A program made the position numbers and the translations under genes. From contig NZ_JAVDYB010000001.1 of the NCBI RefSeq assembly GCF_031458235.1, forward strand, positions 2,005,001 through 2,069,000: a stretch of DNA of 64,000 nucleotides. The letters run 5' to 3'. The stretch is from Catenuloplanes atrovinosus. Lineage in GTDB: Bacteria > Actinomycetota > Actinomycetes > Mycobacteriales > Micromonosporaceae. Shown one piece after another: positions 1 through 64,000 of this stretch (the first letter of the stretch is position 1; every line of letters begins with the position of its first letter). The notes under the pieces are model-generated. The model searched no databases. It worked only from the letters and a program-made list of their open reading frames with translations, and had not been told where the DNA came from.

Positions 1-1
1 C

Positions 2-364
2 CTGCAGGAACTGCTGGCCCGCATCCGCGCGGTGCTGCGGCGCAGCGGCGGGTCCGAGGCGGACACGCTCACCGCGGGCGACCTGACGCTGGACCCGTCC
101 GGGATGGCCGTGTCGCTGCGCGGCGAACCGGTACGCCTGTCCCCGACCGAGTTCCGGCTGCTGCACCACCTGATGCGGCACGCCGGGCGGGTGCTGACCA
201 AGGCGGAGATCCTGGCGGACGTGTGGCGGTACGACTTCGGCGGCGAGACCAGCATCGTCGACACGTACATCAGCTACCTGCGCCGGAAGGTCGACACCGG
301 CGAGCCGAAGCTGATCCATACCGTGCACGGCGTCGGCTTCGTGCTGCGCAGGCCGCGGTCATGA
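2..364 (+). CDS. OmpR/PhoB-family response regulator, C-terminal part (5' truncated by window)
   Basis: The frame is open from base 2 to a TGA at 362-364, so the receiver domain lies outside the window. What remains (about 120 codons) is a winged-helix DNA-binding domain: a linker ending in an LRRSGG stretch, then the family-typical [19 protein letters not shown] helix pair and the recognition-helix/wing part with [12 protein letters not shown] and [11 protein letters not shown]. It should bind promoter DNA when phosphorylated by the kinase encoded immediately downstream. The ATG of that kinase overlaps this stop (ATGA at 361-364), a classic translationally coupled two-component pair. Regulated genes are unknown. 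Confidence 0.93.
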
Positions 365-1668
365 GCCTGCGCGCACGGCTGCTGGCGATCTGCCTGGTGC
401 TGCTCACCGCCGGGCTGCTGATCTCGGACACGGTCGCGATCGGCTACCTGCGGCGGCACCTGGTCGAGCGGATCGACACGCAGCTGCGGCTGCTGGCCGA
501 CGTCTCCCGCGTGGCGCCGGTGCCGGACGCCGGGCGCCAGGTGCTCACCGAGCGGCTCGACCTGGTCCCGGAGCTGTACCTGGGCCCGCCGGCCGGCGCG
601 CCGTTCGAGGTCCGGGCGGCGGACGGGCCGTACGAGTCCGCGGGCTGGCGGGTGCTGCCGCCGGAGGACGGCGGCGCGGTGGTGGCGATCCGGCTGTCCG
701 AGGTGGACGCGATCGTGCGCCGGATGTGGGCGGTCACCGGCGGCACGGCCGCGACGCTGGTGGCGGTGCTGGCCGTGGCCGGCTGGTTCGCGGTGCGGGC
801 CGGGCTGCGGCCGCTGCGCCGGATCGAGGTCACGGCCGCGGCGATCGCGGGCGGCGACCTCACCCACCGGGTGCCGGTCCCGGCCCGGCCGCGCACCGAG
901 GCGGGCCGGCTGGCCGCGTCGCTGAACGTGATGCTGGAGCAGCTCGCCGCCGCGTTCACGGCCCGGGAACGGTCGGCCGAGCGGATGCGCGCGTTCCTCG
1001 GCGACGTCAGCCACGAGCTGCGCACGCCGCTGTTCGCCATCCGCGGGTTCACCGAGCTGTACCGGATGGGTGGCCTGCCCTCGCGCGCGGACGTGGACCG
1101 GACCATGGCGCACATCGCCCGCGAGTCCGGGCGGCTGGCCGCGCTCGCCGAGGACCTGCTGCTGCTGGCCCGGCTGGAGGAGCCGGGCGTGCTGCACCTG
1201 TCCCCGATGGACCTGCGCACGGTGGCGGCGGACGCGTACCTGGACGTGCGCGCGCTGGACGTCACCCGCCCGGTCACGCTGACCGGCCCGGGCGGCGAGG
1301 GCCCGCCCGGCAGCGCACCGGTCGCCGGCGACGAGGCGCGGCTGCGGCAGGTGGTGACGAACCTGGTCGGCAACGCGATCGCGCACACGCCCGCGGGCAC
1401 GCCGGTGCGGATCGGCGTGGGCACCTGCGGCGACGAGGCGGTGGTGGAGGTCGCGGACGCGGGCCCGGGCCTGACACCCGAGCGCGCCGCCCGCGTCTTC
1501 GACCGCTTCTACCGGGTCACGCCCGGCGGCGCCGGCCTCGGCCTGTCCATCGTCCGCGAGCTGGTGACCGCGCACCGTGGCCGCGTCGACCTGATCACCG
1601 CCCCCGCCCACGGCGCCACCTTCCGCGTGCTCCTGCCCCGCCTCCCCACCCCCACCGCGCCGTCCTAG
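361..1668 (+). CDS. Membrane sensor histidine kinase (HAMP-HisKA-HATPase)
   Basis: 435 residues. One N-terminal transmembrane helix (about 7-29), an extracytoplasmic sensor of about 90 residues, and a second helix (about 123-142) lead into a HAMP linker. The phosphoacceptor is His218 in the H box [14 protein letters not shown]. The ATPase domain shows the N box ([11 protein letters not shown]), G1 (DAGPGL), F box (FDRFYR) and G2 (GAGLGLSIV). It should autophosphorylate on His218 and pass phosphate to the upstream OmpR-type regulator. The start at ATG 361 is chosen because it overlaps the regulator stop and opens directly into the signal-anchor helix; the in-frame extension to 223 lies inside the regulator gene. 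The sensed signal cannot be read from the short extracellular part. Confidence 0.95.
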
Positions 1669-2117
1669 GTGTGCTGTCCCGCGGTTCGATCCGATCACGT
1701 GAATCCGCCCGGGCTCGGCGCGGAGAGGGGTGCGGTGTCGTCGGAGCGGTGGCGAGGAATTCCAGGGGGCGGCGGATCAGCCGGCCTCCAGCGCCGACGT
1801 GCGGGCCGTAGCCGACCTCGTCCCCGAGCGCCTCGACCAGATTCGGAGCCAGCTCCGGCACCGGCGAGTATGCGCGGCCCGCGACCGTTTCCACCCCTCG
1901 GATCAAGATCCCTCGCCGGGGGGTACGGCGTCGCGTGCGCCTCCGTGGGTCGTGGTGACCAGCGGCGGCACCGGCTCCGATGCGGCGGCGGAGCGGCGGC
2001 GGAGCCGCCGCGAGGTTGGCCCGCGGGAGCATGCGGGCCGCGGCACGCCGGAAGTGGGCATATCGGTGGTGGCCTTCGGGGGCGGCTCGGTGCCCGCCGG
2101 AGCTTGCCGACCGGATC
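1669..2117. other. 449-bp gap between convergent genes, no convincing gene
   Basis: Several frames are open because of GC bias, but none has family-like composition. A minus-strand stretch around 1740-1925 translates to a less biased peptide (containing SPVPELAPNLVEALGDEVGYG) that may be the decayed end of a former gene; I do not recognise it. The right half carries copy A of a dispersed repeat (2019-2064). No clear terminator hairpin with a T-run was seen. Confidence 0.5.
2019..2064 (+). repeat. Dispersed intergenic repeat, copy A
   Basis: An ungapped alignment by eye matches this segment to 8287-8332 at 38 of 46 positions, including an identical 18-bp start (GCCCGCGGGAGCATGCGG) and a shared GCCGGAAG core. 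Copy B sits in the promoter region of an Acg-like nitroreductase just before a DosR-like box. Copy A is followed at a similar distance by a degenerate GGCCTTCGG string but has no plus-strand gene after it. It may be a promoter left behind by a lost gene, or a mobile intergenic repeat. Confidence 0.6.
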
Positions 2118-3080
2118 TCAGGCGGCGATCAGCAGGGCGCCGCGGCGGGCCGGGGTGGCGGCGGTGACGGTCCAGGCGAAGCGGACCGAGACGCCGGGCT
2201 TGAGCGGGGTGTCGCTGCGCCACTCGAAACGGTCCAGGTCGCCGGCCGGGACGACGGTGGCGGGCGGGTCGAGCGGGCGGTCGCCGCTCATCGAGGAGAG
2301 TTCGCCGGCGACGTGCATGGCGAGGTGGCGCGGGAACTCGAGGCGGACCACGAGCTGTTTGGTGAGCCAGCGGATCTCGCGCTCGAACCAGTCGCCCCAG
2401 TGGGTCTCGGGGAGGCGGTAGCCGTACTCGACCACGCCGCGCTCGCCCGGGTAGATCGGCTCGTGCAGGCCGAAGCGGCGGAACCGGATCGCGATGTCCC
2501 GGCGCCACTCGCTGCGGCGCTCGACGTTCCAGCTCACCGGGCGGCCGTTGTAGCGCGCGGAGAAGCCGAGGTCGCGGTCGCTGATCGGCTGTGTCGCGTA
2601 GAGCAGCTTGGCGGCCTGGTAGTCGTCGGGCGAGGGGTCCGGGGCCACGTGCGCGGGGAACCAGGTGACCGGCTCGGCCGTGCGGTTGAGCAGGTGCCGG
2701 CGGACCACGATCTGGTAGCGGCGGGCGGCCTCGTCGTAGCGGACCGCGGCCTCCTCGCGCTCGACGATCAGCTCGGCCGCGCCGGGCGCGGGGAACTCGG
2801 CCTCGCGGACCATGCCGGCGCGCAGCACCGGGTCGCCGTGGCGCGCCTTGACGCAGAGTTTCAGCAGGTCGCCGTCGGCCTCCAGCACCGCGTCCGCGCG
2901 CATCGCGAAGTTCGGCGTGGGTGCGCAGCGGCCGCTGATGATGTGGCTGACGTATGACGGGTGGAACTGCATGGCGGCGGCGAGTTCCTTGTTACTGAGC
3001 CCGCGCTTTTCCTGTAGCGTTTTGAGTGCGACGCGGAATTCCCTTTCGTCCGCCGCCTCTCGCCACCCAAGATCGGTCAT
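2118..3080 (-). CDS. XRE-family helix-turn-helix protein with a large C-terminal domain of unknown function
   Basis: 320 residues. Residues about 10-70 form an XRE/Cro HTH (LSNKELAAAMQFHPSYVSHIISG). The remaining ~250 residues hold no domain I can name; they contain repeated RR/W-rich beta-like segments and an EWRSDTPLKPGVSVRFAWTV end. Similar architecture occurs in actinobacterial regulators with an effector-sensing C-terminal half, but no ligand can be assigned. ATG 3080 is preferred: an AGGAGG lies 11 nt upstream, whereas the GTG 12 bases earlier abuts that Shine-Dalgarno sequence. The gene stands alone. Its upstream region (3081-3313) is AT-richer than its surroundings and probably holds the promoter. 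Confidence 0.75.
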   Translation of the reverse strand: MTDLGWREAADEREFRVALKTLQEKRGLSNKELAAAMQFHPSYVSHIISGRCAPTPNFAMRADAVLEADGDLLKLCVKARHGDPVLRAGMVREAEFPAPGAAELIVEREEAAVRYDEAARRYQIVVRRHLLNRTAEPVTWFPAHVAPDPSPDDYQAAKLLYATQPISDRDLGFSARYNGRPVSWNVERRSEWRRDIAIRFRRFGLHEPIYPGERGVVEYGYRLPETHWGDWFEREIRWLTKQLVVRLEFPRHLAMHVAGELSSMSGDRPLDPPATVVPAGDLDRFEWRSDTPLKPGVSVRFAWTVTAATPARRGALLIAA

Positions 3081-3313
3081 GACTACGCCCACCTCCTACT
3101 CAGACAACGAGTATTGCCACGATTACGGGCGTGGCGCAACCCTCTATCCGAGTCGGGGTACACCCGGTCGGCTATCACGGCTCTGAGCAGGTAATATAGG
3201 TGCGGTGCGGTGCCGCGATCAGCCAGGTGGCAGATTGCGGGGGAGCACAAAGGATATTCGCTTTAAGGCGTCTGGCGATCGACGACCAGGCAAATCCGGC
3301 CGCAATTAATTCT

Positions 3314-3664
3314 TTATTCGGAATCGATTGGCGCGCCGCCGTATCCGATTTCGTTGCCATCCGGGTCGACATAGGTGATCTTTCGGACACCATTGTCGTA
3401 CGTCTCGCTCTTCGCCGGTTCCAGTCCACGTGACGAGATTCCCGCGACGATCCCGTCGAGATCGTCGACGAAAATGGTGTGCAGCGCGTGCCCGGCCCGT
3501 TCCGGAAGCTGCTCCACGTAGACGAACCGGTGCTCGGCCAGCTCCCACACCGCCTCCGTCTCGTGCGCGAAGAACCCGGGCGGCGCGCCGAACAGCCGCT
3601 CGTACCAGGCGAGCGCGGCGGGAAAGTCACGAACGAAGACACCGGCGAACAGATCGAGAGCCAT
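3314..3664 (-). CDS. VOC (glyoxalase/bleomycin-resistance) fold protein
   Basis: 116 residues, the usual size of a single-module pair in the vicinal-oxygen-chelate superfamily. It opens LFAGVFVRDFPAALAWYERLFG and ends with the signature YVDPDGNEIGYGG, where the Glu is a typical metal ligand. Function within the superfamily (lyase, dioxygenase, drug binding) cannot be told from sequence. ATG 3664 is used; GTG 3670 two codons upstream is an equal alternative, and neither has a clear ribosome site. The end of the upstream ORF (3627) overlaps the first codons. Confidence 0.8.
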   Translation of the reverse strand: MALDLFAGVFVRDFPAALAWYERLFGAPPGFFAHETEAVWELAEHRFVYVEQLPERAGHALHTIFVDDLDGIVAGISSRGLEPAKSETYDNGVRKITYVDPDGNEIGYGGAPIDSE

Positions 3665-4037
3665 CGGCACAGGCTAGCGGCGAAAACCGGTGGGCGGGGA
3701 CGGGCCGCCGCGCGACGGTACGGCCGTGCGCGCCCGACCTGCGGGCCGCCTCCGGGACATCCGGGCCGACCTGGCGCGGGATTCCCGGTAAGCGCACACC
3801 AGCCACCTCCGCGTGCGACCCCGCGATCGATCTGGTGTCGCTCAGCCCGTCCAGGGTGACGGCGGCGAGCGTCCGGGCGTCGGCGCGCGGGCACGCCGCG
3901 ACCGCGGTCCGCACGAACGGGTACGGGCCGGCCACCAGCTCGCGCGGCACGTCCTGATCGGCGCGCGGGTCGCTGACCAGCTCGCGGTAGTGCGGCGGCG
4001 TGCGCGCCCGCGGCAGCAGATCGTCGATCGTGGTCAC
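3627..4037 (-). CDS. Hypothetical protein, possible truncated leucine-repeat-variant/HEAT-like protein
   Basis: Its GTG at 4037-4035 overlaps the TGA of the MFS gene (GTGA), so it looks translationally coupled as the last gene of the arsR-MFS operon. The first ~65 residues resemble repeat proteins built from short alpha-helical units (GPYPFVRTAVAACPRADAR followed by TLAAVTLDGLSD). The second half turns Arg/Pro/Gly-rich and runs 44 bp into the VOC gene. Another reading frame across 3720-3800 contains ALTGNPAPG, which would also suit such repeats, so a frameshift is possible. It may be a decaying gene rather than a functional 136-residue protein. Confidence 0.4.
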   Translation of the reverse strand: MTTIDDLLPRARTPPHYRELVSDPRADQDVPRELVAGPYPFVRTAVAACPRADARTLAAVTLDGLSDTRSIAGSHAEVAGVRLPGIPRQVGPDVPEAARRSGAHGRTVARRPVPAHRFSPLACADGSRSVRRCLRS

Positions 4038-5257
4038 GGGGCGAGCGCAGCCGCGGGGGTCCGGTGCACCGTCGCGCGGCGGGACGCGGCGGCGAGGAGG
4101 AGGCCGGCGAGGCAGTAGGCGGCGCCCTGGGCGGCGATGACCGGGATGATGCCGAGGTGGTCGCCGAGCGCGCCGGCGGTGAGCGTGCCGGCCAGCATGG
4201 CGAGCGCCTCCAGCGTCAGGAACGTGCCGAAGACGCGGCCGCGGTGTGCGGGACCGGCGGCGGTCTGCACGATGGTCATGCCGGCCGCGGCGAGCAGCGC
4301 GCCGGGCAGGCCGGCCAGGACGATCAGCGCGTACGCGGGCCAGAGCGCGGAGGTGGCCAGCGGGTAGAGGAACAGCGCGAGGTCGGCCGCGCCGAACGCG
4401 ACCGCGCCCCAGGCGGCCGCGGGCCAGGGGGAGATCCGGTGGCCGGCCAGCGCCACGGCGGCGCCGCCGGCCAGGCCGCCGATCGCCTGGGCCGCGAGGA
4501 CGGTGCCGTAGGCGGTGGCGGACGCGTGCAGCACGTCGCGCACGAACGGCGCCATCAGCGTGGCCATGATCGCCTCGCCGACCCCGGTGATCACGAAGAA
4601 CGCGCCGAACACGCGCAACGCGGGCGACCGGGAGATCAGCCGGAGTCCGCCGGTCAGGTCACGCCACCCGCGCCCCGCATCAGGATCATGACCTGTCGCC
4701 GGTACGCGGCCCGCGCGCGCCGGCACCGCGACCAGCAGTGCGGCCGCGGCCAGGAACGAGGCCGCGTCGACGGCCGCGAGCAGCGGCAGCCCGCCCGCGG
4801 CGGCCACCGCACCGCCGATCCCGGCGCCGGTCAGCCGGGCCACGTCCCGGACCTGGGCGTTGAGCGCGTTCGCCCGGACCAGGCCATGCGCGCCGGCCAG
4901 CGACGGCAGCAGCGCGGACTCGGCGGCGACGAAGAACGGGACCAGGCAGCTCTGCGCGGCCACCACCGGCCAGATGATCCACACCCGGTCCGCGGAGGTG
5001 ACCGCGAGCAGCGGGATCAGGCAGAGCGCCAGCAGCAGGTTCACCGCGATCATCGTGTGCCGGCGGTTCCCGCGATCCGCGCGGACGCCGGCCGGCGGGC
5101 CGAGCAGCGTCTGCGGGATCAGCGAGGCGAGCACGGTACCCGCGGCGGCGAGCGTGGAGCCGGTCAGCGCGTAGACCTGCCAGGCCAGGCCGGTACGCAG
5201 GATCCAGTCCCCGGTCAGCGAGATGAACCCGGCACCGAGCAGCGCGAACAGCGGCAT
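4034..5257 (-). CDS. MFS transporter, EntS-like efflux type
   Basis: 407 residues with about twelve hydrophobic helices. It starts MPLFALLGAGFISLTGDW and carries the loop-2/3 motif RADRGNRRHTM characteristic of the MFS_3/enterobactin-exporter group; a central cytoplasmic loop sits near residues 190-215. It likely exports a small molecule by proton antiport. It lies one base downstream of the ArsR-type repressor gene, so the two form an operon in which the regulator probably controls the pump. The substrate is unknown. Confidence 0.88.
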   Translation of the reverse strand: MPLFALLGAGFISLTGDWILRTGLAWQVYALTGSTLAAAGTVLASLIPQTLLGPPAGVRADRGNRRHTMIAVNLLLALCLIPLLAVTSADRVWIIWPVVAAQSCLVPFFVAAESALLPSLAGAHGLVRANALNAQVRDVARLTGAGIGGAVAAAGGLPLLAAVDAASFLAAAALLVAVPARAGRVPATGHDPDAGRGWRDLTGGLRLISRSPALRVFGAFFVITGVGEAIMATLMAPFVRDVLHASATAYGTVLAAQAIGGLAGGAAVALAGHRISPWPAAAWGAVAFGAADLALFLYPLATSALWPAYALIVLAGLPGALLAAAGMTIVQTAAGPAHRGRVFGTFLTLEALAMLAGTLTAGALGDHLGIIPVIAAQGAAYCLAGLLLAAASRRATVHRTPAAALAP

Positions 5258-5258
5258 G

Positions 5259-5861
5259 TCAGTTGCCCGCCGCGGTCGGCGGGACCGGGACGACGAGCAG
5301 CGTCACGTCGACCGGGATCGCATCGGCCGGCCGGGCGGCGGCGTCGCCGAGCGGGCGCTTTCGCACCAGCGGGGCGATGAGCCGCTCCCAGGCCCGGTTG
5401 AACGCGGCGAGCTCGTCCGGCGTGAGGTAGACCAGGTTCTGCGACACGCCGCTCTGCTCGGCCAGCCGCGGATCGGCCTGGTCGCGGCGGCGCTGCCAGT
5501 CGGTGAGCTGGCGCAGCGCGGCCTCGGCCAGGAACGTCTCCACCAGGTCGGAGGCCTCGCGGCCGTCGGCCGAGTCGCCCGGCTCCCAGCGGTGATTGAC
5601 CGCGGTGGTGCGCCACGGCCGCGCTCGGTTGTCGCCGGCCTCGGCGGGCTCGACGAAGCCGTACTTGGCGAGCTGCCGCAGGTGGTGCGAGGCGAGCGCC
5701 TGACTGATGCCGAGCTGGCGGGCCGCCTCCGCGGCCGTGATCGTGCCCTCCCGCGCGACCAGCGCGCCGAGCTTGAGGCGCAGCGGATGGGCGAGCGCGC
5801 GCAGCGCGAGCGGGTCGCGGACGACACGGCGCGGTCCGGCCGGACTCGATTCCAAGGACAT
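5259..5861 (-). CDS. ArsR/helix-turn-helix transcriptional regulator
   Basis: 200 residues. The N-terminal third is a winged helix of the ArsR-like HTH_20 type (LRALAHPLRLKLGALVA, then AARQLGISQALASHHLRQL as recognition segment and a FVEPAEAG wing). The C-terminal ~110 residues are helical and probably form the sensor/dimer part; there is no Cys cluster for metals. It precedes the MFS exporter by one base and is preceded by inverted repeats that could be its own operator, the standard layout of an autoregulated efflux operon. Confidence 0.88.
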   Translation of the reverse strand: MSLESSPAGPRRVVRDPLALRALAHPLRLKLGALVAREGTITAAEAARQLGISQALASHHLRQLAKYGFVEPAEAGDNRARPWRTTAVNHRWEPGDSADGREASDLVETFLAEAALRQLTDWQRRRDQADPRLAEQSGVSQNLVYLTPDELAAFNRAWERLIAPLVRKRPLGDAAARPADAIPVDVTLLVVPVPPTAAGN

Positions 5862-5897
5862 GCTTGGAGTCTTGCATGGATGTCAAGCGATTGCTTG
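5852..5897. promoter_or_regulatory. Candidate ArsR operator region with two inverted repeats
   Basis: Two perfect inverted repeats flank the arsR start: CCAAG-N6-CTTGG (5852-5867, over the start codon) and CAAGC-N4-GCTTG (5884-5897, upstream). Both are built from the same CAAG/CTTG half-site, so a dimeric regulator could bind twice. Placement across promoter and start suits autorepression. Confidence 0.55.
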
Positions 5898-6007
5898 GGG
5901 TATGGCTGGGCCTACCCGCGCACGGTGTCCGCACCCCGTGCCGGAAGCGGCGCGACCGTCCAGGATCGAGTTCCGCGATCGGCGCGGAGATCGGGAGGAC
6001 GTGGGAC

Positions 6008-6574
6008 ATGCGGCGACGTGCGGTGCTGACCGGGGGAGTAGCGGCGGGAACGGTGCTGGCCGGGGCGGGGACGGCGCGGGCGGCGAGCCCGGAGGACGGC
6101 TTCCGGGTCGTGGACCGGCGGGGGCGGCAGCGGATGCTCGCGGCCACCACGAAGCCGCCGATCATCCACGGCGGCCGGATCTACCCGGCGGAGCTGCGGC
6201 AGGGGCCGGCGGACGGCACCTATCTGATCTTCAACGACGAGGACGGTACGGAGAAGGGCGGCATCACCGCGTCGGCCGCCGGGGCCAGCGTGTCGCTCGA
6301 CTACCCGAACGCCCAGGCGATCACGCTGGCCACCACGTGGGAGGGCGCGCTCGGCGCGTCCGTGCTGGTGATGAACCAGATGCCGGACCCCGCGCTGCCG
6401 CTTACGCGGACGCCGCCGGCCGTACCGCGCGTGCAACTCGGCTGGAGCGCCATGGACGGGGCGTTCCTGGCGCTGACCGACTCCGCGGGCCGGCCGCGCA
6501 TCCTGCTGGAGGTGGGCCCGGACGACACGCCGCGGATCCGGGTGCTGAACGCGGACGGCAGCGAGGCGGCGTGA
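6008..6574 (+). CDS. Tat-exported hypothetical protein
   Basis: 188 residues. A twin-arginine signal (MRRRAVLTGGVAAGTVLAGAGTA-type n- and h-regions) ends at an ARA-AS cleavage site near residue 25. The mature part is beta-rich (IIHGGRIYPAELR, GTYLIFNDEDGTEKGGI, PRIRVLNADGSEAA) with no recognised enzyme motif; its repeated strand-turn pattern suggests a beta-sandwich or propeller-like fold. ATG 6008 is chosen because it begins the signal peptide and has GGGAGGA about 10 bases upstream. It stands alone, divergent from arsR, so the intervening ~145 bp serves both. Confidence 0.75.
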   Translation: MRRRAVLTGGVAAGTVLAGAGTARAASPEDGFRVVDRRGRQRMLAATTKPPIIHGGRIYPAELRQGPADGTYLIFNDEDGTEKGGITASAAGASVSLDYPNAQAITLATTWEGALGASVLVMNQMPDPALPLTRTPPAVPRVQLGWSAMDGAFLALTDSAGRPRILLEVGPDDTPRIRVLNADGSEAA

Positions 6575-6668
6575 GGTGTGAGGTGTTAGGAAGGGCGCGG
6601 CTCATGTCGAAAACCCGGTATCGCCGTTCGACGTGATGACAGCGACCCGTTCTGCTGAGGAGATTCTG

Positions 6669-7235
6669 ATGCGCACTCTGATCGTCACCGCGTTCGTGTC
6701 CGTCGACGGCGTCATGGAGGCGCCCGGCGGCGAGCCCGGCTACCGCAACTCCGGCTGGACGTTCAAGGGCGTCGAGTTCGACGAGGCGGCGTACGAGATC
6801 AAGGCGCGCGAGCAGGACGAGGCCGGCGCGCTGCTGCTCGGCCGCCGGTCGTACGAGGCCTTCGCCCCGGTCTGGCCGACCATGGTCGAGGAGTTCGCCG
6901 GATACAACGCCATGCCGCGGTACGTGGTGAGCAGCACGCTGGCCGCGCAGGACGACCGGTGGCCCGCGACCATCCTGCGCTCGGTCGACGACGTGGCGAA
7001 GCTGAAGGAGACCGAGGGCGGCCCGATCTCCGTGCACGGCAGCGCCACGCTCGGTGCCGCGCTCGCGGACGCGGGCCTGGTCGACCGCTACCACCTGCTG
7101 GTCTTCCCGGTGCTGCTGGGCGCCGGCAAGCGGCTGTTCAGCACCGCGGACAAGGACCTGACGAAGCTGGCGCTGGTGGAGCACGAGGTCTACAAGAACG
7201 GCGTGCAGAAGCAGGTCTTCGACGTCGTGCGCTGA
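6669..7235 (+). CDS. Dihydrofolate reductase-like (RibD C-terminal) family protein
   Basis: 188 residues. It opens RTLIVTAFVSVDGVMEAPGG, the classic start of the RibD_C/YwjB group, with LLLGRRSYEAF and PISVHGSATLGAALADAGLVD as further landmarks of the NADPH-binding fold. Such proteins reduce small substrates, but the physiological reaction is generally unknown. ATG 6669 is preferred over upstream starts because GAGGAG lies 6-7 bases before it. It converges on the epimerase with only 2 bp between stops. Confidence 0.85.
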   Translation: MRTLIVTAFVSVDGVMEAPGGEPGYRNSGWTFKGVEFDEAAYEIKAREQDEAGALLLGRRSYEAFAPVWPTMVEEFAGYNAMPRYVVSSTLAAQDDRWPATILRSVDDVAKLKETEGGPISVHGSATLGAALADAGLVDRYHLLVFPVLLGAGKRLFSTADKDLTKLALVEHEVYKNGVQKQVFDVVR

Positions 7236-7237
7236 CC

Positions 7238-8149
7238 TCAGCCGGCGCGCACGGTCTGCCGGATCGCGGCGTCCAGCGACCGGCCGCTGACCGGCTCGAC
7301 GTAGAGGTCGGTCAGCGCCAGCCGGCCGAAGTGCGCCGGATCGATGCCGGACTGCCGGCCGGCCAGCGACATCAGCGCGCCGCCGAGCGTGGCCGGGACG
7401 CGGACCGCGGTGCCGGGGAGCCGGTGCACGGTCCGCGCCCGGCCGGTCGCGGCCGCGATCCGGGCGAACAGCTCGCGCCAGGTCAGGTTCTGGTCCGCGA
7501 CCGGGAGGTCCTCGCCGCTCGCCCGCTCCAGCGCGCCGGCCGTGGTCTCGGCGACGCTGCGCGCGGAGACCGCGGCGGTCCCGCCGTCCGGGGCGAACAG
7601 CGGCGCGCCGGACCGGGCCCAGCGCTCCCACGGGCCGGACCAGTTCGGCAGCCGGCCGCCGCCCTCGCCGAGCACGAACGGCAGCTCGACGACCGCGACC
7701 GGCAGGCCGGCACCGGCGGCGGCGCGCGCCTCGGCGGCCTGCTCGACCCGGCACCGGATGTACGTGTGGTGCTCCGGCAGCCGCCACTGCGGGTGCAGCC
7801 GGTGGAAGTACGTGTAGTACGACCCCATCAGCGCGCCGCGGGTCAGCCCCTCATCGCGCGCCGCGGTGAACAGCCGGGCCAGCGGCTCGACCAGGTTCGC
7901 CCGGAATCCGGGGTAGATCGGCTTGGGCAGCGGCTTCGCCTCGTCCGTGCGGGCCGCGTAGACCACGCCGTCGTGCCCGGCGACCAGCGCGCGCAACTCC
8001 GCCACGGTGGCGCGCTCCGCGTCGAGCGCGCGGTCGATGCCGGGCCGGGCCGTGCGCGCCACCGCCGTGACCTCGTGCCCGCGCTCCCTGAGCACGTCGA
8101 CCACGTGCGCGCCGATCAGCCCGCTTCCGCCCACCACGACAACTCTCAC
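7238..8149 (-). CDS. NAD-dependent epimerase/dehydratase (atypical SDR)
   Basis: 303 residues. The N-terminal Rossmann motif VVVVGGSGLIGAHVV binds the dinucleotide, with VARTARPG following strand 2. The canonical YxxxK is not clear: the expected position reads YYTYFHRL, so catalytic activity is uncertain and a non-classical role is possible. GTG 8149 is taken as the start because GGGGAGG precedes it by 5 nt and the glycine motif follows at once; the frame stays open upstream for thousands of bases only as a GC artefact. Confidence 0.82.
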   Translation of the reverse strand: MRVVVVGGSGLIGAHVVDVLRERGHEVTAVARTARPGIDRALDAERATVAELRALVAGHDGVVYAARTDEAKPLPKPIYPGFRANLVEPLARLFTAARDEGLTRGALMGSYYTYFHRLHPQWRLPEHHTYIRCRVEQAAEARAAAGAGLPVAVVELPFVLGEGGGRLPNWSGPWERWARSGAPLFAPDGGTAAVSARSVAETTAGALERASGEDLPVADQNLTWRELFARIAAATGRARTVHRLPGTAVRVPATLGGALMSLAGRQSGIDPAHFGRLALTDLYVEPVSGRSLDAAIRQTVRAG

Positions 8150-8286
8150 GCCGCCTCCCCTTCGCGCGCTCATTCTCCCCGCGGCCGCCACCGCCCGCCA
8201 CCCGCGGGACCGGCAGGCAGCCCTGCCGCCGCCCCGGCCACCCACCCCTGACCGGCGTGCACACTCCGCCTCCGCGGCCGACCGGT

Positions 8287-8332
8287 GCCCGCGGGAGCAT
8301 GCGGACCGTCCCGGGCCGGAAGCGGGCAGATC
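8287..8332 (+). repeat. Dispersed intergenic repeat, copy B
   Basis: Matches copy A at 2019-2064 (38 of 46 positions, ungapped). Here it immediately precedes a DosR-like box and the Acg-like nitroreductase gene, so it may be part of an extended promoter architecture rather than a passive repeat. Confidence 0.6.
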
Positions 8333-8335
8333 AAA

Positions 8336-8349
8336 AGGTCTTTCGGCCC
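8336..8349 (+). promoter_or_regulatory. Candidate DosR/DevR-like box upstream of Acg-like gene
   Basis: AGGTC-TTTC-GGCCC fits the 5-4-5 arrangement of the DosR half-sites GGGAC-N4-GTCCC at 7 of 10 conserved positions. It ends 55 bases before the start codon of an Acg-like nitroreductase, a family typically in the DosR regulon. A much better site occurs at 23125-23138 before the second Acg-like gene. Confidence 0.45.
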
Positions 8350-8404
8350 TGAACGACCGCGCACCCGGACCGGAGAGTGGAGGGAACGCTTCAGGAGGTG
8401 TCTC

Positions 8405-9397
8405 ATGGTCCGGATCCCGCTGGTGAGGGAGGCCGAGCCCGCCGTGGCCGCACCGCGGGGTTATCAGGCGGAGGATCTGGCCGCCGCCGTCACCGCGGCC
8501 GTGCGCGCGCCGTCGCAGCACAACACGCAGCCGTGGCGGTTCCGGCTGTCCGGCGGCGCGATCGAGGTCCGATCGGACCCGGCGCGGCAGCTGCCGATCG
8601 CGGATCCGACCGGCTGGGCGGTCCGGATCGCGTGCGGTGCCGCGCTCGGCAACGCACGGCTGGCGCTGGCCGGCCGGGGCCGCCCGGCCGACGGCGTGAT
8701 CCGCCCGGACCCGGACGACGCGGAGCTGGTGGCGCGGCTGGTGCCGGGTGCGCCGCGGCCGGCCACGCCGGCCGAGCTGGCGCTGCTGGCGGCCGTGCCG
8801 CGGCGGCACAGCACGCGCGGGCGCTTCTCCGCGCGGCCGGTGCCCGCGGCGGTCCGCGCGCGGATGCTGGACGCGGTGCGCTCGGAGGGCTGCTGGCTGG
8901 ACCTGATCGTGGGCACGCCGGCCGTGACCGCGGTCGCGGAGATCGCGCACAGCGCGGACCGGGTGCTGCGCCGCGACCACGACTATCGCGCGGAGATCGA
9001 GGCCTGGACGCGCCCGGCGCCCGCCTGCGACGGCGTGCCGCCCGAGGCCGCGGGAACGGCGGCGGACATCCTGCCCCGGCGAGACTTCGGCGGCCCGGAG
9101 CTGCCCCTGGAGCCGGAACCGGAGCCGCTGGTCGCGGTGCTCGGGTCGCCGGCGGACACCGCGGCCGAGCAGATCGCGGCCGGCCAGGCGCTGCAGAAGC
9201 TGCTGCTCACGGTCACGGACGCGGGGCTGGCCGCGTCGATGGTGTCGCAGCCGATCGAGGTGCCGGCCGCGCGCGAGCAGTTGCGGCTGGCGCTCGGCCG
9301 GTTCGGGCCGCCGCAGATGGTGGTCCGGATCGGCTGGGCCGCGCCGGGCGCCACCACGCCACGCCGGCCCGCGGAGAGCGTGATCATCACGGAATAG
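8405..9397 (+). CDS. Acg-like nitroreductase-fold flavoprotein
   Basis: 330 residues. The N-terminal APSQHNTQPWRFRL segment is the signature of the Acg/NfnB-like branch of the nitroreductase superfamily, together with RRHSTRGRFSARPVP and ILPRRDFGGPELP later in the chain. Members bind FMN poorly or with a lid and are linked to dormancy or redox stress in mycobacteria; the reaction is unsettled. AGGAGG ends 8 bases before ATG 8405. A paralogue lies at 22076-23041 in an operon with a DosS-like kinase. The candidate DosR box upstream suggests shared hypoxic or redox control. Confidence 0.88.
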   Translation: MVRIPLVREAEPAVAAPRGYQAEDLAAAVTAAVRAPSQHNTQPWRFRLSGGAIEVRSDPARQLPIADPTGWAVRIACGAALGNARLALAGRGRPADGVIRPDPDDAELVARLVPGAPRPATPAELALLAAVPRRHSTRGRFSARPVPAAVRARMLDAVRSEGCWLDLIVGTPAVTAVAEIAHSADRVLRRDHDYRAEIEAWTRPAPACDGVPPEAAGTAADILPRRDFGGPELPLEPEPEPLVAVLGSPADTAAEQIAAGQALQKLLLTVTDAGLAASMVSQPIEVPAAREQLRLALGRFGPPQMVVRIGWAAPGATTPRRPAESVIITE

Positions 9398-9412
9398 GGC
9401 ACGCTGGGGGGT

Positions 9413-10192
9413 ATGCGGCTCGCTACCTGGAACGTCAACAGCGTCAAGGCCCGGCTCCCGCGGCTGCTCGACTGGCTGGAGACGCGCCGGCCGGACGTGC
9501 TCTGCCTCCAGGAGCTGAAGGTCTCCGCGGACCAGTTCCCGTCGGACGAGGTCAAGGCGCTGGGGTACGACGCGGCCGTGCACGGCGACGGCCGGTGGAA
9601 CGGCGTGGCCGTGCTGTCCCGGGTCGGCCTGGACGACGTGCGGACCGGCTTCGACGGCGACCCGGGTTTCCCGGACGAGACCACGCGGGAGACGCGCGCG
9701 GTCTCCGCGACCTGCGGCGGGCTGCGGGTGTGGTCGGTGTATGTGCCGAACGGCCGCACGCCGGAGGACCCGCACTACGCGTACAAGCTGCGCTGGCTGG
9801 CCCGGCTGCGGGAGGCGCTGGCGCACGAGCCGGCGCCGCTCGCGGTGTGCGGGGACTTCAACGTGGCGCCGGCCGACGAGGACGTCTGGGACCCCGCGGT
9901 GTTCGCCGGCTCCACGCACGTCACGCCGCCGGAGCGGGACGCGCTGGCCGCGCTGCGCGCCGAGCGCGGACTGCACGACATCGTGCCGCGTCCGCTGAAG
10001 GGGGACCGGCCGTTCACCTATTGGGACTACCGCGCGGGCATGTTTCATCAGAACAAGGGCATGCGGATCGACCTGGTGTACGCCACCGACCCGGTGCCGG
10101 CCCGGGTCACCGACGCCTACGTGGACCGTGAGGCGCGCAAGGGCAAGGGGCCGTCCGATCACGCGCCCATCGTGGTCGACATCGATCTGTGA
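9413..10192 (+). CDS. xth: Exodeoxyribonuclease III (AP endonuclease family)
   Basis: 259 residues, full length for the ExoIII/ExoA group. Motifs in order: MRLATWNVNSVKARL, CLQELK (metal-binding Glu), YVPNGR, GDFNVAP (Asp/Asn pair), TYWDYR and the terminal SDHAPIVVD with catalytic His. The enzyme cleaves at abasic sites and digests 3' ends in base-excision repair. It starts 15 bp after the nitroreductase stop with a G-rich ribosome site (CTGGGGGG), so the two may be cotranscribed. Confidence 0.95.
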   Translation: MRLATWNVNSVKARLPRLLDWLETRRPDVLCLQELKVSADQFPSDEVKALGYDAAVHGDGRWNGVAVLSRVGLDDVRTGFDGDPGFPDETTRETRAVSATCGGLRVWSVYVPNGRTPEDPHYAYKLRWLARLREALAHEPAPLAVCGDFNVAPADEDVWDPAVFAGSTHVTPPERDALAALRAERGLHDIVPRPLKGDRPFTYWDYRAGMFHQNKGMRIDLVYATDPVPARVTDAYVDREARKGKGPSDHAPIVVDIDL

Positions 10193-10194
10193 CC

Positions 10195-10222
10195 GTTAAC
10201 GGTGAGACACGTCACCGTTAAC
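10195..10222. terminator. Inverted repeat after xth (terminator or operator)
   Basis: GTTAACGGTGA and TCACCGTTAAC form a perfect 11-bp stem around a 6-base loop, starting 3 bp after the xth stop. There is no T-run, so it may be a factor-assisted terminator or a binding site for the operon that starts at 10315. Confidence 0.5.
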
Positions 10223-10314
10223 CGCGTCAGTTGCCGCTCGACAAGTAAGGCGTACGCTGGCCGTTGACCGCGCCTGACGACGAAAACCGACACCCGGAAC
10301 CGGAGGAGACCGCC

Positions 10315-11934
10315 GTGACGGGGATACGGAACGTCAGTACGCCGCCGCCGACACACCTTCTGCACGCCGTGCTGGACGCTGCCGCCGACGCCGTGCTGCT
10401 CTGCGACGACCAGGGCGCGATCCTGCTCGCCAACGCCGCCGCCCGCCGGCTGATGCCCGGCCTGACCAGCATCGGCGAGCTCACCGACGACCCCGACTCG
10501 TTCGAGCGCGAGTGGCACGGCCGGCCGCTGCGGGGCCGCCGCCAGCCCGTCGACGAGGGCCACCACGTCTGGACCGTCCACGACTGCACGGACGAGCACG
10601 CGCGCGCCGCCTCGCTGGCGGCGGAGCGGGAGCGGACCGCGTTCCTGGCCGAGGCCAGCCGCCGGCTCTCCGCGTCGCTGCACCGCGGGCGCTGCGTGCG
10701 CACCACCGTGGAGCTGGCCGCCGCGCACCTGGCGGACGCGGCCGTGGTGGTGCTGCCGCCGTCCCGGCACCGCGTCGAGTGGGTGCGCGCGCTGACCGGC
10801 AGCCGCTTCGAGACCGGCGTGATGCGCGAGCGGGACGCGGACGGCGTGCCCGGCCTGTCCGAGGCGCTCGCCGGGTTCCCGCCGGTGCCCAGCCGCTGGC
10901 TGGACCCCGCGCAGGTGCCCGGCTCGCTGCTCCCGGCCGACTTCGGCGAGATCGGCGCGCTGCTGGTCACGCCGCTGCCCGGCAACGGCGTGCCGGCCGG
11001 CGCGCTGATCCTGGCTCGCCGGGCGCCGGGGCTGTTCTCCGAGATGGAGGAGCTGCAGGCACGCATCTTCGCGGCCCGGGCCGGCGCCGCGATATCGGCC
11101 GCCGTGCTCTATCAGGAGCAGGTGGAGACGACCGGCATCCTCCAGGCCGACCTGCTGCCGCCGGAGCTGCCGCGCATCGAGGGACTGGAGCTGGCCGGGG
11201 CGTACCGTCCGGCCAAGGACGCGGCCCGGATCGGCGGCGACTTCTACGACGCGTTCCCCCGCACGCCGTCGCTGGCGCCGGGCGCGGACCCGGCCGAGAC
11301 CATGGTGGTGCTCGGTGACGTGTGCGGCAAGGGCCCGAAGGCGGCCGTGCTGGCCGGCAAGGTGCGCCAGACGCTGCGCGCGCTGCGCCTGCTCGAGGGG
11401 CGCCCGGACCCGCTGCTGCGCGTGCTCAACCAGGCGCTGATCGACCCGCGCGACCGCAGCCGGTTCGTCACGCTGGCGCTGGCCTCGATGGTCCGCGACG
11501 GCGACGGCTGGCGCGTGACGGTCGCGTCCGGCGGCCACCCGCCACCGCTGATCCTGCGCGCGTCCGGCGGGGTCGAGCCGGTGCTGGCCAGGGGCACGCT
11601 GATCGGCGTGTCCAGCACGATCACGGTGGAGACCGCGGACGTGACGCTCGGGCCCGGCGACCTGATGCTGCTCTACAGCGACGGGCTGTTCGAGGCGCGC
11701 GGCGGCGCCGGCGGCCGGGAGGCGTACGGCGAGGACCGGCTCGCCGACTCGCTCGGCACCTGCCGGAACATGCCCGCCACCGCGGTGGTGGAGCGGCTGG
11801 AGCAGCTGGTGTCGGACTGGATCAACGGCGCCGGCCACGACGACATAGCGATGCTCGCGGTCCGGGTGCCGCCGCGGGTGCCCGACTACGGCAACGGGCA
11901 CCACCACGCGGTCAATCTGCGGCGGGCCCGATGA
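10315..11934 (+). CDS. PAS-GAF-SpoIIE (PPM/PP2C-type) serine phosphatase
   Basis: 539 residues. A PAS-like segment (AVLDAAADAVLLCDDQGAIL) is followed by a GAF-like region (roughly 120-290) and a SpoIIE phosphatase domain with metal-binding motifs IGGDFYDAF, LGDVCGKGPKAA, ASGGHPPPLIL, YSDGLFEARG and GHDDIAMLAV. Such enzymes dephosphorylate STAS-domain anti-sigma antagonists; a STAS gene is two genes downstream. GTG 10315 is chosen because GGAGGAG lies 6 bases before it; the upstream TTG has no such site. It overlaps the B12-binding gene by 4 bp (ATGA). The PAS/GAF sensors give it a second input besides the cobalamin protein. Confidence 0.92.
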   Translation: MTGIRNVSTPPPTHLLHAVLDAAADAVLLCDDQGAILLANAAARRLMPGLTSIGELTDDPDSFEREWHGRPLRGRRQPVDEGHHVWTVHDCTDEHARAASLAAERERTAFLAEASRRLSASLHRGRCVRTTVELAAAHLADAAVVVLPPSRHRVEWVRALTGSRFETGVMRERDADGVPGLSEALAGFPPVPSRWLDPAQVPGSLLPADFGEIGALLVTPLPGNGVPAGALILARRAPGLFSEMEELQARIFAARAGAAISAAVLYQEQVETTGILQADLLPPELPRIEGLELAGAYRPAKDAARIGGDFYDAFPRTPSLAPGADPAETMVVLGDVCGKGPKAAVLAGKVRQTLRALRLLEGRPDPLLRVLNQALIDPRDRSRFVTLALASMVRDGDGWRVTVASGGHPPPLILRASGGVEPVLARGTLIGVSSTITVETADVTLGPGDLMLLYSDGLFEARGGAGGREAYGEDRLADSLGTCRNMPATAVVERLEQLVSDWINGAGHDDIAMLAVRVPPRVPDYGNGHHHAVNLRRAR

Positions 11935-12998
11935 CCGCGACCACCTCCCTGCTTCCCGGCGTCGACGAGCAGTACCTGGAGCTGATCGGCGCCGGTGACG
12001 AGTGGGGCGCCACCGACCTGGTGCTCGCGCTCTGGGAGAACGGCGCGCACCCCGAGCGGCTGCTGCTCGACCTGATCGCGCCCGCGCAGGTGCGCGTCGG
12101 TGACCTCTGGGCGGCCAACGAGTGGTCCGTCGCGCGCGAGCACGCGGCCACCGCGACCAGCGAGCGCGCCATCGCCGCGCTGATCGCGCGCGCCGCGCCG
12201 CGGCCCACGCTCGGCCGGATCACGGTCGCCTGCACGGACGGCGAGTGGCACGCGCTGCCGCCCCGGATCGTCGGCGAGGTGCTGCGGCTGCGCGGCTGGC
12301 GGGTCGACTTCCTCGGTGCCAACGTGCCCGGCCCGCACCTCGTCACCCACCTGCACCAGACCGGCCCGGACGTGGTGGCGCTCAGCTGCGCGCTGCCGAC
12401 CCGGCTGCCCCGCGCGCACGCCACGCTCACCGCGTGCCAGGCGGTCGGCGTACCGGTGCTGGCCGGCGGCCGTGGCTTCGGCACCGACGGCCGGCACGCC
12501 CGCCTGCTCGGCGCGGACGGCTGGGCCGCCACCGCCACCGAGGCCGCGGACATCCTCGACTCCGGCTGGAACCCGCCGGCCCGCGCGCCGCACGACGACC
12601 TCGCCCACCTGGCCGACGAGGAGTACACGCAGCTCGTCCGCCAGCGCCACAGGATCATCGTGGGGCTGCTGGACCGGCTGCGCGAGGCCTACCCGCCGAT
12701 GCGCGGCTACGACCAGCGGCAGGCCGACGCGACCGCCGAGGACGTCACGCACATCGTCGACTTCCTGGCCGCCGCGCTGTACGTGGACGACGCCGCGGTC
12801 TTCACCGACTTCCTGGGCTGGACCGCCGGCGTGCTGGCCGCCCACGGCGTACCGGTCCAGGCGCTGACGATCTGCCTCGACCTGCTCGGTGCCGATCTCC
12901 GTGACTTTCCCCGGGCGGGGAATCTGTTGAAACTGGGTTTAGCGCAACTGGCGCCGGGTAGTGTGCCGGGCCAGGACTTCACGAGGCCGGAGCGATGA
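11931..12998 (+). CDS. B12-binding sensor protein with CarH-type Wx9EH photoreceptor signature
   Basis: 355 residues. Residues 1-90 form a helical bundle like the cap of methionine synthase/CarH; it contains Trp60, nine residues, then Glu70-His71, the exact Wx9EH signature of adenosylcobalamin photoreceptors. A B12-binding Rossmann domain follows: GEWHALP with His107 (candidate lower Co ligand; the usual trailing Gly is Pro), FLGANVP, ALSCALP and VLAGGRGFG. The C-terminal ~130 residues are helical and unassigned. No DNA-binding domain is present, unlike CarH/LitR. It is sandwiched with 4-bp overlaps between the phosphatase and STAS genes, so its output is probably protein-protein control of partner switching by light or cobalamin (inference). 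Confidence 0.88.
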   Translation: MTATTSLLPGVDEQYLELIGAGDEWGATDLVLALWENGAHPERLLLDLIAPAQVRVGDLWAANEWSVAREHAATATSERAIAALIARAAPRPTLGRITVACTDGEWHALPPRIVGEVLRLRGWRVDFLGANVPGPHLVTHLHQTGPDVVALSCALPTRLPRAHATLTACQAVGVPVLAGGRGFGTDGRHARLLGADGWAATATEAADILDSGWNPPARAPHDDLAHLADEEYTQLVRQRHRIIVGLLDRLREAYPPMRGYDQRQADATAEDVTHIVDFLAAALYVDDAAVFTDFLGWTAGVLAAHGVPVQALTICLDLLGADLRDFPRAGNLLKLGLAQLAPGSVPGQDFTRPER

Positions 12999-13336
12999 TC
13001 GACGATTCCCCCTTACGCATCGACGTCAGCCACCCCGACCCGGCCACGGCACTGCTCTCACTCGCCGGCGACCTCGACTTCGACACCGCCGAGGAGCTGG
13101 TGGACGAGGCCGAGCGGGCACTGATCACCGAGATCCGTACGCTCCGGCTCGACCTCTCCGGCCTCTACATCTGCGACTCGTCCGGACTCAGCGCGCTGCT
13201 CCACATCCACCACGACGCGCGCGAGGTCGGCACGGACTTCGAGATAACCGGCGTCACCGCCCAGCTCCGCCGCATCCTCGAGGTGACCGGCCTGGACGCG
13301 GTGCTCGGCACCACCCCGGCCGAGGCCCATTCCTAG
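12995..13336 (+). CDS. STAS-domain anti-sigma factor antagonist
   Basis: 113 residues, standard length for SpoIIAA/RsbV/BldG relatives. The phosphorylation motif is CDSSGLSALLHI, with Ser62 the likely target of an anti-sigma kinase and substrate of the upstream SpoIIE-type phosphatase. Dephosphorylated, it would bind the kinase and free a sigma factor. The ATG overlaps the stop of the B12-binding gene (ATGA at 12995). No RsbW-type kinase or sigma gene is in the window, so the partner is encoded elsewhere. Confidence 0.92.
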   Translation: MIDDSPLRIDVSHPDPATALLSLAGDLDFDTAEELVDEAERALITEIRTLRLDLSGLYICDSSGLSALLHIHHDAREVGTDFEITGVTAQLRRILEVTGLDAVLGTTPAEAHS

Positions 13337-13453
13337 AGCCTCCACCCGATCGAGTGCCGCTGCGCTCCGGCGGCGAGGGCGGTCGGTCTCCCGGCGGGGC
13401 GCCGGGCGATAAAGGTCTCGCGTGCGCGGCCGATCGAGCGGGATCATGGGCCG

Positions 13454-14173
13454 GTGATCGGGGACGCGTTCGGGGAACTGCTCGGTGAGGTGTGGGCCGC
13501 GGGTGCGGTGGCCGGGCGGGTCGAGGAGGTCGTCGAGCGGGACGACGGGCTGATCAGCCGCGGGGACGCCGCGCGCTACCTCTCCGGGCCCGAGTCGTGG
13601 CCGGCCTGCGAGACGGCGGTGCTGGCACGGGCGCACGGCCGAATCCTGGACATCGGGTGCGGCGCCGGCCGCCACCTGGCCGCGCTGCGCGAGCGGGGAG
13701 CGGACGCGAGCGGCATCGACCCGTCCCCGGGCGCGGTGGCGGTGTGCCGGGCGCGCGGACTCGCCGCGGAGGTCGGCGACCTGGACCGGCTGCCCCCGGG
13801 CCCGTACGACACGCTGCTTCTGCTGGGCGGCAACCTGGCGCTGCTCGGATCGCCCGCGGACGCCGCACGGCGGCTCGCCGCGCTGGCCGCGGTGGCGGCG
13901 CCGGGCGCGCTGCTGCTGGGCTCGAACATCGACCCGCACCACACCGGCGACCCGCGCCACACCGGCTACCACGACCGGAACGTGCGGCACGGCCGGCCCG
14001 CCGGCCAACTGCGGCTGCGGGTCCGGCACGGCGAGACGGTGACGGAGTGGACCGATTACTGGCTGGCCGGCGTGTCCGAGCTGGAGAAGGTGGCGGCGGC
14101 GTCACCGTGGCGGCTGGAGAGCGTGGACGGGCACCCGTTCTACGCCGCGGTACTCACTCGCGCGTCGGCCTGA
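13454..14173 (+). CDS. Class I SAM-dependent methyltransferase
   Basis: 239 residues. SAM-binding motif I is ILDIGCGAGRHLAAL; the acidic end of strand 2 is GIDPSPGAV and motif III-like GDLDRLPPGPYDTLLLLGG follows. The C-terminal part (HDRNVRHGRPAGQLRLRVRHG) probably shapes the acceptor site; the substrate is unknown. The start is GTG 13454. The gene converges with the Hsp70-like gene and their ends overlap by 20 bp. Confidence 0.85.
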   Translation: MIGDAFGELLGEVWAAGAVAGRVEEVVERDDGLISRGDAARYLSGPESWPACETAVLARAHGRILDIGCGAGRHLAALRERGADASGIDPSPGAVAVCRARGLAAEVGDLDRLPPGPYDTLLLLGGNLALLGSPADAARRLAALAAVAAPGALLLGSNIDPHHTGDPRHTGYHDRNVRHGRPAGQLRLRVRHGETVTEWTDYWLAGVSELEKVAAASPWRLESVDGHPFYAAVLTRASA

Positions 14174-15407
14174 ACGCGTTGCGCACCGCGCCGAACCAGC
14201 GGCGCTGCAGGTGGCGGAGCCGGGGCTGGGCGACCGGGACGCGGAAGCTGTCCGGCGCCTGGCCGGCGCGCGTGACGTGGCCGGACTCCGGCGTGATGGC
14301 GACGACCTGGGAGAGGTCGCCGGTCTCCTCGTTGCGGCTGAGCCGGTGGTAGGCCAGCGCGCCCACCGCGACCGGCAGCTCCGGCTGCTCCGGGACGGAC
14401 GGCGTGGTGCCGAGCCGGGCGTAGAGGCGGGTGGAGACGAGCGGCACCCGGCTGGAGCCGCCGACCAGCATGAGCGAGTTGAGCAGGAACGACGACACCC
14501 CGGCGGCCTCGACGACGCGGCGGGTCTCCTCGACCGCGCGGGCGATGAGCGGCTCGGCGACGTACTCCAACTCCTCGCGCGTCAGGTGCAGCGGCCGGTC
14601 CCAGCCGGGCACCCGGACCGTCACGGCGGAGTTGCGGGACAGCGCCTCCTTGGCGCCGCGCACCTCGGTGCGGAAGTCCTGGCGGGCGCGCAGCTCCACG
14701 GCGGTGCGCGGCCGGAACAGGCGCTTCCACGTCTCCGGGTCGCGGCGGGCCAGGTGGCGTCGGAAGTGGTCGAGCAGCGCCAGGTCGATGTCGACGCCGC
14801 CGAGGTCGGCGAGCCCGCCGGTGCTGGCGACCTGCCAGCCGTTGATCTCGCGGCGGACCACGGTGACGTCGAGCGTGCCGCCGCCGAAGTCGAAGACCGC
14901 GATCGAGCCACCGAACGGTACGTGGTGGCCCTCCACCTGCGTGCAGTAGACCGCGGCCGCGACCGGCTCCTCCAGCAGCCGCACCTCGCCCATGCCGGCC
15001 CGGCGCGCCGCGTCGGTGAGCATCTCGCGGTGCTGGCGGCCCCAGCCGACCGGGCAGGTGAGCAGCGCGCCGTCCGGGTTGACGCCGGCCATCCGGGCCT
15101 CGTGCGCGACGCGGGACAGCACCGCGCTGAGCAGCAGCACGACCGGGACCTCGACGCCGCCGAGCGGGATCGAGCCCTCGCCGACGCGCCGCTTCGGGTG
15201 CGGTTCGTAGCGGACCGGGTCGCCGGCACCGAGCCGGGTCGCCTCCAGGCCGGTGACGATGCTGCCGTTCGCGTCCAGGTACACGCCGGAGTCCATCAGC
15301 GAGTACCCGTCGAACAGCAGCGTCCGCGGGGGCTCTCCGGGACGCCCGACGACCGCCACCGTGTGGGTGGTGCCCAGATCCACCGCCAGCTGCGACGGAC
15401 TCTCCAC
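14154..15407 (-). CDS. Hsp70-like ATPase lacking the substrate-binding domain
   Basis: 417 residues. Actin-fold nucleotide-binding motifs: phosphate 1 LAVDLGTTHTVAVVG, GEV-like RLLEEPVAAAVYC, phosphate 2 VFDFGGGTLDVTVV, adenosine LMLVGGSSRVPLV. The chain ends about 60 residues after the ATPase domain with a basic tail (RLRHLQRRWFGAVRNAF), so the beta-sandwich peptide-binding domain of DnaK is absent. Such short Hsp70 relatives occur widely in actinobacteria, with unknown clients. It has no adjacent DnaJ or GrpE gene. Confidence 0.87.
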   Translation of the reverse strand: MESPSQLAVDLGTTHTVAVVGRPGEPPRTLLFDGYSLMDSGVYLDANGSIVTGLEATRLGAGDPVRYEPHPKRRVGEGSIPLGGVEVPVVLLLSAVLSRVAHEARMAGVNPDGALLTCPVGWGRQHREMLTDAARRAGMGEVRLLEEPVAAAVYCTQVEGHHVPFGGSIAVFDFGGGTLDVTVVRREINGWQVASTGGLADLGGVDIDLALLDHFRRHLARRDPETWKRLFRPRTAVELRARQDFRTEVRGAKEALSRNSAVTVRVPGWDRPLHLTREELEYVAEPLIARAVEETRRVVEAAGVSSFLLNSLMLVGGSSRVPLVSTRLYARLGTTPSVPEQPELPVAVGALAYHRLSRNEETGDLSQVVAITPESGHVTRAGQAPDSFRVPVAQPRLRHLQRRWFGAVRNAFRPTRE

Positions 15408-15599
15408 TGCGTTTGTCTCCCCACGCGCTCCCGGTCAGCGCGCCGCCGCGCCGCCGGGATGGTACCCACCGACCCAGCCTCGCAGCCAGAGACCACCCTG
15501 ACGGGTGATCAACTTGAGCGACGAGTTTCCCACTCAACGTGAATCCCATCGCACGCTATCGGAGAACCGCAAGATCTGCTCGTTACCGGCCCGCCGCGC

Positions 15600-16052
15600 C
15601 TATGAACCGGGCCGGCCGAGGGTGCCGAGTTCCCGGGATCGCGTCTCCCCGGTGAGCAAGGGCTCCAGCAGGGCCGTGAGCTCCTCGTGCCGCTGTTCGT
15701 CCAACCGCGCGGTCATCGGCGCGAGAGCGCGCTGGATCTCCGCCTGCAGCCGCTCCGCCAGTTCCCGGCCGGCCGGGGTGATCACCACGTAGACCACCCG
15801 GCCGTCGCCCGGGTCACGGTCCCGCGTCAGCAGGCCGCGCCGGTCGGCGCGGTCGATCAGGCCCGACATCGTGGACTTGTCCAGGCCGAGGAAGGCGGCG
15901 AGCTCGGTCATCCGGGGCCGGCGGTCGCGCAGCAGGCCGAGCACGCGGAGCTGGGTGAGCGACAGATCGTGCTCGGCGCCGATGCGGGTGAGCACACCCA
16001 TCACCTGGAAAGCGGCGCGGACCAGGACATCCGTGAGGGCGGCGGAACTCAT
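15600..16052 (-). CDS. MarR-family transcriptional regulator
   Basis: 150 residues. The winged helix reads SLTQLRVLGLLRDRRPRMTELAAFLG, then DKSTMSGLIDRADRRGLLTRDRDPGDGRVVYV (helix 4-wing), flanked by dimerisation helices. It is divergent from the FAD monooxygenase and probably represses both genes until a phenolic-type ligand binds (family knowledge). ATG 16052 is chosen because the more upstream start (16094) would fall between two candidate operators that should lie in the promoter. Confidence 0.88.
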   Translation of the reverse strand: MSSAALTDVLVRAAFQVMGVLTRIGAEHDLSLTQLRVLGLLRDRRPRMTELAAFLGLDKSTMSGLIDRADRRGLLTRDRDPGDGRVVYVVITPAGRELAERLQAEIQRALAPMTARLDEQRHEELTALLEPLLTGETRSRELGTLGRPGS

Positions 16053-16073
16053 CACCGCAGCATAGTTGACATG

Positions 16074-16116
16074 GTTTGGATTACCAACCATCATGAAATT
16101 AGTTGGTATTACAAAC
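16074..16116. promoter_or_regulatory. Paired candidate MarR operators in the divergent promoter
   Basis: GTTTGGATTACCAAC (16074-16088) and GTTGGTATTACAAAC (16102-16116) are each imperfect palindromes. Read in opposite orientation they agree at 13 of 15 positions, so the same dimer could bind twice, 28 bp apart. They lie between the marR and monooxygenase starts in an AT-rich pocket. Confidence 0.7.
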
Positions 16117-16174
16117 TCTTTCCTGCGGGCCGGCCGGAGTCGAGAGGAACCAGGCGAGTGACGAGGAGAACCGC

Positions 16175-17335
16175 ATGCGAACGATCGTGATCGGTGGCGG
16201 GATCGCCGGAACGACTGCCGCGCTGGCGTTGCGGCAGGACGGCCACGAGGTGACCCTCTACGAGGCGTACGAGGACTCGACGGGGGATGTCGGCGCCTAC
16301 CTCAGTCTCGCCGTCAACGGGATGCGCGGGCTGGAGAAGCTGGGCTGCCTGCGCGCCGTGCGGGAGGCGGGGTACGACATCCCCCGGATGCGGTTCTCCA
16401 CGGCGGCCGGCCGCCTGCTGGGCGACGTACCGCGGGCACGGCGCGGCACGGACCCGTTGTACAGCGTCACGCTGATGCGGGGGCGGCTCATGGCGATCCT
16501 GCGGCGCGCGGCACTCGACGCGGGCGTGCGGATCTTCACCGGCGAACGCCTGACGAACCTGACGGAGGGGCCGGACGGCGTGCATGCCGAGTTCGGCTCC
16601 GGCAGGCGGGACACGGCGGCGCTGCTCGTCGGCGCCGATGGCATCCATTCCACCGTGCGCGGGCTGATCGATCCGTCCGCCCCCCGCGCCGAGTACTCGG
16701 GGTTCTACGCGGTCGCCGGCGCCTCCGCGACGAGGCCGGCCGAGACCGGGATCTGGAACCTCACGTACGGGCGCAACGGCGCGTTCATCAACATCAGCAT
16801 CGACGAGCGGACGCAGTGGTGGACGGCCCAGGTCGCCGACCCCGTCCAGCCGGAGCTGAGCCGCATCGACGACGCGGAGTGGCACCGGCGCCTCACCGCG
16901 CTCTATCCGGAGGAGGTGCCGTCGGCCGTCCTCGCCGGCTCGACCGCGGTGTTCGGGTGCACCATCATGCACGTCTGCGCCCCGGTCCGGACGTGGCACA
17001 GCGGGCGCGTCGTCCTGACCGGCGATGCCGCCCACCCGGTCGGCGTCTCGCAGGGGGCCGCCATGGGCATCGAGGACGCCTTGGTGCTCGTCGCGGCGCT
17101 GCGGACCGCGCCGACGATCCACGAGGCACTCGCCATCTACGACGCGGAACGCCGTCCGCGCATCGAGAGGCTGCTCAAGCACGCCGACGACGCCCGTGAC
17201 GGAAAGCGGCCCGGCACCGTCAAGCGCCACGTCGACGCGTTCAAGATGCGCCTGCTCCTGCCCTTCTACGAGCGGGCCACGGGATACCTGTACGACTACG
17301 ATCCGACCCTGCCGGACGCCCGAACCTCGGCGTGA
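16175..17335 (+). CDS. FAD-dependent aromatic-type monooxygenase
   Basis: 386 residues. It opens with the dinucleotide motif TIVIGGGIAGTTAALALRQDGH, has the DG motif region (LLVGADGIHSTVR) and the FAD-ribityl motif VVLTGDAAHPVGVSQGAAMGIEDA, all typical of group A flavin hydroxylases such as salicylate or tetracycline monooxygenases. It should use NAD(P)H and oxygen to hydroxylate a small substrate. ATG 16175 has GAGGAG 7-8 bases upstream. Divergence from marR suggests induction by its substrate. Confidence 0.9.
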   Translation: MRTIVIGGGIAGTTAALALRQDGHEVTLYEAYEDSTGDVGAYLSLAVNGMRGLEKLGCLRAVREAGYDIPRMRFSTAAGRLLGDVPRARRGTDPLYSVTLMRGRLMAILRRAALDAGVRIFTGERLTNLTEGPDGVHAEFGSGRRDTAALLVGADGIHSTVRGLIDPSAPRAEYSGFYAVAGASATRPAETGIWNLTYGRNGAFINISIDERTQWWTAQVADPVQPELSRIDDAEWHRRLTALYPEEVPSAVLAGSTAVFGCTIMHVCAPVRTWHSGRVVLTGDAAHPVGVSQGAAMGIEDALVLVAALRTAPTIHEALAIYDAERRPRIERLLKHADDARDGKRPGTVKRHVDAFKMRLLLPFYERATGYLYDYDPTLPDARTSA

Positions 17336-17510
17336 TCCCGCGGCGACGCCGGCGCACCGGGCCCCGCCCCGCACGGGTGCCGATCCGGCTGGCGGGACCC
17401 GGCGTGCACACCACGACGCCGCTCGATCTGACCGCCGCCCCGCACCGAGCAACCGGCTCAACCCCTCGGAACGCCCGCTCGGCTGTCACCTATTTGTGGC
17501 AGCAGACTCA

Positions 17511-17528
17511 AACCCATAAATATGGGTT
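17511..17528. promoter_or_regulatory. Palindrome upstream of ABC importer operon
   Basis: AACCCAT-AAAT-ATGGGTT is a perfect 7-bp inverted repeat in an AT-rich island of the 237-bp gap, 45 bp before the importer start. It is a good candidate operator or overlaps the promoter. Confidence 0.55.
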
Positions 17529-17572
17529 AGGTTCGGTGGGGTGTCGTGTCCGCGTGTCGAGGGGAGCCGGCA

Positions 17573-18391
17573 GTGTCCACAGCGACCGCGACGGTCGAGC
17601 TCGCCGACATCGCGGTGTCGTTCCCCGCAAACGACGGCACGGACTACACCGCGGTCGCGGATATCCGGCTGTGCGTCGAGGCCGGCACGTTCGTGTCGGT
17701 GGTCGGCCCGACCGGCTGCGGAAAGACCACGCTGCTCAACGCAATCGCCGGCCTGCTGACACCGAGTTCGGGCAAGGTGCTGATCGACGGCGAGCCGTTG
17801 CGCGGGCTCAACGAGCGGGTGGGCTACCTGTTCCAGCAGGAGGCGCTGCTGCCCTGGAAGAACGTGCTGGACAACGTCGCCTTCGGGCTCCAGTTGCGGG
17901 GCATCGGCAGGGCGGCTCGGGAGGCGGCGGCCCGCGAGTGGATCCGCCGGGTGGGGCTCACCGGCTTCGAGCGGGCGTACCCGCACCAGCTGTCCGGCGG
18001 GATGCGCAAGCGGGTGGCCGTGGCGCAGACCTTCCTCGTCGATCCCGACATCCTGCTGATGGACGAGCCGTTCGGCGCGCTCGACGTGCAGACCCGCCAG
18101 ATCATGGAGAACGAGCTGCTCGAGCTGTGGACCGGCTCGGGCAAGACCGTGATCTTCGTGACGCACGACCTGGACGAGGCGGTGTCGCTGTCCGACGAGG
18201 TCGTGCTGCTGTCGGCCGGGCCGGCGAGCCACATCGTCGGCCGCTACCCCATCGACCTGCCCCGGCCGCGCGATCTCATGGACCTGCGCGCCCGTCCCGA
18301 GATCACCGAGATCTACGCGCGCATCTGGGCCGACCTTCGTGAGGAGGTGATGAAGGGCTATGAGCGCTCCTCCGGGTACGCGGCCGACTGA
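17573..18391 (+). CDS. ABC transporter ATP-binding protein, TauB/SsuB type
   Basis: 272 residues. Walker A VGPTGCGKTTLL, Q-loop LFQQEALLPWKNVLDN (the LLPW context is typical of the nitrate/sulfonate/taurine group), signature LSGGMRKRVAVAQ, Walker B ILLMDEPFGALD and H-loop FVTHDLDEA. It powers uptake through the permease downstream, whose start overlaps this gene by 32 bp. GTG 17573 is preferred because GGGGAG lies 6 bases upstream. The substrate is uncertain. Confidence 0.92.
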   Translation: MSTATATVELADIAVSFPANDGTDYTAVADIRLCVEAGTFVSVVGPTGCGKTTLLNAIAGLLTPSSGKVLIDGEPLRGLNERVGYLFQQEALLPWKNVLDNVAFGLQLRGIGRAAREAAAREWIRRVGLTGFERAYPHQLSGGMRKRVAVAQTFLVDPDILLMDEPFGALDVQTRQIMENELLELWTGSGKTVIFVTHDLDEAVSLSDEVVLLSAGPASHIVGRYPIDLPRPRDLMDLRARPEITEIYARIWADLREEVMKGYERSSGYAAD

Positions 18392-19214
18392 CGAGGACGG
18401 CAAGGCCGGGTCGGTGACCGCGGCGGCGCGGCGCAAGTCGGCAGCGCGCAGGCGACGGGTGGTCGTCCGGTCGATGCAGGTGGCCATCGCCGTGGCCGGG
18501 ATCGGCTCGTGGGAGATCCTGGTGAACGCCGACGTCCTCGACGAGTTCTTCTTCCCTCGTCCGACGGACGTCGCCGAGCGCATCGGCGACTGGCTCGCCG
18601 ACGGTGAAATCTTCGACCATCTGCTGGTCACGCTGACCGAGGCGGTGCTCGCGCTGCTGATCGGCTCCGCGCTCGGGCTGGTCACGGGTTTTCTGCTGGC
18701 CCGCTGGCGGCTGCTCGCCGAGATCCTCGACCCGTACATCAAGATGCTGAACTCACTGCCCCGGGTCGTCCTCGCGCCGATCTTCCTGCTGTGGTTCGGC
18801 CTGGGCATCTGGTCCAAGGTGGTCTTCGGGGTCACCCTGGTGTTCTTCATCGTCTTCTTCAACACGTACCAGGGCGTTCGCGAGGTGTCCCCGGTGCTGG
18901 TCGACAACGCGCGCATACTCGGCGCGAGGGAACGGCAGATGCTCCGGCACGTGTTCCTGCCGAGCGCGTTGACCTGGATCTTCTCCAGCCTGCACGTCAG
19001 CGTCGGATTCGCCATCGTCGGCGCGGTCGTCGGCGAGTACCTCGGCGCCTCGGAAGGGATGGGCTACCTCATCTCCGAGGCGGAGGGACTGCTCGACACC
19101 ACTGGCGTGTTCGCCGGCATGGTGGTTCTCGCGGCCGTCGTGCTGGTCATCGATCTGATAGTGCACCGAGTGGAACGCTTCCTACTGCGGTGGAAGCCGG
19201 TCGCTCCGACCTGA
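18360..19214 (+). CDS. ABC transporter permease, TauC/SsuC type
   Basis: 284 residues. A long basic N-terminus (RRKSAARRRRVVVR) precedes about six transmembrane helices, and the EAA coupling loop reads ARILGARERQMLRHVFLPSALTWIF without the first Glu-Ala-Ala in classic form. The family imports sulfonates, nitrate, thiamine precursors or similar. It overlaps the ATPase gene and is followed 73 bp later by the binding protein. Confidence 0.9.
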   Translation: MSAPPGTRPTDEDGKAGSVTAAARRKSAARRRRVVVRSMQVAIAVAGIGSWEILVNADVLDEFFFPRPTDVAERIGDWLADGEIFDHLLVTLTEAVLALLIGSALGLVTGFLLARWRLLAEILDPYIKMLNSLPRVVLAPIFLLWFGLGIWSKVVFGVTLVFFIVFFNTYQGVREVSPVLVDNARILGARERQMLRHVFLPSALTWIFSSLHVSVGFAIVGAVVGEYLGASEGMGYLISEAEGLLDTTGVFAGMVVLAAVVLVIDLIVHRVERFLLRWKPVAPT

Positions 19215-19287
19215 TCCGTGCCGCCGGCCGGCACCGCTCCCGTCCACTGATGCTCCCGGTGTCCTCAACGGAGGAACGAGGTATGCG

Positions 19288-20319
19288 ATGGTTCGCGCGA
19301 GACGACTCCTCACACTTGCCGCAGCTGCCATGCTTGCGCTGTCGCCCACCGCGTGCGGCGACGACTCGGCCGGCGACGGTGGGTCGCGGACGGTCAAGAT
19401 CGGTGTCGGCGGCAAGTCGCTGATGGTCTACCTGCCGACGACGTTGGCCGACGAGCTCGGCTACTTCACGGACGAGGGTCTCGATGTGACCTTCGACGAC
19501 CTGGAGGGTGGATCCAAGGCGCTGCAGGCGCTCCAGGGCGGCAGCGTCGATGTGGTCAACGGTTTCTACGAGCACACCATCCAGATGCAGGCCAAGGGAC
19601 GCGACCTGACGGCGTTCGTTGCGATGCTGCGCTATCCGTCGATGGTGCTGGCCGTCTCGCCGAAGGCGAGCAAGGAGATCAAGGCAGTCGAGGACCTGCA
19701 GGGCGCGAAGGTGGGCGTCACCGCGCCGGGCTCGTCGACCGACTTCTTCCTCAAGTACCTGCTCAGCACCAACGGCCTCGAGCTCGACGCGGCCTCGGTC
19801 CACGGCATCGGCGGCGACACGAAGGCCTTGGCCGCGGTGGAGAGCGGCCAGGTCGACGCCGCGGTGCTGCTCGAGCCGGCGTTCTCCCTGCTGCAGAAGC
19901 GGGCCGGCGAGGGCGGGGTCCGGGTGCTCGAGGACACCAGGACCGAGGCCGGAGTGCGGGAGGTGTTCGATGTGAGCACGTACCCGTCGGCCGTGCTGTA
20001 TTCCAACGCCGACTGGGTCGACGAGAATCGCGAGACCGCCAGAAAGATGGCGAAGGCGATCGTGCGCGCGCTGAACTGGATCGAGCAGCACTCCGCTCAG
20101 GAGATCGCCGACAAGATGCCGGAGGAGTACTCCGCAGGCGAGCCGGAGGTCTACGTGGCCGCGCTCGATGCGGCCAAGGACGCGTACTCGCAGGACGGTC
20201 GCGTCTCCACCGACGGCGCGGAGGCCGTCGCCAGGGTGCTCGGGCTGTCCATCCCGGAGGTCGCCGAGACCGACATCGACGTGTCGAAGACCTTCACCAA
20301 CGAGTTCGTCGAAGAGTAG
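19288..20319 (+). CDS. ABC transporter substrate-binding lipoprotein, NMT1/TauA-like
   Basis: 343 residues. The signal peptide ends at TACGDD, a lipoprotein-type Cys at about residue 23 although the -3 residue is Pro instead of the usual Leu. The mature protein has the periplasmic-binding fold of the NMT1/SsuA group (KIGVGGKSLMVYLPTTLADELGYF, GSVDVVNGF, LKYLLSTNGL). GGAGGA lies 13-14 bases before ATG 19288; a nearer out-of-frame ATG at 19283 is not used. With the two preceding genes it makes a complete importer. Confidence 0.9.
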   Translation: MVRARRLLTLAAAAMLALSPTACGDDSAGDGGSRTVKIGVGGKSLMVYLPTTLADELGYFTDEGLDVTFDDLEGGSKALQALQGGSVDVVNGFYEHTIQMQAKGRDLTAFVAMLRYPSMVLAVSPKASKEIKAVEDLQGAKVGVTAPGSSTDFFLKYLLSTNGLELDAASVHGIGGDTKALAAVESGQVDAAVLLEPAFSLLQKRAGEGGVRVLEDTRTEAGVREVFDVSTYPSAVLYSNADWVDENRETARKMAKAIVRALNWIEQHSAQEIADKMPEEYSAGEPEVYVAALDAAKDAYSQDGRVSTDGAEAVARVLGLSIPEVAETDIDVSKTFTNEFVEE

Positions 20320-20372
20320 CTGACCAGGTGGGTGCTCCGAGGCGCCCGGGAACGGGCCCGCAACCCGCCCTC

Positions 20373-23041
<2,669 letters not shown>

Positions 23042-23124
23042 GGTGTGCCTCCCGTGTTCGTACGCTGCGACGAGTCTGCCCGGCGCGGTCCCGGAGCCGT
23101 CAGGGCCGGCGGCACCGGCGCGCC

Positions 23125-23138
23125 GGGACCAAGGTCCC
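23125..23138. promoter_or_regulatory. DosR/DevR-type box upstream of acg-dosS operon
   Basis: GGGACCAAGGTCCC keeps all ten conserved half-site bases of the DosR consensus (GGGAC-N4-GTCCC). It lies in the 99-bp gap between the VOC stop and the start of the Acg-like gene, exactly where an activator of that minus-strand operon should bind. Confidence 0.75.
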
Positions 23139-23140
23139 GC

Positions 23141-23845
23141 TCAGGACGCCGCGGGCGGGAACGCGCAGAACTCGTTGCCCTCCGGGTCCGCCATGATCCA
23201 CCAGCTGATGTCCTGGTCCGGCGCGCGCAGCACGGTCGCGCCGGCCGCGACCAGCGCGTCCGGCGCCGGATCGGTCATCGTCACGTCCCAGTGCAGGCGG
23301 TTCTTCACGGTCTTCGGCTCGGGCACGTTCTGGAACACGAAGAACTCGAACGGCTGGCCGGCGCCGCCGGTCAGCGCCCAGTAGTCGTCGCCGGGCCGCA
23401 CGGAGCCGCCGAGGACCGTCTGCCACCACCGGGCCTGCGCGGCGCCGTCCCGGGCGTCCACCACCAGCTCGTAGAGGCGGGCCGGGCGACCGTCCGGCAC
23501 GAACACGCAGAACTCGTTGCCCTCCGGGTCCGTCATCAGCCACCACCTCTCGTCCGGCCGCGGCTCCAGCAGCACCGTGGCACCGGCCTCGACCAGCGGC
23601 GCGATCGTCTCGTCCGGCCCGAGCCGCAGGTCGAGGTGCACGCGCGTCTTCACCGGCGGCGGCGCGTCCGGCACCTCGTTGATCCACACGATGGTCGAGT
23701 CCCCGATGCCCGGCGTCAGCCACCAGAACTCCGGGTGGGTCCGGTGCGGCGTCCGCTCCGCGCGCAGCGCGAGCTGCCAGAACGCGGCCGTCCGAGCCCG
23801 GTCGGAGGCGTCGACGCAGATGTCCTTCAGGCTGGCGAGCGTCAT
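23141..23845 (-). CDS. Two-module VOC/glyoxalase-like protein
   Basis: 234 residues in two homologous halves. Each half ends with nearly the same segment: WWLMTDPEGNEFCVFVP and WWIMADPEGNEFCAFPP; conserved MTDPEGNEFC-type ends and H-x-D strands (VHLDLRLG, LHWDVTMTD) indicate tandem VOC modules that can make one complete barrel. Actinobacteria carry many such proteins without known substrates. ATG 23845 is chosen (AGGA about 8 bases upstream); the upstream extension reads as noise. Confidence 0.83.
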   Translation of the reverse strand: MTLASLKDICVDASDRARTAAFWQLALRAERTPHRTHPEFWWLTPGIGDSTIVWINEVPDAPPPVKTRVHLDLRLGPDETIAPLVEAGATVLLEPRPDERWWLMTDPEGNEFCVFVPDGRPARLYELVVDARDGAAQARWWQTVLGGSVRPGDDYWALTGGAGQPFEFFVFQNVPEPKTVKNRLHWDVTMTDPAPDALVAAGATVLRAPDQDISWWIMADPEGNEFCAFPPAAS

Positions 23846-23903
23846 GGTCACATCCTGCCCGATCGTCCCCGGCGTGGCAGACTCGATGGCAGAGGGGGTT
23901 TCC

Positions 23904-25340
23904 ATGGAGCTCAGACCGCCCGCCGAGACCGTCGAGTGCCGGGGCGCGTCCGTGCGGATCGTCGACCCGGACGCGATCCTGCTGGCCGCGGCCGGTCCGG
24001 AGCCCGTGGAGCTGCTGCACGGCGCCGGGTTCCCGGGGCCGCTGCGCGCGGTGGCGCTGACCGCCGGCAGCCGCCTGTCGACCAGCGGGCCGGTCTACCG
24101 GTTCGTGGGCACGGCGCGGCGCGGCGGCGGGTTCGACGCGCTCCGGATCGGGCTGACCGGCCCGGTCGGCGTGCTGATCGCGCGGCAGATGGCGACCCGG
24201 GACCCGCTGGGCTTCGCGGCCCGGACCGCGTCGCTGGCCGGGGAGACCATCCGGCGGCTGGGTGAGCGGCCGGAGGACCTGCCGCGGGACCGGACGCTGG
24301 TGGACGCGGTGTCCGGCCTGTCCGCGCGGGTGACCTACGACGTGGAGCCGGCCGCGCTGCCGCAGCAGGTGTCCGTGACGGTGACGGCCGAGGCGCCGCG
24401 GCGCGCGGACACGCCGCTCGTGCCGTACCTGCGCGGCTTCGTGGAACTGTTCTTCGAGGTGCTGGCGGAGCTGGCCGGCGGCGACCTGAGCGGCCGCTAC
24501 ACGCTCACGCTGCATCCGGAGGAGGTCGCGGAGCGGTCCGGTGCCGTGAGTCTCGACCAGGTCGGCGGGCTCGACCACATCGTGAGCCAGCTGCGCGAGG
24601 TGGCGGTCTCGTTCAACCACCCGGAGGCGATGGCGCGCTGGGGTGCACGGCGGCCGCAGGGCATCCTGCTCTACGGGCCGCCCGGCACCGGCAAGACCAT
24701 GCTGGCCACCGCGCTGGCCAACGAGATCGGCGGCGAACTGCGCGAGATCCGCACGCCGGAGATCCTGGACCGCTGGCTCGGCGCGTCCGAGCGGAACATC
24801 AAGAAGATCTTCACCGAGGCGCGCCGCTACACCACGCCGACCGTGCTGCTGTTCGACGAGTTCGACTCGATCATCAGCTACACCGGCGGCGGCCAGGACG
24901 CGGCCGGGCAGGCGATCAACTCGGTGGCCGGCATCTTCAAGCAGGAGATGAACACGCTGATCGAGGCGAATCCGCGGGTCATCGTGGTCGCCACGACGAA
25001 CTTCCCGGACCGGGTGGACGCGTCGCTGATCCGGTCCGGCCGGTTCGACATCAAACTGTCCGTGCCGAAGCCGGACGCCGACGGCCGCGCGGAGATCATC
25101 TCGAAGATGCTGCGCGGGCTGATCGCGGCGCACGAGACGCCCGGATTCCGCATGTTCGGCGACGACGTCGACGCGCGCGAACTCGCCGTCGCGTGCCCGG
25201 GCGCCACCGGGGCGGACATCCGCGAGGCGCTGCGCCGGGTGCAGTTGCAGAAGGCCATGGAAGAGGCCCGGGGGTACGTTCCGGAGCCGATCAGCCAGTC
25301 CGAGCTGCTTCAGGCGCTCACATCAGTTTCTCCGGCTTGA
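23904..25340 (+). CDS. AAA-type ATPase with unassigned N-terminal domain
   Basis: 478 residues. Residues 1-200 show no domain I recognise; the segment GPVYRFVGTARRGGG and the following helices could be an adaptor. The AAA module has Walker A GPPGTGKT (258-265), Walker B LLFDEFDSI, sensor VVATTNFPDRVD and arginine finger region SGRFD, like proteasome- or FtsH-type ATPases but without a protease domain. It would form a hexamer that remodels a protein partner. ATG 23904 follows GAGGGGG at 6 bases. Its end overlaps the convergent M15 peptidase gene by 23 bp. Confidence 0.87.
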   Translation: MELRPPAETVECRGASVRIVDPDAILLAAAGPEPVELLHGAGFPGPLRAVALTAGSRLSTSGPVYRFVGTARRGGGFDALRIGLTGPVGVLIARQMATRDPLGFAARTASLAGETIRRLGERPEDLPRDRTLVDAVSGLSARVTYDVEPAALPQQVSVTVTAEAPRRADTPLVPYLRGFVELFFEVLAELAGGDLSGRYTLTLHPEEVAERSGAVSLDQVGGLDHIVSQLREVAVSFNHPEAMARWGARRPQGILLYGPPGTGKTMLATALANEIGGELREIRTPEILDRWLGASERNIKKIFTEARRYTTPTVLLFDEFDSIISYTGGGQDAAGQAINSVAGIFKQEMNTLIEANPRVIVVATTNFPDRVDASLIRSGRFDIKLSVPKPDADGRAEIISKMLRGLIAAHETPGFRMFGDDVDARELAVACPGATGADIREALRRVQLQKAMEEARGYVPEPISQSELLQALTSVSPA

Positions 25341-25926
25341 ACCCCCAGTGCCAGGACTCGCGCGGGGTGTCCTCCTCGAAGCCGTACCGTCCGGCGTTCT
25401 GCCGCATCCAGGTGAGCGCCTTCGCGTTCAGGTCCAGGTCCGCGGCCATGCCCCAGCCGTGGTCGGAGGTGCCCGGCTTCGCGGCCAGCCCGCCCTGCGA
25501 GTAGAGGCCCTTGCGCCGGGCCAGGTCGACCTGTTCCTCGTACGGCCGGTACGAGTCGGTGATCCCGATCGTCACGCCCTGCGCCTTGGCGTCCGCGATC
25601 AGCTGCGTCAGCTTCTCCGCGGCCGGCCCCCACAGCCGGTGCCCGGTGCCACCGACCTGGCCGAGCGCGGACGCCGGGACCTTCCCGTTGCCGTACGCGG
25701 CCAGATCCTCCGGAACGCCGCTGGCGTTGACCTTCATGTTGGTCGCGGTCGTCGCCGGCGTGCCGGCCGTGCTCCCGCTCACGGCGCTGGCCAGCGCGGA
25801 CGCGAACGCCTGGCCCGTCTGCGACACCGCGGTCGCGGTTCTCGCCGCGGTCTGCTGCGTCATCGACGCGATCCGGTGCTCGATGTCGTTGATCCGGGCG
25901 GTGACGCCCGTGATGCCGTTCAGCAC
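25318..25926 (-). CDS. M15-family metallopeptidase (D,D-carboxypeptidase/VanY-like)
   Basis: 202 residues. The catalytic fold is C-terminal: ITDSYRPYEEQ, then SDHGWGMAADLDL (zinc His and Asp) and ESWHWGF (catalytic Glu and second zinc His). These define D-Ala-D-Ala or L-Ala-D-Glu peptidases acting on peptidoglycan stem peptides. The first ~80 residues hold a helix (INDIEHRIASM) and an Ala/Thr-rich linker, no cleavable signal peptide is evident. GTG 25926 has GGAGG 7 bases upstream. Non-classical export or a structural partner would be needed to reach the wall. Confidence 0.85.
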   Translation of the reverse strand: MLNGITGVTARINDIEHRIASMTQQTAARTATAVSQTGQAFASALASAVSGSTAGTPATTATNMKVNASGVPEDLAAYGNGKVPASALGQVGGTGHRLWGPAAEKLTQLIADAKAQGVTIGITDSYRPYEEQVDLARRKGLYSQGGLAAKPGTSDHGWGMAADLDLNAKALTWMRQNAGRYGFEEDTPRESWHWGFKPEKLM

Positions 25927-26020
25927 GATCCACCTCCGCTGCTTCAACCACCCATCGGCAGCCCACCCGGCGACCTGAGGTTCCCGGCCGGCCTGGCGCG
26001 CCGGGCATAGAGTCGCGGTC

Positions 26021-26920
26021 GTGTTCGCCGAGCCACCCGGATTCGATCGTGCCGCGCTCACCCGGGCGCTGCGCGACGGATGGGGCATCGCGGTCGCCGC
26101 GCTGGAGTACGCGCCGGTCGGCTTCGGCGCCCACCACTACCGCGCCCGGGACACCGGCGGCGCGGACTGGTTCGTCACCGTCGACCTGGACGCGGACCCG
26201 GTCGCGCTGGAGCGGGCGTTCGGCACTGCGGCGGCGCTGCGCGAGGCGGGGCTGGAGTTCGTGGCGGCGCCGCGCCGGCGGCCGGACGGGCGCTGCCTGA
26301 CCGTGCTGGCCGGGGGCAGCGCGGTGTCCGTGGCCGAGGCGATCGACGGCGCGTCCCACGACTTCGGCGACGAACTGCCCGCACCGGCGCGGCGGCGGCT
26401 GCGCGACGCGCTCGACCGCATGCACGCGGCGCCGGTGCCGCCGGGCGCGCCGGTGGACCCGCTGACCGTCCCGCGCCGCGACGAGCTCACCCGCGCGGGT
26501 CCGCCGTGGGGCCCGGGGCCGTACGCGGACCGGGCCCGCGACCTGCTCCTCGCCCACCGGGACCGGATCGACGCGCTGTTCGCCCGGTACGACGCGCTGG
26601 TCCCGGCCGTGCGGGCGCGGCGGGACACCTGGGTGGTCACGCACGGCGAGCCGCACCCGGGCAACGTGATGCTGCCGGCGGGCGGCGGCATCCGGCTGAT
26701 CGACTGGGACACGGTCGCCGTCGCGCCCCGCGAGCGCGACCTGTGGATGGCGGACCCGGACCGCACGGCCGACCCGGGGGCGGCGGAGCTGTACCGGCTG
26801 CGCTGGGCGCTCACCGACATCTGCGCGTTCGCGCACGACCTGCGCGTGCCGCACCGGGACGACGAGAACACCGCGCTCGCCTGGCGGGCACTCGGCGGAT
26901 ACCTGATCTCCGGCCTATGA
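26021..26920 (+). CDS. Aminoglycoside phosphotransferase-fold protein
   Basis: 299 residues. The catalytic loop VVTHGEPHPGNVML resembles the Brenner motif HGD.H..N of APH kinases, but its usual catalytic Asp is replaced by Glu; the metal-binding LIDWDTV follows as normal. The N-terminal lobe is divergent. Small-molecule kinase activity is likely but the Asp-to-Glu change makes it uncertain. The start is GTG 26021. The following SDR gene overlaps by 4 bp (ATGA), so the pair is an operon. Confidence 0.8.
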   Translation: MFAEPPGFDRAALTRALRDGWGIAVAALEYAPVGFGAHHYRARDTGGADWFVTVDLDADPVALERAFGTAAALREAGLEFVAAPRRRPDGRCLTVLAGGSAVSVAEAIDGASHDFGDELPAPARRRLRDALDRMHAAPVPPGAPVDPLTVPRRDELTRAGPPWGPGPYADRARDLLLAHRDRIDALFARYDALVPAVRARRDTWVVTHGEPHPGNVMLPAGGGIRLIDWDTVAVAPRERDLWMADPDRTADPGAAELYRLRWALTDICAFAHDLRVPHRDDENTALAWRALGGYLISGL

Positions 26921-27579
26921 TCGGCCACATGGCGCGAATCGTGATCGTCGGCGGCCACGGCAAGGTGGCGCTGCTGCTGGCGCCGCTGCTGGTCCGGGCC
27001 GGCGACGAGGTGACCTCGGTGTTCCGCAACCCGGAGCACACGCCGGACGTGGCCGCCACCGGGGCCCGCCCGGTCGTCGCGGACCTGGAGAAGCTGGACA
27101 CCGAGGCGATCGCGGCGCTGCTCGCGGGCCACGACGCGGTGGTCTGGTCGGCGGGCGCGGGCGGCGGCGATCCGGCGCGGACGTACGCGGTGGACCGGGA
27201 CGCCGCGATCCGGACGATGGACGCGGCCGTGAGCGCGGGCGTGCGGCGGTTCGTGATGGTGTCCTACTTCGGCGCCGGCCCGGACCACGGCACGCCGCAG
27301 GAGAGCGGCTTCTTCCCGTACGCGGAGGCGAAGTCCGCGGCCGACGCCCACCTGGCCGGCACCGGGCTGGACTGGACGATCCTGCGGCCGAGCCGGCTCA
27401 CGTCCGACGCGCCGACCGGGCTGATCGAGACCGCGGAGCAGGGCGCGACCGCCACCAGCGTGACCCGCGCGGACGTGGCCGCGGCCGTGGCGGCGGCGCT
27501 GGCCGACCCGGCCACCCGCGGCCGGACCGTCGAGTTCAACAACGGCGGCACGCCGATCGCGTCAGCGCTCGTACCGTAG
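26917..27579 (+). CDS. NAD(P)-binding SDR-like protein (NmrA/YwnB type)
   Basis: 220 residues. It opens ARIVIVGGHGKVALLLAPLL with the GxxGxxx dinucleotide motif, has SAGAGGG at the end of strand 4, FVMVSYFGAGP and YAEAKSAADAHL, then LDWTILRPSRLT. This matches atypical short-chain proteins that act as reductases or redox sensors. ATG 26917 overlaps the phosphotransferase stop; ATG 26929, four codons on, starts closer to the conserved strand and is an alternative. The 3' end overlaps the convergent methyltransferase by 18 bp. Confidence 0.83.
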   Translation: MIGHMARIVIVGGHGKVALLLAPLLVRAGDEVTSVFRNPEHTPDVAATGARPVVADLEKLDTEAIAALLAGHDAVVWSAGAGGGDPARTYAVDRDAAIRTMDAAVSAGVRRFVMVSYFGAGPDHGTPQESGFFPYAEAKSAADAHLAGTGLDWTILRPSRLTSDAPTGLIETAEQGATATSVTRADVAAAVAAALADPATRGRTVEFNNGGTPIASALVP

Positions 27580-28377
27580 ATAGCGGGACATGTGCCGCAC
27601 GGCCGGGATCGGCCGGAGCGCGGAGCCGAGCAGCCGGGTGACGCGCGGCAGTTCCTCGGTGCCGGGCGCGGTGATCGCGTCCACCGCGTCGCGCAGCCGC
27701 AGCCCGGGCACGGCCCGGACCGGGTCGTGCGGGTCGTCCACGCTCCAGTGCAGCGTGGCGCCGGAGAGGCGGACCGCCGGGTTCAGCTTCTGGGCGCGGA
27801 TCGCCAGCCGGTTGAACGCGTCGAACGCGATCGTGGTGCCCTCGCCGAACCGGCCGGTGATCCGGCGCAGCAGTGAGATGCCCTGCTCCTCGGTGAGGTA
27901 CATGCTCAGGCCCTCCGCGATCGCGAGCGTGGGGTGCCCGGCCGGGATGCGGTCGAGCCAGCCGTCGTCGGTGACGGACGCGCCGATCGTGTGGTAGCCG
28001 GGCCGGTCCGGGAACAGCGTGTGGCGCAGCTCGACGACGTCCGGGAAGTCCACGTCGTACCACTCGGCGCCGGGCCGGGGATCGACGCGCCAGACGCGGG
28101 TGTCCAGCCCGGCGCCGAGGTGGACCACGGTGACCTCGCCGTCGTGCTCGCGCAGGAACTCGCGCACCCACCCGTCCAGGAACCTGGCCCGCACCGCCAC
28201 GGTGGGCGCCATCTGCGGGCTGATGCCGGTGGCGGAGAAGTCGTAGTCGATGGCGTCGACCGCGGCCGCGGCCATGGTGTCGCCCAGCACCGGGTGTGCC
28301 GCGCGGGCGTCGAGCGCCCGGGCGTACAGCGTTACCAACAGCGTCTCGCGCGCCTCCGTGAGGCGAACCCGCACCAT
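27562..28377 (-). CDS. Class I SAM methyltransferase of the LCMT/PPM (O-methyltransferase) type
   Basis: 271 residues. It shows VVHLGAGLDTRVWRVDP, the motif I variant of leucine-carboxyl-methyltransferase relatives, and EWYDVDFPDVVELR and AIAEGLSMYLTEEQ typical of the PPM-1/TcmP group that methylates hydroxyl or carboxyl groups of small molecules. It begins VRVRLTEARETLLVTLYARALDA-like, the usual family N-terminus. It is not EgtD, whose motifs are different. No operon partner. Confidence 0.85.
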   Translation of the reverse strand: MVRVRLTEARETLLVTLYARALDARAAHPVLGDTMAAAAVDAIDYDFSATGISPQMAPTVAVRARFLDGWVREFLREHDGEVTVVHLGAGLDTRVWRVDPRPGAEWYDVDFPDVVELRHTLFPDRPGYHTIGASVTDDGWLDRIPAGHPTLAIAEGLSMYLTEEQGISLLRRITGRFGEGTTIAFDAFNRLAIRAQKLNPAVRLSGATLHWSVDDPHDPVRAVPGLRLRDAVDAITAPGTEELPRVTRLLGSALRPIPAVRHMSRYLRYER

Positions 28378-28533
28378 GAATTCGACGGTACGCGGGCCGC
28401 GCTCGCCCGTGGGGGCACCGGTGACGCCGGGGCTGGTGCGGCATCCGGCAGAACGGGCGCACTGCACATTTCGCGCCCGCCGGCCGTCGTGGCGGCGATA
28501 TGGTTCCCGGAGAAGCTCAGCCGAACAGCATCC

Positions 28534-28551
28534 GTTAAGGACGCGTTAAGG
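28534..28551. promoter_or_regulatory. Direct repeats in the gltA promoter region
   Basis: GTTAAGG occurs at 28534 and 28545, 11 bp apart, one helical turn, as for tandem binding of a response regulator. They are 120-140 bp before the citrate synthase start within the 293-bp gap, which also contains an isolated GTGAAC at 28622-28627. Confidence 0.35.
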
Positions 28552-28670
28552 CGCGATGACCGCGCTCGGTGATCCATGCCTCACTGGGGCCGTTGCGCCA
28601 GTCTCGGGCGGAGGGTTTACGGTGAACGGAAGGTCTACCCAGAGATCTGCCGGTAAAGCGAGGGAAATAC

Positions 28671-29954
28671 ATGACGGATGTCAAGCTTGAGCATCCTGGC
28701 GGACAGCTGTCGATGCCGGTTCGGAACGCGGTTGAGGGACCGGCGGGCGTTGACGTCGGTCAGTTGTTGAAGGAAACCGGATACGTCACCCTCGACACCG
28801 GATTCGTCAACACCGCCTCATGCACCTCCGCGATCACCTACATCGACGGCGACGCCGGAATTCTGCGCTACCGTGGCTACCCGATCGACCAGCTGGCGGG
28901 CAAGGCGTCGTTCCTCGAGACGTCCTACCTCCTCATCTACGGTGAGCTGCCCACGGCGGACCAGCTCGCCGAGTTCGACTCCCGCGTCCGCAAGCACACG
29001 CTGCTGCATGAGGAGATGCGCCAGTTCTTCGGCGGTTTCCCGCGTGACGCGCACCCGATGGCCGTGCTCTCCTCCGCGGTGAGCGCGCTGTCGACCTTCT
29101 ACCAGGACGCGCTCGACCCGTTCAATCCCGAGGACGTGGAGATCTCCACGGTCCGGCTGCTGGCCAAGGTGCCGACCATAGCGTCGTACGCCTACAAGAA
29201 GTCCATCGGTCAGCCGATGCTCTACCCGGACAACAATCTGGGTTACGTGGAGAACTTCCTCCGCATGACCTTCGGCGTCCCGACCGAGGACTACGAGATC
29301 GACCCGGTCGTGGCGCAGGTGCTGGACATGCTGCTCGTCCTGCACGCGGACCACGAGCAGAACTGCTCCACCTCCACGGTCCGCCTGGTCGGCTCCAGCC
29401 ACGCGAACCTCTTCGCCTCCGTCTCGGCCGGCGTGAACGCGCTGTTCGGCCCGCTGCACGGCGGCGCGAACGAGGCCGTGCTGACCATGCTCAACGGCAT
29501 CCACGCGAACGGCGGCGACGTCAACGCGTTCGTCGAGCGCGTGAAGAAGAAGGAGCCCGGCGTCAAGCTGATGGGCTTCGGGCACCGGGTCTACAAGAAC
29601 TACGACCCGCGCGCCGCCATCGTCAAGCAGGCCGCGCGGGACGTGCTCGAGCGCACCGGCGGCAACGACCCGCTGCTCGAGCTCGCGATGAAGCTGGAGG
29701 AGATCGCGCTCGCCGACGACTTCTTCATCTCTCGCAAGCTCTACCCCAACGTGGACTTCTACACGGGCCTCATCTACAAGGCGATGGGCTTCCCGACCAA
29801 GATGTTCACGGTGCTGTTCGCGCTCGGCCGGCTCCCCGGCTGGATCGCGCAGTGGCGCGAAATGATCAACGACCCGGCGACGAAGATCGGCCGCCCGCGG
29901 CAGCTCTACACCGGCTCGCCGGAGCGCGCGTTCGTCCCGATCACCGAGCGCTGA
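28671..29954 (+). CDS. gltA: Citrate synthase
   Basis: 427 residues, full length for a type II bacterial enzyme. Conserved parts include GILRYRGYPIDQLA, LHADHEQNCSTSTVRLVGS, PLHGGANEAVLTML (catalytic His), MGFGHRVYKNYDPRA (second active-site His with Arg) and SRKLYPNVDFYTGL (Asp). It condenses acetyl-CoA and oxaloacetate at entry to the TCA cycle. ATG 28671 is preceded by GAGGGAAATAC. It is followed by a clear intrinsic-type terminator, so it is monocistronic. Codon choice here is the most stringent in the window, as expected for a highly expressed gene. Confidence 0.98.
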   Translation: MTDVKLEHPGGQLSMPVRNAVEGPAGVDVGQLLKETGYVTLDTGFVNTASCTSAITYIDGDAGILRYRGYPIDQLAGKASFLETSYLLIYGELPTADQLAEFDSRVRKHTLLHEEMRQFFGGFPRDAHPMAVLSSAVSALSTFYQDALDPFNPEDVEISTVRLLAKVPTIASYAYKKSIGQPMLYPDNNLGYVENFLRMTFGVPTEDYEIDPVVAQVLDMLLVLHADHEQNCSTSTVRLVGSSHANLFASVSAGVNALFGPLHGGANEAVLTMLNGIHANGGDVNAFVERVKKKEPGVKLMGFGHRVYKNYDPRAAIVKQAARDVLERTGGNDPLLELAMKLEEIALADDFFISRKLYPNVDFYTGLIYKAMGFPTKMFTVLFALGRLPGWIAQWREMINDPATKIGRPRQLYTGSPERAFVPITER

Positions 29955-29974
29955 CCCGATTCCGGTTCCGCGAT

Positions 29975-30000
29975 AAGGCCCGCGCCCCGGCGCGGGCCTT
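29975..30000 (+). terminator. Terminator after gltA
   Basis: AAGGCCCGCGCC and GGCGCGGGCCTT make a perfect 12-bp stem (loop bases CC, effectively opening to a larger tetraloop), followed by CTTCTTGC. It starts 20 bp after the gltA stop. Confidence 0.85.
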
Positions 30001-30066
30001 CTTGCATGATTGCCGTTAACGTCGATGTTCCCTGATGGCCGCCCGCGCCCGACACCATGCGGTTCC

Positions 30067-32094
30067 ATGTGGAATCGACGACTGCTGACCGCCACCCTGG
30101 CGTCGGCGCTGATCGCGGGCGCGCTGGTGGCGCCGGCATCGGCCTCGGCCCGGAGATCATTCGACCTGCAGGCCCACCGCGGCGGGCTCGGCCTGCGCGT
30201 GGAGAACACGCTGGCGTCCTTCGGCAACGCGCTCCAACTCGGCGTGCGCACGCTGGAGCTGGACGTGCAGATCACCGAGGACCGGCAGGCCGTGGTCACC
30301 CACGACCGGCGCGTCTCCGGCACCAAGTGCGCCGACACCGCGCCCGTCACGCCCGGCGACCCGGAGTTCCCGTACGTCGGAAAGTATGTCAACACGCTGA
30401 CGCTGGCCCAGGTCCGTACGCTCGACTGCGGATCGAGGTCGCTGGCCGATAAGCCGGGGCAGCTGGCCGTGCCGGGTGCCCGCATGCCGCTGCTGAGCGA
30501 GGTCTTCGCGCTGGTCAAGCGCTACCGCGCGGACGACGTGACGCTCAATGTGGAGACCAAGGTGGAGGCGGGCGCGCCCTCCGAGACCGCGCCGCGCGAG
30601 CAGTTCGTCCAGGTCACGCTGGCCGAGATCCGCAAGGCCGGGATGCTGCGCCAGGTCACGATCCAGAGCTTCGACTGGGGTGCGCTGAAGCGGTTCCGCG
30701 AGGTCGAGCCGCGGCTGCCCCGGGTGGCGCTGACCAACTACGACTTCCTCCAGGTGGGGCAGCCGGGCGCGTCGCCGTGGCTGGGCGGCCTGGACATCGA
30801 CGACTTCGGCGGCGACCCGATCAAGGCGATCAAGACCTTCGGGGCGTACGCGTTCTCGCCCGTGCACGGCTTCCCGCAGAACGGCACCGTGTCCGACCCG
30901 GCGTACCGGCCCTACGTCACCGAGGCGATGGTGACGCACGCGCACCGCAACGGCATCAAGGTCGTCCCGTGGACCGTCAACGACGTGCCCACCATGGCGA
31001 AGCTGCTCGACGACGGCGTGGACGGCCTGATCACCGACTACCCGGACCGGCTGCGCACGCTGCTCTCCTCGCGCGGATACCAGCTGCCGCGCGGGTACCG
31101 GTCGCCGTTCGACGTGCAGGCCCACCGCGGCGGCCGCGCCACGCTCCCGGAGAACACGCTGCCCGCGTTCTCCGCGTCGCTGGCCGAACCGGCGATCTCC
31201 ACGCTGGAGCTGGACACCGGCGTCACCCGCGACGGCCACCTGGTGGTGCTGCACGACCGCACGATCAACGGCTCGCACTGCGTCGACACCGCGCCCGCGA
31301 CCCCGGGTGACCCGGCGTACCCCTACGTGGGCGACCTGGTGCACTCGCTGACGCTCGCGCAGATCAAGACCCTCGACTGCGGTACGCGGACGAACCTGCC
31401 CGGCCAGACGCCGGTGCCCGGGGCGCGCGTCCCCACGCTCACCGAGGTCTTCGAGCTGGTGGCGGCGTCCGGTCGTACCGACGTCCGGCTCAACATCGAG
31501 ACGAAGATCAGTCCGACGGTGAACGACACCGAGCGCTACGACGTCTTCACCCGCAAGCTGGTCACCGCGATCCAGCGGGCGCGGATGACCTCGCGCGTCA
31601 CCATCCAGTCGTTCGACTGGCGCACCATCCAGCTGTCCCGGCGCCTCGACCCGCGCATCGAGACCGTGGCGCTGGTCTGGCAGTACGGCCCGGCCGAGTG
31701 CGCGTCGCCGGCCGACGAGTGCTCGCTGCGGGCCGTCTACGGCGACCCGTCGGTGCGCAGCCCGTGGACCGGCAGCCTGGACTGGTGGCGCTTCCGCGAC
31801 CTGGGCAAGCTGGTCCGCGCCGCCGGCGCCGGCACGGTCTCCGCCAACTGGCAGGTCCACGACCCGTCCCAGCCGGCCGCCCCGCACCCGGACTGGTACA
31901 TCCGGACGGACCCGTCGTACTTCCACGGCCCCACGGTGCCGGTCCTCCAGCGCCGCGACGGCCTGAAGGTCGTCCCGTACACGCTGGACGACCCGGCGGT
32001 CATCCAGCGCGCCATCGACCTCGGCGTCGACGGCATCATCTCCGACACCCCCGCGCTGCTCATCCAGATCGCCATCCGCAACGGCCTCCGCTGA
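30067..32094 (+). CDS. Exported glycerophosphodiester phosphodiesterase with two GDPD domains
   Basis: 675 residues. A signal peptide (WNRRLLTATLASALIAGALV, cleavage about ASA-SA) precedes two homologous GDPD barrels, residues about 35-345 and 360-675. Each starts FDxQAHRGG (FDLQAHRGGLGL and FDVQAHRGGRAT), keeps a metal-binding E-x-D type strand (TLELDVQ, TLELDTG) and an N-x-E-T-K strand (LNVETK, LNIETK), and ends GVDGLITDYP or GVDGIISDTP. The enzyme would hydrolyse deacylated phospholipids or teichoic-type glycerophosphodiesters outside the cell to release glycerol-3-phosphate. Most family members have one domain; this is an internal duplication. A GGGCC hairpin follows. Confidence 0.9.
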   Translation: MWNRRLLTATLASALIAGALVAPASASARRSFDLQAHRGGLGLRVENTLASFGNALQLGVRTLELDVQITEDRQAVVTHDRRVSGTKCADTAPVTPGDPEFPYVGKYVNTLTLAQVRTLDCGSRSLADKPGQLAVPGARMPLLSEVFALVKRYRADDVTLNVETKVEAGAPSETAPREQFVQVTLAEIRKAGMLRQVTIQSFDWGALKRFREVEPRLPRVALTNYDFLQVGQPGASPWLGGLDIDDFGGDPIKAIKTFGAYAFSPVHGFPQNGTVSDPAYRPYVTEAMVTHAHRNGIKVVPWTVNDVPTMAKLLDDGVDGLITDYPDRLRTLLSSRGYQLPRGYRSPFDVQAHRGGRATLPENTLPAFSASLAEPAISTLELDTGVTRDGHLVVLHDRTINGSHCVDTAPATPGDPAYPYVGDLVHSLTLAQIKTLDCGTRTNLPGQTPVPGARVPTLTEVFELVAASGRTDVRLNIETKISPTVNDTERYDVFTRKLVTAIQRARMTSRVTIQSFDWRTIQLSRRLDPRIETVALVWQYGPAECASPADECSLRAVYGDPSVRSPWTGSLDWWRFRDLGKLVRAAGAGTVSANWQVHDPSQPAAPHPDWYIRTDPSYFHGPTVPVLQRRDGLKVVPYTLDDPAVIQRAIDLGVDGIISDTPALLIQIAIRNGLR

Positions 32095-32109
32095 CCGCTC
32101 GCCGCTCCC

Positions 32110-32139
32110 GGGCCGCCGCCGATCCCTCGGCGGCGGCCC
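32110..32139. terminator. Terminator hairpin after the GDPD gene
   Basis: GGGCCGCCGCCGA and TCGGCGGCGGCCC pair perfectly over 13 bp around a TCCC loop, 15 bp after the stop. There is no T-run, common for actinobacteria. Confidence 0.7.
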
Positions 32140-32217
32140 GTCGCGGCGCGGTACTGATCATGTGTGCCGGTCGATATGTTGGTCGGCATCATCGCCGCGC
32201 GGCAAGGACGGACGGAC

Positions 32218-33402
32218 ATGGCGGACAGGACGCCCCGGCGGGCGCTGCCGGTCGTGCTCGTGGTGGCCGCCGCGGCGCTGTGCCTGTGCGCCGGACTCAC
32301 CGTCCTGGCGGCCGTGCTGGCCGGGCAGAGCCGCGACGGGCCGCAGGTCGGCGCCACCGGGGCGCCGGGTACCCCCGACGACGAACTGCCGGCCGCCGAG
32401 CCGCCGCAGGCCGACATCCAGCAGATCTACAGCGACGCGCGGACCAGCCTGCGCGACGGCACGGCCTACGTGGGCTCGCCCAAAGAGGTCACGGTGGGCG
32501 AGACCGTGCACATCAGCGCCCGGGTCTGCGGCGAGCTCAGCACCGCGTGCGCGGCCGGGCCGCCCGGCGTCGCGCCGTCGTCGGCCGGGCCGGTGCGCAG
32601 CGCGCCGGTCTTCGTCGGCGCGCGCGTGGAAGCGGTGGCCGCGGCCGGCGCGGACCTGACCGTGATGCCCACCGCCGGCGGCGTGCAGCCGCTCATCTCC
32701 GAGGAGGACTGGGCCGAGTGGGAGTGGGCGGTCACGCCGGCCCGGGCCGGCTCGCTGACGCTGACCGTCCGGTTCCGGGTGCTGCTCGCCGACTCCGACG
32801 AGTCCCTGGTGCCGGACACGCTGATCAGGGTCCCGGTGGAGGCGCTGCCCGAACCGGTGCAGCCGGTCAACCCGGTCCGTCGTGCGTTCGACGCCGTGAC
32901 CGGTGCCGTCACCGCGCTCCTGGGACTCCTCGCCACGATCTTCTCGCTGCTCGGGCTGACCGCGGCCGGCATCTGGAAGGCCGCGCGCAATCGCCGGCGG
33001 CGCCGCCGGTCCGCGAGCCTCGAGCCCGGTGCCGAAGGCCCCACCCGGCCCCCTGAACCCGCGCGACGGGACGTCACGCCGGGACCCGCCCTGCGAGACG
33101 CGGCGCCGGGACCCGCCCGGCACGACGTCACGCCGGGACCCGCCCTGCGAGACGCGGCGCCGGGACCCGCCCGGCACGACGTCACGCCGGGACCCGCCCT
33201 GCGAGACGCGGCGCCGGGAGCCGTCTGGCACGACGCGGCGCCGGGGGCTGACCGGCACGACGCGGCGCCCCGACATGACGCCACGGCGGAAGCCGCCCGG
33301 CACGACGCCGCGCCGGGAAGCGGCCGGCATGACGTCGTGCCCGGGGATGACCGGCCTGACGGGGCGGCCGATCGGACCGACACGCGCCCGCCGGCGGGTT
33401 GA
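32218..33402 (+). CDS. Hypothetical membrane protein with a repeat-rich cytoplasmic tail
   Basis: 394 residues. A first transmembrane helix (about 10-33, LPVVLVVAAAALCLCAGLTV) leads to an extracellular beta-rich domain of ~190 residues (EVTVGETVHISARVCGE; two Cys that may pair), then a second helix (TGAVTALLGLLATIFSLLGL) and a basic RRRRRR stop-transfer segment. The tail from ~280 on is a Pro/Ala/Asp/His/Arg repeat, 18 residues per unit (DVTPGPALRDAAPGPARH), three near-identical copies then degenerate ones. I do not recognise the family. No operon partner is evident. Confidence 0.7.
   Translation: MADRTPRRALPVVLVVAAAALCLCAGLTVLAAVLAGQSRDGPQVGATGAPGTPDDELPAAEPPQADIQQIYSDARTSLRDGTAYVGSPKEVTVGETVHISARVCGELSTACAAGPPGVAPSSAGPVRSAPVFVGARVEAVAAAGADLTVMPTAGGVQPLISEEDWAEWEWAVTPARAGSLTLTVRFRVLLADSDESLVPDTLIRVPVEALPEPVQPVNPVRRAFDAVTGAVTALLGLLATIFSLLGLTAAGIWKAARNRRRRRRSASLEPGAEGPTRPPEPARRDVTPGPALRDAAPGPARHDVTPGPALRDAAPGPARHDVTPGPALRDAAPGAVWHDAAPGADRHDAAPRHDATAEAARHDAAPGSGRHDVVPGDDRPDGAADRTDTRPPAG
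33067..33231 (+). repeat. 54-bp tandem repeat coding for an 18-residue unit
   Basis: GACGTCACGCC recurs at 33070, 33124 and 33178, a period of exactly 54 bp (18 codons), with nearly identical DNA between. The near-identity at nucleotide level points to recent slippage or unequal exchange. Further degenerate units follow to about 33360. Confidence 0.9.
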
Positions 33403-33714
33403 ACGGCGCCGGGCCGGGACGAGAGGGGCCGGCGCCGGTGCGGCCCCCGCCGGGGTGTGCCGCCCTTGCGGCCACGGCACTGGCAGGGAGGAGCGCCAGC
33501 GACGACCGGTCTCGCCGGGAGGCCTGGACGGTGATGTGAGACCAACCCGGGCAGATCACATGGGTTTCCTACAGCGGTCTGGTGTCGTGGAAGCCGTTGA
33601 TGACGTCGAACGCCAGGGCGGTGACGACGACCCCACCGGCAAGCGCCGCAGTTCATGAAGATTTCGCCGGCTGTAGGCATCTTCGGCGGCGCCGCGACGG
33701 GGTATGACCCTGTC
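33403..33714. other. 312-bp gap before ppk2, contains a gene remnant
   Basis: No intact gene. The right part holds a fragment of a PiT-type phosphate transporter on the minus strand (33569-33655, listed separately). The left part is GC-rich with short complementary blocks but no convincing terminator. Confidence 0.6.
33569..33655 (-). pseudogene. Remnant of the N-terminus of a PiT-family phosphate transporter
   Basis: On the minus strand one frame reads ALAGGVVVTALAFDVINGFHDT, then RPL and a TAG stop (33571-33569). FDxxNGFHDT is the hallmark of the first half of PiT/Pho-4 phosphate permeases, where it normally continues into TANA and hundreds of further residues. Here it stops after the Thr, so only ~25 codons survive. 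The next gene, ppk2, is also part of phosphate metabolism, so a former pit-ppk neighbourhood may have decayed. Confidence 0.6.
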
Positions 33715-34647
33715 ATGGTGGACATGACGCACGCCGATGATCTTCAGCCCGTACTGGACCAGCTCGGGGAGTACGACGTGCGGGACGACGACGATGACGA
33801 CCCGATCCTGATCAAACCGGACGGCTCGCCGGTCGACACCTGGCGCGAGGACTACCCGTACGACGAGCGCATGCACCGCCCCGAGTACGACCGGCAGAAG
33901 CGGCTGCTCCAGATCGAGCTGCTCAAGCTGCAGAACCACTGCAAGGCGTCCGGCGAGCGGCTGGTGATCCTGTTCGAGGGCCGGGACGCGGCCGGCAAGG
34001 GCGGCACCATCAAGCGGTTCATGGAGCACCTGAACCCGCGCGGCGCCCGGGTGGTGGCGCTGGAGAAGCCGAGCGAGCGCGAGTCCACCCAGTGGTACTT
34101 CCAGCGCTACATCCAGCACCTGCCCGCGGCCGGCGAAATCGTCCTGTTCGACCGGTCCTGGTACAACCGGGCCGGCGTGGAGCGCGTGATGGGCTTCTGC
34201 ACGCGCACCGAGTACCTCGAGTTCATGCGGCAGGCGCCGGAGCTGGAGCGCATGCTGGTCCGGTCCGGCATCCGGCTGGTCAAGTTCTGGTTCTCGGTGA
34301 CCAGCGGCGAGCAGCGCACCCGCTTCGCGATCCGGCAGGTCGACCCGGTCCGGCAGTGGAAGCTCTCCCCGATGGACCTCCAGTCGTTGGACAAGTGGGA
34401 CGACTACACCGAGGCGAAGGAGGCCATGTTCTTCTACACGGACACGGCCGACGCTCCGTGGACGGTCGTCAAGAGCAACGACAAGAAACGGGCCAGGATC
34501 GAGGCCATGCGGTACGTGCTGAGCCGCTTCGACTACGAGGACAAGGACGAGGACCTGGTCGGCCGGCCCGACCCGCTCATCGTCGGCCCGGCCTCGCTCG
34601 CGGTCGAGGGCGTCCAGGCCTCGCCGCGCGTCTTCCCGCGCCTTTAG
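33715..34647 (+). CDS. ppk2: Polyphosphate kinase 2
   Basis: About 310 residues from ATG 33715; the frame stays open to ATG 33655, and neither start has a strong ribosome site, so the N-terminus is uncertain. An acidic run (DVRDDDDDDP) is followed by the PPK2 core: Walker A FEGRDAAGKGGTIKRFMEHL, GARVVALEKPSERE, Walker B/lid FDRSWYNRAGVERVMGF and KFWFSVTSGEQRTRF. The enzyme moves phosphate between polyphosphate and nucleotides (class I: NDP to NTP). The 3' end overlaps the convergent phosphotransferase gene by 4 bp. Confidence 0.93.
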   Translation: MVDMTHADDLQPVLDQLGEYDVRDDDDDDPILIKPDGSPVDTWREDYPYDERMHRPEYDRQKRLLQIELLKLQNHCKASGERLVILFEGRDAAGKGGTIKRFMEHLNPRGARVVALEKPSERESTQWYFQRYIQHLPAAGEIVLFDRSWYNRAGVERVMGFCTRTEYLEFMRQAPELERMLVRSGIRLVKFWFSVTSGEQRTRFAIRQVDPVRQWKLSPMDLQSLDKWDDYTEAKEAMFFYTDTADAPWTVVKSNDKKRARIEAMRYVLSRFDYEDKDEDLVGRPDPLIVGPASLAVEGVQASPRVFPRL

Positions 34648-35702
34648 AGCGCGGCCCAGCGGACGATCATGGTGACCAGGCCGCGGAGGCGTTCCAGCTC
34701 CGCGGCGTCGTCGGCCAGGGAGCGGCCGTAGGCGTTGCCGATCCGGTGGCCGCGGATCATGCGGCCGAGCACCGCGGGCGCGAACCAGCCGTACTTCGCG
34801 GCCCCGCACGCCGCGATCGCGCGCCGGACCCCGTCGGGGTCGCCCTGCCAGCCGCCGTCACGCAAGCCCTCCAGGTAGCCCTCGGTGGCCGCGTCCTCGA
34901 TGTCGGGCAGCAGCGCGGCGTCGATCAGGTTGTCCGTGACGCTGTCGATGATCAGGTTGGCGATGTCCTCGCCGAGCGCGCCGTCGCCGGTGAACGCCCA
35001 GTCGATCAGCACGGTACGGTCGCCGTCCGCGATCAGGTTGGTCGGCCAGACGTCCAGGTGCGCGAGCGTGCGCGGCTGCTCCTCGGCCCGGCGGAGCACG
35101 GTCTCGCGGTGCTCCCACACCCGGCGCAGCTCCGCCGCGGGCCAGGCCGCGGTCAGCGGGTGGGACCAGTCCTCGTCGGTGCGCATCGTGACCGTGGTGG
35201 CCGGGCCGTGCGCCAGGTACTGCCGCAGCCAGCGCCGGGACAGCCACGGCAGCGCGGGAACCCGGCCGGCCCAGCGCGCCTGCCCGGCGCCGAGCTGACG
35301 CGCGAAGTGCCGGAACCGCGCGGGCGGCCAGGCCGTGCCGTGCGCGCCGGTCGCCTCGGCCAGCCACAGCTCGATCGCGCCGTCCGGCCGGGGGACGGTG
35401 GCCAGCGGCTCCGGCACCTCGATGCCGGTGCCGGCGTAGGCCTCGGCCGCGAAGCCGGAGGTGTACGCGGTGACCTCGCGGCGCCAGTAGTTCCAGTGCT
35501 CCGGCGCGTCGCTGGTCTGCCAGGACGGGCTGCCGGCGGGCGCCGCCGAGGGCGGCCGGGCCACCTTGAGGATCGCGGTGCCGGCCGGCCCGTGCACGCG
35601 CCAGATGCCGCCGGTGGCCGCGTTGCCTGAGTTGTGAGTCAGCGTCTCGGCATGCGTGACGGCGCCGCCGATGCGGGTCCGGACGGGCTGTGGAGCCTGC
35701 AC
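34644..35702 (-). CDS. Phosphotransferase (APH-fold kinase-like protein)
   Basis: 352 residues. N-lobe: GIWRVHGPAGTAILKVARP with Lys as candidate ATP ligand. Catalytic loop: RTLAHLDVWPTNLIADG, where the usual HxD is HLD and Asn binds metal; the next acidic motif is VLIDWAFTGDGALGEDIANL. The overall pattern suits an APH/choline-kinase-like enzyme acting on an unknown small molecule. The start is GTG 35702. A long bidirectional terminator lies just behind its promoter side, shielding it from the cold-shock gene. Confidence 0.82.
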   Translation of the reverse strand: MQAPQPVRTRIGGAVTHAETLTHNSGNAATGGIWRVHGPAGTAILKVARPPSAAPAGSPSWQTSDAPEHWNYWRREVTAYTSGFAAEAYAGTGIEVPEPLATVPRPDGAIELWLAEATGAHGTAWPPARFRHFARQLGAGQARWAGRVPALPWLSRRWLRQYLAHGPATTVTMRTDEDWSHPLTAAWPAAELRRVWEHRETVLRRAEEQPRTLAHLDVWPTNLIADGDRTVLIDWAFTGDGALGEDIANLIIDSVTDNLIDAALLPDIEDAATEGYLEGLRDGGWQGDPDGVRRAIAACGAAKYGWFAPAVLGRMIRGHRIGNAYGRSLADDAAELERLRGLVTMIVRWAAL

Positions 35703-35771
35703 GGCGTACCCCCGGGATGACGTCGGTGGAAACAGTGACGATCATCATGCCGTGGTACGGCGGAGAAGCAC

Positions 35772-35808
35772 AAAAAAGCACCGGCAGTGGTGCTGCCGGT
35801 GCTTTTTT
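35772..35808. terminator. Strong bidirectional terminator
   Basis: AAAAAAGCACCGGCAG and CTGCCGGTGCTTTTTT are fully complementary (16 bp) around a TGGTG loop, with A and T runs on both sides. It ends transcription of the minus-strand cold-shock gene 54 bp after its stop and would also stop plus-strand readthrough. Confidence 0.95.
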
Positions 35809-35861
35809 ATGAGGTCTTGGGCACCGCCCGGCCCGGATGGCGCGGGCGGTGTGAGTGGTCC

Positions 35862-36065
35862 TTAGAGCGGGCGGATGTTCGCCGCCTGCGGGCCACGCTG
35901 GCCCTGGGTGATCTCGAACTCAACCCGCTGGTTCTCGTCGAGAGAACGGTAGCCGCTGGACTGAATCGCCGAGAAGTGGGCGAAGACGTCGTTTCCGCCG
36001 TCGTCAGGGGTGATGAAGCCGTAGCCCTTGTCCGCGTTGAACCACTTGACGGTGCCGACAGCCAT
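35862..36065 (-). CDS. csp: Cold-shock protein (CspA family)
   Basis: 67 residues: a single OB-fold with RNP1 KGYGFITP and RNP2 DVFAHFSAI, and the typical [11 protein letters not shown] start and [10 protein letters not shown] end. It binds single-stranded RNA/DNA as an RNA chaperone. ATG 36065 is preceded by AAGGAG 7 bases upstream. A leader of up to ~230 bases precedes the start, as is common in cold-shock mRNAs that use 5' UTR structure for temperature control. It is monocistronic, ended by the strong hairpin at 35772-35808. Confidence 0.97.
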
Positions 36066-36334
36066 GGTACTTCTCCTTGCCAAATCGAACCCCGCGTCGT
36101 GCGGAGTCGTAGGTAATGAGCTCGCAACTCACGAGCCCGTGTGTCGCATTTCCGGCCCCAACGCAAGAAGCGCCCGCGGTCGTAATCCCGCAGGCGCTGC
36201 CGAACTCTCCGGGGAGAGCCAAAACACTGGGAACCAAAACTGCAACGTTGCGATGCTAACACGGTTACCGGCCCGCACCAGATGAATCCGCGTGAAAACC
36301 CGGCGTTCACGCGGCGGCACCGGCGACCCCCGCG
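36066..36334 (-). promoter_or_regulatory. Cold-shock gene leader and divergent promoter region
   Basis: About 270 bp between csp and the cobalamin riboswitch hold no gene. It contains an AT-rich patch (36221-36265, with AAAACACTGGGAACCAAAAC) suited to a promoter, and the small palindrome CTCTCC-GG-GGAGAG at 36207-36220 in the presumed csp leader. Confidence 0.45.
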
Positions 36335-36480
36335 TTGACGTGCACCGCGAGGGTAGGCGAGCATGGCCGTCGAGCGGATGCGGAGGAAACCCGGTGCGAG
36401 TCCGGGACGGTCCCGCCACTGTGACCGCGCGGCATCGCCGCCCGGGAGTCAGGTCACTCCGGCCGCTCGCACCGACCACC
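36335..36480 (+). promoter_or_regulatory. Cobalamin riboswitch
   Basis: The core reads GGAGGAAACCCGGTGCGAG, TCCGGGACGGTCCC, then the B12 box GCCACTGTGA (36415-36424) and GGGAGTCAGGTCACTCCGGCC-type P7/P8 elements, in the correct order and spacing for the AdoCbl/cobalamin aptamer. A hairpin (GCGGGCGTGGACACCCGC, 36485-36502) lies between the aptamer and the ribosome site GGAAGGGA, suggesting translational control of the downstream operon. Outer boundaries are approximate. Confidence 0.93.
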
Positions 36481-36517
36481 GAGCGCGGGCGTGGACACCC
36501 GCGGAAGGGACACGAGC

Positions 36518-36544
36518 ATGCGGCCGCCTCTGAGCGCGGAATGA
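36518..36544 (+). CDS. Eight-codon leader ORF between riboswitch and chelatase gene
   Basis: ATG 36518 sits 7 bases after GGAAGGGA, the only good ribosome site in the region. It reads MRPPLSAE and stops at a TGA (36542-36544) that overlaps the chelatase ATG as ATGA. The chelatase itself has no ribosome site of its own, so ribosomes probably load at the leader and re-initiate. The riboswitch would then control leader translation and, through it, the operon. No function for the peptide is implied. Confidence 0.55.
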   Translation: MRPPLSAE

Positions 36545-38544
36545 CCACGCCCTACCCGTTCTCGGCCGTCGTCGGCCTGGATGAGCTCCGCCGCGCGCTG
36601 CTGCTCACGGCCGTCTCCCCGGCGATCGGCGGCGTGCTGGTCCGCGGCGAGAAGGGCACCGCCAAGTCGACCGTGGTGCGCGCGCTGGCCGCGCTGCTGC
36701 CGGAGATCGCCGTGGTGCCGGGCTGCCGGTTCGCCTGCGACCCGGCCGCGCCGGACCCCGGCTGCCCGGACGGCCCGCACGCGGACGCCGCGGGGGTGGA
36801 CCTGCGCCGGGCGCCGCTGGTGGAGCTGCCGGTCGGCGCCACCGAGGACCGCGTGGTCGGCACGCTGGACATCCAGCGCGCGCTGGCCGACGGTACCAAG
36901 GCGTACGAGCCCGGGCTGCTCGCGGCGGCACACCGCGGCGCGCTCTACGTCGACGAGGTCAACCTGCTCCCGGACCACCTGGTCGACCTGCTGCTGGACG
37001 CCGCGGCCATGGGACGCGCACACGTGGAGCGCGACGGCGTCTCCGTGAAGCACGCGGCGCGGTTCCTGCTGGTCGGCACCATGAACCCGGAGGAGGGTGA
37101 GCCGCGCCCGCAACTCGTCGACCGGTTCGGGCTGGTCGTCACCGTGTCCGCGCCGCGCGACGCCGGGCCGCGCGCCGAGGTGGTGCGCCGCCGGCTCGCG
37201 TACGAGGCGGACCCGGACGGGTTCGCGGCGCGCTGGGCCGCCGACGAGCGCGACCTGGCCGGGCGGATCGTGGCGGCGCGGGCGCTGCTGCCGTCCGTCA
37301 CGCTCCCGGACGCGGAACTGGACCGGATCGCGCGCATCTGCATCGCGTACGCGGTGGACGGCATGCGGGCGGACATCGTGGTGGCGCGCGCCGCGATCGC
37401 GCTGGCCGCCTGGCACGGCCGGACCGTGGTGACCGGCGACGACGTGCGCGACGCGGCCCGGCTGGCGCTGCCGCACCGGCGCCGCCGCGACCCGCTGGAC
37501 CCGCCGGGCGCGGACGAGGAGAAGCTGGAGGAGGCGCTGAACGAGGCCGGCGCCGACCCCGAGCCCGAGCCACCCGCCGACGACGATCCGTCCGGCGGGC
37601 CGTCCGACGACGGGCCCCCGGACGGTGGGCCTCCCGACGGTGGACCCGCTGACCGGCCGGACGGCGGCGGCACCGGTGAGCCGCCGCCGCCCACGCCACC
37701 CCCGGCCGTGGGCAACGGTGACGCCGCGGAGGACGGGACGCCGCCGCCCGCCGGGCCGGGCAGGGAGCAGAAGGTGCCGCCCGCGCCGGTCGGGGCCGCG
37801 TTCCGGCCCCGGACGCTCACGGTCGCCGGGCGCGGCGAGGGCGCGCACGCCGGGCGGCGGTCGCCCGCGTTCGCCCGCCGTGGCCGCGTGGTCGGCGCCC
37901 GCGCCCCGATCGGTCGCCGTGGCTTCGCCCCGCACCTGCCGGCCACGCTGCGGGCCGCGGCCGGGCGGGGCAGCCGTACCGTCGAGGCCGTTGATCTTCG
38001 CGAGGCCGTGCACGTGGGGCGCGAGGCGAACCTGGTGCTGTTCGTGGTGGACGCGTCCGGGTCGATGGCGGCGCGGCAGCGCATGCGCACGGTGAAGACG
38101 GCGGTGCTGTCGCTGCTGCGCGACGCGTACCAGCGACGGGACCGGATCGGCATGATCACCTTTCGCGGCGGCGAGGCCAGCACGGTGCTGCCGCCCACGT
38201 CCAGCCACGAGGTCGGCGTCGCGCGGCTGGCCGAGCTGCGCACCGGCGGGCGTACGCCGCTCGCCGCCGGGCTGCGCTCCGCCGCCGGCGTGATCGCGTC
38301 CGAGCGCCGCCGCGACCCGCGCCGCCGCCCGCTGCTGGTGGTGGTCACGGACGGGCGCGCCACCAGCGGGCCCGACCCGCTCACCGTCACGCCCGCGCTG
38401 GCCGGCACGTCCGCGGTGGTCGTCGACTGCGAGTCCGGGCCGGTCCGGCTCGGCCTGGCGCGGCGGCTCGCGGCCGCGCTCGCGGCGGACTGGATGCCGC
38501 TCGACCGGCTTTCCGCGTCGGCGATCTCGCTCAGGACGGTCTGA
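36541..38544 (+). CDS. Putative cobaltochelatase / Mg-chelatase-like protein, ChlI-ChlD fusion
   Basis: 667 residues. Residues 1-330 are an AAA+ ChlI-like domain: VRGEKGTAKSTVVRALA (Walker A variant), ALYVDEVNLLPDHLVD (Walker B), GTMNPEEGEPRPQLVDRFG. A Pro/Gly/Asp-rich linker (about 340-430) with short GPPDGG repeats leads to a C-terminal von Willebrand A domain with MIDAS LFVVDASGSMAARQRM and TDGRATSG. Such ID-fused subunits work with a CobN-like catalytic subunit to insert Co2+ into hydrogenobyrinate diamide. CobN is not in the window. Directly under the cobalamin riboswitch; one base separates it from cobO. Confidence 0.9.
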   Translation: MTTPYPFSAVVGLDELRRALLLTAVSPAIGGVLVRGEKGTAKSTVVRALAALLPEIAVVPGCRFACDPAAPDPGCPDGPHADAAGVDLRRAPLVELPVGATEDRVVGTLDIQRALADGTKAYEPGLLAAAHRGALYVDEVNLLPDHLVDLLLDAAAMGRAHVERDGVSVKHAARFLLVGTMNPEEGEPRPQLVDRFGLVVTVSAPRDAGPRAEVVRRRLAYEADPDGFAARWAADERDLAGRIVAARALLPSVTLPDAELDRIARICIAYAVDGMRADIVVARAAIALAAWHGRTVVTGDDVRDAARLALPHRRRRDPLDPPGADEEKLEEALNEAGADPEPEPPADDDPSGGPSDDGPPDGGPPDGGPADRPDGGGTGEPPPPTPPPAVGNGDAAEDGTPPPAGPGREQKVPPAPVGAAFRPRTLTVAGRGEGAHAGRRSPAFARRGRVVGARAPIGRRGFAPHLPATLRAAAGRGSRTVEAVDLREAVHVGREANLVLFVVDASGSMAARQRMRTVKTAVLSLLRDAYQRRDRIGMITFRGGEASTVLPPTSSHEVGVARLAELRTGGRTPLAAGLRSAAGVIASERRRDPRRRPLLVVVTDGRATSGPDPLTVTPALAGTSAVVVDCESGPVRLGLARRLAAALAADWMPLDRLSASAISLRTV

Positions 38545-38545
38545 C

Positions 38546-39148
38546 ATGCCACAGGGGAAGGTCGAGAACGTACCGGACGACGGCCTGACCACGCGGCAGC
38601 GCCGCCGGCAGCCGGTGCTCGCCGTGCACACCGGGCCGGGCAAGGGCAAATCCACGGCCGCGTTCGGCATGGCGCTGCGCGCCTGGTCGGCCGGGTGGCC
38701 GATCGTGGTGTTCCAGTTCGTGAAGAGCCCGAAGTGGAAGGTCGGCGAGGAGACCGCGCTCCGCGCGCTCGGCCAGGTGCCCGGCGGCGCGCCGGTGACC
38801 TGGCACAAGATGGGGGAGGGCTGGTCCTGGATCCAGCGCCCCGGCACCGAGCGGGACCACGCGGCCGAGGCGGCGCAGGGCTGGGAGCAGATCAAGCGGG
38901 ACCTGGCCGCGGAGGCGTACCGCTTCTACGTGCTGGACGAGTTCACGTACCCGATGAAATGGGGCTGGGTGGACGTGGACGACGTGGTGGCCACGCTGCG
39001 CGACCGGCCCGGCAGCCAGCACGTGGTGATCACCGGCCGGGACGCGCACCCCGCGCTGCTCGGCGCCGCCGATCTGGTCACCGAGATGACCAAGGTCAAG
39101 CACCCGATGGACGCGGGCCGCAAGGGCCAGCAGGGCATCGAATGGTGA
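38546..39148 (+). CDS. cobO: Cob(I)yrinic acid a,c-diamide adenosyltransferase
   Basis: 200 residues, full length. The P-loop is HTGPGKGKSTAAFGMALRA, followed by VVFQFVKSPKW, HKMGEGWSW, YVLDEFTYPMKWGWVD and VVITGRDAHPALL, the standard CobO/BtuR motif series. It transfers the adenosyl group of ATP to Co(I) corrinoids. It starts one base after the chelatase stop and overlaps cobB by 7 bp, so the genes are cotranscribed and probably coupled. Confidence 0.97.
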   Translation: MPQGKVENVPDDGLTTRQRRRQPVLAVHTGPGKGKSTAAFGMALRAWSAGWPIVVFQFVKSPKWKVGEETALRALGQVPGGAPVTWHKMGEGWSWIQRPGTERDHAAEAAQGWEQIKRDLAAEAYRFYVLDEFTYPMKWGWVDVDDVVATLRDRPGSQHVVITGRDAHPALLGAADLVTEMTKVKHPMDAGRKGQQGIEW

Positions 39149-40509
39149 GCATCCCGCGCGTGGTGATCGCCGCGCCCGCGTCCGGGCACGGCAAGACCAC
39201 GGTCGCCACCGGCCTGCTCGCCGCGTTCGCCGCGCGCGGCACCCGCGTCGCCCCGTTCAAGATCGGTCCGGACTACATCGACCCCGGCTACCACGCGCTC
39301 GCCGCCGGCCGCCCCGGCCGCAACCTGGACGCGGTCCTGGTCGGCGAGGAGCGCGTCGCGCCGCTGTTCGCGCACGGCGCCACCGGCGCGGAACTGGCGA
39401 TCGTCGAGGGCGTGATGGGCCTCTACGACGGCCGCGTCGGCGAGGGCGACTTCGGCTCCACCGCGCACGTGGCCGGCCTGATCGGCGCGCCGGTCATCCT
39501 GGTCGTGGACGCGACCGCGCAGGGCCGCTCGGTCGCCGCCGTGGTGCACGGCTTCCGGTCGTTCTCCACCGGCGTGCACATCGGCGGCGTCATCCTCAAC
39601 CGGGTCGGCTCCGACCGGCACGAGTCGCTGCTCCGCGAGGCCTGCGAGGAGGTCGGCGCGCCGGTCCTCGGCGTCCTCCGCCGCCACGACGCGGTCGCCG
39701 CCCCGTCCCGGCACCTCGGCCTGATCCCCGCGGTCGAACGCCGCGCGGAGGCGTCCGCCGCGGTCGACGCGCTGGCCTCGCTCATCGCGAACTCCGTGGA
39801 CCTGGACGAGGTGCACGCGCTGGCGTCGTCCGCCGGCCCGCTGCCGGTCACGCCGTGGGCACCGCCGGCCACGCCGCTCCCGGCCGGGGCGGCGCGGCCG
39901 GTCGTCGCGGTCGCCGGCGGGGCCGCGTTCAGCTTCGGCTACGCCGAGACCACCGAGTTGCTCACCGCCGCCGGCGCCGACGTCGTCACGGTCGACCCGC
40001 TGCGCGACGAACGACTTCCCGACGGTACGCGCGGCCTGGTCGTCGGCGGCGGATTCCCCGAGGTGTACGCCGCGCAGCTCTCCGCCAACGCCGCGCTCCG
40101 CACCGACGTCTCCCGCCTCGCCACCACCGGCGCCCCGATCGTCGCCGAGTGCGCCGGCCTGCTCTGGCTGGCCCGCACGCTCGACGACGCACCCATGTGC
40201 GGCGTGCTCGACATCGAGGCCGCGATGACCCCGTCGCTCACGCTCGGCTACCGCGACGCCGTCGCCCTGGCCGACAGCGTCCTCACCCCCGCCGGCACCC
40301 GCGTCTCCGGCCACGAGTTCCACCGCACCATGGTGAGCCCGCGCTCCGGCCTGCTGCTGGCCCCGCGCGCGGACGCGGCCTGGGCCTGGCGCGGCGCCGA
40401 ACCCGAGGGCTTCGTCACCGACACCGTCCACGCCTCCTACCTGCACCTGCACTGGGCCGGCCAGCCGGAGATCGCCTCCCGCCTGGTGGCCGCCGCCGCG
40501 GCGGCATGA
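39142..40509 (+). CDS. cobB: Cobyrinate a,c-diamide synthase
   Basis: 455 residues. The N-terminal ATP-binding domain shows VIAAPASGHGKTTVATGLLA, FKIGPDYIDPGYH and VEGVMGLYDG; the C-terminal class I glutaminase domain has VVGGGFPEVYA, PIVAECAGLLWL (catalytic Cys) and SYLHLHW (His). It amidates the a and c carboxylates of (hydrogeno)cobyrinate using glutamine and ATP. ATG 39142 precedes the cobO stop (7-bp overlap); GTG one codon later is the alternative. It is followed with a 4-bp overlap by the CobE-like gene. Confidence 0.97.
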   Translation: MVSIPRVVIAAPASGHGKTTVATGLLAAFAARGTRVAPFKIGPDYIDPGYHALAAGRPGRNLDAVLVGEERVAPLFAHGATGAELAIVEGVMGLYDGRVGEGDFGSTAHVAGLIGAPVILVVDATAQGRSVAAVVHGFRSFSTGVHIGGVILNRVGSDRHESLLREACEEVGAPVLGVLRRHDAVAAPSRHLGLIPAVERRAEASAAVDALASLIANSVDLDEVHALASSAGPLPVTPWAPPATPLPAGAARPVVAVAGGAAFSFGYAETTELLTAAGADVVTVDPLRDERLPDGTRGLVVGGGFPEVYAAQLSANAALRTDVSRLATTGAPIVAECAGLLWLARTLDDAPMCGVLDIEAAMTPSLTLGYRDAVALADSVLTPAGTRVSGHEFHRTMVSPRSGLLLAPRADAAWAWRGAEPEGFVTDTVHASYLHLHWAGQPEIASRLVAAAAAA

Positions 40510-41201
40510 CGACGCCCACGGCGGCCGGCCCGCTGGTCTCGGCGCCCCCGAAAGGGATCACCGCGACCGGCCCGGCCGCCGGTGCCGTCCGCTGCCGGGC
40601 CGTCGCGGACAGCGTGGCCGCCGGTGCCGTTCGCGGTCGGGCCGTCGCGGACAGCGTGGCCGCCGGTGCCGTTCGCGGTCGGGCCGTCGCGGACAGCGTG
40701 GCCGCCGGTGCCGGGCGCGGGTCCGCCGCCAGCGGTGCCGAGGGCGGGCAGGCCGTCGCGCCCGCCGGCGCGGTTCGCGAGCGGTGGTATGCGGTGGGCG
40801 TCGGCGCTCGTCCGCAGGTCACCGCCGGTGAGCTTGCGGGCCTGATCGATCGCGCGCTCGCCGAGCGCGCGATCGCGCCGGAGGCCGTGCGGCTCCTGGC
40901 CACGCTGGACCGCCGCATCGCCCATCCCGCCCTGCGCGCGATCGCGGCCGTCCACGGATGGGCGCTGATCGGCTTCTCCGCCGACGAACTCGCCACCGCC
41001 GGTGCGCCCACGGCCTCGGCCCGCGTGCTCGGCGCGGTCGGCACGCCCAGCGTGGCCGAGGCCGCGGCGCTGCTGGCCGCCGCCGCACACGGCGACGGCA
41101 CCGCCCGCCTGATCCTTCCCAAACGCACCGCCGCCACCGCCGCGGTCGCCATCGCCACCTCGGGCCAAGCCGGTCCTGCCGTCGCGGACCCGCCGGCCTA
41201 A
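40506..41201 (+). CDS. CobE/CbiG C-terminal domain protein with repeat-expanded N-terminus
   Basis: 231 residues. The C-terminal half (from about 97) is the CobE/GbiG_C fold: VGVGARPQVTAGELAGLI, LATLDRRIAHPALRAIA, WALIGFSADELA and VGTPSVAEAAALLAA. Family members take part in corrin ring formation around the precorrin-5 step or assist CobE-dependent steps. The first ~95 residues are low-complexity, with a 14-residue unit (AVADSVAAGAVRGR) repeated three times. The start overlaps cobB (ATGA at 40506). It is probably the last gene of the riboswitch operon. Confidence 0.82.
   Translation: MTTPTAAGPLVSAPPKGITATGPAAGAVRCRAVADSVAAGAVRGRAVADSVAAGAVRGRAVADSVAAGAGRGSAASGAEGGQAVAPAGAVRERWYAVGVGARPQVTAGELAGLIDRALAERAIAPEAVRLLATLDRRIAHPALRAIAAVHGWALIGFSADELATAGAPTASARVLGAVGTPSVAEAAALLAAAAHGDGTARLILPKRTAATAAVAIATSGQAGPAVADPPA
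40599..40720 (+). repeat. 42-bp tandem repeat inside the CobE-like gene
   Basis: GCCGTCGCGGACAGC starts at 40599, 40641 and 40683: period 42 bp, 14 codons, so the frame is kept. The first two units are identical over almost the whole period, the third diverges near its end. Confidence 0.9.
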
Positions 41202-41260
41202 GGCCTGCGGTCCCGCGTTCCGGGCCGGCCCGTCTCGCCGGTTCCGCCCCGCCGATCGAG

Positions 41261-41411
41261 GGCGTGTCCGGCGGATCTTCGCCGGCCTGCGGCGTGGCCC
41301 AGCCGCACGGCACGAACACCCGGATACAACACCGGTATCCGGGCGCCCGCGCCGCACCCCCGGACGACACCTGGACCTCGCCTCGGCTCGACGAGATCCA
41401 CCAGACACGCC
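41261..41411. mobile_element. 151-bp MITE-like element with terminal inverted repeats
   Basis: Left end GGCGTGTCCGGCGGATC (41261-41277) and the reverse complement of the right end GGCGTGTCTGGTGGATC (41395-41411) agree at 15 of 17 bases. Between them there is no ORF of transposase type. End sequences of this style are found on IS5-superfamily elements of actinomycetes, so this may be a non-autonomous derivative. No obvious target duplication flanks it (GAG before, TAG after). Confidence 0.6.
41319..41343. terminator. Hairpin in the centre of the MITE-like element
   Basis: CCCGGATAC and GTATCCGGG pair perfectly (9 bp) around a 7-base loop. About 120 bp after the last cob gene, it could terminate that operon or be the internal fold of the mobile element. 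Confidence 0.5.
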
Positions 41412-41488
41412 TAGGCCAGATTCACGTGGTGGGAGATCAAGGCGTGGGAATCTCCTAGATCGACGCGTGCGGGGCGGGTGGCCGGGCG

Positions 41489-42325
41489 TTACGCGGGGCG
41501 GTCCTGGAGGGCGCGCAAGCCCTCGACCGCGGCCTTCAGGTCGTCGCCGGTTCCCAGGTCGTCGCCCGTGGGTGCCGCCGGCGCGCGTGCCGTGCCGTAC
41601 TGGTCGAAGGTGAACGTCATGCCGCCGGACCCGTAGTCGCCCGCCGCCGGCAGCTCGATCCCGAACTGCCGCAGCCGCCCCCTGTTGTCCGTCGTCGCCC
41701 GGAACGTCAGTGACCTCGCCCGCTCACCGAGCGCCTTGACATGCTCCGCCTCCAGGCCGAACCCCAGCGTCCCCGGCTCCGCACCGGTCACGTCGAGCGT
41801 CCCCTCGAAGGTGGCCACGCCCTTGCGCGTCACCGTGACCACGCCGGTGACCAGGCGCTCCACGCCGGTGAGGCCCTGCTCCGGCCGGGCGAACACCAGC
41901 GGCCCGAACTCGTCGCGCGTCGAGACCGCGCGGGCCGGCAGCCACACCTTCCCGGTGAGCGCGGCCGGCGGCTCGCCGGTCAGGCCCGCGTACTGCGAGA
42001 GGTCGATCCGCAGCCAGTGCGCCTCACCGACCCGGCGGTACCGCACGTCGTAGATGTCGGTGTCGCTGTATTTCACCCGGTGCTGCAGCTCCAGCACCCC
42101 GGTCGGCGCGTGCACGACGCCGGAGAGGTCGCCGTGGTACGGCGAGCCGTGCGTGAACTCGTAGTTCAGCTCGTCGAGCGCCGCGACGGAGGCGAGCAGC
42201 GCCGCCTTCGGATCGGGCGGCGCCGCGGCGCTGGACGCGGCCGGCTCCGGTGCGGCGGACGGGCCACCGCAACCGGCCAGCGCGAGAAGAAGTGCCGCCA
42301 TCGCGGCCAGGTGTCCCCGTGACAA
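41489..42325 (-). CDS. Lipoprotein, LppX/LprG-like
   Basis: 278 residues. The signal ends at the lipobox LALAGC-GG (Cys at about 19). The mature domain is a beta-rich fold with ELQHRVKYSDTDIYDVRYR and TGVVTVTRKGVATFEGTLDVTG, resembling the LolA/LprG half-barrel proteins that carry lipids across the envelope in actinobacteria. TTG 42325 is used because GGAG lies ~8 bases upstream and it starts the signal peptide. It lies 65 bp downstream of a paralogous lipoprotein in the same orientation, suggesting an operon. Confidence 0.8.
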   Translation of the reverse strand: MSRGHLAAMAALLLALAGCGGPSAAPEPAASSAAAPPDPKAALLASVAALDELNYEFTHGSPYHGDLSGVVHAPTGVLELQHRVKYSDTDIYDVRYRRVGEAHWLRIDLSQYAGLTGEPPAALTGKVWLPARAVSTRDEFGPLVFARPEQGLTGVERLVTGVVTVTRKGVATFEGTLDVTGAEPGTLGFGLEAEHVKALGERARSLTFRATTDNRGRLRQFGIELPAAGDYGSGGMTFTFDQYGTARAPAAPTGDDLGTGDDLKAAVEGLRALQDRPA

Positions 42326-42390
42326 GAATGTGCTCCACCGTCGGTTCCGAGAGAAACGCGAGGAGCCTACTGCCCGGGTACGACAGCGCG

Positions 42391-43161
42391 TCAGCGGCGC
42401 TGGATGGCCTTCATCGCCTCGTCGTAGTTCGCCACCGCGGCCGGGTCGGGCCTTGCGGGGGGCTGCGCGGCGCCGTATCCGGTCAGTGACAGCTCGACGT
42501 GGTTGGCCGGGACGGAGCCGGCCGCGGGTACGTCGTACACGAACGTGGTCAGCCGCCCCTCACCGTCGAGCGTGGCGGTGAACGGCACCGCGGAGGCGGC
42601 CGTGCCGAGCTGGGCGAGCAGTTCCGCGGTCGGGCCGACGCGCAGCACGCCGGGACCGACCTGGGTCAGGTCGAGCGTGCCCGCGTACGTGTTCTCGCCG
42701 GTCTCGCGCACGTCCGTGACGGCGCGGACGGCCGCGGTCGCGCCGGTCACGTCGTCGCCGGGCGCGGGGAACGGAATGCCGCCGAGTTCGGTGACGGCCG
42801 GGTCGGTGAGCGGCACCCACTTCTGGCCGGTCATCACGTCCGGCAGCGCGGAGGTCATGTTCTCCACCTTGCTGAAGTCGAGCAGCACGAACCGATCGCC
42901 GGCCACGGTCACGAAGTCGGAGGTGAACTGCTGCCCCTGCACGCGCGAGTCCAACCGCACCCGCATCGAGCGCGCGTCCGCGAGCATCGAGCCGTCGACC
43001 ACCTGGTACGTCGTGGTGTGCGTGAACGTGTAGTTGCCGTCCAGCAGCGCCACCACGGAGTCGTCGAGGGCGTCGAACGGGTCCTCGGGCGTCTCGCCGC
43101 CGCAGCCGCCCAGCGCCAGAGCCACCAGCACCGCCGCCACTGCCCGTAGCTGCATCTTCAC
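42391..43161 (-). CDS. Lipoprotein, LppX/LprG-like (paralogue)
   Basis: 256 residues. The lipobox is LALGGC-GG after KMQLRAVAAVLVA. The mature part shares the paralogue's pattern: a strand with YTFTHTTTYQVVDGS, a middle DVMTGQKWVPLTDP and a late ENTYAGTLDLTQVGPGVL matching TFEGTLDVTGAEPGTL of the neighbour. Both probably bind a hydrophobic ligand on the outer leaflet. GTG 43161 has GGGAG about 10 bases upstream; ATG 43155 two codons on is an alternative. Divergent from the mannosyltransferase gene. Confidence 0.8.
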   Translation of the reverse strand: MKMQLRAVAAVLVALALGGCGGETPEDPFDALDDSVVALLDGNYTFTHTTTYQVVDGSMLADARSMRVRLDSRVQGQQFTSDFVTVAGDRFVLLDFSKVENMTSALPDVMTGQKWVPLTDPAVTELGGIPFPAPGDDVTGATAAVRAVTDVRETGENTYAGTLDLTQVGPGVLRVGPTAELLAQLGTAASAVPFTATLDGEGRLTTFVYDVPAAGSVPANHVELSLTGYGAAQPPARPDPAAVANYDEAMKAIQRR

Positions 43162-43278
43162 CGCTCGTCCGCTCCCGTTCCTCGCCTGGCCGCGAAGCCT
43201 ACCGTCTCCCTGTCTTACGGACCGGTGCCCGCGTTCGGATCGATCGGCCGCCGATGAGCGGCGACTAGACTCGGCGCC

Positions 43279-44697
43279 GTGGTTGACGATCAGGCGGCCG
43301 TGCCTGATCGCGGCCGGCGCACGATGCTGCTGGGCTTCGTGTCCGCGTTGGCGCTGGCCGGGGGCGCCTGGTTCGCCGGGGCGCTGCCGGCCGGGCACCG
43401 CGCGGGTGCCGCCGGGCCGTACGCGGCCGGTCTCGTGGTGTGCCTGCTCGGGCTGGGCGGGCTGATCGCGGCGTGGCTGCTGACCGCGCGGTCGCTGCCG
43501 TCCCGGGGGCTGCTGCTGACCGGCGTGCTGTGGCAGGTGCCGTTGCTGTTCGCGCCGCCGCTCGGTTCCCGCGACGTGTACTCGTACGCCTGCCAGGGGT
43601 GGGTCTACGCGCGCTCGCTGGACCCCTACGCGGTGTCGCCGCGGGCGGGCGGCTGCCCGTGGCTGCCCGGCGTGGCCACGCTCTGGCAGGACGCCACCAC
43701 GCCGTACGGCCCGTTCGCGCTGCTGCTGTCCGGCGGTGCGGCGGCGGCCGGCTCGTGGCCCGTGGCGCTGACCCTGCTGCGGCTGTGTGCGCTGGCGGGC
43801 GTGGCGCTGGCGGCCGCCGGCGGGTACCGGCTGGCCGCGTCGTTCGGGCTGGACCCGCGCCGGGCGGTGTGGCTGGGCCTGCCCGCGCCGCTGGTCGCCG
43901 TGCACGCGGTGAGCGGCGCCCACCACGACGCGCTGGTCGGGGGCCTGGTGGTGATCGGGCTCGCGCTGTGCGCCGGCCGATCGCGCCGGGCTCTGGTGCT
44001 CGCGGGCGCCGCGCTGGGCCTGGCCGCCGCCATCAAGATCACAGCGCTGGCCGCGCTCCCGTTCGCGCTGATCCTCGCCGCGCGTACGGCGCTTCGCCGT
44101 ACCGTGCCGGTCATCGCCGCCCTCGGTGGCTCGTTCGCCCTGGTCAGCCTCGTGTCCGGCCTGGGCCTCGGCTGGCTGGCCGCGCTCACCGCGTCGACCG
44201 GCCCGAAGCAGTGGACCTCCGTCCCGACCGGCGTCGGCATGGCCGCCGGTTACCTGCTGCGCGCGCTCGGCCTGGCCGCCCACGAGGACACCGCGCTCGC
44301 CGCCGCCCGCCTCGCCGGTGTCCTGGCGCTCGGCGTCATCGCGCTGGCCTGCGCGTGGACCGCCTGGCGGCACCGCACCGGCTCCCCGCGCGCCGTCGTC
44401 CTCCGCGCCGGCCTGGTGCTGCTCGCGCTGGTGCTGCTCGGCCCGGTCGCGTACCCGTGGTACTTCCTGATCCCGATCCCGGTCCTCGCCGCCGCCCTGG
44501 ACACCGCCCGCCACCGGCGATGGCTCGCGCTCGGCGCGGCCGCCGCCGCGCTGCTGGTCCTCCCGGACGGCCTCGGCATCCCCGCCGTCACCAAGGCGCC
44601 CGGCGCCGTCGCCGACCTGCTGCTGGTGATCGCGGCCGCGTTCCTGGCGCTGCGCCGGTGGCCGGGCCGGGTCCGGCCCGGCGACTCAGCCGCGTAG
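43279..44697 (+). CDS. Polytopic GT-C mannosyltransferase, MptB-like
   Basis: 472 residues with about twelve transmembrane helices. The extracytoplasmic loop after helix 3 has GSRDVYSYACQGWVYARSLDPY, typical of GT87/MptB-type enzymes that use polyprenyl-phosphate mannose, with SRDVYSY probably including the catalytic Asp. AVSGAHHDALVGGL and YPWYFLIPIP are further landmarks. In mycobacteria the family builds the alpha-1,6-mannan core of lipomannan; here the product is unknown. Neighbouring envelope lipoproteins support a cell-envelope role. The start is GTG 43279; the end overlaps the next convergent gene by 12 bp. Confidence 0.85.
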   Translation: MVDDQAAVPDRGRRTMLLGFVSALALAGGAWFAGALPAGHRAGAAGPYAAGLVVCLLGLGGLIAAWLLTARSLPSRGLLLTGVLWQVPLLFAPPLGSRDVYSYACQGWVYARSLDPYAVSPRAGGCPWLPGVATLWQDATTPYGPFALLLSGGAAAAGSWPVALTLLRLCALAGVALAAAGGYRLAASFGLDPRRAVWLGLPAPLVAVHAVSGAHHDALVGGLVVIGLALCAGRSRRALVLAGAALGLAAAIKITALAALPFALILAARTALRRTVPVIAALGGSFALVSLVSGLGLGWLAALTASTGPKQWTSVPTGVGMAAGYLLRALGLAAHEDTALAAARLAGVLALGVIALACAWTAWRHRTGSPRAVVLRAGLVLLALVLLGPVAYPWYFLIPIPVLAAALDTARHRRWLALGAAAAALLVLPDGLGIPAVTKAPGAVADLLLVIAAAFLALRRWPGRVRPGDSAA

Positions 44698-45402
44698 CAG
44701 CCGGGTGGCGAAGACGTCACCCGGGTCGCCGCCGGGGATCGCGAGGGCCTCGCGGGCCGCCGCCTCGCCGCCGTTGACGCGGTGGGTGGCCTCGACGTGG
44801 GTGAACTGGGCCGGCCACCGGCAGTCGATCAGGGTGCCGCCGGTGAACGCGGGAGACATCGCGGTGTGCGTGTCCTGGTTGAGCAGGAACGTGCCGGAGC
44901 AGTGCACGGACTCCGTGGCCAGGATCTCGCCCGCGCTCACGCCGTCCCGGCACACGATGCGGCGCGCGCCGACCAGGGAGTAGCCGTACGCGGGGGCGAT
45001 CAGCGCGCCGGTGACGGTGAGCGTGCCGAGCACGACCACGCGTGCCTTGCGGCGCAGCACCAGGTTGCCGTGCACGGTCACGTCGCCGGGCCAGACGCGC
45101 ATCTCGCCCTTGTCCAGCGTGACCGGGCCGGGCAGTTCCAGGGGCTCCTGATCGCCGGCGGCGGCGGTGAGCACGCGCAGCATGGCCCAGCGCAGCGGCA
45201 GGTGGGCGCCGCTCCACTCCTTGAACGCGGGCACCTCGGAGAGGTCGTCCGGAATCCGCTCGAACGACGCGTCCAGCGTGTCCGCGCCGGTCCGGGCGAA
45301 CGGCGTCTCGCGCGCGAGTGTGGTCCGCAGGTCGCCCCAGACGTCCCGCACCCGCCCCCTGTCCAGCGGAGACGCCGTCTCCGGCCACGAATTCACGCCC
45401 AC
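44686..45402 (-). CDS. Hypothetical protein with a bactofilin-like beta-helix segment
   Basis: 238 residues. The N-terminal ~95 are helical (VRDVWGDLRTTLARETPF). The centre has short repeating strands of about ten residues (MRVWPGDVTVHGNLVL, ARVVVLGTLTVTGALIAP, RRIVCRDGVSAGEILATE), a right-handed beta-helix pattern as in polymer-forming bactofilins, but the protein is longer and lacks their usual small-domain length. No catalytic motif is seen. Function unknown. The start is GTG 45402, with GTG 45396 as an alternative. Confidence 0.65.
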   Translation of the reverse strand: MGVNSWPETASPLDRGRVRDVWGDLRTTLARETPFARTGADTLDASFERIPDDLSEVPAFKEWSGAHLPLRWAMLRVLTAAAGDQEPLELPGPVTLDKGEMRVWPGDVTVHGNLVLRRKARVVVLGTLTVTGALIAPAYGYSLVGARRIVCRDGVSAGEILATESVHCSGTFLLNQDTHTAMSPAFTGGTLIDCRWPAQFTHVEATHRVNGGEAAAREALAIPGGDPGDVFATRLLRG

Positions 45403-45437
45403 CGGCGCATCGTAGCGACAATCCGGACTAATCAGGA

Positions 45438-45797
45438 TCAGTTCACGCAGAGGCAGAACGGGTGGCCGGCCGGGTCGAGGAAGACCCGGAACGTGGTGCC
45501 CGGCTGGTGCTCGTGCTTGACCGCGCCGAGCCCGAGCACGGCCGTCTCGGCCTCGTCCAGATCGTCGACGATCACGTCGAGGTGCAACTGCTGCGGCTTC
45601 TCCTGGCCGGGCCAGACCGGCGGCGCGTAGCCGTCGACCCGCTGGAAGCTGATGCAGTTGCCGTTCTCCGCGCGGATGTCCGTCCAGCCGGGGTCGGAGT
45701 CGTCGACCTTCCAGTCGAGCAGCGCGCCGTAGAACCGCGCCAGCGCCACCGGGTCCGGGCAGTCGAGCACGAAGCTGGGGAAACGAGCGATAGCCAT
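45438..45797 (-). CDS. VOC/glyoxalase-like protein
   Basis: 119 residues. FPSFVLDCPDPVALARFYGALL starts the first beta-alpha unit; LHLDVIVDDLDEAETAV and VFLDPAGHPFCLCVN are the second, with His/Asp as possible metal ligands. The FCLC end is the common actinobacterial type without known substrate. ATG 45797 starts the conserved strand; the upstream extension lacks support. Confidence 0.83.
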   Translation of the reverse strand: MAIARFPSFVLDCPDPVALARFYGALLDWKVDDSDPGWTDIRAENGNCISFQRVDGYAPPVWPGQEKPQQLHLDVIVDDLDEAETAVLGLGAVKHEHQPGTTFRVFLDPAGHPFCLCVN

Positions 45798-45851
45798 GCC
45801 CGTGACGCTAGGCCGGATTCCCGACACCCTGTGACGGGTTCACCGAAAGAT

Positions 45852-46895
45852 TCACTGCGGATTCCCGTGGCCGGGCAGCAGGTCGAGCAGCGACGTCGAG
45901 CGGAGCGCGGCGCTGGCCGTGCCCGCGTGGTGCGACATGCCGCGCAGCAGTTCGTCGAGCGCGGCCCACGCGTCATACCGCGGCGACCAGCCCAGTTCCG
46001 CCGCGGCCCGGCCGGCGTCCAGCAGCGGCACGCCCACGGCCAGGTCCACCCAGCCCGGGTCGGTCGGCTGCAGCCGCGCCCGCCAGGTGGCGCCGGCCAG
46101 CCCGCGCAGCACGCCGAGCGGCACCGGCACGGTCCGCCCGCGCAGGTGATGCGCCAGCCCGGCCGGCTCCAGCACCGGGTCGGCCACGAGGTTGAACGCG
46201 CCGGACACGTCGGCCCGGATCGCGCGCAGGTAGGCGTCCGCCACGTCGTCCGCATGCACCGCCTGCACGCGCAGCCGCGGGTGGTCCGGGATCACCGGCA
46301 CGCGCCGGAAGCGCAGCAGCGACACGGGCGGCAGCGGGCCGAGGAACAGCCGCGCGATGCCGGCGCCCGCGTCGTGCTGGAAGATCAGCCCCGGGCGCAG
46401 CATCACGATCCGCGGGCCGGTGGCCGCGCGCAGCAGCGCCTCCGCCGCCACCTTGTCCTGGCTGTACGTGGACGTGGGGATGCCGGTCGCCGGGTGCGAC
46501 TCGGTGACCGCGCGGTCCTTCGGCCCCTCGCCGTAGACGCCGACCGAGGACGCGTGCACCAGCACCGGCACGCCCGCGCGCCGGACCGCCTCCAGCACGT
46601 GCCGGGTGCCGTCGACGTTGGTGCGCCGCAGCCGCTCCCGGTCGTGGCTCGGCTGGATCTGCCAGGCCAGGTGCACGACCGCGTCCACGCCGGCCAGCCA
46701 CCCGGTCAACGGCGCCACCACCGCGGGGTCGCCGACGTCGGCCGCGTGCCACCGGACGCCGTCGTAGGGCTCGCCCGCGCCGAGCGCCGGCACCCGCCGC
46801 GCGACGCCGATGATCTCGGTGTCCGGCTCCGCCCGCAGCCGCCGCAGCAGCGCCGTACCCGCGTTCCCGGTCGCGCCGGTGATCAGAATCCGCAT
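45852..46895 (-). CDS. NAD-dependent epimerase/dehydratase (extended SDR)
   Basis: 347 residues. ILITGATGNAGTALLRRL is the NAD-binding motif, AADVGDPA binds the adenine, HASSVGVYGEG holds the catalytic Ser and YSQDK the YxxxK pair. VMLRPGLIFQ and VQAVHADDVADAYLRA complete the extended SDR pattern for nucleotide-sugar or similar substrates. ATG 46895 begins the Rossmann strand directly. It is separated from the importer operon by a strong terminator. Confidence 0.9.
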   Translation of the reverse strand: MRILITGATGNAGTALLRRLRAEPDTEIIGVARRVPALGAGEPYDGVRWHAADVGDPAVVAPLTGWLAGVDAVVHLAWQIQPSHDRERLRRTNVDGTRHVLEAVRRAGVPVLVHASSVGVYGEGPKDRAVTESHPATGIPTSTYSQDKVAAEALLRAATGPRIVMLRPGLIFQHDAGAGIARLFLGPLPPVSLLRFRRVPVIPDHPRLRVQAVHADDVADAYLRAIRADVSGAFNLVADPVLEPAGLAHHLRGRTVPVPLGVLRGLAGATWRARLQPTDPGWVDLAVGVPLLDAGRAAAELGWSPRYDAWAALDELLRGMSHHAGTASAALRSTSLLDLLPGHGNPQ

Positions 46896-46984
46896 GACCA
46901 GCCGTTTACCCCGCCGCGGCCGAACCATCCCGGGGGTACGCGTCAGGAGCCGGTGAGCGGCGCGCCGGTCCGCCGCACCGGGAC

Positions 46985-47026
46985 GGCGGTGGTGGGCACG
47001 AGCGCCCGCGCGTGCCCACCACCGCC
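46985..47026. terminator. Terminator hairpin after the importer operon
   Basis: GGCGGTGGTGGGCACG and CGTGCCCACCACCGCC pair over 16 bp without mismatch around a 10-base loop, 15 bp past the stop of the YesL-like gene. Confidence 0.85.
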
Positions 47027-47040
47027 TCCGCGCGCCGTGC

Positions 47041-47664
47041 TCAGGTGTGCCGCAGTGACGCCGCGGAGTTGACCCAGGCCAGGATCAGCGCGCAGCCCGG
47101 CAGCGTGGCCAGGCCGAGGACCGGCGCCCGGGTGACCGCCAGCGCGACCGCGGCCAGCACCAGCAGCGTCAGCGCGCTCAGCCACCACCGCCGCACCGCC
47201 GCGTAGGCCGCGGTCAGCAGGCCGGCCCACAGCCGCGTGCCGGGCCGCAGCGGCAGCAGCGCCAGCGCCACCACGCCCGCGGCCGCGACCAGCACCGACA
47301 GCACCACGAACAGCGGCACCAGGTAGGCGCCGGCCGGCCGGTCGTGCAGCGCCACCACGTCCACGGCGAGCACGGCGAGCAGTGCCACCGTGAGCCCGCC
47401 GCGCAGCAGCGCGGCCCGGAAGAACCGGCGGTAGGCGGCGAGGTAGGACAGCTCGCCGTGCAGGTAGCCGAACGCGGCCGCCACCGACGGCCCGGCGGTC
47501 AGCGCCAGCAGGCCGAAGAACAGCGGGTACGCCGTGGGCTCGGCGACCACGGCCAGCGCGATCAGCAGCGGCAGGTTGGTCAGCGCGAGCGCCAGGTTGA
47601 GCGTCAGCGCCTTCCGCGCGAACGACCAGACCGTCTCCCAGGTGCCGTACGACAGGTTGATCAT
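47041..47664 (-). CDS. YesL/DUF624-like membrane protein
   Basis: 207 residues with five or six hydrophobic helices. The start MINLSYGTWETVWSFARKALTLNLAL and the segment AVVAEPTAYPLFFGLLALTAGPSVAAAFGYL follow the YesL pattern. Proteins of this type are commonly encoded beside carbohydrate ABC importers; their biochemical role is unknown. The ATG overlaps the stop of the MalG-type permease (ATGA), so it belongs to the same operon. Confidence 0.82.
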   Translation of the reverse strand: MINLSYGTWETVWSFARKALTLNLALALTNLPLLIALAVVAEPTAYPLFFGLLALTAGPSVAAAFGYLHGELSYLAAYRRFFRAALLRGGLTVALLAVLAVDVVALHDRPAGAYLVPLFVVLSVLVAAAGVVALALLPLRPGTRLWAGLLTAAYAAVRRWWLSALTLLVLAAVALAVTRAPVLGLATLPGCALILAWVNSAASLRHT

Positions 47665-48539
47665 TTCAGCCCCGAGGTGGCGATGCCCTGCACGAAGTAG
47701 CGCTGGCCCAGCAGGAACACCACCAGGATCGGCACCACCGAGATCACCGAGCCCGTCATGATCATGGCGTACTCCGCGTCGTAGAGGCCCACGAACGCGC
47801 GCAGGCCGATCTGCACCGTCCACAGGTCGTTGCTGGTCAGGTAGATGAACGGGCCCATGTAGTCGTTCCAGGTGTTCACGAACGTGAGCAGCGCCAGGCT
47901 GGCCAGCGCGGGCTTGGACAGCGGCAGGATCACCCGCGCCCAGATGCCGTACTCGGAGAGCCCGTCCAGCCGCGCGGCCTCGCTCAACTCGTCCGGGATG
48001 GTCAGGTAGTACTGCCGCATCAGGAACACGCCGAACGCGCCGAACGCCTGGAGCAGGATCAGCGACAGGTGCGTGTCCACCAGCCCGAGCTTCTGCATGA
48101 TGATGTACTGCGGCACCATGTAGGCCTGCCACGGCACCGCGATCGTGGCGATGTACGCGAGGAACAGCGCGTCCCGCCCGGGGAACCGGATCTTCGCGAA
48201 GCCGTACGCGGCGAAGCTGCCCGTCAGCACCTGCAGCGCGGTGACCGAGACGCTGAGCAGCATCGAGTTGCCGAGGTAGGTCCAGAGCGGGATCCGATCC
48301 CAGATCACGCTGAAGTTGTCCCAGCGGAACTCGGCCGGAATCCACTGGATCGGGACCGTGAACACCTCGTTGTTCTGCTTCAGCGACGACGAGACCATCC
48401 AGGCGAACGGGATCATCACCAGCAGGGACAGGACGATCAGCAGGGCGTACCCGAGGATTCTCCCGGCCGTACCGCCGCGGTGTCCCGGGGGTTTGGCGGT
48501 CGTCCGCACCGCGGGCGGCGTCTCGAGCAGCGCGGTCAT
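47661..48539 (-). CDS. Carbohydrate ABC transporter permease, MalG type
   Basis: 292 residues, six transmembrane helices. The N-terminal helix follows a Pro-rich tail; MVSSSLKQNNEVF and NSMLLSVSVTALQVLTGSFAAYGFAKI are conserved MalG landmarks and the EAA loop reads EAARLDGLSEYGIWARVILPLSKP. It pairs with the MalF-type permease encoded upstream with a 4-bp overlap. The cognate ATPase is not in the window, probably a shared MsiK-like ATPase. Confidence 0.92.
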   Translation of the reverse strand: MTALLETPPAVRTTAKPPGHRGGTAGRILGYALLIVLSLLVMIPFAWMVSSSLKQNNEVFTVPIQWIPAEFRWDNFSVIWDRIPLWTYLGNSMLLSVSVTALQVLTGSFAAYGFAKIRFPGRDALFLAYIATIAVPWQAYMVPQYIIMQKLGLVDTHLSLILLQAFGAFGVFLMRQYYLTIPDELSEAARLDGLSEYGIWARVILPLSKPALASLALLTFVNTWNDYMGPFIYLTSNDLWTVQIGLRAFVGLYDAEYAMIMTGSVISVVPILVVFLLGQRYFVQGIATSGLK

Positions 48540-49414
48540 CGCTCGCTCCGCTGCTGGAGCCGGAACTGGATCAGCGTGACCAGCAGGACGATCACGAACA
48601 GCACCATCGAGATCGCGGAGCTGTAGCCGAAGCGCCCCTGCGTGATGCCCTCCCGGAAGATGAGCTGGGACAGCACCAGCGTGGACCGGCCCGGCCCGCC
48701 CTCCGTCATCACCTGCACCAGGTCGAAGACCTTGAAGCTGGAGATGGTCAGCATGATCACCACGAAGAACGTGGTGGGCCGCAGCGACGGCAGCGTGATG
48801 TGCCGGAATCGCGCCCAGCGGCCGGCGCCGTCCACCTTCGCCGCCTCGTACAGCTCGGCCGGGATGGTCTGCAGTCCGGCCAGGTACAGCACCATGTAGT
48901 AGCCCATGTCCCGCCAGACGCTGGTCAGGATCACCGCGGGCATGGACCAGTCCGAGGACGTGGTCCAGCCGGGCGGGTGGTCCACGCCGACCGCGCGCAG
49001 GAACTGGTTGACCGGGCCGAGGTCCGGGCTGAACAGCATGTTCCACACCACGGCGACCGCGACCAGCGACGTCACGTACGGGAAGAACAGCGCGGTCCGG
49101 AACAGCCCCACGCCGCGCAGCGGGCGGTTGAGCAGCATCGCGAGGCCGAGCGCCGCGACCAGCGTGAGCGGGATGTGGCCGAGCGCGTAGTAGCAGGTGT
49201 TCGTCAGCGCCACCCAGAACGTGGCGTTGTTCCACATCCGCTCGAAGTTGGCCAGGCCGACCCACTCCGGCGAGCTGTACGAGTCCCACTCCATGAACGA
49301 CAGGGCCAGCGCCGCGACGACCGGGACGAGCGTCAGCGCCGCGAACCCGATGAAGTTCGGCAGGATGAAGCTCCAGCCGACGAGCGTGGTGCGGCGCCGG
49401 GTCAGACTTGCCAC
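48536..49414 (-). CDS. Carbohydrate ABC transporter permease, MalF/UgpA type
   Basis: 292 residues, six helices. LVGWSFILPNFIGFAALTLVPV starts the chain; the family motif FRTALFFPYVTSLVAVAVVW and the EAA loop YEAAKVDGAGRWARFRHITLPSL are intact. The start is GTG 49414. Between it and the binding-protein gene lies a stem-loop that probably tunes relative expression. Confidence 0.92.
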   Translation of the reverse strand: MASLTRRRTTLVGWSFILPNFIGFAALTLVPVVAALALSFMEWDSYSSPEWVGLANFERMWNNATFWVALTNTCYYALGHIPLTLVAALGLAMLLNRPLRGVGLFRTALFFPYVTSLVAVAVVWNMLFSPDLGPVNQFLRAVGVDHPPGWTTSSDWSMPAVILTSVWRDMGYYMVLYLAGLQTIPAELYEAAKVDGAGRWARFRHITLPSLRPTTFFVVIMLTISSFKVFDLVQVMTEGGPGRSTLVLSQLIFREGITQGRFGYSSAISMVLFVIVLLVTLIQFRLQQRSER

Positions 49415-49442
49415 TTCGGTCCTCCTCGCAGGGGGTACGCGG

Positions 49443-49471
49443 GGGAGCCGGCCGTGGCCCGGCCGGCTCCC
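49443..49471 (-). terminator. Intercistronic stem-loop between binding-protein and permease genes
   Basis: GGGAGCCGGCCG and CGGCCGGCTCCC pair perfectly (12 bp) around a TGGCC loop, in the 72-bp gap of the operon. As in malE-malF it could stop part of the transcripts or protect the 3' end of the binding-protein mRNA, raising binding protein over permease. Confidence 0.7.
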
Positions 49472-49486
49472 GCCGGTGGCGTACGG

Positions 49487-50752
49487 TCAGCCGACCTCGT
49501 TCTTGACCCGGTCGCCCATCTCCGTGATCCCGTCCGGGACCGGCTTCTCACCCGCCATGATCAGCTCGTGCTCCTCCTTGAGGATCGCGTCCACATCGGA
49601 GGACGTCTCGCTGACCGGCATCTCCAGCATGATCTCGTCGGGTGCGAACGCCTTCTTCGCGGTCTCGTCGTTCGGCATGCCCGCCACGCCGGCGTACGCG
49701 GCCAGCACCGCGTCGTTGGTGAACGACGGGTAGATGCCGATCTTCGCGACCGCGGTGGCGCCCTTCTCGCCGGAGGCGAACTCGACGAACGCGCGCGCGG
49801 CCTCGGCGTTGCGCGCGTTCTTGTTGACCGCGAACGCGGTCGGCGAGCCGAACGTCTTGACGCCGGCGCCCTTCGCCGGCTGCGGCATCGGCGCGACGCC
49901 CCAGTCGGTGTCGTGCTTGCCGGCCGCCTTGTCCGCGATCAGCCGCGCGGAGTACCAGGCGCCCATCGGCAGCATCGCGGCCTTGCCGGTGGAGAACTGG
50001 CTGTCGTAGCTGACCTTCTGGCTGTTCGCGGTGGACCACGGCATGATCGCGCCGGCCTTCTCCAGGTCCAGCGTCGTCGCGTATTGGTCGGCCATCCAGG
50101 AGTAGTCGCCGCCGAGCTGGTCGCCGCCGTTCTGCGAGGCCGCGATCGCCTGCACCACCGAGCGCCACACGTGGTGGTAGGCGCCGTAGACCTTCTCCGC
50201 GCCCTCGCCCTTGGTGAGGGACTTGGCCAGCGCCGCGTACTCGTCCCAGGTCAGGTTGGACAGGTCCGCGTCGCCGACCAGCTTCTTGTTGTAGTAGAGG
50301 ACCCAGAAGTCCTGCCGGTACGGCAGCGCGTAGTACGTGCCGTCCAGGTCGAACGCGTCCAGCCCGCGGTAGCTCTCCCTGGGCAGGCCGTCCACCACGT
50401 CGGTCAGGTCCGCGAGCTGGCCGCGCGTGCCGTACCGGGCGTAGTCGGTCACGTTCTTCATGGTCAGCACGTCGGTCTTGTCGCCGCCGGCCAGCATCGT
50501 GGTGACCTTCTCGGCGTAGTCGTCGCCGGCCAGCAGGTCGACCGGCTGGATGTCGATCGTCGGATTCTCCGCCTCGAACGCGTCGAACAGCGCCTTGAAC
50601 TCCGGCGTCTGGTCGTACGCCCAGACCGCGATGGTCAGGACGTCCTTGCCGTCCGCGGTCTTGGCCGGCTCGTCACCGCCGCCGCCACAGGCGGCGGTGA
50701 CCAGGAGCAGCGCGGACGCGACCGTGAGGCTTCTCATGAGGTGCCTCTTCAT
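49487..50752 (-). CDS. Carbohydrate ABC transporter substrate-binding lipoprotein
   Basis: 421 residues. The signal ends at VTAAC-GGGG (Cys at about 22). The mature fold is a family 1 extracellular solute-binding protein: LTIAVWAYDQTPEFKALFDAFE, AEKVTTMLAGGDKTDVLTM, YALPYRQDFWVLYYNKKL, AMLPMGAWYSARLI and WGVAPMPQP. It delivers a sugar or oligosaccharide to the MalFG-type permeases. GGAG lies ~8 bases before ATG 50752. It is 19 bp downstream of the 2-hydroxyacid dehydrogenase gene. Confidence 0.93.
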   Translation of the reverse strand: MKRHLMRSLTVASALLLVTAACGGGGDEPAKTADGKDVLTIAVWAYDQTPEFKALFDAFEAENPTIDIQPVDLLAGDDYAEKVTTMLAGGDKTDVLTMKNVTDYARYGTRGQLADLTDVVDGLPRESYRGLDAFDLDGTYYALPYRQDFWVLYYNKKLVGDADLSNLTWDEYAALAKSLTKGEGAEKVYGAYHHVWRSVVQAIAASQNGGDQLGGDYSWMADQYATTLDLEKAGAIMPWSTANSQKVSYDSQFSTGKAAMLPMGAWYSARLIADKAAGKHDTDWGVAPMPQPAKGAGVKTFGSPTAFAVNKNARNAEAARAFVEFASGEKGATAVAKIGIYPSFTNDAVLAAYAGVAGMPNDETAKKAFAPDEIMLEMPVSETSSDVDAILKEEHELIMAGEKPVPDGITEMGDRVKNEVG

Positions 50753-50771
50753 GAAAATGACTCCATCTCTC

Positions 50772-51782
50772 TTATGCGTGCGTCGTGAGCAGGTCTGCCG
50801 TGACCTCGGCGCGCAGCGGCTCGGCCGCGAGCCACCGGCCCAGCTCGTCCAGCGCGAAGTCGCTGAGCCGCAGGATCTCGGTGCCGAGAGACCCCGCGAT
50901 GTGCGGCGTGATCATGACGTTGGGCAGCGACCGGAGCGGATGCGCGGCCGGCAGCGGCTCCGGGTCCGTGACGTCGAGGATCGCGAAGAGCCGGCCGGAC
51001 CGGCACTCCGCCTCCAGCGCCACGGGGTCGATCAGGCTGCCCCGGGCGGTGTTGATGACGGTGGCGTGGTCGGGCAGCAGCGCCAGCTCGGCCGCGCCGA
51101 TCATGCCCCGGGTCTGCGCGTTCTCCGGCGCGTGCAGCGTGAGCACGTCGCTGCCGCGCAGCAGGCCGGGCAGATCCGCCGGCACGCCACCGGCGCGGCG
51201 GACCTCGTCCGGGTCGGCGAACGGGTCGGCCACCAGGCACTGCGCGTGGTCGAGCAGGCCGAGCAGCCGGACCACGCGGCGCCCGATCCGGGAGAAGCCG
51301 ACCACGCCGATCGTGCGGCGGTAGTTGGACAGGTCGCCGTAGCCGTTGCGGTGTCCCCAGCCGGTCGCCGCGGCCTGCCGGTCCGCGGCCAGGAACGGCG
51401 CCTTCTTGCCGGCCAGGATGATCGCGGCCAGCGTGAACTCCGCGACCGGGATCGCGTTGATGTCGGCCGCGTTGCTGACCCGCAGGCCACGCCGCCAGAC
51501 CGCGTCGCTGACCAGCGTGCGCACCGTGCCGGCGCAGTGGATCACCGCGCGGAGCCGGTCCGCGCCGGCCAGCCGCTCCTCGGTGAGCCGGGGCGCGCCC
51601 CACGAGGTGAGCAGGACGTCGGCGCGGGCCAGGCTCCGTTGCGCGGCGGGGGAGTCGAGCTCGCCGACCCGGACGGGGTCGCCCAGCGCCACCATGCCGG
51701 CCAGCCGGTCGAGGCGCTCCGCGTCGAAGTGCGCCCGGAACGAGCTCTCGTCCATCACGAGCAGCGCCCGCGGCTTTGACAC
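50772..51782 (-). CDS. D-isomer-specific 2-hydroxyacid dehydrogenase
   Basis: 336 residues. NAD motif TIGVVGFSRIGRRVV, followed by the catalytic Arg region INTARGSLIDPVAL, Glu in DVTDPEPLP and the catalytic His in MITPHIAGS. It interconverts a 2-hydroxy acid and 2-keto acid, perhaps from sugar breakdown. The first gene of the importer operon, transcribed away from the hybrid regulator. The start is GTG 51782 with GGGAGGC close upstream; substrate not predicted. Confidence 0.92.
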   Translation of the reverse strand: MSKPRALLVMDESSFRAHFDAERLDRLAGMVALGDPVRVGELDSPAAQRSLARADVLLTSWGAPRLTEERLAGADRLRAVIHCAGTVRTLVSDAVWRRGLRVSNAADINAIPVAEFTLAAIILAGKKAPFLAADRQAAATGWGHRNGYGDLSNYRRTIGVVGFSRIGRRVVRLLGLLDHAQCLVADPFADPDEVRRAGGVPADLPGLLRGSDVLTLHAPENAQTRGMIGAAELALLPDHATVINTARGSLIDPVALEAECRSGRLFAILDVTDPEPLPAAHPLRSLPNVMITPHIAGSLGTEILRLSDFALDELGRWLAAEPLRAEVTADLLTTHA

Positions 51783-51882
51783 TGGTGCCTCCCGCTCGAT
51801 TTCGGTAGAAGGTGAGCTGGGTTACATGAATAACGGCAGGCGAACATGGAGGGCCAGACTCCGTAACCCGCCGGACACAAAC

Positions 51883-51896
51883 GTTCAGACTCGAAC
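51883..51896. promoter_or_regulatory. Candidate operator of the DeoR/LacI hybrid regulator
   Basis: GTTC-N6-GAAC is a perfect short palindrome 20 bp before the regulator start, in the 133-bp divergent region. A further GAAC occurs at 51842-51845. It is only a positional candidate. Confidence 0.35.
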
Positions 51897-51915
51897 ATCG
51901 CCCGTGGAGGCGCCC

Positions 51916-53016
51916 GTGCAGCCGGATCGCATGTTCAACCTGCAACGCCAGGAGCGCCTGCTCGGCGAGCTGCGCCGGCACGGCGCCGTCCGCGTCCGTG
52001 ACCTGGCCCGCGACTTCGGCGTCTCCGAGCTGACCATCCGCCGTGACATCGCCGCGCTCGCGGAACGCCATCTGCTCACCAAGGTGCACGGCGGCGCCAC
52101 GCTGCCGATCGACTTCGTGCCGCCGTCCCAGCGCGCCCGCCGCGTGGCGCCGACCCGGTTCACCATCGGAATGGTCGTGCCGTCGCTGGACTTCTACTGG
52201 CCCGCGATCGTGGCCGGCGCGCGCACCGCCGCCGCCGTGATGGGCGTCAGCATCCAGCTTCGCGGGTCCAGCTACGACCAGGCCGAGGACCGCCGCCAGA
52301 TCACCCGCCTGATCGAGGCCCAGCAGGTCCAGGGCCTGCTGCTGGCGCCGAGCCTGGACGGCGACCCGCTGGACGAGATGCTGGACTGGATCGGCCGGCT
52401 GCCGGTGCCCACGATCCTGGTGGAACGGCAGCCGGCCCGGTGGACACCGACGCCGCGGCAGCTGGAGTGGGTGCGCAGCGACCACGCGCTGGGCGTGGAG
52501 CTGGCGGTCCGGCACCTGTGGGAGCACGGGCACCGCCGGATCGGGCTGGTGCTGTCCAAGGGCAGCCCCACGTCCGCGCACCTGGAGCGCGGGTGGCGGG
52601 CGGTCTGCGCGGACCTGGACCTGCCGCCGGAGCCGCTGGTGCGCGAGTCGGTGGCGCTGGACGCGCCCGGGCACCGCGAGATCATCGCGGAGATCCTGGC
52701 GGCGTGCCGCCGGACCGGCACGCGCGCGCTGATCGTGCACAGCGACCCGGACGCGATGTCCGTGGCCCAGTTCTGCGCGGAGCAGGGCATGTCCATCCCC
52801 GGCGACCTCGCCATCGTCTCCTACGACGACGAGGTGGCGCACCTGGCCGAGCCCGCGCTCACCGCGGTCCGGCCACCGAAGAACCACGTCGGCCGGGTGG
52901 CGGTGGAGCTGATGGTGTCCCGGCTGCTGGAGGGGGAGCGGCGGCCGTCCCAGCAGGTCCTGGTCACGCCGGAGCTGGTGATCCGCAGCTCCTCGCTGCC
53001 CCGCCCGGTCCGCTGA
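51916..53016 (+). CDS. Hybrid regulator: DeoR-type HTH fused to LacI-type sugar-binding domain
   Basis: 366 residues. Residues about 1-65 carry the DeoR winged helix (QERLLGELRRHGAVRVRDLA, then SELTIRRDIAALAERHLLTK and VHGGATLP). From ~80 the chain is a LacI/GalR periplasmic-binding-like sensor: IGMVVPSLDFYWPAIVAGAR, GLLLAPSLDGDP, HLWEHGHRRIGLVL, ALIVHSDPDAMSVAQF, DLAIVSYDDEVAHLAEPALTAV. The DeoR half normally carries a sugar-phosphate-binding DeoRC domain; here a free-sugar-type sensor replaces it. GTG 51916 follows GGAGG at 5 bases. It probably represses the divergent dehydrogenase-importer operon. Confidence 0.9.
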   Translation: MQPDRMFNLQRQERLLGELRRHGAVRVRDLARDFGVSELTIRRDIAALAERHLLTKVHGGATLPIDFVPPSQRARRVAPTRFTIGMVVPSLDFYWPAIVAGARTAAAVMGVSIQLRGSSYDQAEDRRQITRLIEAQQVQGLLLAPSLDGDPLDEMLDWIGRLPVPTILVERQPARWTPTPRQLEWVRSDHALGVELAVRHLWEHGHRRIGLVLSKGSPTSAHLERGWRAVCADLDLPPEPLVRESVALDAPGHREIIAEILAACRRTGTRALIVHSDPDAMSVAQFCAEQGMSIPGDLAIVSYDDEVAHLAEPALTAVRPPKNHVGRVAVELMVSRLLEGERRPSQQVLVTPELVIRSSSLPRPVR

Positions 53017-53022
53017 GCCGTT

Positions 53023-53045
53023 GCCCCGGTCTGCCGGACCGGGGC
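53023..53045 (+). terminator. Terminator hairpin after the hybrid regulator
   Basis: GCCCCGGTC and GACCGGGGC form a perfect 9-bp stem with a TGCCG loop 7 bp after the stop. No T-run. Confidence 0.7.
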
Positions 53046-53122
53046 TCGGCGGGACGAGGGAGCGCGGCGCCCGGGCGCTTAGCGTGTCGCGGCAACCGTG
53101 ACCCCTCGTCCTGGAGTGTGCC

Positions 53123-54355
53123 GTGAGCCTGACCGTCGCATCGGCCGGCCGTGTGTTCGTCGACCCGCGCGCGTACGCGGATCCCGAGCGGTTCCTGGCC
53201 GCCTGCGCCTTCCTGCGCCGGGAGGCGCCGGTCGTGCGGGTGGAGCACGAGGACTTCCGGCCGTTCTGGGCGCTGACCCGGCACGCCGACATCGTGCGGG
53301 TGCTGCGCGACCCGGGCCGGTTCCTCAGCGAACCCCGGATCACGCTGGCGCCGAAGGCGTACGAGGCGGTCTCCAAGCGCCGGTCGGTCAGCATCATCCA
53401 GATGGACGGGCCGGAGCACGACGTGCACCGCCGGATCGTCGCGGACTGGTTCACGCCGCGCGCGATGCGCCGGCTCGAGCAGGACGTCACCGCGCTGGCC
53501 CGGCGGGCCGTCGACCGGATGGCCGGGCTCGGCGGGGAGTGCGACTTCGTGGCCGACGTCGCCCGTGCGTACCCGCTGCAGGTCATCCTGTCCATGCTCG
53601 GGTTCCCCGAGCGGGACTACGACGCGCTGCTGCGGCTGACCCAGCAGTCGCTGGGCGTGCTCGACGAGGACCTGCGGCGCTCCGCGGACCCGGCGGACCA
53701 GGCCGCGGTCGTGGCCGACCTGGTCGGCTACCTCACCGACGCGGCGCGGGAACGGCGCGCGCGGCCGACCGGCGACCTGGCGTCGGCGATCGCCAACGCC
53801 CGCGTCGACGGCCGGCCGCTGGACCTGCCGGACGTCGCCGCGTACTACATGCTGCTGGTCACGGCCGGGCACGACACCACGACCAGCTGCATCGCGGGCG
53901 GCGTGCAGGCGCTGGCGCGGTTCCCGGGCCAGCGGGAGCTGCTGCGGGCCGACCCGGGGCTGCTGCCGGCCGCGGCGGACGAGATCATCCGCTGGGTCAC
54001 GCCGACCACGGAGTTCATGCGTACGGCGATCGAGGACTGCGTGATCGCGGGCGTCGGCATCGCGGCCGGGGACGCGCTGTACCTGTCCTACCGCAGCGCG
54101 AACCGGGACGAGGAGGTGTTCGCGTCGCCCGACGTGTTCGACGTGCGCCGCCGGCCCAACCGGCATCTCGCGTTCGGCCACGGCGTGCACCACTGCCTCG
54201 GCGCGCCGCTGGCCCGGATGGAGATCCGGGCGTTCCTCGGCGAGCTGCTGCCCCGGCTGCGCGAGCTGGAGCAGGCCGGCGACGCGCCGCTGTCCGAGAC
54301 ACTGTTCGTCAGCGGGCTCAAGCGCCTGCCGATCCGCTACCGGATGGCCGGGTGA
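53123..54355 (+). CDS. Cytochrome P450
   Basis: 410 residues, the size of soluble class I bacterial P450s. I-helix AGHDTTT (oxygen activation), K-helix DEIIRWV (E-x-x-R), and the haem loop AFGHGVHHCLGAPLARME with thiolate Cys358. It would hydroxylate a small organic substrate with electrons from a ferredoxin not encoded nearby. GTG 53123 follows GGAG at 8 bases. No biosynthetic cluster surrounds it. The last 19 bp overlap the convergent MmyB-type regulator. Confidence 0.95.
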   Translation: MSLTVASAGRVFVDPRAYADPERFLAACAFLRREAPVVRVEHEDFRPFWALTRHADIVRVLRDPGRFLSEPRITLAPKAYEAVSKRRSVSIIQMDGPEHDVHRRIVADWFTPRAMRRLEQDVTALARRAVDRMAGLGGECDFVADVARAYPLQVILSMLGFPERDYDALLRLTQQSLGVLDEDLRRSADPADQAAVVADLVGYLTDAARERRARPTGDLASAIANARVDGRPLDLPDVAAYYMLLVTAGHDTTTSCIAGGVQALARFPGQRELLRADPGLLPAAADEIIRWVTPTTEFMRTAIEDCVIAGVGIAAGDALYLSYRSANRDEEVFASPDVFDVRRRPNRHLAFGHGVHHCLGAPLARMEIRAFLGELLPRLRELEQAGDAPLSETLFVSGLKRLPIRYRMAG

Positions 54356-55170
54356 GCGTCCCGCAGCCGGGCCAGCCGCTCCGCGCCGTCCGTGCCCGGC
54401 TCGGGGCGCAGCACCATCAGCCGGTGACCGCCGTCCGAGCTGAGCTGCATGTCGCAGTTGACCCGCAGCGTCCCGGTCACCGGGTGGACGAACGTCTTGC
54501 GCGTGGTGCGGAACCGGTAGACGTCGTTGGTGGCCCAGTAGCGGGCGAACTCCTCGCTGGCCGCCAGCAGCGCGGCGACCAGGCGGGACGCGGCGTCGTC
54601 GTGCCCGCGCGCCGCGACCGCGCCGCGCAGCTCGGCGGCCCAGCCCCGGCCGATCTCCTCGTGCTCGGCCGGGACACTGCACGCCCGGGTGCGCGGGTCG
54701 GTGAACCACCGCCAGGTCATGTTCCCCCGGTAGCCCGGCAGGTCCGCGCACCGGCCGAACAGTGCGACGCTGAGCGCGTTCTGCGCGACGACGTTGGTCA
54801 GGCCGTCGAGCACGTGCGCCGGGACCGCGTCCAGGCTGTTCAGCACGAACAGCAGGCCGTCCTCGACGCCCGCGTCGTCCCGCGCGGGCCGGGCCGGGAC
54901 CGGCTGCCCGGCCAGGTGGTAGAGGTGGTCGGTCTCGTCGGCGCTGAGCCGCAGCGCCTCCGCCAGCTTGGCGAGCAGCGCGGCGGACGGGTTGCCGGCG
55001 CGCGAGCGCTCCAGCCGCTCGTAGTAGTCGGCGGAGACGTCCGCCAGCGTGGCGACCTCCTCGCGGCGCAGGCCGGGCGTGCGGCGTGCGCCGCCACGGA
55101 CCAGCCCCGCCGCCTCCGGCGTCAGCGCCTCCCGGCGCGTCCGTAGATAGTCACCCAGCCGCTCCGCCAT
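54337..55170 (-). CDS. XRE-family regulator with MmyB-like ligand-binding domain
   Basis: 277 residues. The N-terminal HTH (RTRREALTPEAAGL, then GLRREEVATLADVSADYYERLERSR) and the C-terminal MmyB-type domain (VVAQNALSVALFGRCADLPG, NMTWRWFTDPRTR, YWATNDVYRFRTTRKTFVHPVTG) are typical of actinobacterial regulators that often control a neighbouring oxidoreductase gene. The convergent P450 is a possible but unproven target. ATG 55170 is preferred over the six-codon extension. Confidence 0.88.
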   Translation of the reverse strand: MAERLGDYLRTRREALTPEAAGLVRGGARRTPGLRREEVATLADVSADYYERLERSRAGNPSAALLAKLAEALRLSADETDHLYHLAGQPVPARPARDDAGVEDGLLFVLNSLDAVPAHVLDGLTNVVAQNALSVALFGRCADLPGYRGNMTWRWFTDPRTRACSVPAEHEEIGRGWAAELRGAVAARGHDDAASRLVAALLAASEEFARYWATNDVYRFRTTRKTFVHPVTGTLRVNCDMQLSSDGGHRLMVLRPEPGTDGAERLARLRDAHPAIR

Positions 55171-55213
55171 GCGCCCATCCTGGCGCATGACGCCCGGCCG
55201 TGCTCGCCCCCGG

Positions 55214-55777
55214 CTACCGCACCGCGCCGAGGCGGGCCCGGACGCGGTCGGCTATCGCCCGGATGTGGGGCGTGCGCACGTGCGCGACCAGCGCGTTCGG
55301 CGAGCCGGGGCCGTGCCGGTGCAGCATGTCCGCGATGCGGTCGTCGATGGCGAGCGGCTCGCCGCGGGAGCCGACGGTCTGGTCCGCGAACGTCAGCGCG
55401 TCCGACGTCGGCGAGGCCTCGTCCGGGTAGTGCGCCATCTCCGCCTCGAGGCCGTGCACCGCGGCGACGAAGCAGGCGCCGGAGTGGTTCGCCACCAGGC
55501 TGGAGATGCGGATGGGCCAGCCGTGCCGGTCGAGCAGGCGGGCGCCGTCCAGCGGGTGGAAGCCGGTGGCTCGGGCCAGCTCGCCGTAGCCGATGTCGTG
55601 CAGCCACGCGGACGCGATCAGGATCTCGCGGTCCACGGGCGGGACCGCGGCGGCGAGCTGCTCCGCGCGGGCGGCCACGGCGGCGGTGTGCAGCCATCGG
55701 TTGCCCAGGTCACCGATCACGGCCCGGGCCAGCTCGCGGGCGGCGTCGGCGGTGGGTCGGAGCAGAACCGAAGGCAT
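55214..55777 (-). CDS. HD-domain phosphohydrolase
   Basis: 187 residues. The metal-binding signature is RWLHTAAVAARAEQLA (His) and IASAWLHDIGYGEL (His-Asp); VANHSGACFVAAVHGLE is the later His segment. HD proteins act on nucleotides, phosphate esters or cyclic dinucleotides; no specificity is visible. It follows egtA in the same direction with 65 bp between, so cotranscription is possible. Confidence 0.87.
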   Translation of the reverse strand: MPSVLLRPTADAARELARAVIGDLGNRWLHTAAVAARAEQLAAAVPPVDREILIASAWLHDIGYGELARATGFHPLDGARLLDRHGWPIRISSLVANHSGACFVAAVHGLEAEMAHYPDEASPTSDALTFADQTVGSRGEPLAIDDRIADMLHRHGPGSPNALVAHVRTPHIRAIADRVRARLGAVR

Positions 55778-55842
55778 CTGACCACGGTACGGCCGGACAA
55801 GGGGGCGTTGACCAGGCAGTTCGCCCCCTGTTCACCCAGGTT

Positions 55843-57093
55843 TCAGTGGCCGGTAGCTGACTCCTTGCTCAGACGTTCCGCAATGATCGCCGTGACCCGG
55901 TTGCGCGTGGGCGCGTCCAGCGTCGTGCGGTCCAGGCGGCGGGCGGCCAGGTCGAGCACCGCGTGCGCCACGCGGCCGATCACCGGGTCGGTGAGACCGT
56001 CGCGGGCGGCGGGCTCCCAGCGGCCGGCCGCGGGTGCGGCCAGGTCGCGGGCGAGGTCGGTGGTCTCGTCGTCGGCCAGCAGCGCGGCGACGACGGCGAC
56101 CGGGGCGATCCACTCGCTGCCGGGCTGCGCGTCCAGGCAGCGGACCTCGAGGTAGCCGCGCGGCCGGATCGGCGGGAACAGCAGGGTGAGGTGGTACTCC
56201 AGGTCCTCGGTGGTGGGCGGGGTGTCCAGCGCGCCGTCGATCCAGTCGTTGAACGTGAGGCCGCGCGGCGCCTCCCAGTCCCGGTCGTCGCGGCGGACGC
56301 AGAGCAGCGGCGCGGCGAGCGCGTGCCGGGCCCAGGCGTGCGCCGGGTCGGCGCCGAGGTCGATGGCGCGGGTGAGCTGGCGATCGACGCCGAACCAGGC
56401 GCGCATGCGAGCGGAGCGCCAGCCGGTGTCGATGCCGCCCTGGCGGTGCGACGTGGCGAACGCGGCCATCAGCGCGGGGCCGGCGGCGTAGAGCGCGGCC
56501 CAGCGCGCGGCGAGCTGGTGGGGCTCGCCCGCGTCCACGCACGCCTGCAGGCCGGCGGTGTTGCACATCATCACCCGCCCGGCCGGACCGGTGCGGTCGA
56601 AGGCCTTCTCCAGCGCGTCGAACCGCGGGGTGCGCAGCAGGCGGCGCGGTGACCGCCACGGGTCCAGGCCGTGCTCGCCGAGCACCAGGCCCTCGGCCGC
56701 GAGCAGCGTGGCCAGCTGGCGGCGGTCGCCCTCGGTCGCGGCGTAGAGCGCGGTCAGCGACCGGAACGGCGCGGACGAGATCTCCACCTGGCCGCCCGGC
56801 TCGACCGTCACCGGCGTGCCGTTGTCCAGCGTCTCATGGGGACCGTCCGGCGCGATCGTGTGCGGCGCGTGCGGGCCGAGCGCGCGGCGCAGGCTATCCG
56901 GGTCGAGCGGGCGGGCCGGGTCGTCCGCGTGGTGGACGGTGAACTCCAGCTCGGCGCCGATCAGCCGGGACGGTCCGGTCCGGAAGCAGACGGAGGCGAT
57001 GTGCTCCTCGGCCTGATCCCGGTCGATGACCGGGGTGTGCGGCGCGATGATGGTGGATGTGGACAAGACCAGAGCCTCCGGGACGCGTGGCAT
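55843..57093 (-). CDS. egtA: Glutamate-cysteine ligase EgtA (ergothioneine pathway type)
   Basis: 416 residues. ASVCFRTGPSRLIGAELEFTVH is the EgtA-type N-terminal ATP-grasp-like motif, then VTVEPGGQVEISSAP and LDPWRSPRRLL, and late RGYLEVRCLDAQPGSEWIAP. The enzyme makes gamma-glutamylcysteine, the sulfur donor for ergothioneine in actinobacteria. EgtB, EgtC, EgtD and EgtE would normally follow it, but the next gene is an HD hydrolase and none of them is in the window. The 405-bp upstream gap is shared with the divergent kinase. Confidence 0.88.
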   Translation of the reverse strand: MPRVPEALVLSTSTIIAPHTPVIDRDQAEEHIASVCFRTGPSRLIGAELEFTVHHADDPARPLDPDSLRRALGPHAPHTIAPDGPHETLDNGTPVTVEPGGQVEISSAPFRSLTALYAATEGDRRQLATLLAAEGLVLGEHGLDPWRSPRRLLRTPRFDALEKAFDRTGPAGRVMMCNTAGLQACVDAGEPHQLAARWAALYAAGPALMAAFATSHRQGGIDTGWRSARMRAWFGVDRQLTRAIDLGADPAHAWARHALAAPLLCVRRDDRDWEAPRGLTFNDWIDGALDTPPTTEDLEYHLTLLFPPIRPRGYLEVRCLDAQPGSEWIAPVAVVAALLADDETTDLARDLAAPAAGRWEPAARDGLTDPVIGRVAHAVLDLAARRLDRTTLDAPTRNRVTAIIAERLSKESATGH

Positions 57094-57498
57094 CAGCGAG
57101 TTTCCCCGTGTGGACGTGCGGAATCGCGTCGCGCCCGCGCCGGCCCGGGCGGCAACAACCCACGCGACGTTACCGGCTCGCTGCGTAAGGTGATACCCCC
57201 AGGTCGTGCAAATCTCAGATCCGGAAGTTCACCGCGAGCGGCCCATCCACTCAGGACATTCGCACAGCGCGGACCTGGGGGTACGCCCACCGGGGCGCGG
57301 CGCCGGAGGGCAGGCCCGGCACCGCGACCGTCCCGACCGTGTGCCGGGCCTGCCCATCACACGACTCAGCGCCGGCCGCCGAGGTTCCGTCACGCCCGGA
57401 GGATCACCAGTGCGCCAGATCACCCCGCGCCCGAATACGGCCCGACCTGCACCCATCCCTGATGCGTCACTGTCACACGGAGTGGGTAGTTTTCACGT
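57094..57498. other. 405-bp divergent gap between egtA and the Ser/Thr kinase
   Basis: No gene. It holds a strong 15-bp hairpin (57308-57355) and, near the kinase, a less GC-rich patch that could be a promoter (around 57455-57490). The open plus-strand frames are compositional. Confidence 0.6.
57308..57355. other. Long perfect hairpin in the egtA/kinase intergenic region
   Basis: GGGCAGGCCCGGCAC and GTGCCGGGCCTGCCC are perfect complements (15 bp) around an 18-base loop. It lies between two divergent genes, so it is not a terminator for either; it could end an unseen small RNA or act in the kinase leader. Confidence 0.6.
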
Positions 57499-59124
57499 AT
57501 GCCAGAGGCCCCCACCATGATCGCCGGTCGTTACCGGCTCGGCGAAGCGATCGGCTCCGGCGGCATGGGCCGGGTGTGGCTCGCCCACGACGAGCGCCTC
57601 GACCGCGATGTCGCCATCAAGGAAATCGTGCTTCCGCCCGGCAGCGAGGAGGACGCGGCGGTCGCCCGCCGCCGCACGCTGCGCGAGGCGCGGGCGGCCG
57701 CGCGGCTCAACCATCCGGGGGTCGTCGGCGTCTACGACGTGTTCGAGGCGGACGGCAAGCCGTGGATCGTGATGGAGCACGTGCCGTCCCGCTCGCTCAA
57801 GGAGATCGTGCAGCAGGACGGGCCGCTCGACGACCGCCAGGCCGCGGTGATCGGGCTGGACATCCTGGAGGCGCTCCAGGCCGCGCACAAGGCCGGCGTC
57901 CAGCACCGCGACGTGAAGCCGGCGAACGTGCTGATCGCCGACGACGGCCGCGTGGTGCTCACCGACTTCGGCATCGCCACCATCGAGGGCGACGGGCTGA
58001 TCACCAGCTCCGGGCAGCAGCTGCACGCCTCGCTGGACTACATGGCGCCGGAGCGCGCGCAGGAGGGCGAGGCGACGGCCGCGGCCGACCTGTGGTCGCT
58101 CGGCGCCACGCTCTACGACGCGGTCGAGGGCCGGGCGCCGTTCCACCGCTCGTCCGCGGTCGGCACGCTGACCGCGATCGCGGCCGACCCGCCGGACCCG
58201 ATGGAGCGCGCCGGCGCGCTGGCCCCGGTGATCGACGGGCTGCTGAAGAAGAACCCGGGCGAGCGCCTGTCCGCCGCGGAGGCGACCCGCCTGCTGCAGG
58301 CCGCCGCGGACGGCAAGGTCGCGCGCGCGACCGCGGCGCCGGTGGCGCCGGCCAAACCCGATCACAAGCCCGCCACGGTCCGGACGACGCCGCGGCGCCC
58401 GCTGCTGATCGGCGCCGCGGTCGTGCTGGTGCTGGTCGTGGCGCTGGTCGCGTTCATCGCGCTGCGGCCGGACGGCACCACCGGGCCCGGCACCGGCGAC
58501 AACGTGGCGGCCGATCCGACCGGCACCGCTGCCGGCGCGCCCTCGGCCGTACCGTCGGATGATCCCGCTCCACCGTCGGCGGAGCCGACGCTGACCGGCG
58601 CGGCCAACCCGTCGCCGAGCGGCGGCGCGGCCCCCGGCGGCGGCAGCGAGGGCGACGGCACCGAGGGCGGCGGCGGGCGCCCGCAGCTCCCGCAGGGCTG
58701 GCGGGACTACACCGATCCGACCGGCTTCAAGGTGTACGTGCCGAACGGCTGGACACGGTCGCAGGAGGGGACCGAGGTGTACTTCACCGGCAGCAACGGC
58801 CGGGTGCTCCTCATCGACCAGACCAACGAGCCCAAACCGGACCCGGTCGCGGACTGGAACTCCCAGCGTGACTACCGCGTCGGTCGCGGCGAATTCCCCG
58901 GCTACACCGAGGTGAAGATCGTCGCGGTGGACTACTTCCAGAAGGCGGCGGACTGGGAGTGGCTGTACAACGAGAGCTACGGGCGGGTGCACGTCAACAA
59001 CCGCGGCGTGATCACCGCGCCGGACCAGGCCTACGGCATCTACTGGCAGACGAACGAGGCGGACTGGGCGGCGTCGCAGTCCGACCTCCAGCTCATCTAC
59101 GAGAGCTTCGTGCCGCGCCCGTGA
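57499..59124 (+). CDS. Transmembrane serine/threonine protein kinase (PknB type)
   Basis: 541 residues. Kinase domain 8-275: Gly loop GSGGMGRV, Lys41 (AIKEI), catalytic loop HRDVKPANVL with Asp138, DFGIA (156-160), APE-type MAPERA. A Lys/Pro linker leads to one transmembrane helix (301-322). The outside part has a Pro/Ser/Gly-rich stalk and a ~130-residue domain (RDYTDPTGFKVYVPNGWTRS, YNESYGRVHVNNRGVI), not PASTA repeats. It should phosphorylate cytoplasmic proteins in response to an external cue. Confidence 0.93.
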   Translation: MPEAPTMIAGRYRLGEAIGSGGMGRVWLAHDERLDRDVAIKEIVLPPGSEEDAAVARRRTLREARAAARLNHPGVVGVYDVFEADGKPWIVMEHVPSRSLKEIVQQDGPLDDRQAAVIGLDILEALQAAHKAGVQHRDVKPANVLIADDGRVVLTDFGIATIEGDGLITSSGQQLHASLDYMAPERAQEGEATAAADLWSLGATLYDAVEGRAPFHRSSAVGTLTAIAADPPDPMERAGALAPVIDGLLKKNPGERLSAAEATRLLQAAADGKVARATAAPVAPAKPDHKPATVRTTPRRPLLIGAAVVLVLVVALVAFIALRPDGTTGPGTGDNVAADPTGTAAGAPSAVPSDDPAPPSAEPTLTGAANPSPSGGAAPGGGSEGDGTEGGGGRPQLPQGWRDYTDPTGFKVYVPNGWTRSQEGTEVYFTGSNGRVLLIDQTNEPKPDPVADWNSQRDYRVGRGEFPGYTEVKIVAVDYFQKAADWEWLYNESYGRVHVNNRGVITAPDQAYGIYWQTNEADWAASQSDLQLIYESFVPRP

Positions 59125-59165
59125 TCGCTTGACCTGAACCGCGATTGAGGTTCGACGCTGGGCGC

Positions 59166-60218
59166 ATGGCTGACTCAGCGCTCGACGAGGCGTACGCACG
59201 ACTGACGAACACCGGACCGGAACGGGACGGCTGGCTCTCCAACCACGCGCCGATGGCGGTGGAGGTGCTGGCCGCCCGCGGTCTCGCCGCCCGGGTGCAC
59301 GGCTGGATCGACGGGTACGCGGACCGGCTCTCCGAGCGGCCGCGCGGGATCGCGCCGATCCGGCCCGCGGAGTGGCGCGACCCGCTCGGCGACCCGGTCC
59401 GCACCGGCGACTGGCTGGACTTCTTCGCCCGCGAGACGGCCGCGGCGCCGTGGCGCGAGGTGCTGGTCGCCTGGTGGCCGCGGCTGCTGCCCGGCATCGC
59501 GGCCGGCGCCACGCACGGGGTGATCAGAGTCGGTCACGCGGTGCGCGCGCTGCGCGGGGCCGAGACGCCGGAACGGGTTGCCGAGCTGGGTCAGGGGCTG
59601 GCGTACTGGGCGGCCCGCTGGCAGCCGCTGGCGCCGGCCGGCGCGGGGCCCTACCGGGCGAGCGATCCGCGGTCGGCGCTGGACGCGGTGCCGCTGGTGC
59701 GCGACCAGCGCTACGGCATCCGGTCCCGGCTGGCGCAGCTCGCCGCGATGCCGTCGTGGGCGGTCACGGCGGGCGCGATTCCCACGGTGCCGGTGGGCGC
59801 CGGCTCCGGGGACGCGCCCACCTCGTCGCCGCCCGCCGCCGCGGTGGCGGCGATCGCGGACGCGGCGGTGGCCCGGCACGCCACGCACGGTCACCGCGAC
59901 CCGGTCATGCTGGTGCACGCGGCCACCGCGCCGACCGCGGTGCTGCGCGTGCTGCCCGAGCTGCCGGCCGGGCTGCACCGGGCCAGCCTGGCCGCGGCGT
60001 GGGCGGCCACCGCGGCGGTGACGGCCGCGTACGCCGCGCCGACGCCGCGCCCGGCGCCTGCCGGGCCGGTGGAGCGGGACGAGGTGCTGGACCGGGCGCT
60101 CGCCACCGGCGATCCGCACGCGATCAAGTTCGCCGACGCGGCCGTCGACGCCTACGCCCGTACCGGGGATGCCCGGCACCTGACCGCGTCCGCGGTGGCC
60201 ACGGCGGACATCGGCTGA
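59166..60218 (+). CDS. Questin oxidase-like protein
   Basis: 350 residues. LDEAYARLTNTGPERDGWLSNHAPMAVE-type start, then DWLDFFARETAAAPWREVLVAWWPRL, ATHGVIRVGHAVRAL and GLAYWAARWQPL match the questin oxidase (DUF4243) family, known in fungi for opening anthraquinone rings. Conserved His in NHAPM, THG and GHA may bind metal. In actinobacteria the role is unclear. ATG 59166 starts the conserved part. Confidence 0.8.
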   Translation: MADSALDEAYARLTNTGPERDGWLSNHAPMAVEVLAARGLAARVHGWIDGYADRLSERPRGIAPIRPAEWRDPLGDPVRTGDWLDFFARETAAAPWREVLVAWWPRLLPGIAAGATHGVIRVGHAVRALRGAETPERVAELGQGLAYWAARWQPLAPAGAGPYRASDPRSALDAVPLVRDQRYGIRSRLAQLAAMPSWAVTAGAIPTVPVGAGSGDAPTSSPPAAAVAAIADAAVARHATHGHRDPVMLVHAATAPTAVLRVLPELPAGLHRASLAAAWAATAAVTAAYAAPTPRPAPAGPVERDEVLDRALATGDPHAIKFADAAVDAYARTGDARHLTASAVATADIG

Positions 60219-60223
60219 GCCGG

Positions 60224-61351
60224 TCACCCGGCGGTGCGGCGACGGGCGGCCTGCCGGCGGCGGTACTGGCGTTCGGCGCGGGCGAGCAGGCGTCGCCGGC
60301 CGCCGGGGAACCGGCCGGCGACGTGCGTGACGGGGAGGTTGACGGCCGCGCGCCACAGCCCGTACCACGGCAGGCGCGGCGGCAGGCCGAGGTCGCGCAG
60401 GGCGGCGGGGCCGAGCAGCCAGGTGGCGAGCGAGAGCGCGCGATCGCGCGGTTCCGGCACGCCGGCCTCGATCAGCGCGCGGGCCAGCGCCAGGCTGTTG
60501 CCGTCCGGCGGCGGGTCATGGGCGAGCAGGTGGTAGAGCAGGCGGCGGCCGTGGCGTTCGTCGCGCGGCAGCCAGCGGTCGGCCACGCCCAGCAGCCACC
60601 CGACGTAGCGCCACAGGTGCATCACGGCCGCGCCGTCCGCGCGCCCGACGCGCACCCCGAGCAGACGCAGGTGCAGCAGGAAGCTGGTGCTGAACACGCC
60701 CAGCGTGCTGGCCTGGTCGTACTGGTTGATCGGCACGCCGCGGGCCGCCCGGTCCCAGCCCGGGTCCGCCTCCAGCCGGTGATTGACCATGGCGTGCATG
60801 ACCCGGACGTGCAGCGTCAGCCGGTGGCCCTCGGCGCCGGGGCGCAGACCGCCGGGCGCGGTCACGGCGCGCCACCAGTCGGTCGTCTCCGCGATCCGGA
60901 GCGCGGTCGCGTCGCCGGTCAGCCGGCCGGTGCGGACCAGCGGCTCCAGCGCGGCGGCGGTGCGGTATCCGCCGAGCAGCGAGCCGTAGGCCAGCACCAG
61001 GTCGGCGTCCGCACCGAACGCGCGGCACGTCTCCGCGCCGCGCGCCAGCAGCGCCTCGTCCAGCCAGGACGGTGGGACGCGCACCGTCTCCAGGAAGCGC
61101 TCCATCGGTGCGGGCGCGGGGGCGGCCGGGTCGGCGAGCGCGGCCCGGATCTGCGCCTGGGTGACCGTGTGGTCGTCGAGCAGCGCGCGGGCCAGCGCGG
61201 CGCCCGGCTCGTCCCGTTCCAGCAGCGCGGCGCGCAGCGCGTCCAGTTCGTCGGGGGTGGGGTGTGCGCCGGGGCCGGCCGTCAGCCGGAGCGGGCGGGC
61301 GGCACGTTCCGCCCACCCACCGCCCGCGCCGAACCGGGCAGGGGTGACCAT
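60224..61351 (-). CDS. Oxygenase MpaB/DUF2236-like protein
   Basis: 375 residues. GAETCRAFGADADLVLAYGSLLGGYRTAAALEPLVRTGRL and HRLTLHVRVMHAMVNHRL, then PINQYDQASTLGVFSTSFL and VGWLLGVADRWLP follow the MpaB/latex-clearing-protein fold with b-type haem. Its reaction is probably oxidative but the substrate is unknown. The gene lies only 5 bp from the stop of the convergent questin-oxidase-like gene and 58 bp downstream of the TetR gene, with which it could be cotranscribed. Confidence 0.78.
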   Translation of the reverse strand: MVTPARFGAGGGWAERAARPLRLTAGPGAHPTPDELDALRAALLERDEPGAALARALLDDHTVTQAQIRAALADPAAPAPAPMERFLETVRVPPSWLDEALLARGAETCRAFGADADLVLAYGSLLGGYRTAAALEPLVRTGRLTGDATALRIAETTDWWRAVTAPGGLRPGAEGHRLTLHVRVMHAMVNHRLEADPGWDRAARGVPINQYDQASTLGVFSTSFLLHLRLLGVRVGRADGAAVMHLWRYVGWLLGVADRWLPRDERHGRRLLYHLLAHDPPPDGNSLALARALIEAGVPEPRDRALSLATWLLGPAALRDLGLPPRLPWYGLWRAAVNLPVTHVAGRFPGGRRRLLARAERQYRRRQAARRRTAG

Positions 61352-61409
61352 GTTCCGACCATAAAACAGGTGGGTACGGCGTGCCGGTCGAGGAAGCGGT
61401 GGTTCCACC

Positions 61410-61976
61410 TCAGGCGTGCGGTGCGCGCATGCGCAGCAGGCGGCGGGCGAGGGTGAGCAGGTGGGTGCGCAGCTCGTCGTCGGTGAGGTCGGCGAGGCCG
61501 GGATCGCGGCCGGCCGTGGCCATGCCGCCGGCCAGCAGCGTGGCGGCCACCCGGCTCTCCGGGTCACCGGCGGAGGCGCCGAGGATCGCGGCGCTGAGCC
61601 GGCGGGCCTGGGTGGCGAGGCCGGCGTGGCCGCCGATCAGCGCGGCCATGGCGGGGTCCCCGGAGAGGACCGCGGCGCGCTCGCGGTCGGTCACCATCAG
61701 CTCGACCACGCCGGTGAGCGCGGTCTCGCGGCGGGCGGCCCGGGTGGGTGCGGCCTCCGCGGCGTCCGCGACCGCGGCGAGCGCGTCGATCGCGGGCTGG
61801 ACGACCGCGAGCGCGATCTCCTCCTTGGTGGCGAACTGGTGATAGACCGCGGCCTTGGTGACGCCGAGCTCGTCCGCGATCATCCGCAGCGACGTGCCGC
61901 CGACGCCGTGTGCGGCGTAGAGCCGGAGCGTGGCGTCGAGCAGGCGCCGGCGGGCCTCGCCCGGTGGTCGTCTCAC
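61410..61976 (-). CDS. TetR-family transcriptional regulator
   Basis: 188 residues. HTH: ARRRLLDATLRLYAAHGVGGTSLRMIADELG then TKAAVYHQFATKEEIALAVV. The C-terminal ligand domain is unique. GTG 61976 is the start; a palindrome just upstream (61987-62000) may be its operator. It probably controls itself and the downstream MpaB-like gene. Confidence 0.88.
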   Translation of the reverse strand: MRRPPGEARRRLLDATLRLYAAHGVGGTSLRMIADELGVTKAAVYHQFATKEEIALAVVQPAIDALAAVADAAEAAPTRAARRETALTGVVELMVTDRERAAVLSGDPAMAALIGGHAGLATQARRLSAAILGASAGDPESRVAATLLAGGMATAGRDPGLADLTDDELRTHLLTLARRLLRMRAPHA

Positions 61977-61986
61977 GCGATGAGAC

Positions 61987-62000
61987 TAGCCGACCGGCTA
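61987..62000. promoter_or_regulatory. Candidate TetR operator
   Basis: TAGCC-GACC-GGCTA is a perfect inverted repeat 10 bp upstream of the tetR start, between tetR and the divergent hydrolase gene; such placement suits autorepression. Confidence 0.55.
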
Positions 62001-62082
62001 CTCCGTCGCGCGAGATCCGGGTGCCAGATCGATTGACCGTCATCGCTTGACCGGCTCCCGTGGGATGCCTAGCGTCGACGCC

Positions 62083-63363
62083 ATGACGTTGCTTCGCCGG
62101 CGGCCGCTGGCTGCTCTGATGCTGTTCGTGCTGGCGATCGTGCTGCCCGGTTCCGCGGGCACCGCGCAGCCGCCGAGACCGTCCCCGGCCTGGGTCGGCA
62201 CCTGGGCGACCGGGCCGACCACCGTGCCGCCCGGCTCCGTGACCACGCTGGAGCGCCAGACGTTCCGCCAGGTCGTGCACGCCAGCATCGGCGGCGACAC
62301 GGTCCGGGTGCGGCTGACCAACGAGTTCGGCGAGACGCCGCTGCGGATCGGCGCCGCGCACGTGGCCCGCCGCGCCGGCACCACCGGCACCGACATCAAC
62401 CCGCGCACCGACCGGCCGCTCACCTTCGGCGGTTCCGGCACCGCGCTGGTCCCACCCGGCGCGCCGCTGCTCAGCGACCCGGTGCCGCTGGCGCTCCCGG
62501 CCGGCGGCGACCTGGTGATCAGCATCTATCTGCCGGAGCGGACGCCGGTCGGCACCGTGCACGCCTTCTCCTTCCAGGAGAACGTGATCGCCGACGGCGA
62601 CGTCACCGCGGCCCGCAGCGTCACGCCGGTCGCCACCGCCACCCAGTGGTTCCTGCTCTCCGGCGTCAGCGTCTCCACCCGCGCGCCGCGCGCCTCGGCC
62701 GTCGCGGCGTTCGGCGACTCCATCACGGACGGCGCCGTCACGGAGAACGGTGCGAACCATCGCTGGCCCGACCTGCTCGCGGCCCGGCTGCGCGCCACGC
62801 CCGGGGTGCGCGACCGCGGCGTGCTCAACCTCGGCATCTCCGGCAACCGCCTGCTGCACGATCCTCACCCGACGCCCGGCGCCGAGGGCTTCGCGGCCTG
62901 GTTCGGGGTGAACGGGCTGGCCCGCTTCGACCGCGACGTGCTCGCCCAGCCCGGCGTCGGCGCCGCCATCGTGCTGCTCGGGATCAACGACATCGGCCAG
63001 CCGGGCGGCCCCGCGCCGGCCTCGGAGGCGGTCACCGCCGAGGAGATCATCGCCGGTCACCGGCAGCTGATCGCCCGCGCGCACGCGGCCGGCATCGAGA
63101 TCTACGCGGGCACGCTGCTGCCCTTCAAGGGCGACACCCTCGGCTTCTACACCGAGGCCAACGAGGCGAAGCGCGCCGCGGTCAACCACTGGCTGCGCAC
63201 CTCGGGGGAGTACGACGGCATCGTGGACTTCGACGCGGCCGTCCGCGACCCCGCCGACCCGCTGCGGCTGCGCCCCGCCTTCGACAGCGGCGACGGGCTG
63301 CACCCCAACGACGCCGGCATGGCCGCGATGGCCGCCGCCGTCCCGCTCCACTGGTTCCGCTGA
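62083..63363 (+). CDS. Exported SGNH/GDSL-family hydrolase
   Basis: 426 residues. A signal peptide (MTLLRRRPLAALMLFVLAIV, cleavage near GTA-QP) precedes a beta-sandwich part (WVGTWATGPTTVPPGSV, VRVRLTNEFGETPLRIGAAH) and an SGNH domain with blocks AVAAFGDSITDGA (Ser), LGISGN (Gly), VLLGINDIGQ (Asn) and DGLHPNDAGMAAM (Asp-His). It likely hydrolyses ester bonds on extracellular polysaccharide or lipid. Ends before a bidirectional terminator. Confidence 0.93.
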   Translation: MTLLRRRPLAALMLFVLAIVLPGSAGTAQPPRPSPAWVGTWATGPTTVPPGSVTTLERQTFRQVVHASIGGDTVRVRLTNEFGETPLRIGAAHVARRAGTTGTDINPRTDRPLTFGGSGTALVPPGAPLLSDPVPLALPAGGDLVISIYLPERTPVGTVHAFSFQENVIADGDVTAARSVTPVATATQWFLLSGVSVSTRAPRASAVAAFGDSITDGAVTENGANHRWPDLLAARLRATPGVRDRGVLNLGISGNRLLHDPHPTPGAEGFAAWFGVNGLARFDRDVLAQPGVGAAIVLLGINDIGQPGGPAPASEAVTAEEIIAGHRQLIARAHAAGIEIYAGTLLPFKGDTLGFYTEANEAKRAAVNHWLRTSGEYDGIVDFDAAVRDPADPLRLRPAFDSGDGLHPNDAGMAAMAAAVPLHWFR

Positions 63364-63376
63364 CCGTCCGGATACG

Positions 63377-63414
63377 CGCGACGGCCGCCGGTGAGGACCC
63401 CGGCGGCCGTCGCG
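63377..63414. terminator. Bidirectional terminator between convergent genes
   Basis: CGCGACGGCCGCCGG and CCGGCGGCCGTCGCG pair over 15 bp around an 8-base loop, between the SGNH hydrolase and the deacetylase stops. Confidence 0.85.
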
Positions 63415-63422
63415 GTGGGCGG

Positions 63423-64000
63423 TCAGGAGACGCGGCAGGTGACCGTGGGCGCGGACCAGGTGCCGTTGGCCATCACCGTGAAGCCGAAGGTGGTGGACGC
63501 GCCGGGTGCGAGGTTGCCGTTGCCGTTCGGGCGCATGGTCAGCACGGTGCCGGTGCCGTCCCAGCTGGGCGTGCCGTTCCAGGTGGTGTTGATCCGCTGG
63601 CCGCCGCTGAGCGTGACCGTCGACGTCCAGCTCGTGATGGCGCTGTTCCCGGCCCGGATGGTGACCTGGCCGTTGAAGCGGTCACCCCAGCGCTGCGTCT
63701 CGGCGTAGGTGGCGGTGCACGCGCCCGGCACCGGCGGCGGCGTGGTCGGGTTGGAGCCGCCGCCGTCCGGGGCCACGGCGCGGCCGGTGGACGGCGAGAT
63801 CATGCCGGGGCAGAGGCCGCGGGCGGCCAGGTTGGAGACGATCTGCGGCACCGCGTTGATCGTGTTCTGGTAGGCGTCGTGCATCAGGATCACGCCGCCG
63901 GACTGCAGGGAGTTCGCGGCGGAGACGATCTGTGCGGTGCTCGCGCCGTTCCAGTCCTGTGAGTCGACGGTCCAGATCACCTCGCGCAGGCCGAGCTGCG
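63423..64000 (-). CDS. NodB-type polysaccharide deacetylase with C-terminal CBM2, partial
   Basis: The frame is open to the window end, so the N-terminus (signal and first NodB motifs) is missing. What is present: LREVIWTVDSQDWNG and GGVILMHDAYQNTINAVPQIV, the last two NodB motifs (W-x-V-D-x-x-D-W and the His), then a Gly/Pro/Thr linker and a CBM2 cellulose/chitin-binding domain ending TFGFTVMANGTWSAPTVTC. The enzyme deacetylates xylan or chitin outside the cell. GTG 63980 is internal, not the true start. Confidence 0.92.
   Translation of the reverse strand, partial: QLGLREVIWTVDSQDWNGASTAQIVSAANSLQSGGVILMHDAYQNTINAVPQIVSNLAARGLCPGMISPSTGRAVAPDGGGSNPTTPPPVPGACTATYAETQRWGDRFNGQVTIRAGNSAITSWTSTVTLSGGQRINTTWNGTPSWDGTGTVLTMRPNGNGNLAPGASTTFGFTVMANGTWSAPTVTCRVS

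Follow-up and report, generated by a model that had tools for sequence, protein, structure and literature searches.

A photocobilin gene in a SpoIIE/STAS operon of Catenuloplanes atrovinosus and its pairing with a PAS/GAF-SpoIIE phosphatase gene

What a B12-binding protein devoid of a DNA-binding domain may sense, and on which of its neighbours it may act, is the question raised by an operon of Catenuloplanes atrovinosus, whose genome is represented by one 8.9-Mb contig. The window analysed here, a stretch of 64,000 nucleotides, carries three + strand genes (10315-13336) that encode, in this order, a PAS-GAF-SpoIIE phosphatase, a B12 protein of 355 residues and a STAS protein (Table 1). The initial annotation had read these genes and their ATGA overlaps from the letters, took the B12 protein for a light sensor of the CarH kind and proposed that it could steer a sigma factor through either neighbour.

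The operon and its photocobilin

Both gene junctions consist of ATGA with a 4-base overlap, the phosphatase gene starts with GTG preceded by GGAGGAG, and the domains first read in the three products were recovered by Pfam. The inverted repeat in front of the operon is unique in the 8.9-Mb genome in a search allowing up to three mismatches; a text search found it partly retained at a roughly equal position in two relatives (L137, L138), and the identical search did not find it in three others (L004, L139, L140). It may be either an operator or a terminator hairpin. Neither a kinase nor a sigma factor was present among the five neighbouring genes tested, and HATPase_c_2 has its nearest match, which is weak, some 7 kb downstream of the operon. 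The closest named relative found was Catenuloplanes japonicus (photocobilin, 86%).

Table 1. Coordinates of the operon, of its predicted functional residues and of the cobalamin genes nearby
Feature	Position	Strand	Evidence
Phosphatase gene, 539 aa; PAS - helix - GAF-like - linker helix - SpoIIE/PPM	10315..11934	+	Pfam, AlphaFold model
Photocobilin gene, 355 aa	11931..12998	+	best PDB relatives 8J2X/8J2W
STAS anti-sigma-factor antagonist gene, 113 aa	12995..13336	+	STAS_2, TIGR00377
Perfect inverted repeat GTTAACGGTGA-N6-TCACCGTTAAC between upstream exonuclease gene and operon	10195..10222	.	
Four-helix bundle predicted to cap adenosyl site, photocobilin	11967..12182	+	Pfam B12-binding_2, residues 13-84
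W60, bundle	12108-12110	+	aligned to SasPcob W61
E70, bundle	12138-12140	+	aligned to SasPcob E71
H71, bundle	12141-12143	+	aligned to SasPcob H72
Rossmann B12-binding domain, photocobilin	12216..12545	+	Pfam B12-binding, residues 96-205
H107, predicted lower cobalt ligand	12249-12251	+	aligned to SasPcob H108
H136, Rossmann domain	12336-12338	+	aligned to SasPcob H137
Globin-like, predicted bilin-binding domain, photocobilin residues ~222-345	12594..12965	+	SasPcob BV-domain alignment
D271, bilin domain	12741-12743	+	aligned to SasPcob D270
W297, bilin domain	12819-12821	+	aligned to SasPcob W296
S62 in DSSG, STAS protein	13178-13180	+	invariant in 13 aligned sequences
Cobalamin riboswitch, context outside operon	36386..36457	+	Rfam RF00174, 36 bits (gathering 31.5)
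CobO ATP:corrinoid adenosyltransferase, predicted source of adenosyl ligand; context outside operon	38546..39148	+	PF02572, 3.1e-59

Pfam assigned B12-binding_2 (1.8e-15) and B12-binding (8.5e-17) to the 355-residue protein, and its listing up to E 1 held no DNA-binding domain, as the initial annotation had stated. A sequence search of the PDB, covering residues 11/12-340, returned the photocobilin SasPcob of Saccharothrix syringae at the top (8J2X, light, 7.6e-93; 8J2W, dark, 8.8e-93), followed by AbPcob (6.1e-49) and by CarH entries at 1.7e-7 and weaker. The alignment with SasPcob showed 169 identical residues out of 328, and the AlphaFold model (mean pLDDT 89.9) matched both structures over about 331 columns with TM scores of 0.85-0.86 (query) and 0.91 (target). 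From residue 215 onward 50 of 124 residues are identical to the BV domain of SasPcob, and this domain is all-helical in the model. The W60-x9-E70-H71 and GEWH (E105-W-H107) motifs stand where first read, and all seven chromophore residues of SasPcob that were checked are kept (W60, E70, H71, H107, H136, D271, W297). Having a helical bundle with a Rossmann domain, W-x9-EH, E/D-x-H and a C-terminal bilin domain with its Asp and Trp, the protein is by family a photocobilin, i.e. a predicted AdoCbl-plus-bilin photoreceptor. It has the full-length fold in common with SasPcob, a protein of a different organism, to which its likeness is known from sequence and model. The Catenuloplanes protein very likely holds AdoCbl and senses light through it; by homology, W60, E70 and H71 should face the upper ligand of cobalt, and a red-light input via biliverdin is plausible.

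The CarH-like label thus held as far as the photoreceptor is concerned, and fell short in overlooking the bilin domain. CarH/LitR proteins have the AdoCbl cage (W-x9-EH and the lower His) in common with the Catenuloplanes protein; they possess a DNA-binding domain of MerR type and lack a bilin domain, whereas here the reverse is found. That the protein is an ordinary transcription regulator of CarH/LitR type is hardly credible: the CarH model does score, at 42.7 bits against a cut-off of 400, but the Pfam listing contains no HTH, and the same genome encodes a separate MerR-B12 protein (L002). A CarH-like regulator was accordingly rejected on architecture.

Chromophore sites and chromophore supply

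Across 135 homologues, some species being represented twice, W60, E70, H71 and H107 are conserved without exception, W297 in 134, D271 in 122 and H136 in 115; a photocobilin split over two frames (L077) was left out of residue counts. Ten of the 13 homologues that lost D271 belong to two low-scoring, phosphatase-paired paralogue groups, the first comprising L148 and L164-L166 and the second L127, L128, L134, L154, L168 and L169, with a fellow member (L170) that keeps the Asp. The others are L074 and two proteins whose genes lack a phosphatase neighbour (L132, L136). AbPcob is a poor biliverdin binder in which His replaces the bilin-site Asp (PMC10979010); the His is also visible in our alignment.

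The genome of C. atrovinosus encodes one heme oxygenase together with CobO, so both chromophores can be made by the host. Within the family, the presence of heme oxygenase showed no strong association with that of a photocobilin and was rejected as its marker: clear matches occurred in 69 of 104 genomes with a photocobilin versus 56 of 96 without, four weak matches of genus g2 (E 1e-4 to 3e-7) that pass the Pfam cut-off being left out of these counts. Among 31 photocobilin genomes of g2, PF01126 gave four clear and four weak matches and none in 23, and D271 is kept in all 13 g2 loci traceable to a genome (ten with no PF01126 match, two with a weak and one with a clear match). DUF2470 was tried as a substitute for heme oxygenase in this genus and set aside: it matched 14 of 27 genomes, and weakly (E 1e-8 to 4e-4). 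The heme oxygenase gaps in g2 and the absence of D271 from paralogue groups suggest that bilin binding by photocobilins may not occur everywhere.

The initial annotation regarded the riboswitch-controlled cobalamin operon as a natural second input. The riboswitch indeed precedes genes for a Mg-chelatase-like protein, the CobO adenosyltransferase and CobB, and the ability to make AdoCbl is evident; nothing in the sequence evidence examined ties these genes specifically to the photocobilin operon, 23 kb away. The proximity of the cobalamin operon and the report that the activity of AbDPcob shifts on AdoCbl binding alone (PMC10979010) are compatible with a protein that senses the supply of, or damage to, AdoCbl, its response to light being incidental to the use of this cofactor. 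We consider this explanation unlikely: the missing tie to the cobalamin genes speaks against it, as does the retention in 122 of the 135 homologues of the bilin-site Asp, a residue known for widening the wavelength range.

The phosphatase, the STAS protein and their pairing with photocobilins

The phosphatase matched SpoIIE (2.8e-43) and PAS_8 (6.4e-5) in Pfam, with GAF below the cut-off; its AlphaFold model (mean pLDDT 84.9) shows two alpha/beta domains and a helix, in agreement with the GAF-like assignment, at a pTM of 0.54 that leaves the domain arrangement unsure. A linker helix of 36 residues (243-278) leads in the model to the SpoIIE/PPM domain (about 290-518), in which G307-Y311 (GGDFY), G334-V336 (GDV) and D456-G457 are invariant and D509-D510 nearly so among 21 aligned sequences, our own included. 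With its catalytic motifs behind a sensor and a helical linker, the enzyme is likely a STAS-dephosphorylating phosphatase of the RsbU/RsbP type. The STAS protein matched STAS_2 (7.7e-19) and TIGR00377 (53.8 bits, just over the cut-off of 53.45), and its D61 and S62 are invariant in 13 aligned sequences including its own. From what is known of SpoIIAA/RsbV we take S62 to be the phosphorylated serine; a STAS domain carrying a Ser of this type is what an anti-sigma-factor antagonist should have, and S62 is its likely phospho-acceptor.

Comparison with relatives revealed the phosphatase gene as the constant neighbour. A SpoIIE gene lies upstream of the photocobilin gene at all 74 loci found in one scan of named genomes, which are related rather than independent; for a random gene, the chance of such a neighbour is about 0.55% (22 SpoIIE matches in the genome of C. 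atrovinosus, assuming about 8000 genes). Photocobilin and phosphatase genes overlap by four bases in 39 of these loci and by one base in 12, approximate counts, since starts were assigned by rule and five had no start codon at all. Searches of the phylum and of the family (Micromonosporaceae) returned photocobilin matches in 62 of 396 genomes, many covering the B12 part only, and in 104 of 200, respectively. From these a survey of 60 stretches was assembled, consisting of 11 same-class (our own genome excluded) and 14 outside-class full-length matches of the phylum search and 35 stretches hand-picked from the family search; some species are common to the survey and the 74-locus set. By profile search, the phosphatase adjoins 44 of the 46 same-class photocobilin genes of this partly hand-chosen survey, the exceptions being L142 and L167. 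Outside the class, where some contigs are short, neither phosphatase nor STAS was found at any of 14 loci, and HATPase_c_2 at one. At the 30 best-scoring loci for SasPcob within the order, of which 27 come from g2 and which cover only some 1.5 kb on either side, the phosphatase is present in 30 and STAS in 28; the three best relatives of SasPcob found (L224-L226, 58-65% identical) also lie behind a SpoIIE gene.

A neighbourhood may be inherited without function, and it has to be weighed whether common descent alone keeps the two genes side by side, with no contact between their products. Contig-set loci were sorted into families by organism name: an exonuclease gene stands upstream at all 46 loci of the same family, so that phosphatase synteny there could be due to descent alone and proves little, yet it is absent from all 28 loci of other families, and the phosphatase is adjacent at every one of these. 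The pair thus outlives its neighbourhood. Furthermore, diverged duplicate pairs occur in four genomes, two per genome, every photocobilin having its own phosphatase (within-genome divergence 53-68% for photocobilins, 53-64% for phosphatases). On these grounds, co-travel by descent is very unlikely to be the whole explanation. Two Microbispora loci (L049, L073) have tandem photocobilin genes behind a single phosphatase gene. The correlation between photocobilin and phosphatase distances (Mantel r 0.90) was discounted, as shared descent alone can yield it. The best split of the phosphatase tree placed two of the 29 other enzymes with all 118 photocobilin-linked ones, and one of these two sits beside a split photocobilin gene; monophyly is not relied on, given a split support of only 0.279, and one paralogue group was recovered in the phosphatase tree with equally low support. 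The frame lists of the 74-locus set and the survey contained no frame uniting photocobilin and SpoIIE, and gene fusion therefore lends no support to physical contact.

The STAS gene is a less regular companion. A first, single-sequence search placed it downstream in 25 of the 74 named-genome loci; by profile search it lies within 5 kb of 29 of the 46 same-class survey genes and directly downstream of 16, against a background expectation of 0.037 STAS genes per 10 kb, while a HATPase_c_2 kinase gene is near seven. It occurs within 5 kb at 24 of 28 contig-set loci of other families and beside the photocobilin gene in 26 of 27 g2 loci, but at only one of 45 same-family contig-set loci (L077 not among them; three of the 44 lacking it end less than 500 bases downstream), which weakened STAS as a constant partner. 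The neighbours shared by the STAS-less loci reflect family-wide synteny only, and their list, which contains out-of-frame ORFs, is left uncounted. Conservation narrows the choice that the initial annotation left between the two partners, both tied to the photocobilin by the operon, to the phosphatase. A photocobilin that targets the STAS protein, or else the kinase, and sequesters the antagonist in one light state would suit the 4-base overlap of the two genes here, the 16 direct downstream neighbours and the 28 of 30 loci around SasPcob relatives; we hold it to be quite unlikely, considering that the phosphatase is always there at the same-family loci without STAS and that survey STAS genes often lie past the phosphatase on the opposite strand. 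Our observations point to the phosphatase as the constant partner of photocobilins within the class, with STAS frequent and not constant.

Proposed mechanism and known systems

The family of photocobilins was described in 2024, in a study that in one sentence names STAS, SpoIIE and PP2C as predicted partners of SasPcob (PMC10979010), so that the SpoIIE/STAS link is less novel than the initial annotation supposed. The same study calls the function of standalone photocobilins "less clear", reports that SasPcob monomerises under light and that free photocobilins, SasPcob included, modify a diguanylate cyclase in trans, the direction of the effect depending on the bilin (PMC10979010). AbDPcob, of which 8J2Y is the photocobilin part, has the photoreceptor module in common with our protein and is an enzyme controlled by its light state (PMC10979010); it differs in its fused output, a diguanylate cyclase, and in the bilin Asp being His. 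By analogy with these relatives, AdoCbl and BV binding, light-driven monomerisation and control of an enzyme in trans may be expected of the Catenuloplanes photocobilin. Photoglobins have been placed close to phycobiliproteins, the globin of RsbR serving as outgroup (PMC10151467). Among the literature searched, only PMC10979010 joins photocobilins with SpoIIE/STAS; PMC11796333 mentions neither SpoIIE nor STAS.

The closest functional parallel is offered by RsbP-RsbQ and RsbU-RsbT of Bacillus subtilis, likewise made of a sensor-linker-PPM phosphatase, a separately encoded partner and a STAS substrate. RsbT activates RsbU through a linker that forms a coiled coil and dimerises the phosphatase domains; RsbQ was called analogous for the PAS phosphatase RsbP from models and earlier genetics, the linker mechanism of this pair being itself a prediction, and the same linker toolkit was proposed for diguanylate cyclases (PMC12143880). 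The partner there is an alpha/beta hydrolase or RsbT, whereas in the Catenuloplanes operon it is a photocobilin, with no RsbQ hydrolase adjacent; the operon may therefore work like an RsbPQ module without being a member.

Taken together, control in trans by SasPcob and the RsbT/RsbQ linker model are most simply read as pointing to a photocobilin that binds the phosphatase. AdoCbl would be held between the helical bundle and the Rossmann domain, with biliverdin probably in the adjoining globin-like domain; the Co-C bond would be broken by green light directly or, via the bilin, by red light, which would alter the oligomeric state of the photocobilin. The latter would contact the PAS-GAF-SpoIIE phosphatase, as RsbQ does RsbP or RsbT does RsbU, and alter the linker helix that is expected to set phosphatase dimerisation. 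A change in activity would alter S62 phosphorylation, upon which the STAS protein would bind or release an RsbW-type kinase encoded elsewhere, and a sigma factor would be freed or held. The light state is expected to turn the phosphatase on, this sign being a guess. Contact, sign, kinase and sigma factor are all inferred. That the photocobilin acts RsbQ-like on its neighbouring phosphatase, light changing STAS phosphorylation and freeing a sigma factor, appears to us reasonably probable. The class-wide extension, in which photocobilins would be dedicated partners of one PAS/GAF-SpoIIE lineage, light-operated RsbQ counterparts with green/red input, and duplicate lines with an intact AdoCbl cage but no bilin Asp would respond to nothing but green light or AdoCbl, strikes us as an even call.

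To what was known, the present analysis may add the constancy of the phosphatase partner, a check of the pairing against descent, the duplicated pairs, the pattern of bilin-residue loss and the RsbQ-like model. The photoglobin paper of Schneider 2022 may describe the photocobilin-phosphatase neighbourhood already and thus contain part of this.

The operon and the pairing suggest that genes for stress or development may be under the control of light in soil actinobacteria. If the proposed mechanism is true, light would reach stress or development sigma factors by a route apart from LitR/CarH, and apart likewise from that of LOV proteins, a further light route. It would also provide a natural green/red switch for a phosphatase, and the class-wide pairing names the first enzyme to assay for standalone photocobilins.

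Bilin residue, heme oxygenase and gene order

The bilin-domain aspartate (D271 in the window protein) was retained in the checked photocobilins of the actinobacterial genus g2, whereas a match to the Pfam heme oxygenase family PF01126 was absent in 23 of the 31 photocobilin-bearing g2 genomes and only weak in 4 of the 31; these photocobilins may take their bilin from a different source or bind a different ligand. At photocobilin loci outside the actinobacterial class (L120-L126, L129-L133, L135 and L136), the adjacent SpoIIE gene was absent. In both Microbispora loci a single SpoIIE gene is followed by two tandem photocobilin genes and then by a STAS gene; the checked sites were retained in both copies, and the two proteins might possibly form a heterodimer.

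Neighbouring genes and upstream repeat

The MEDS-HATPase_c_2 proteins encoded near photocobilin pairs are possible partner kinases. The inverted repeat directly upstream of the operon, a single site in the genome and partially conserved in two same-genus relatives (L137 and L138), represents a candidate operator or terminator.

Features at the operon and at related loci
Feature	Location	Coordinates	Strand
Perfect 11-bp inverted repeat	window	10195-10222	
Hsp70/MreB-like ATPase gene, facing operon	window	14154-15407	-
MerR-B12 protein, LitR/CarH-like	L002 (same genome, different place)	757-2022	
Tandem photocobilin gene pair	L049 (Microbispora)	5959-8168	
Tandem photocobilin gene pair	L073 (Microbispora)	5959-8173	
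MEDS-HATPase_c_2 protein	L118	8750-10150	
MEDS-HATPase_c_2 protein	L160	6067-7860	

Second B12 protein

Together with the photocobilin, the MerR-B12 protein possibly provides one cell with two B12 light routes.
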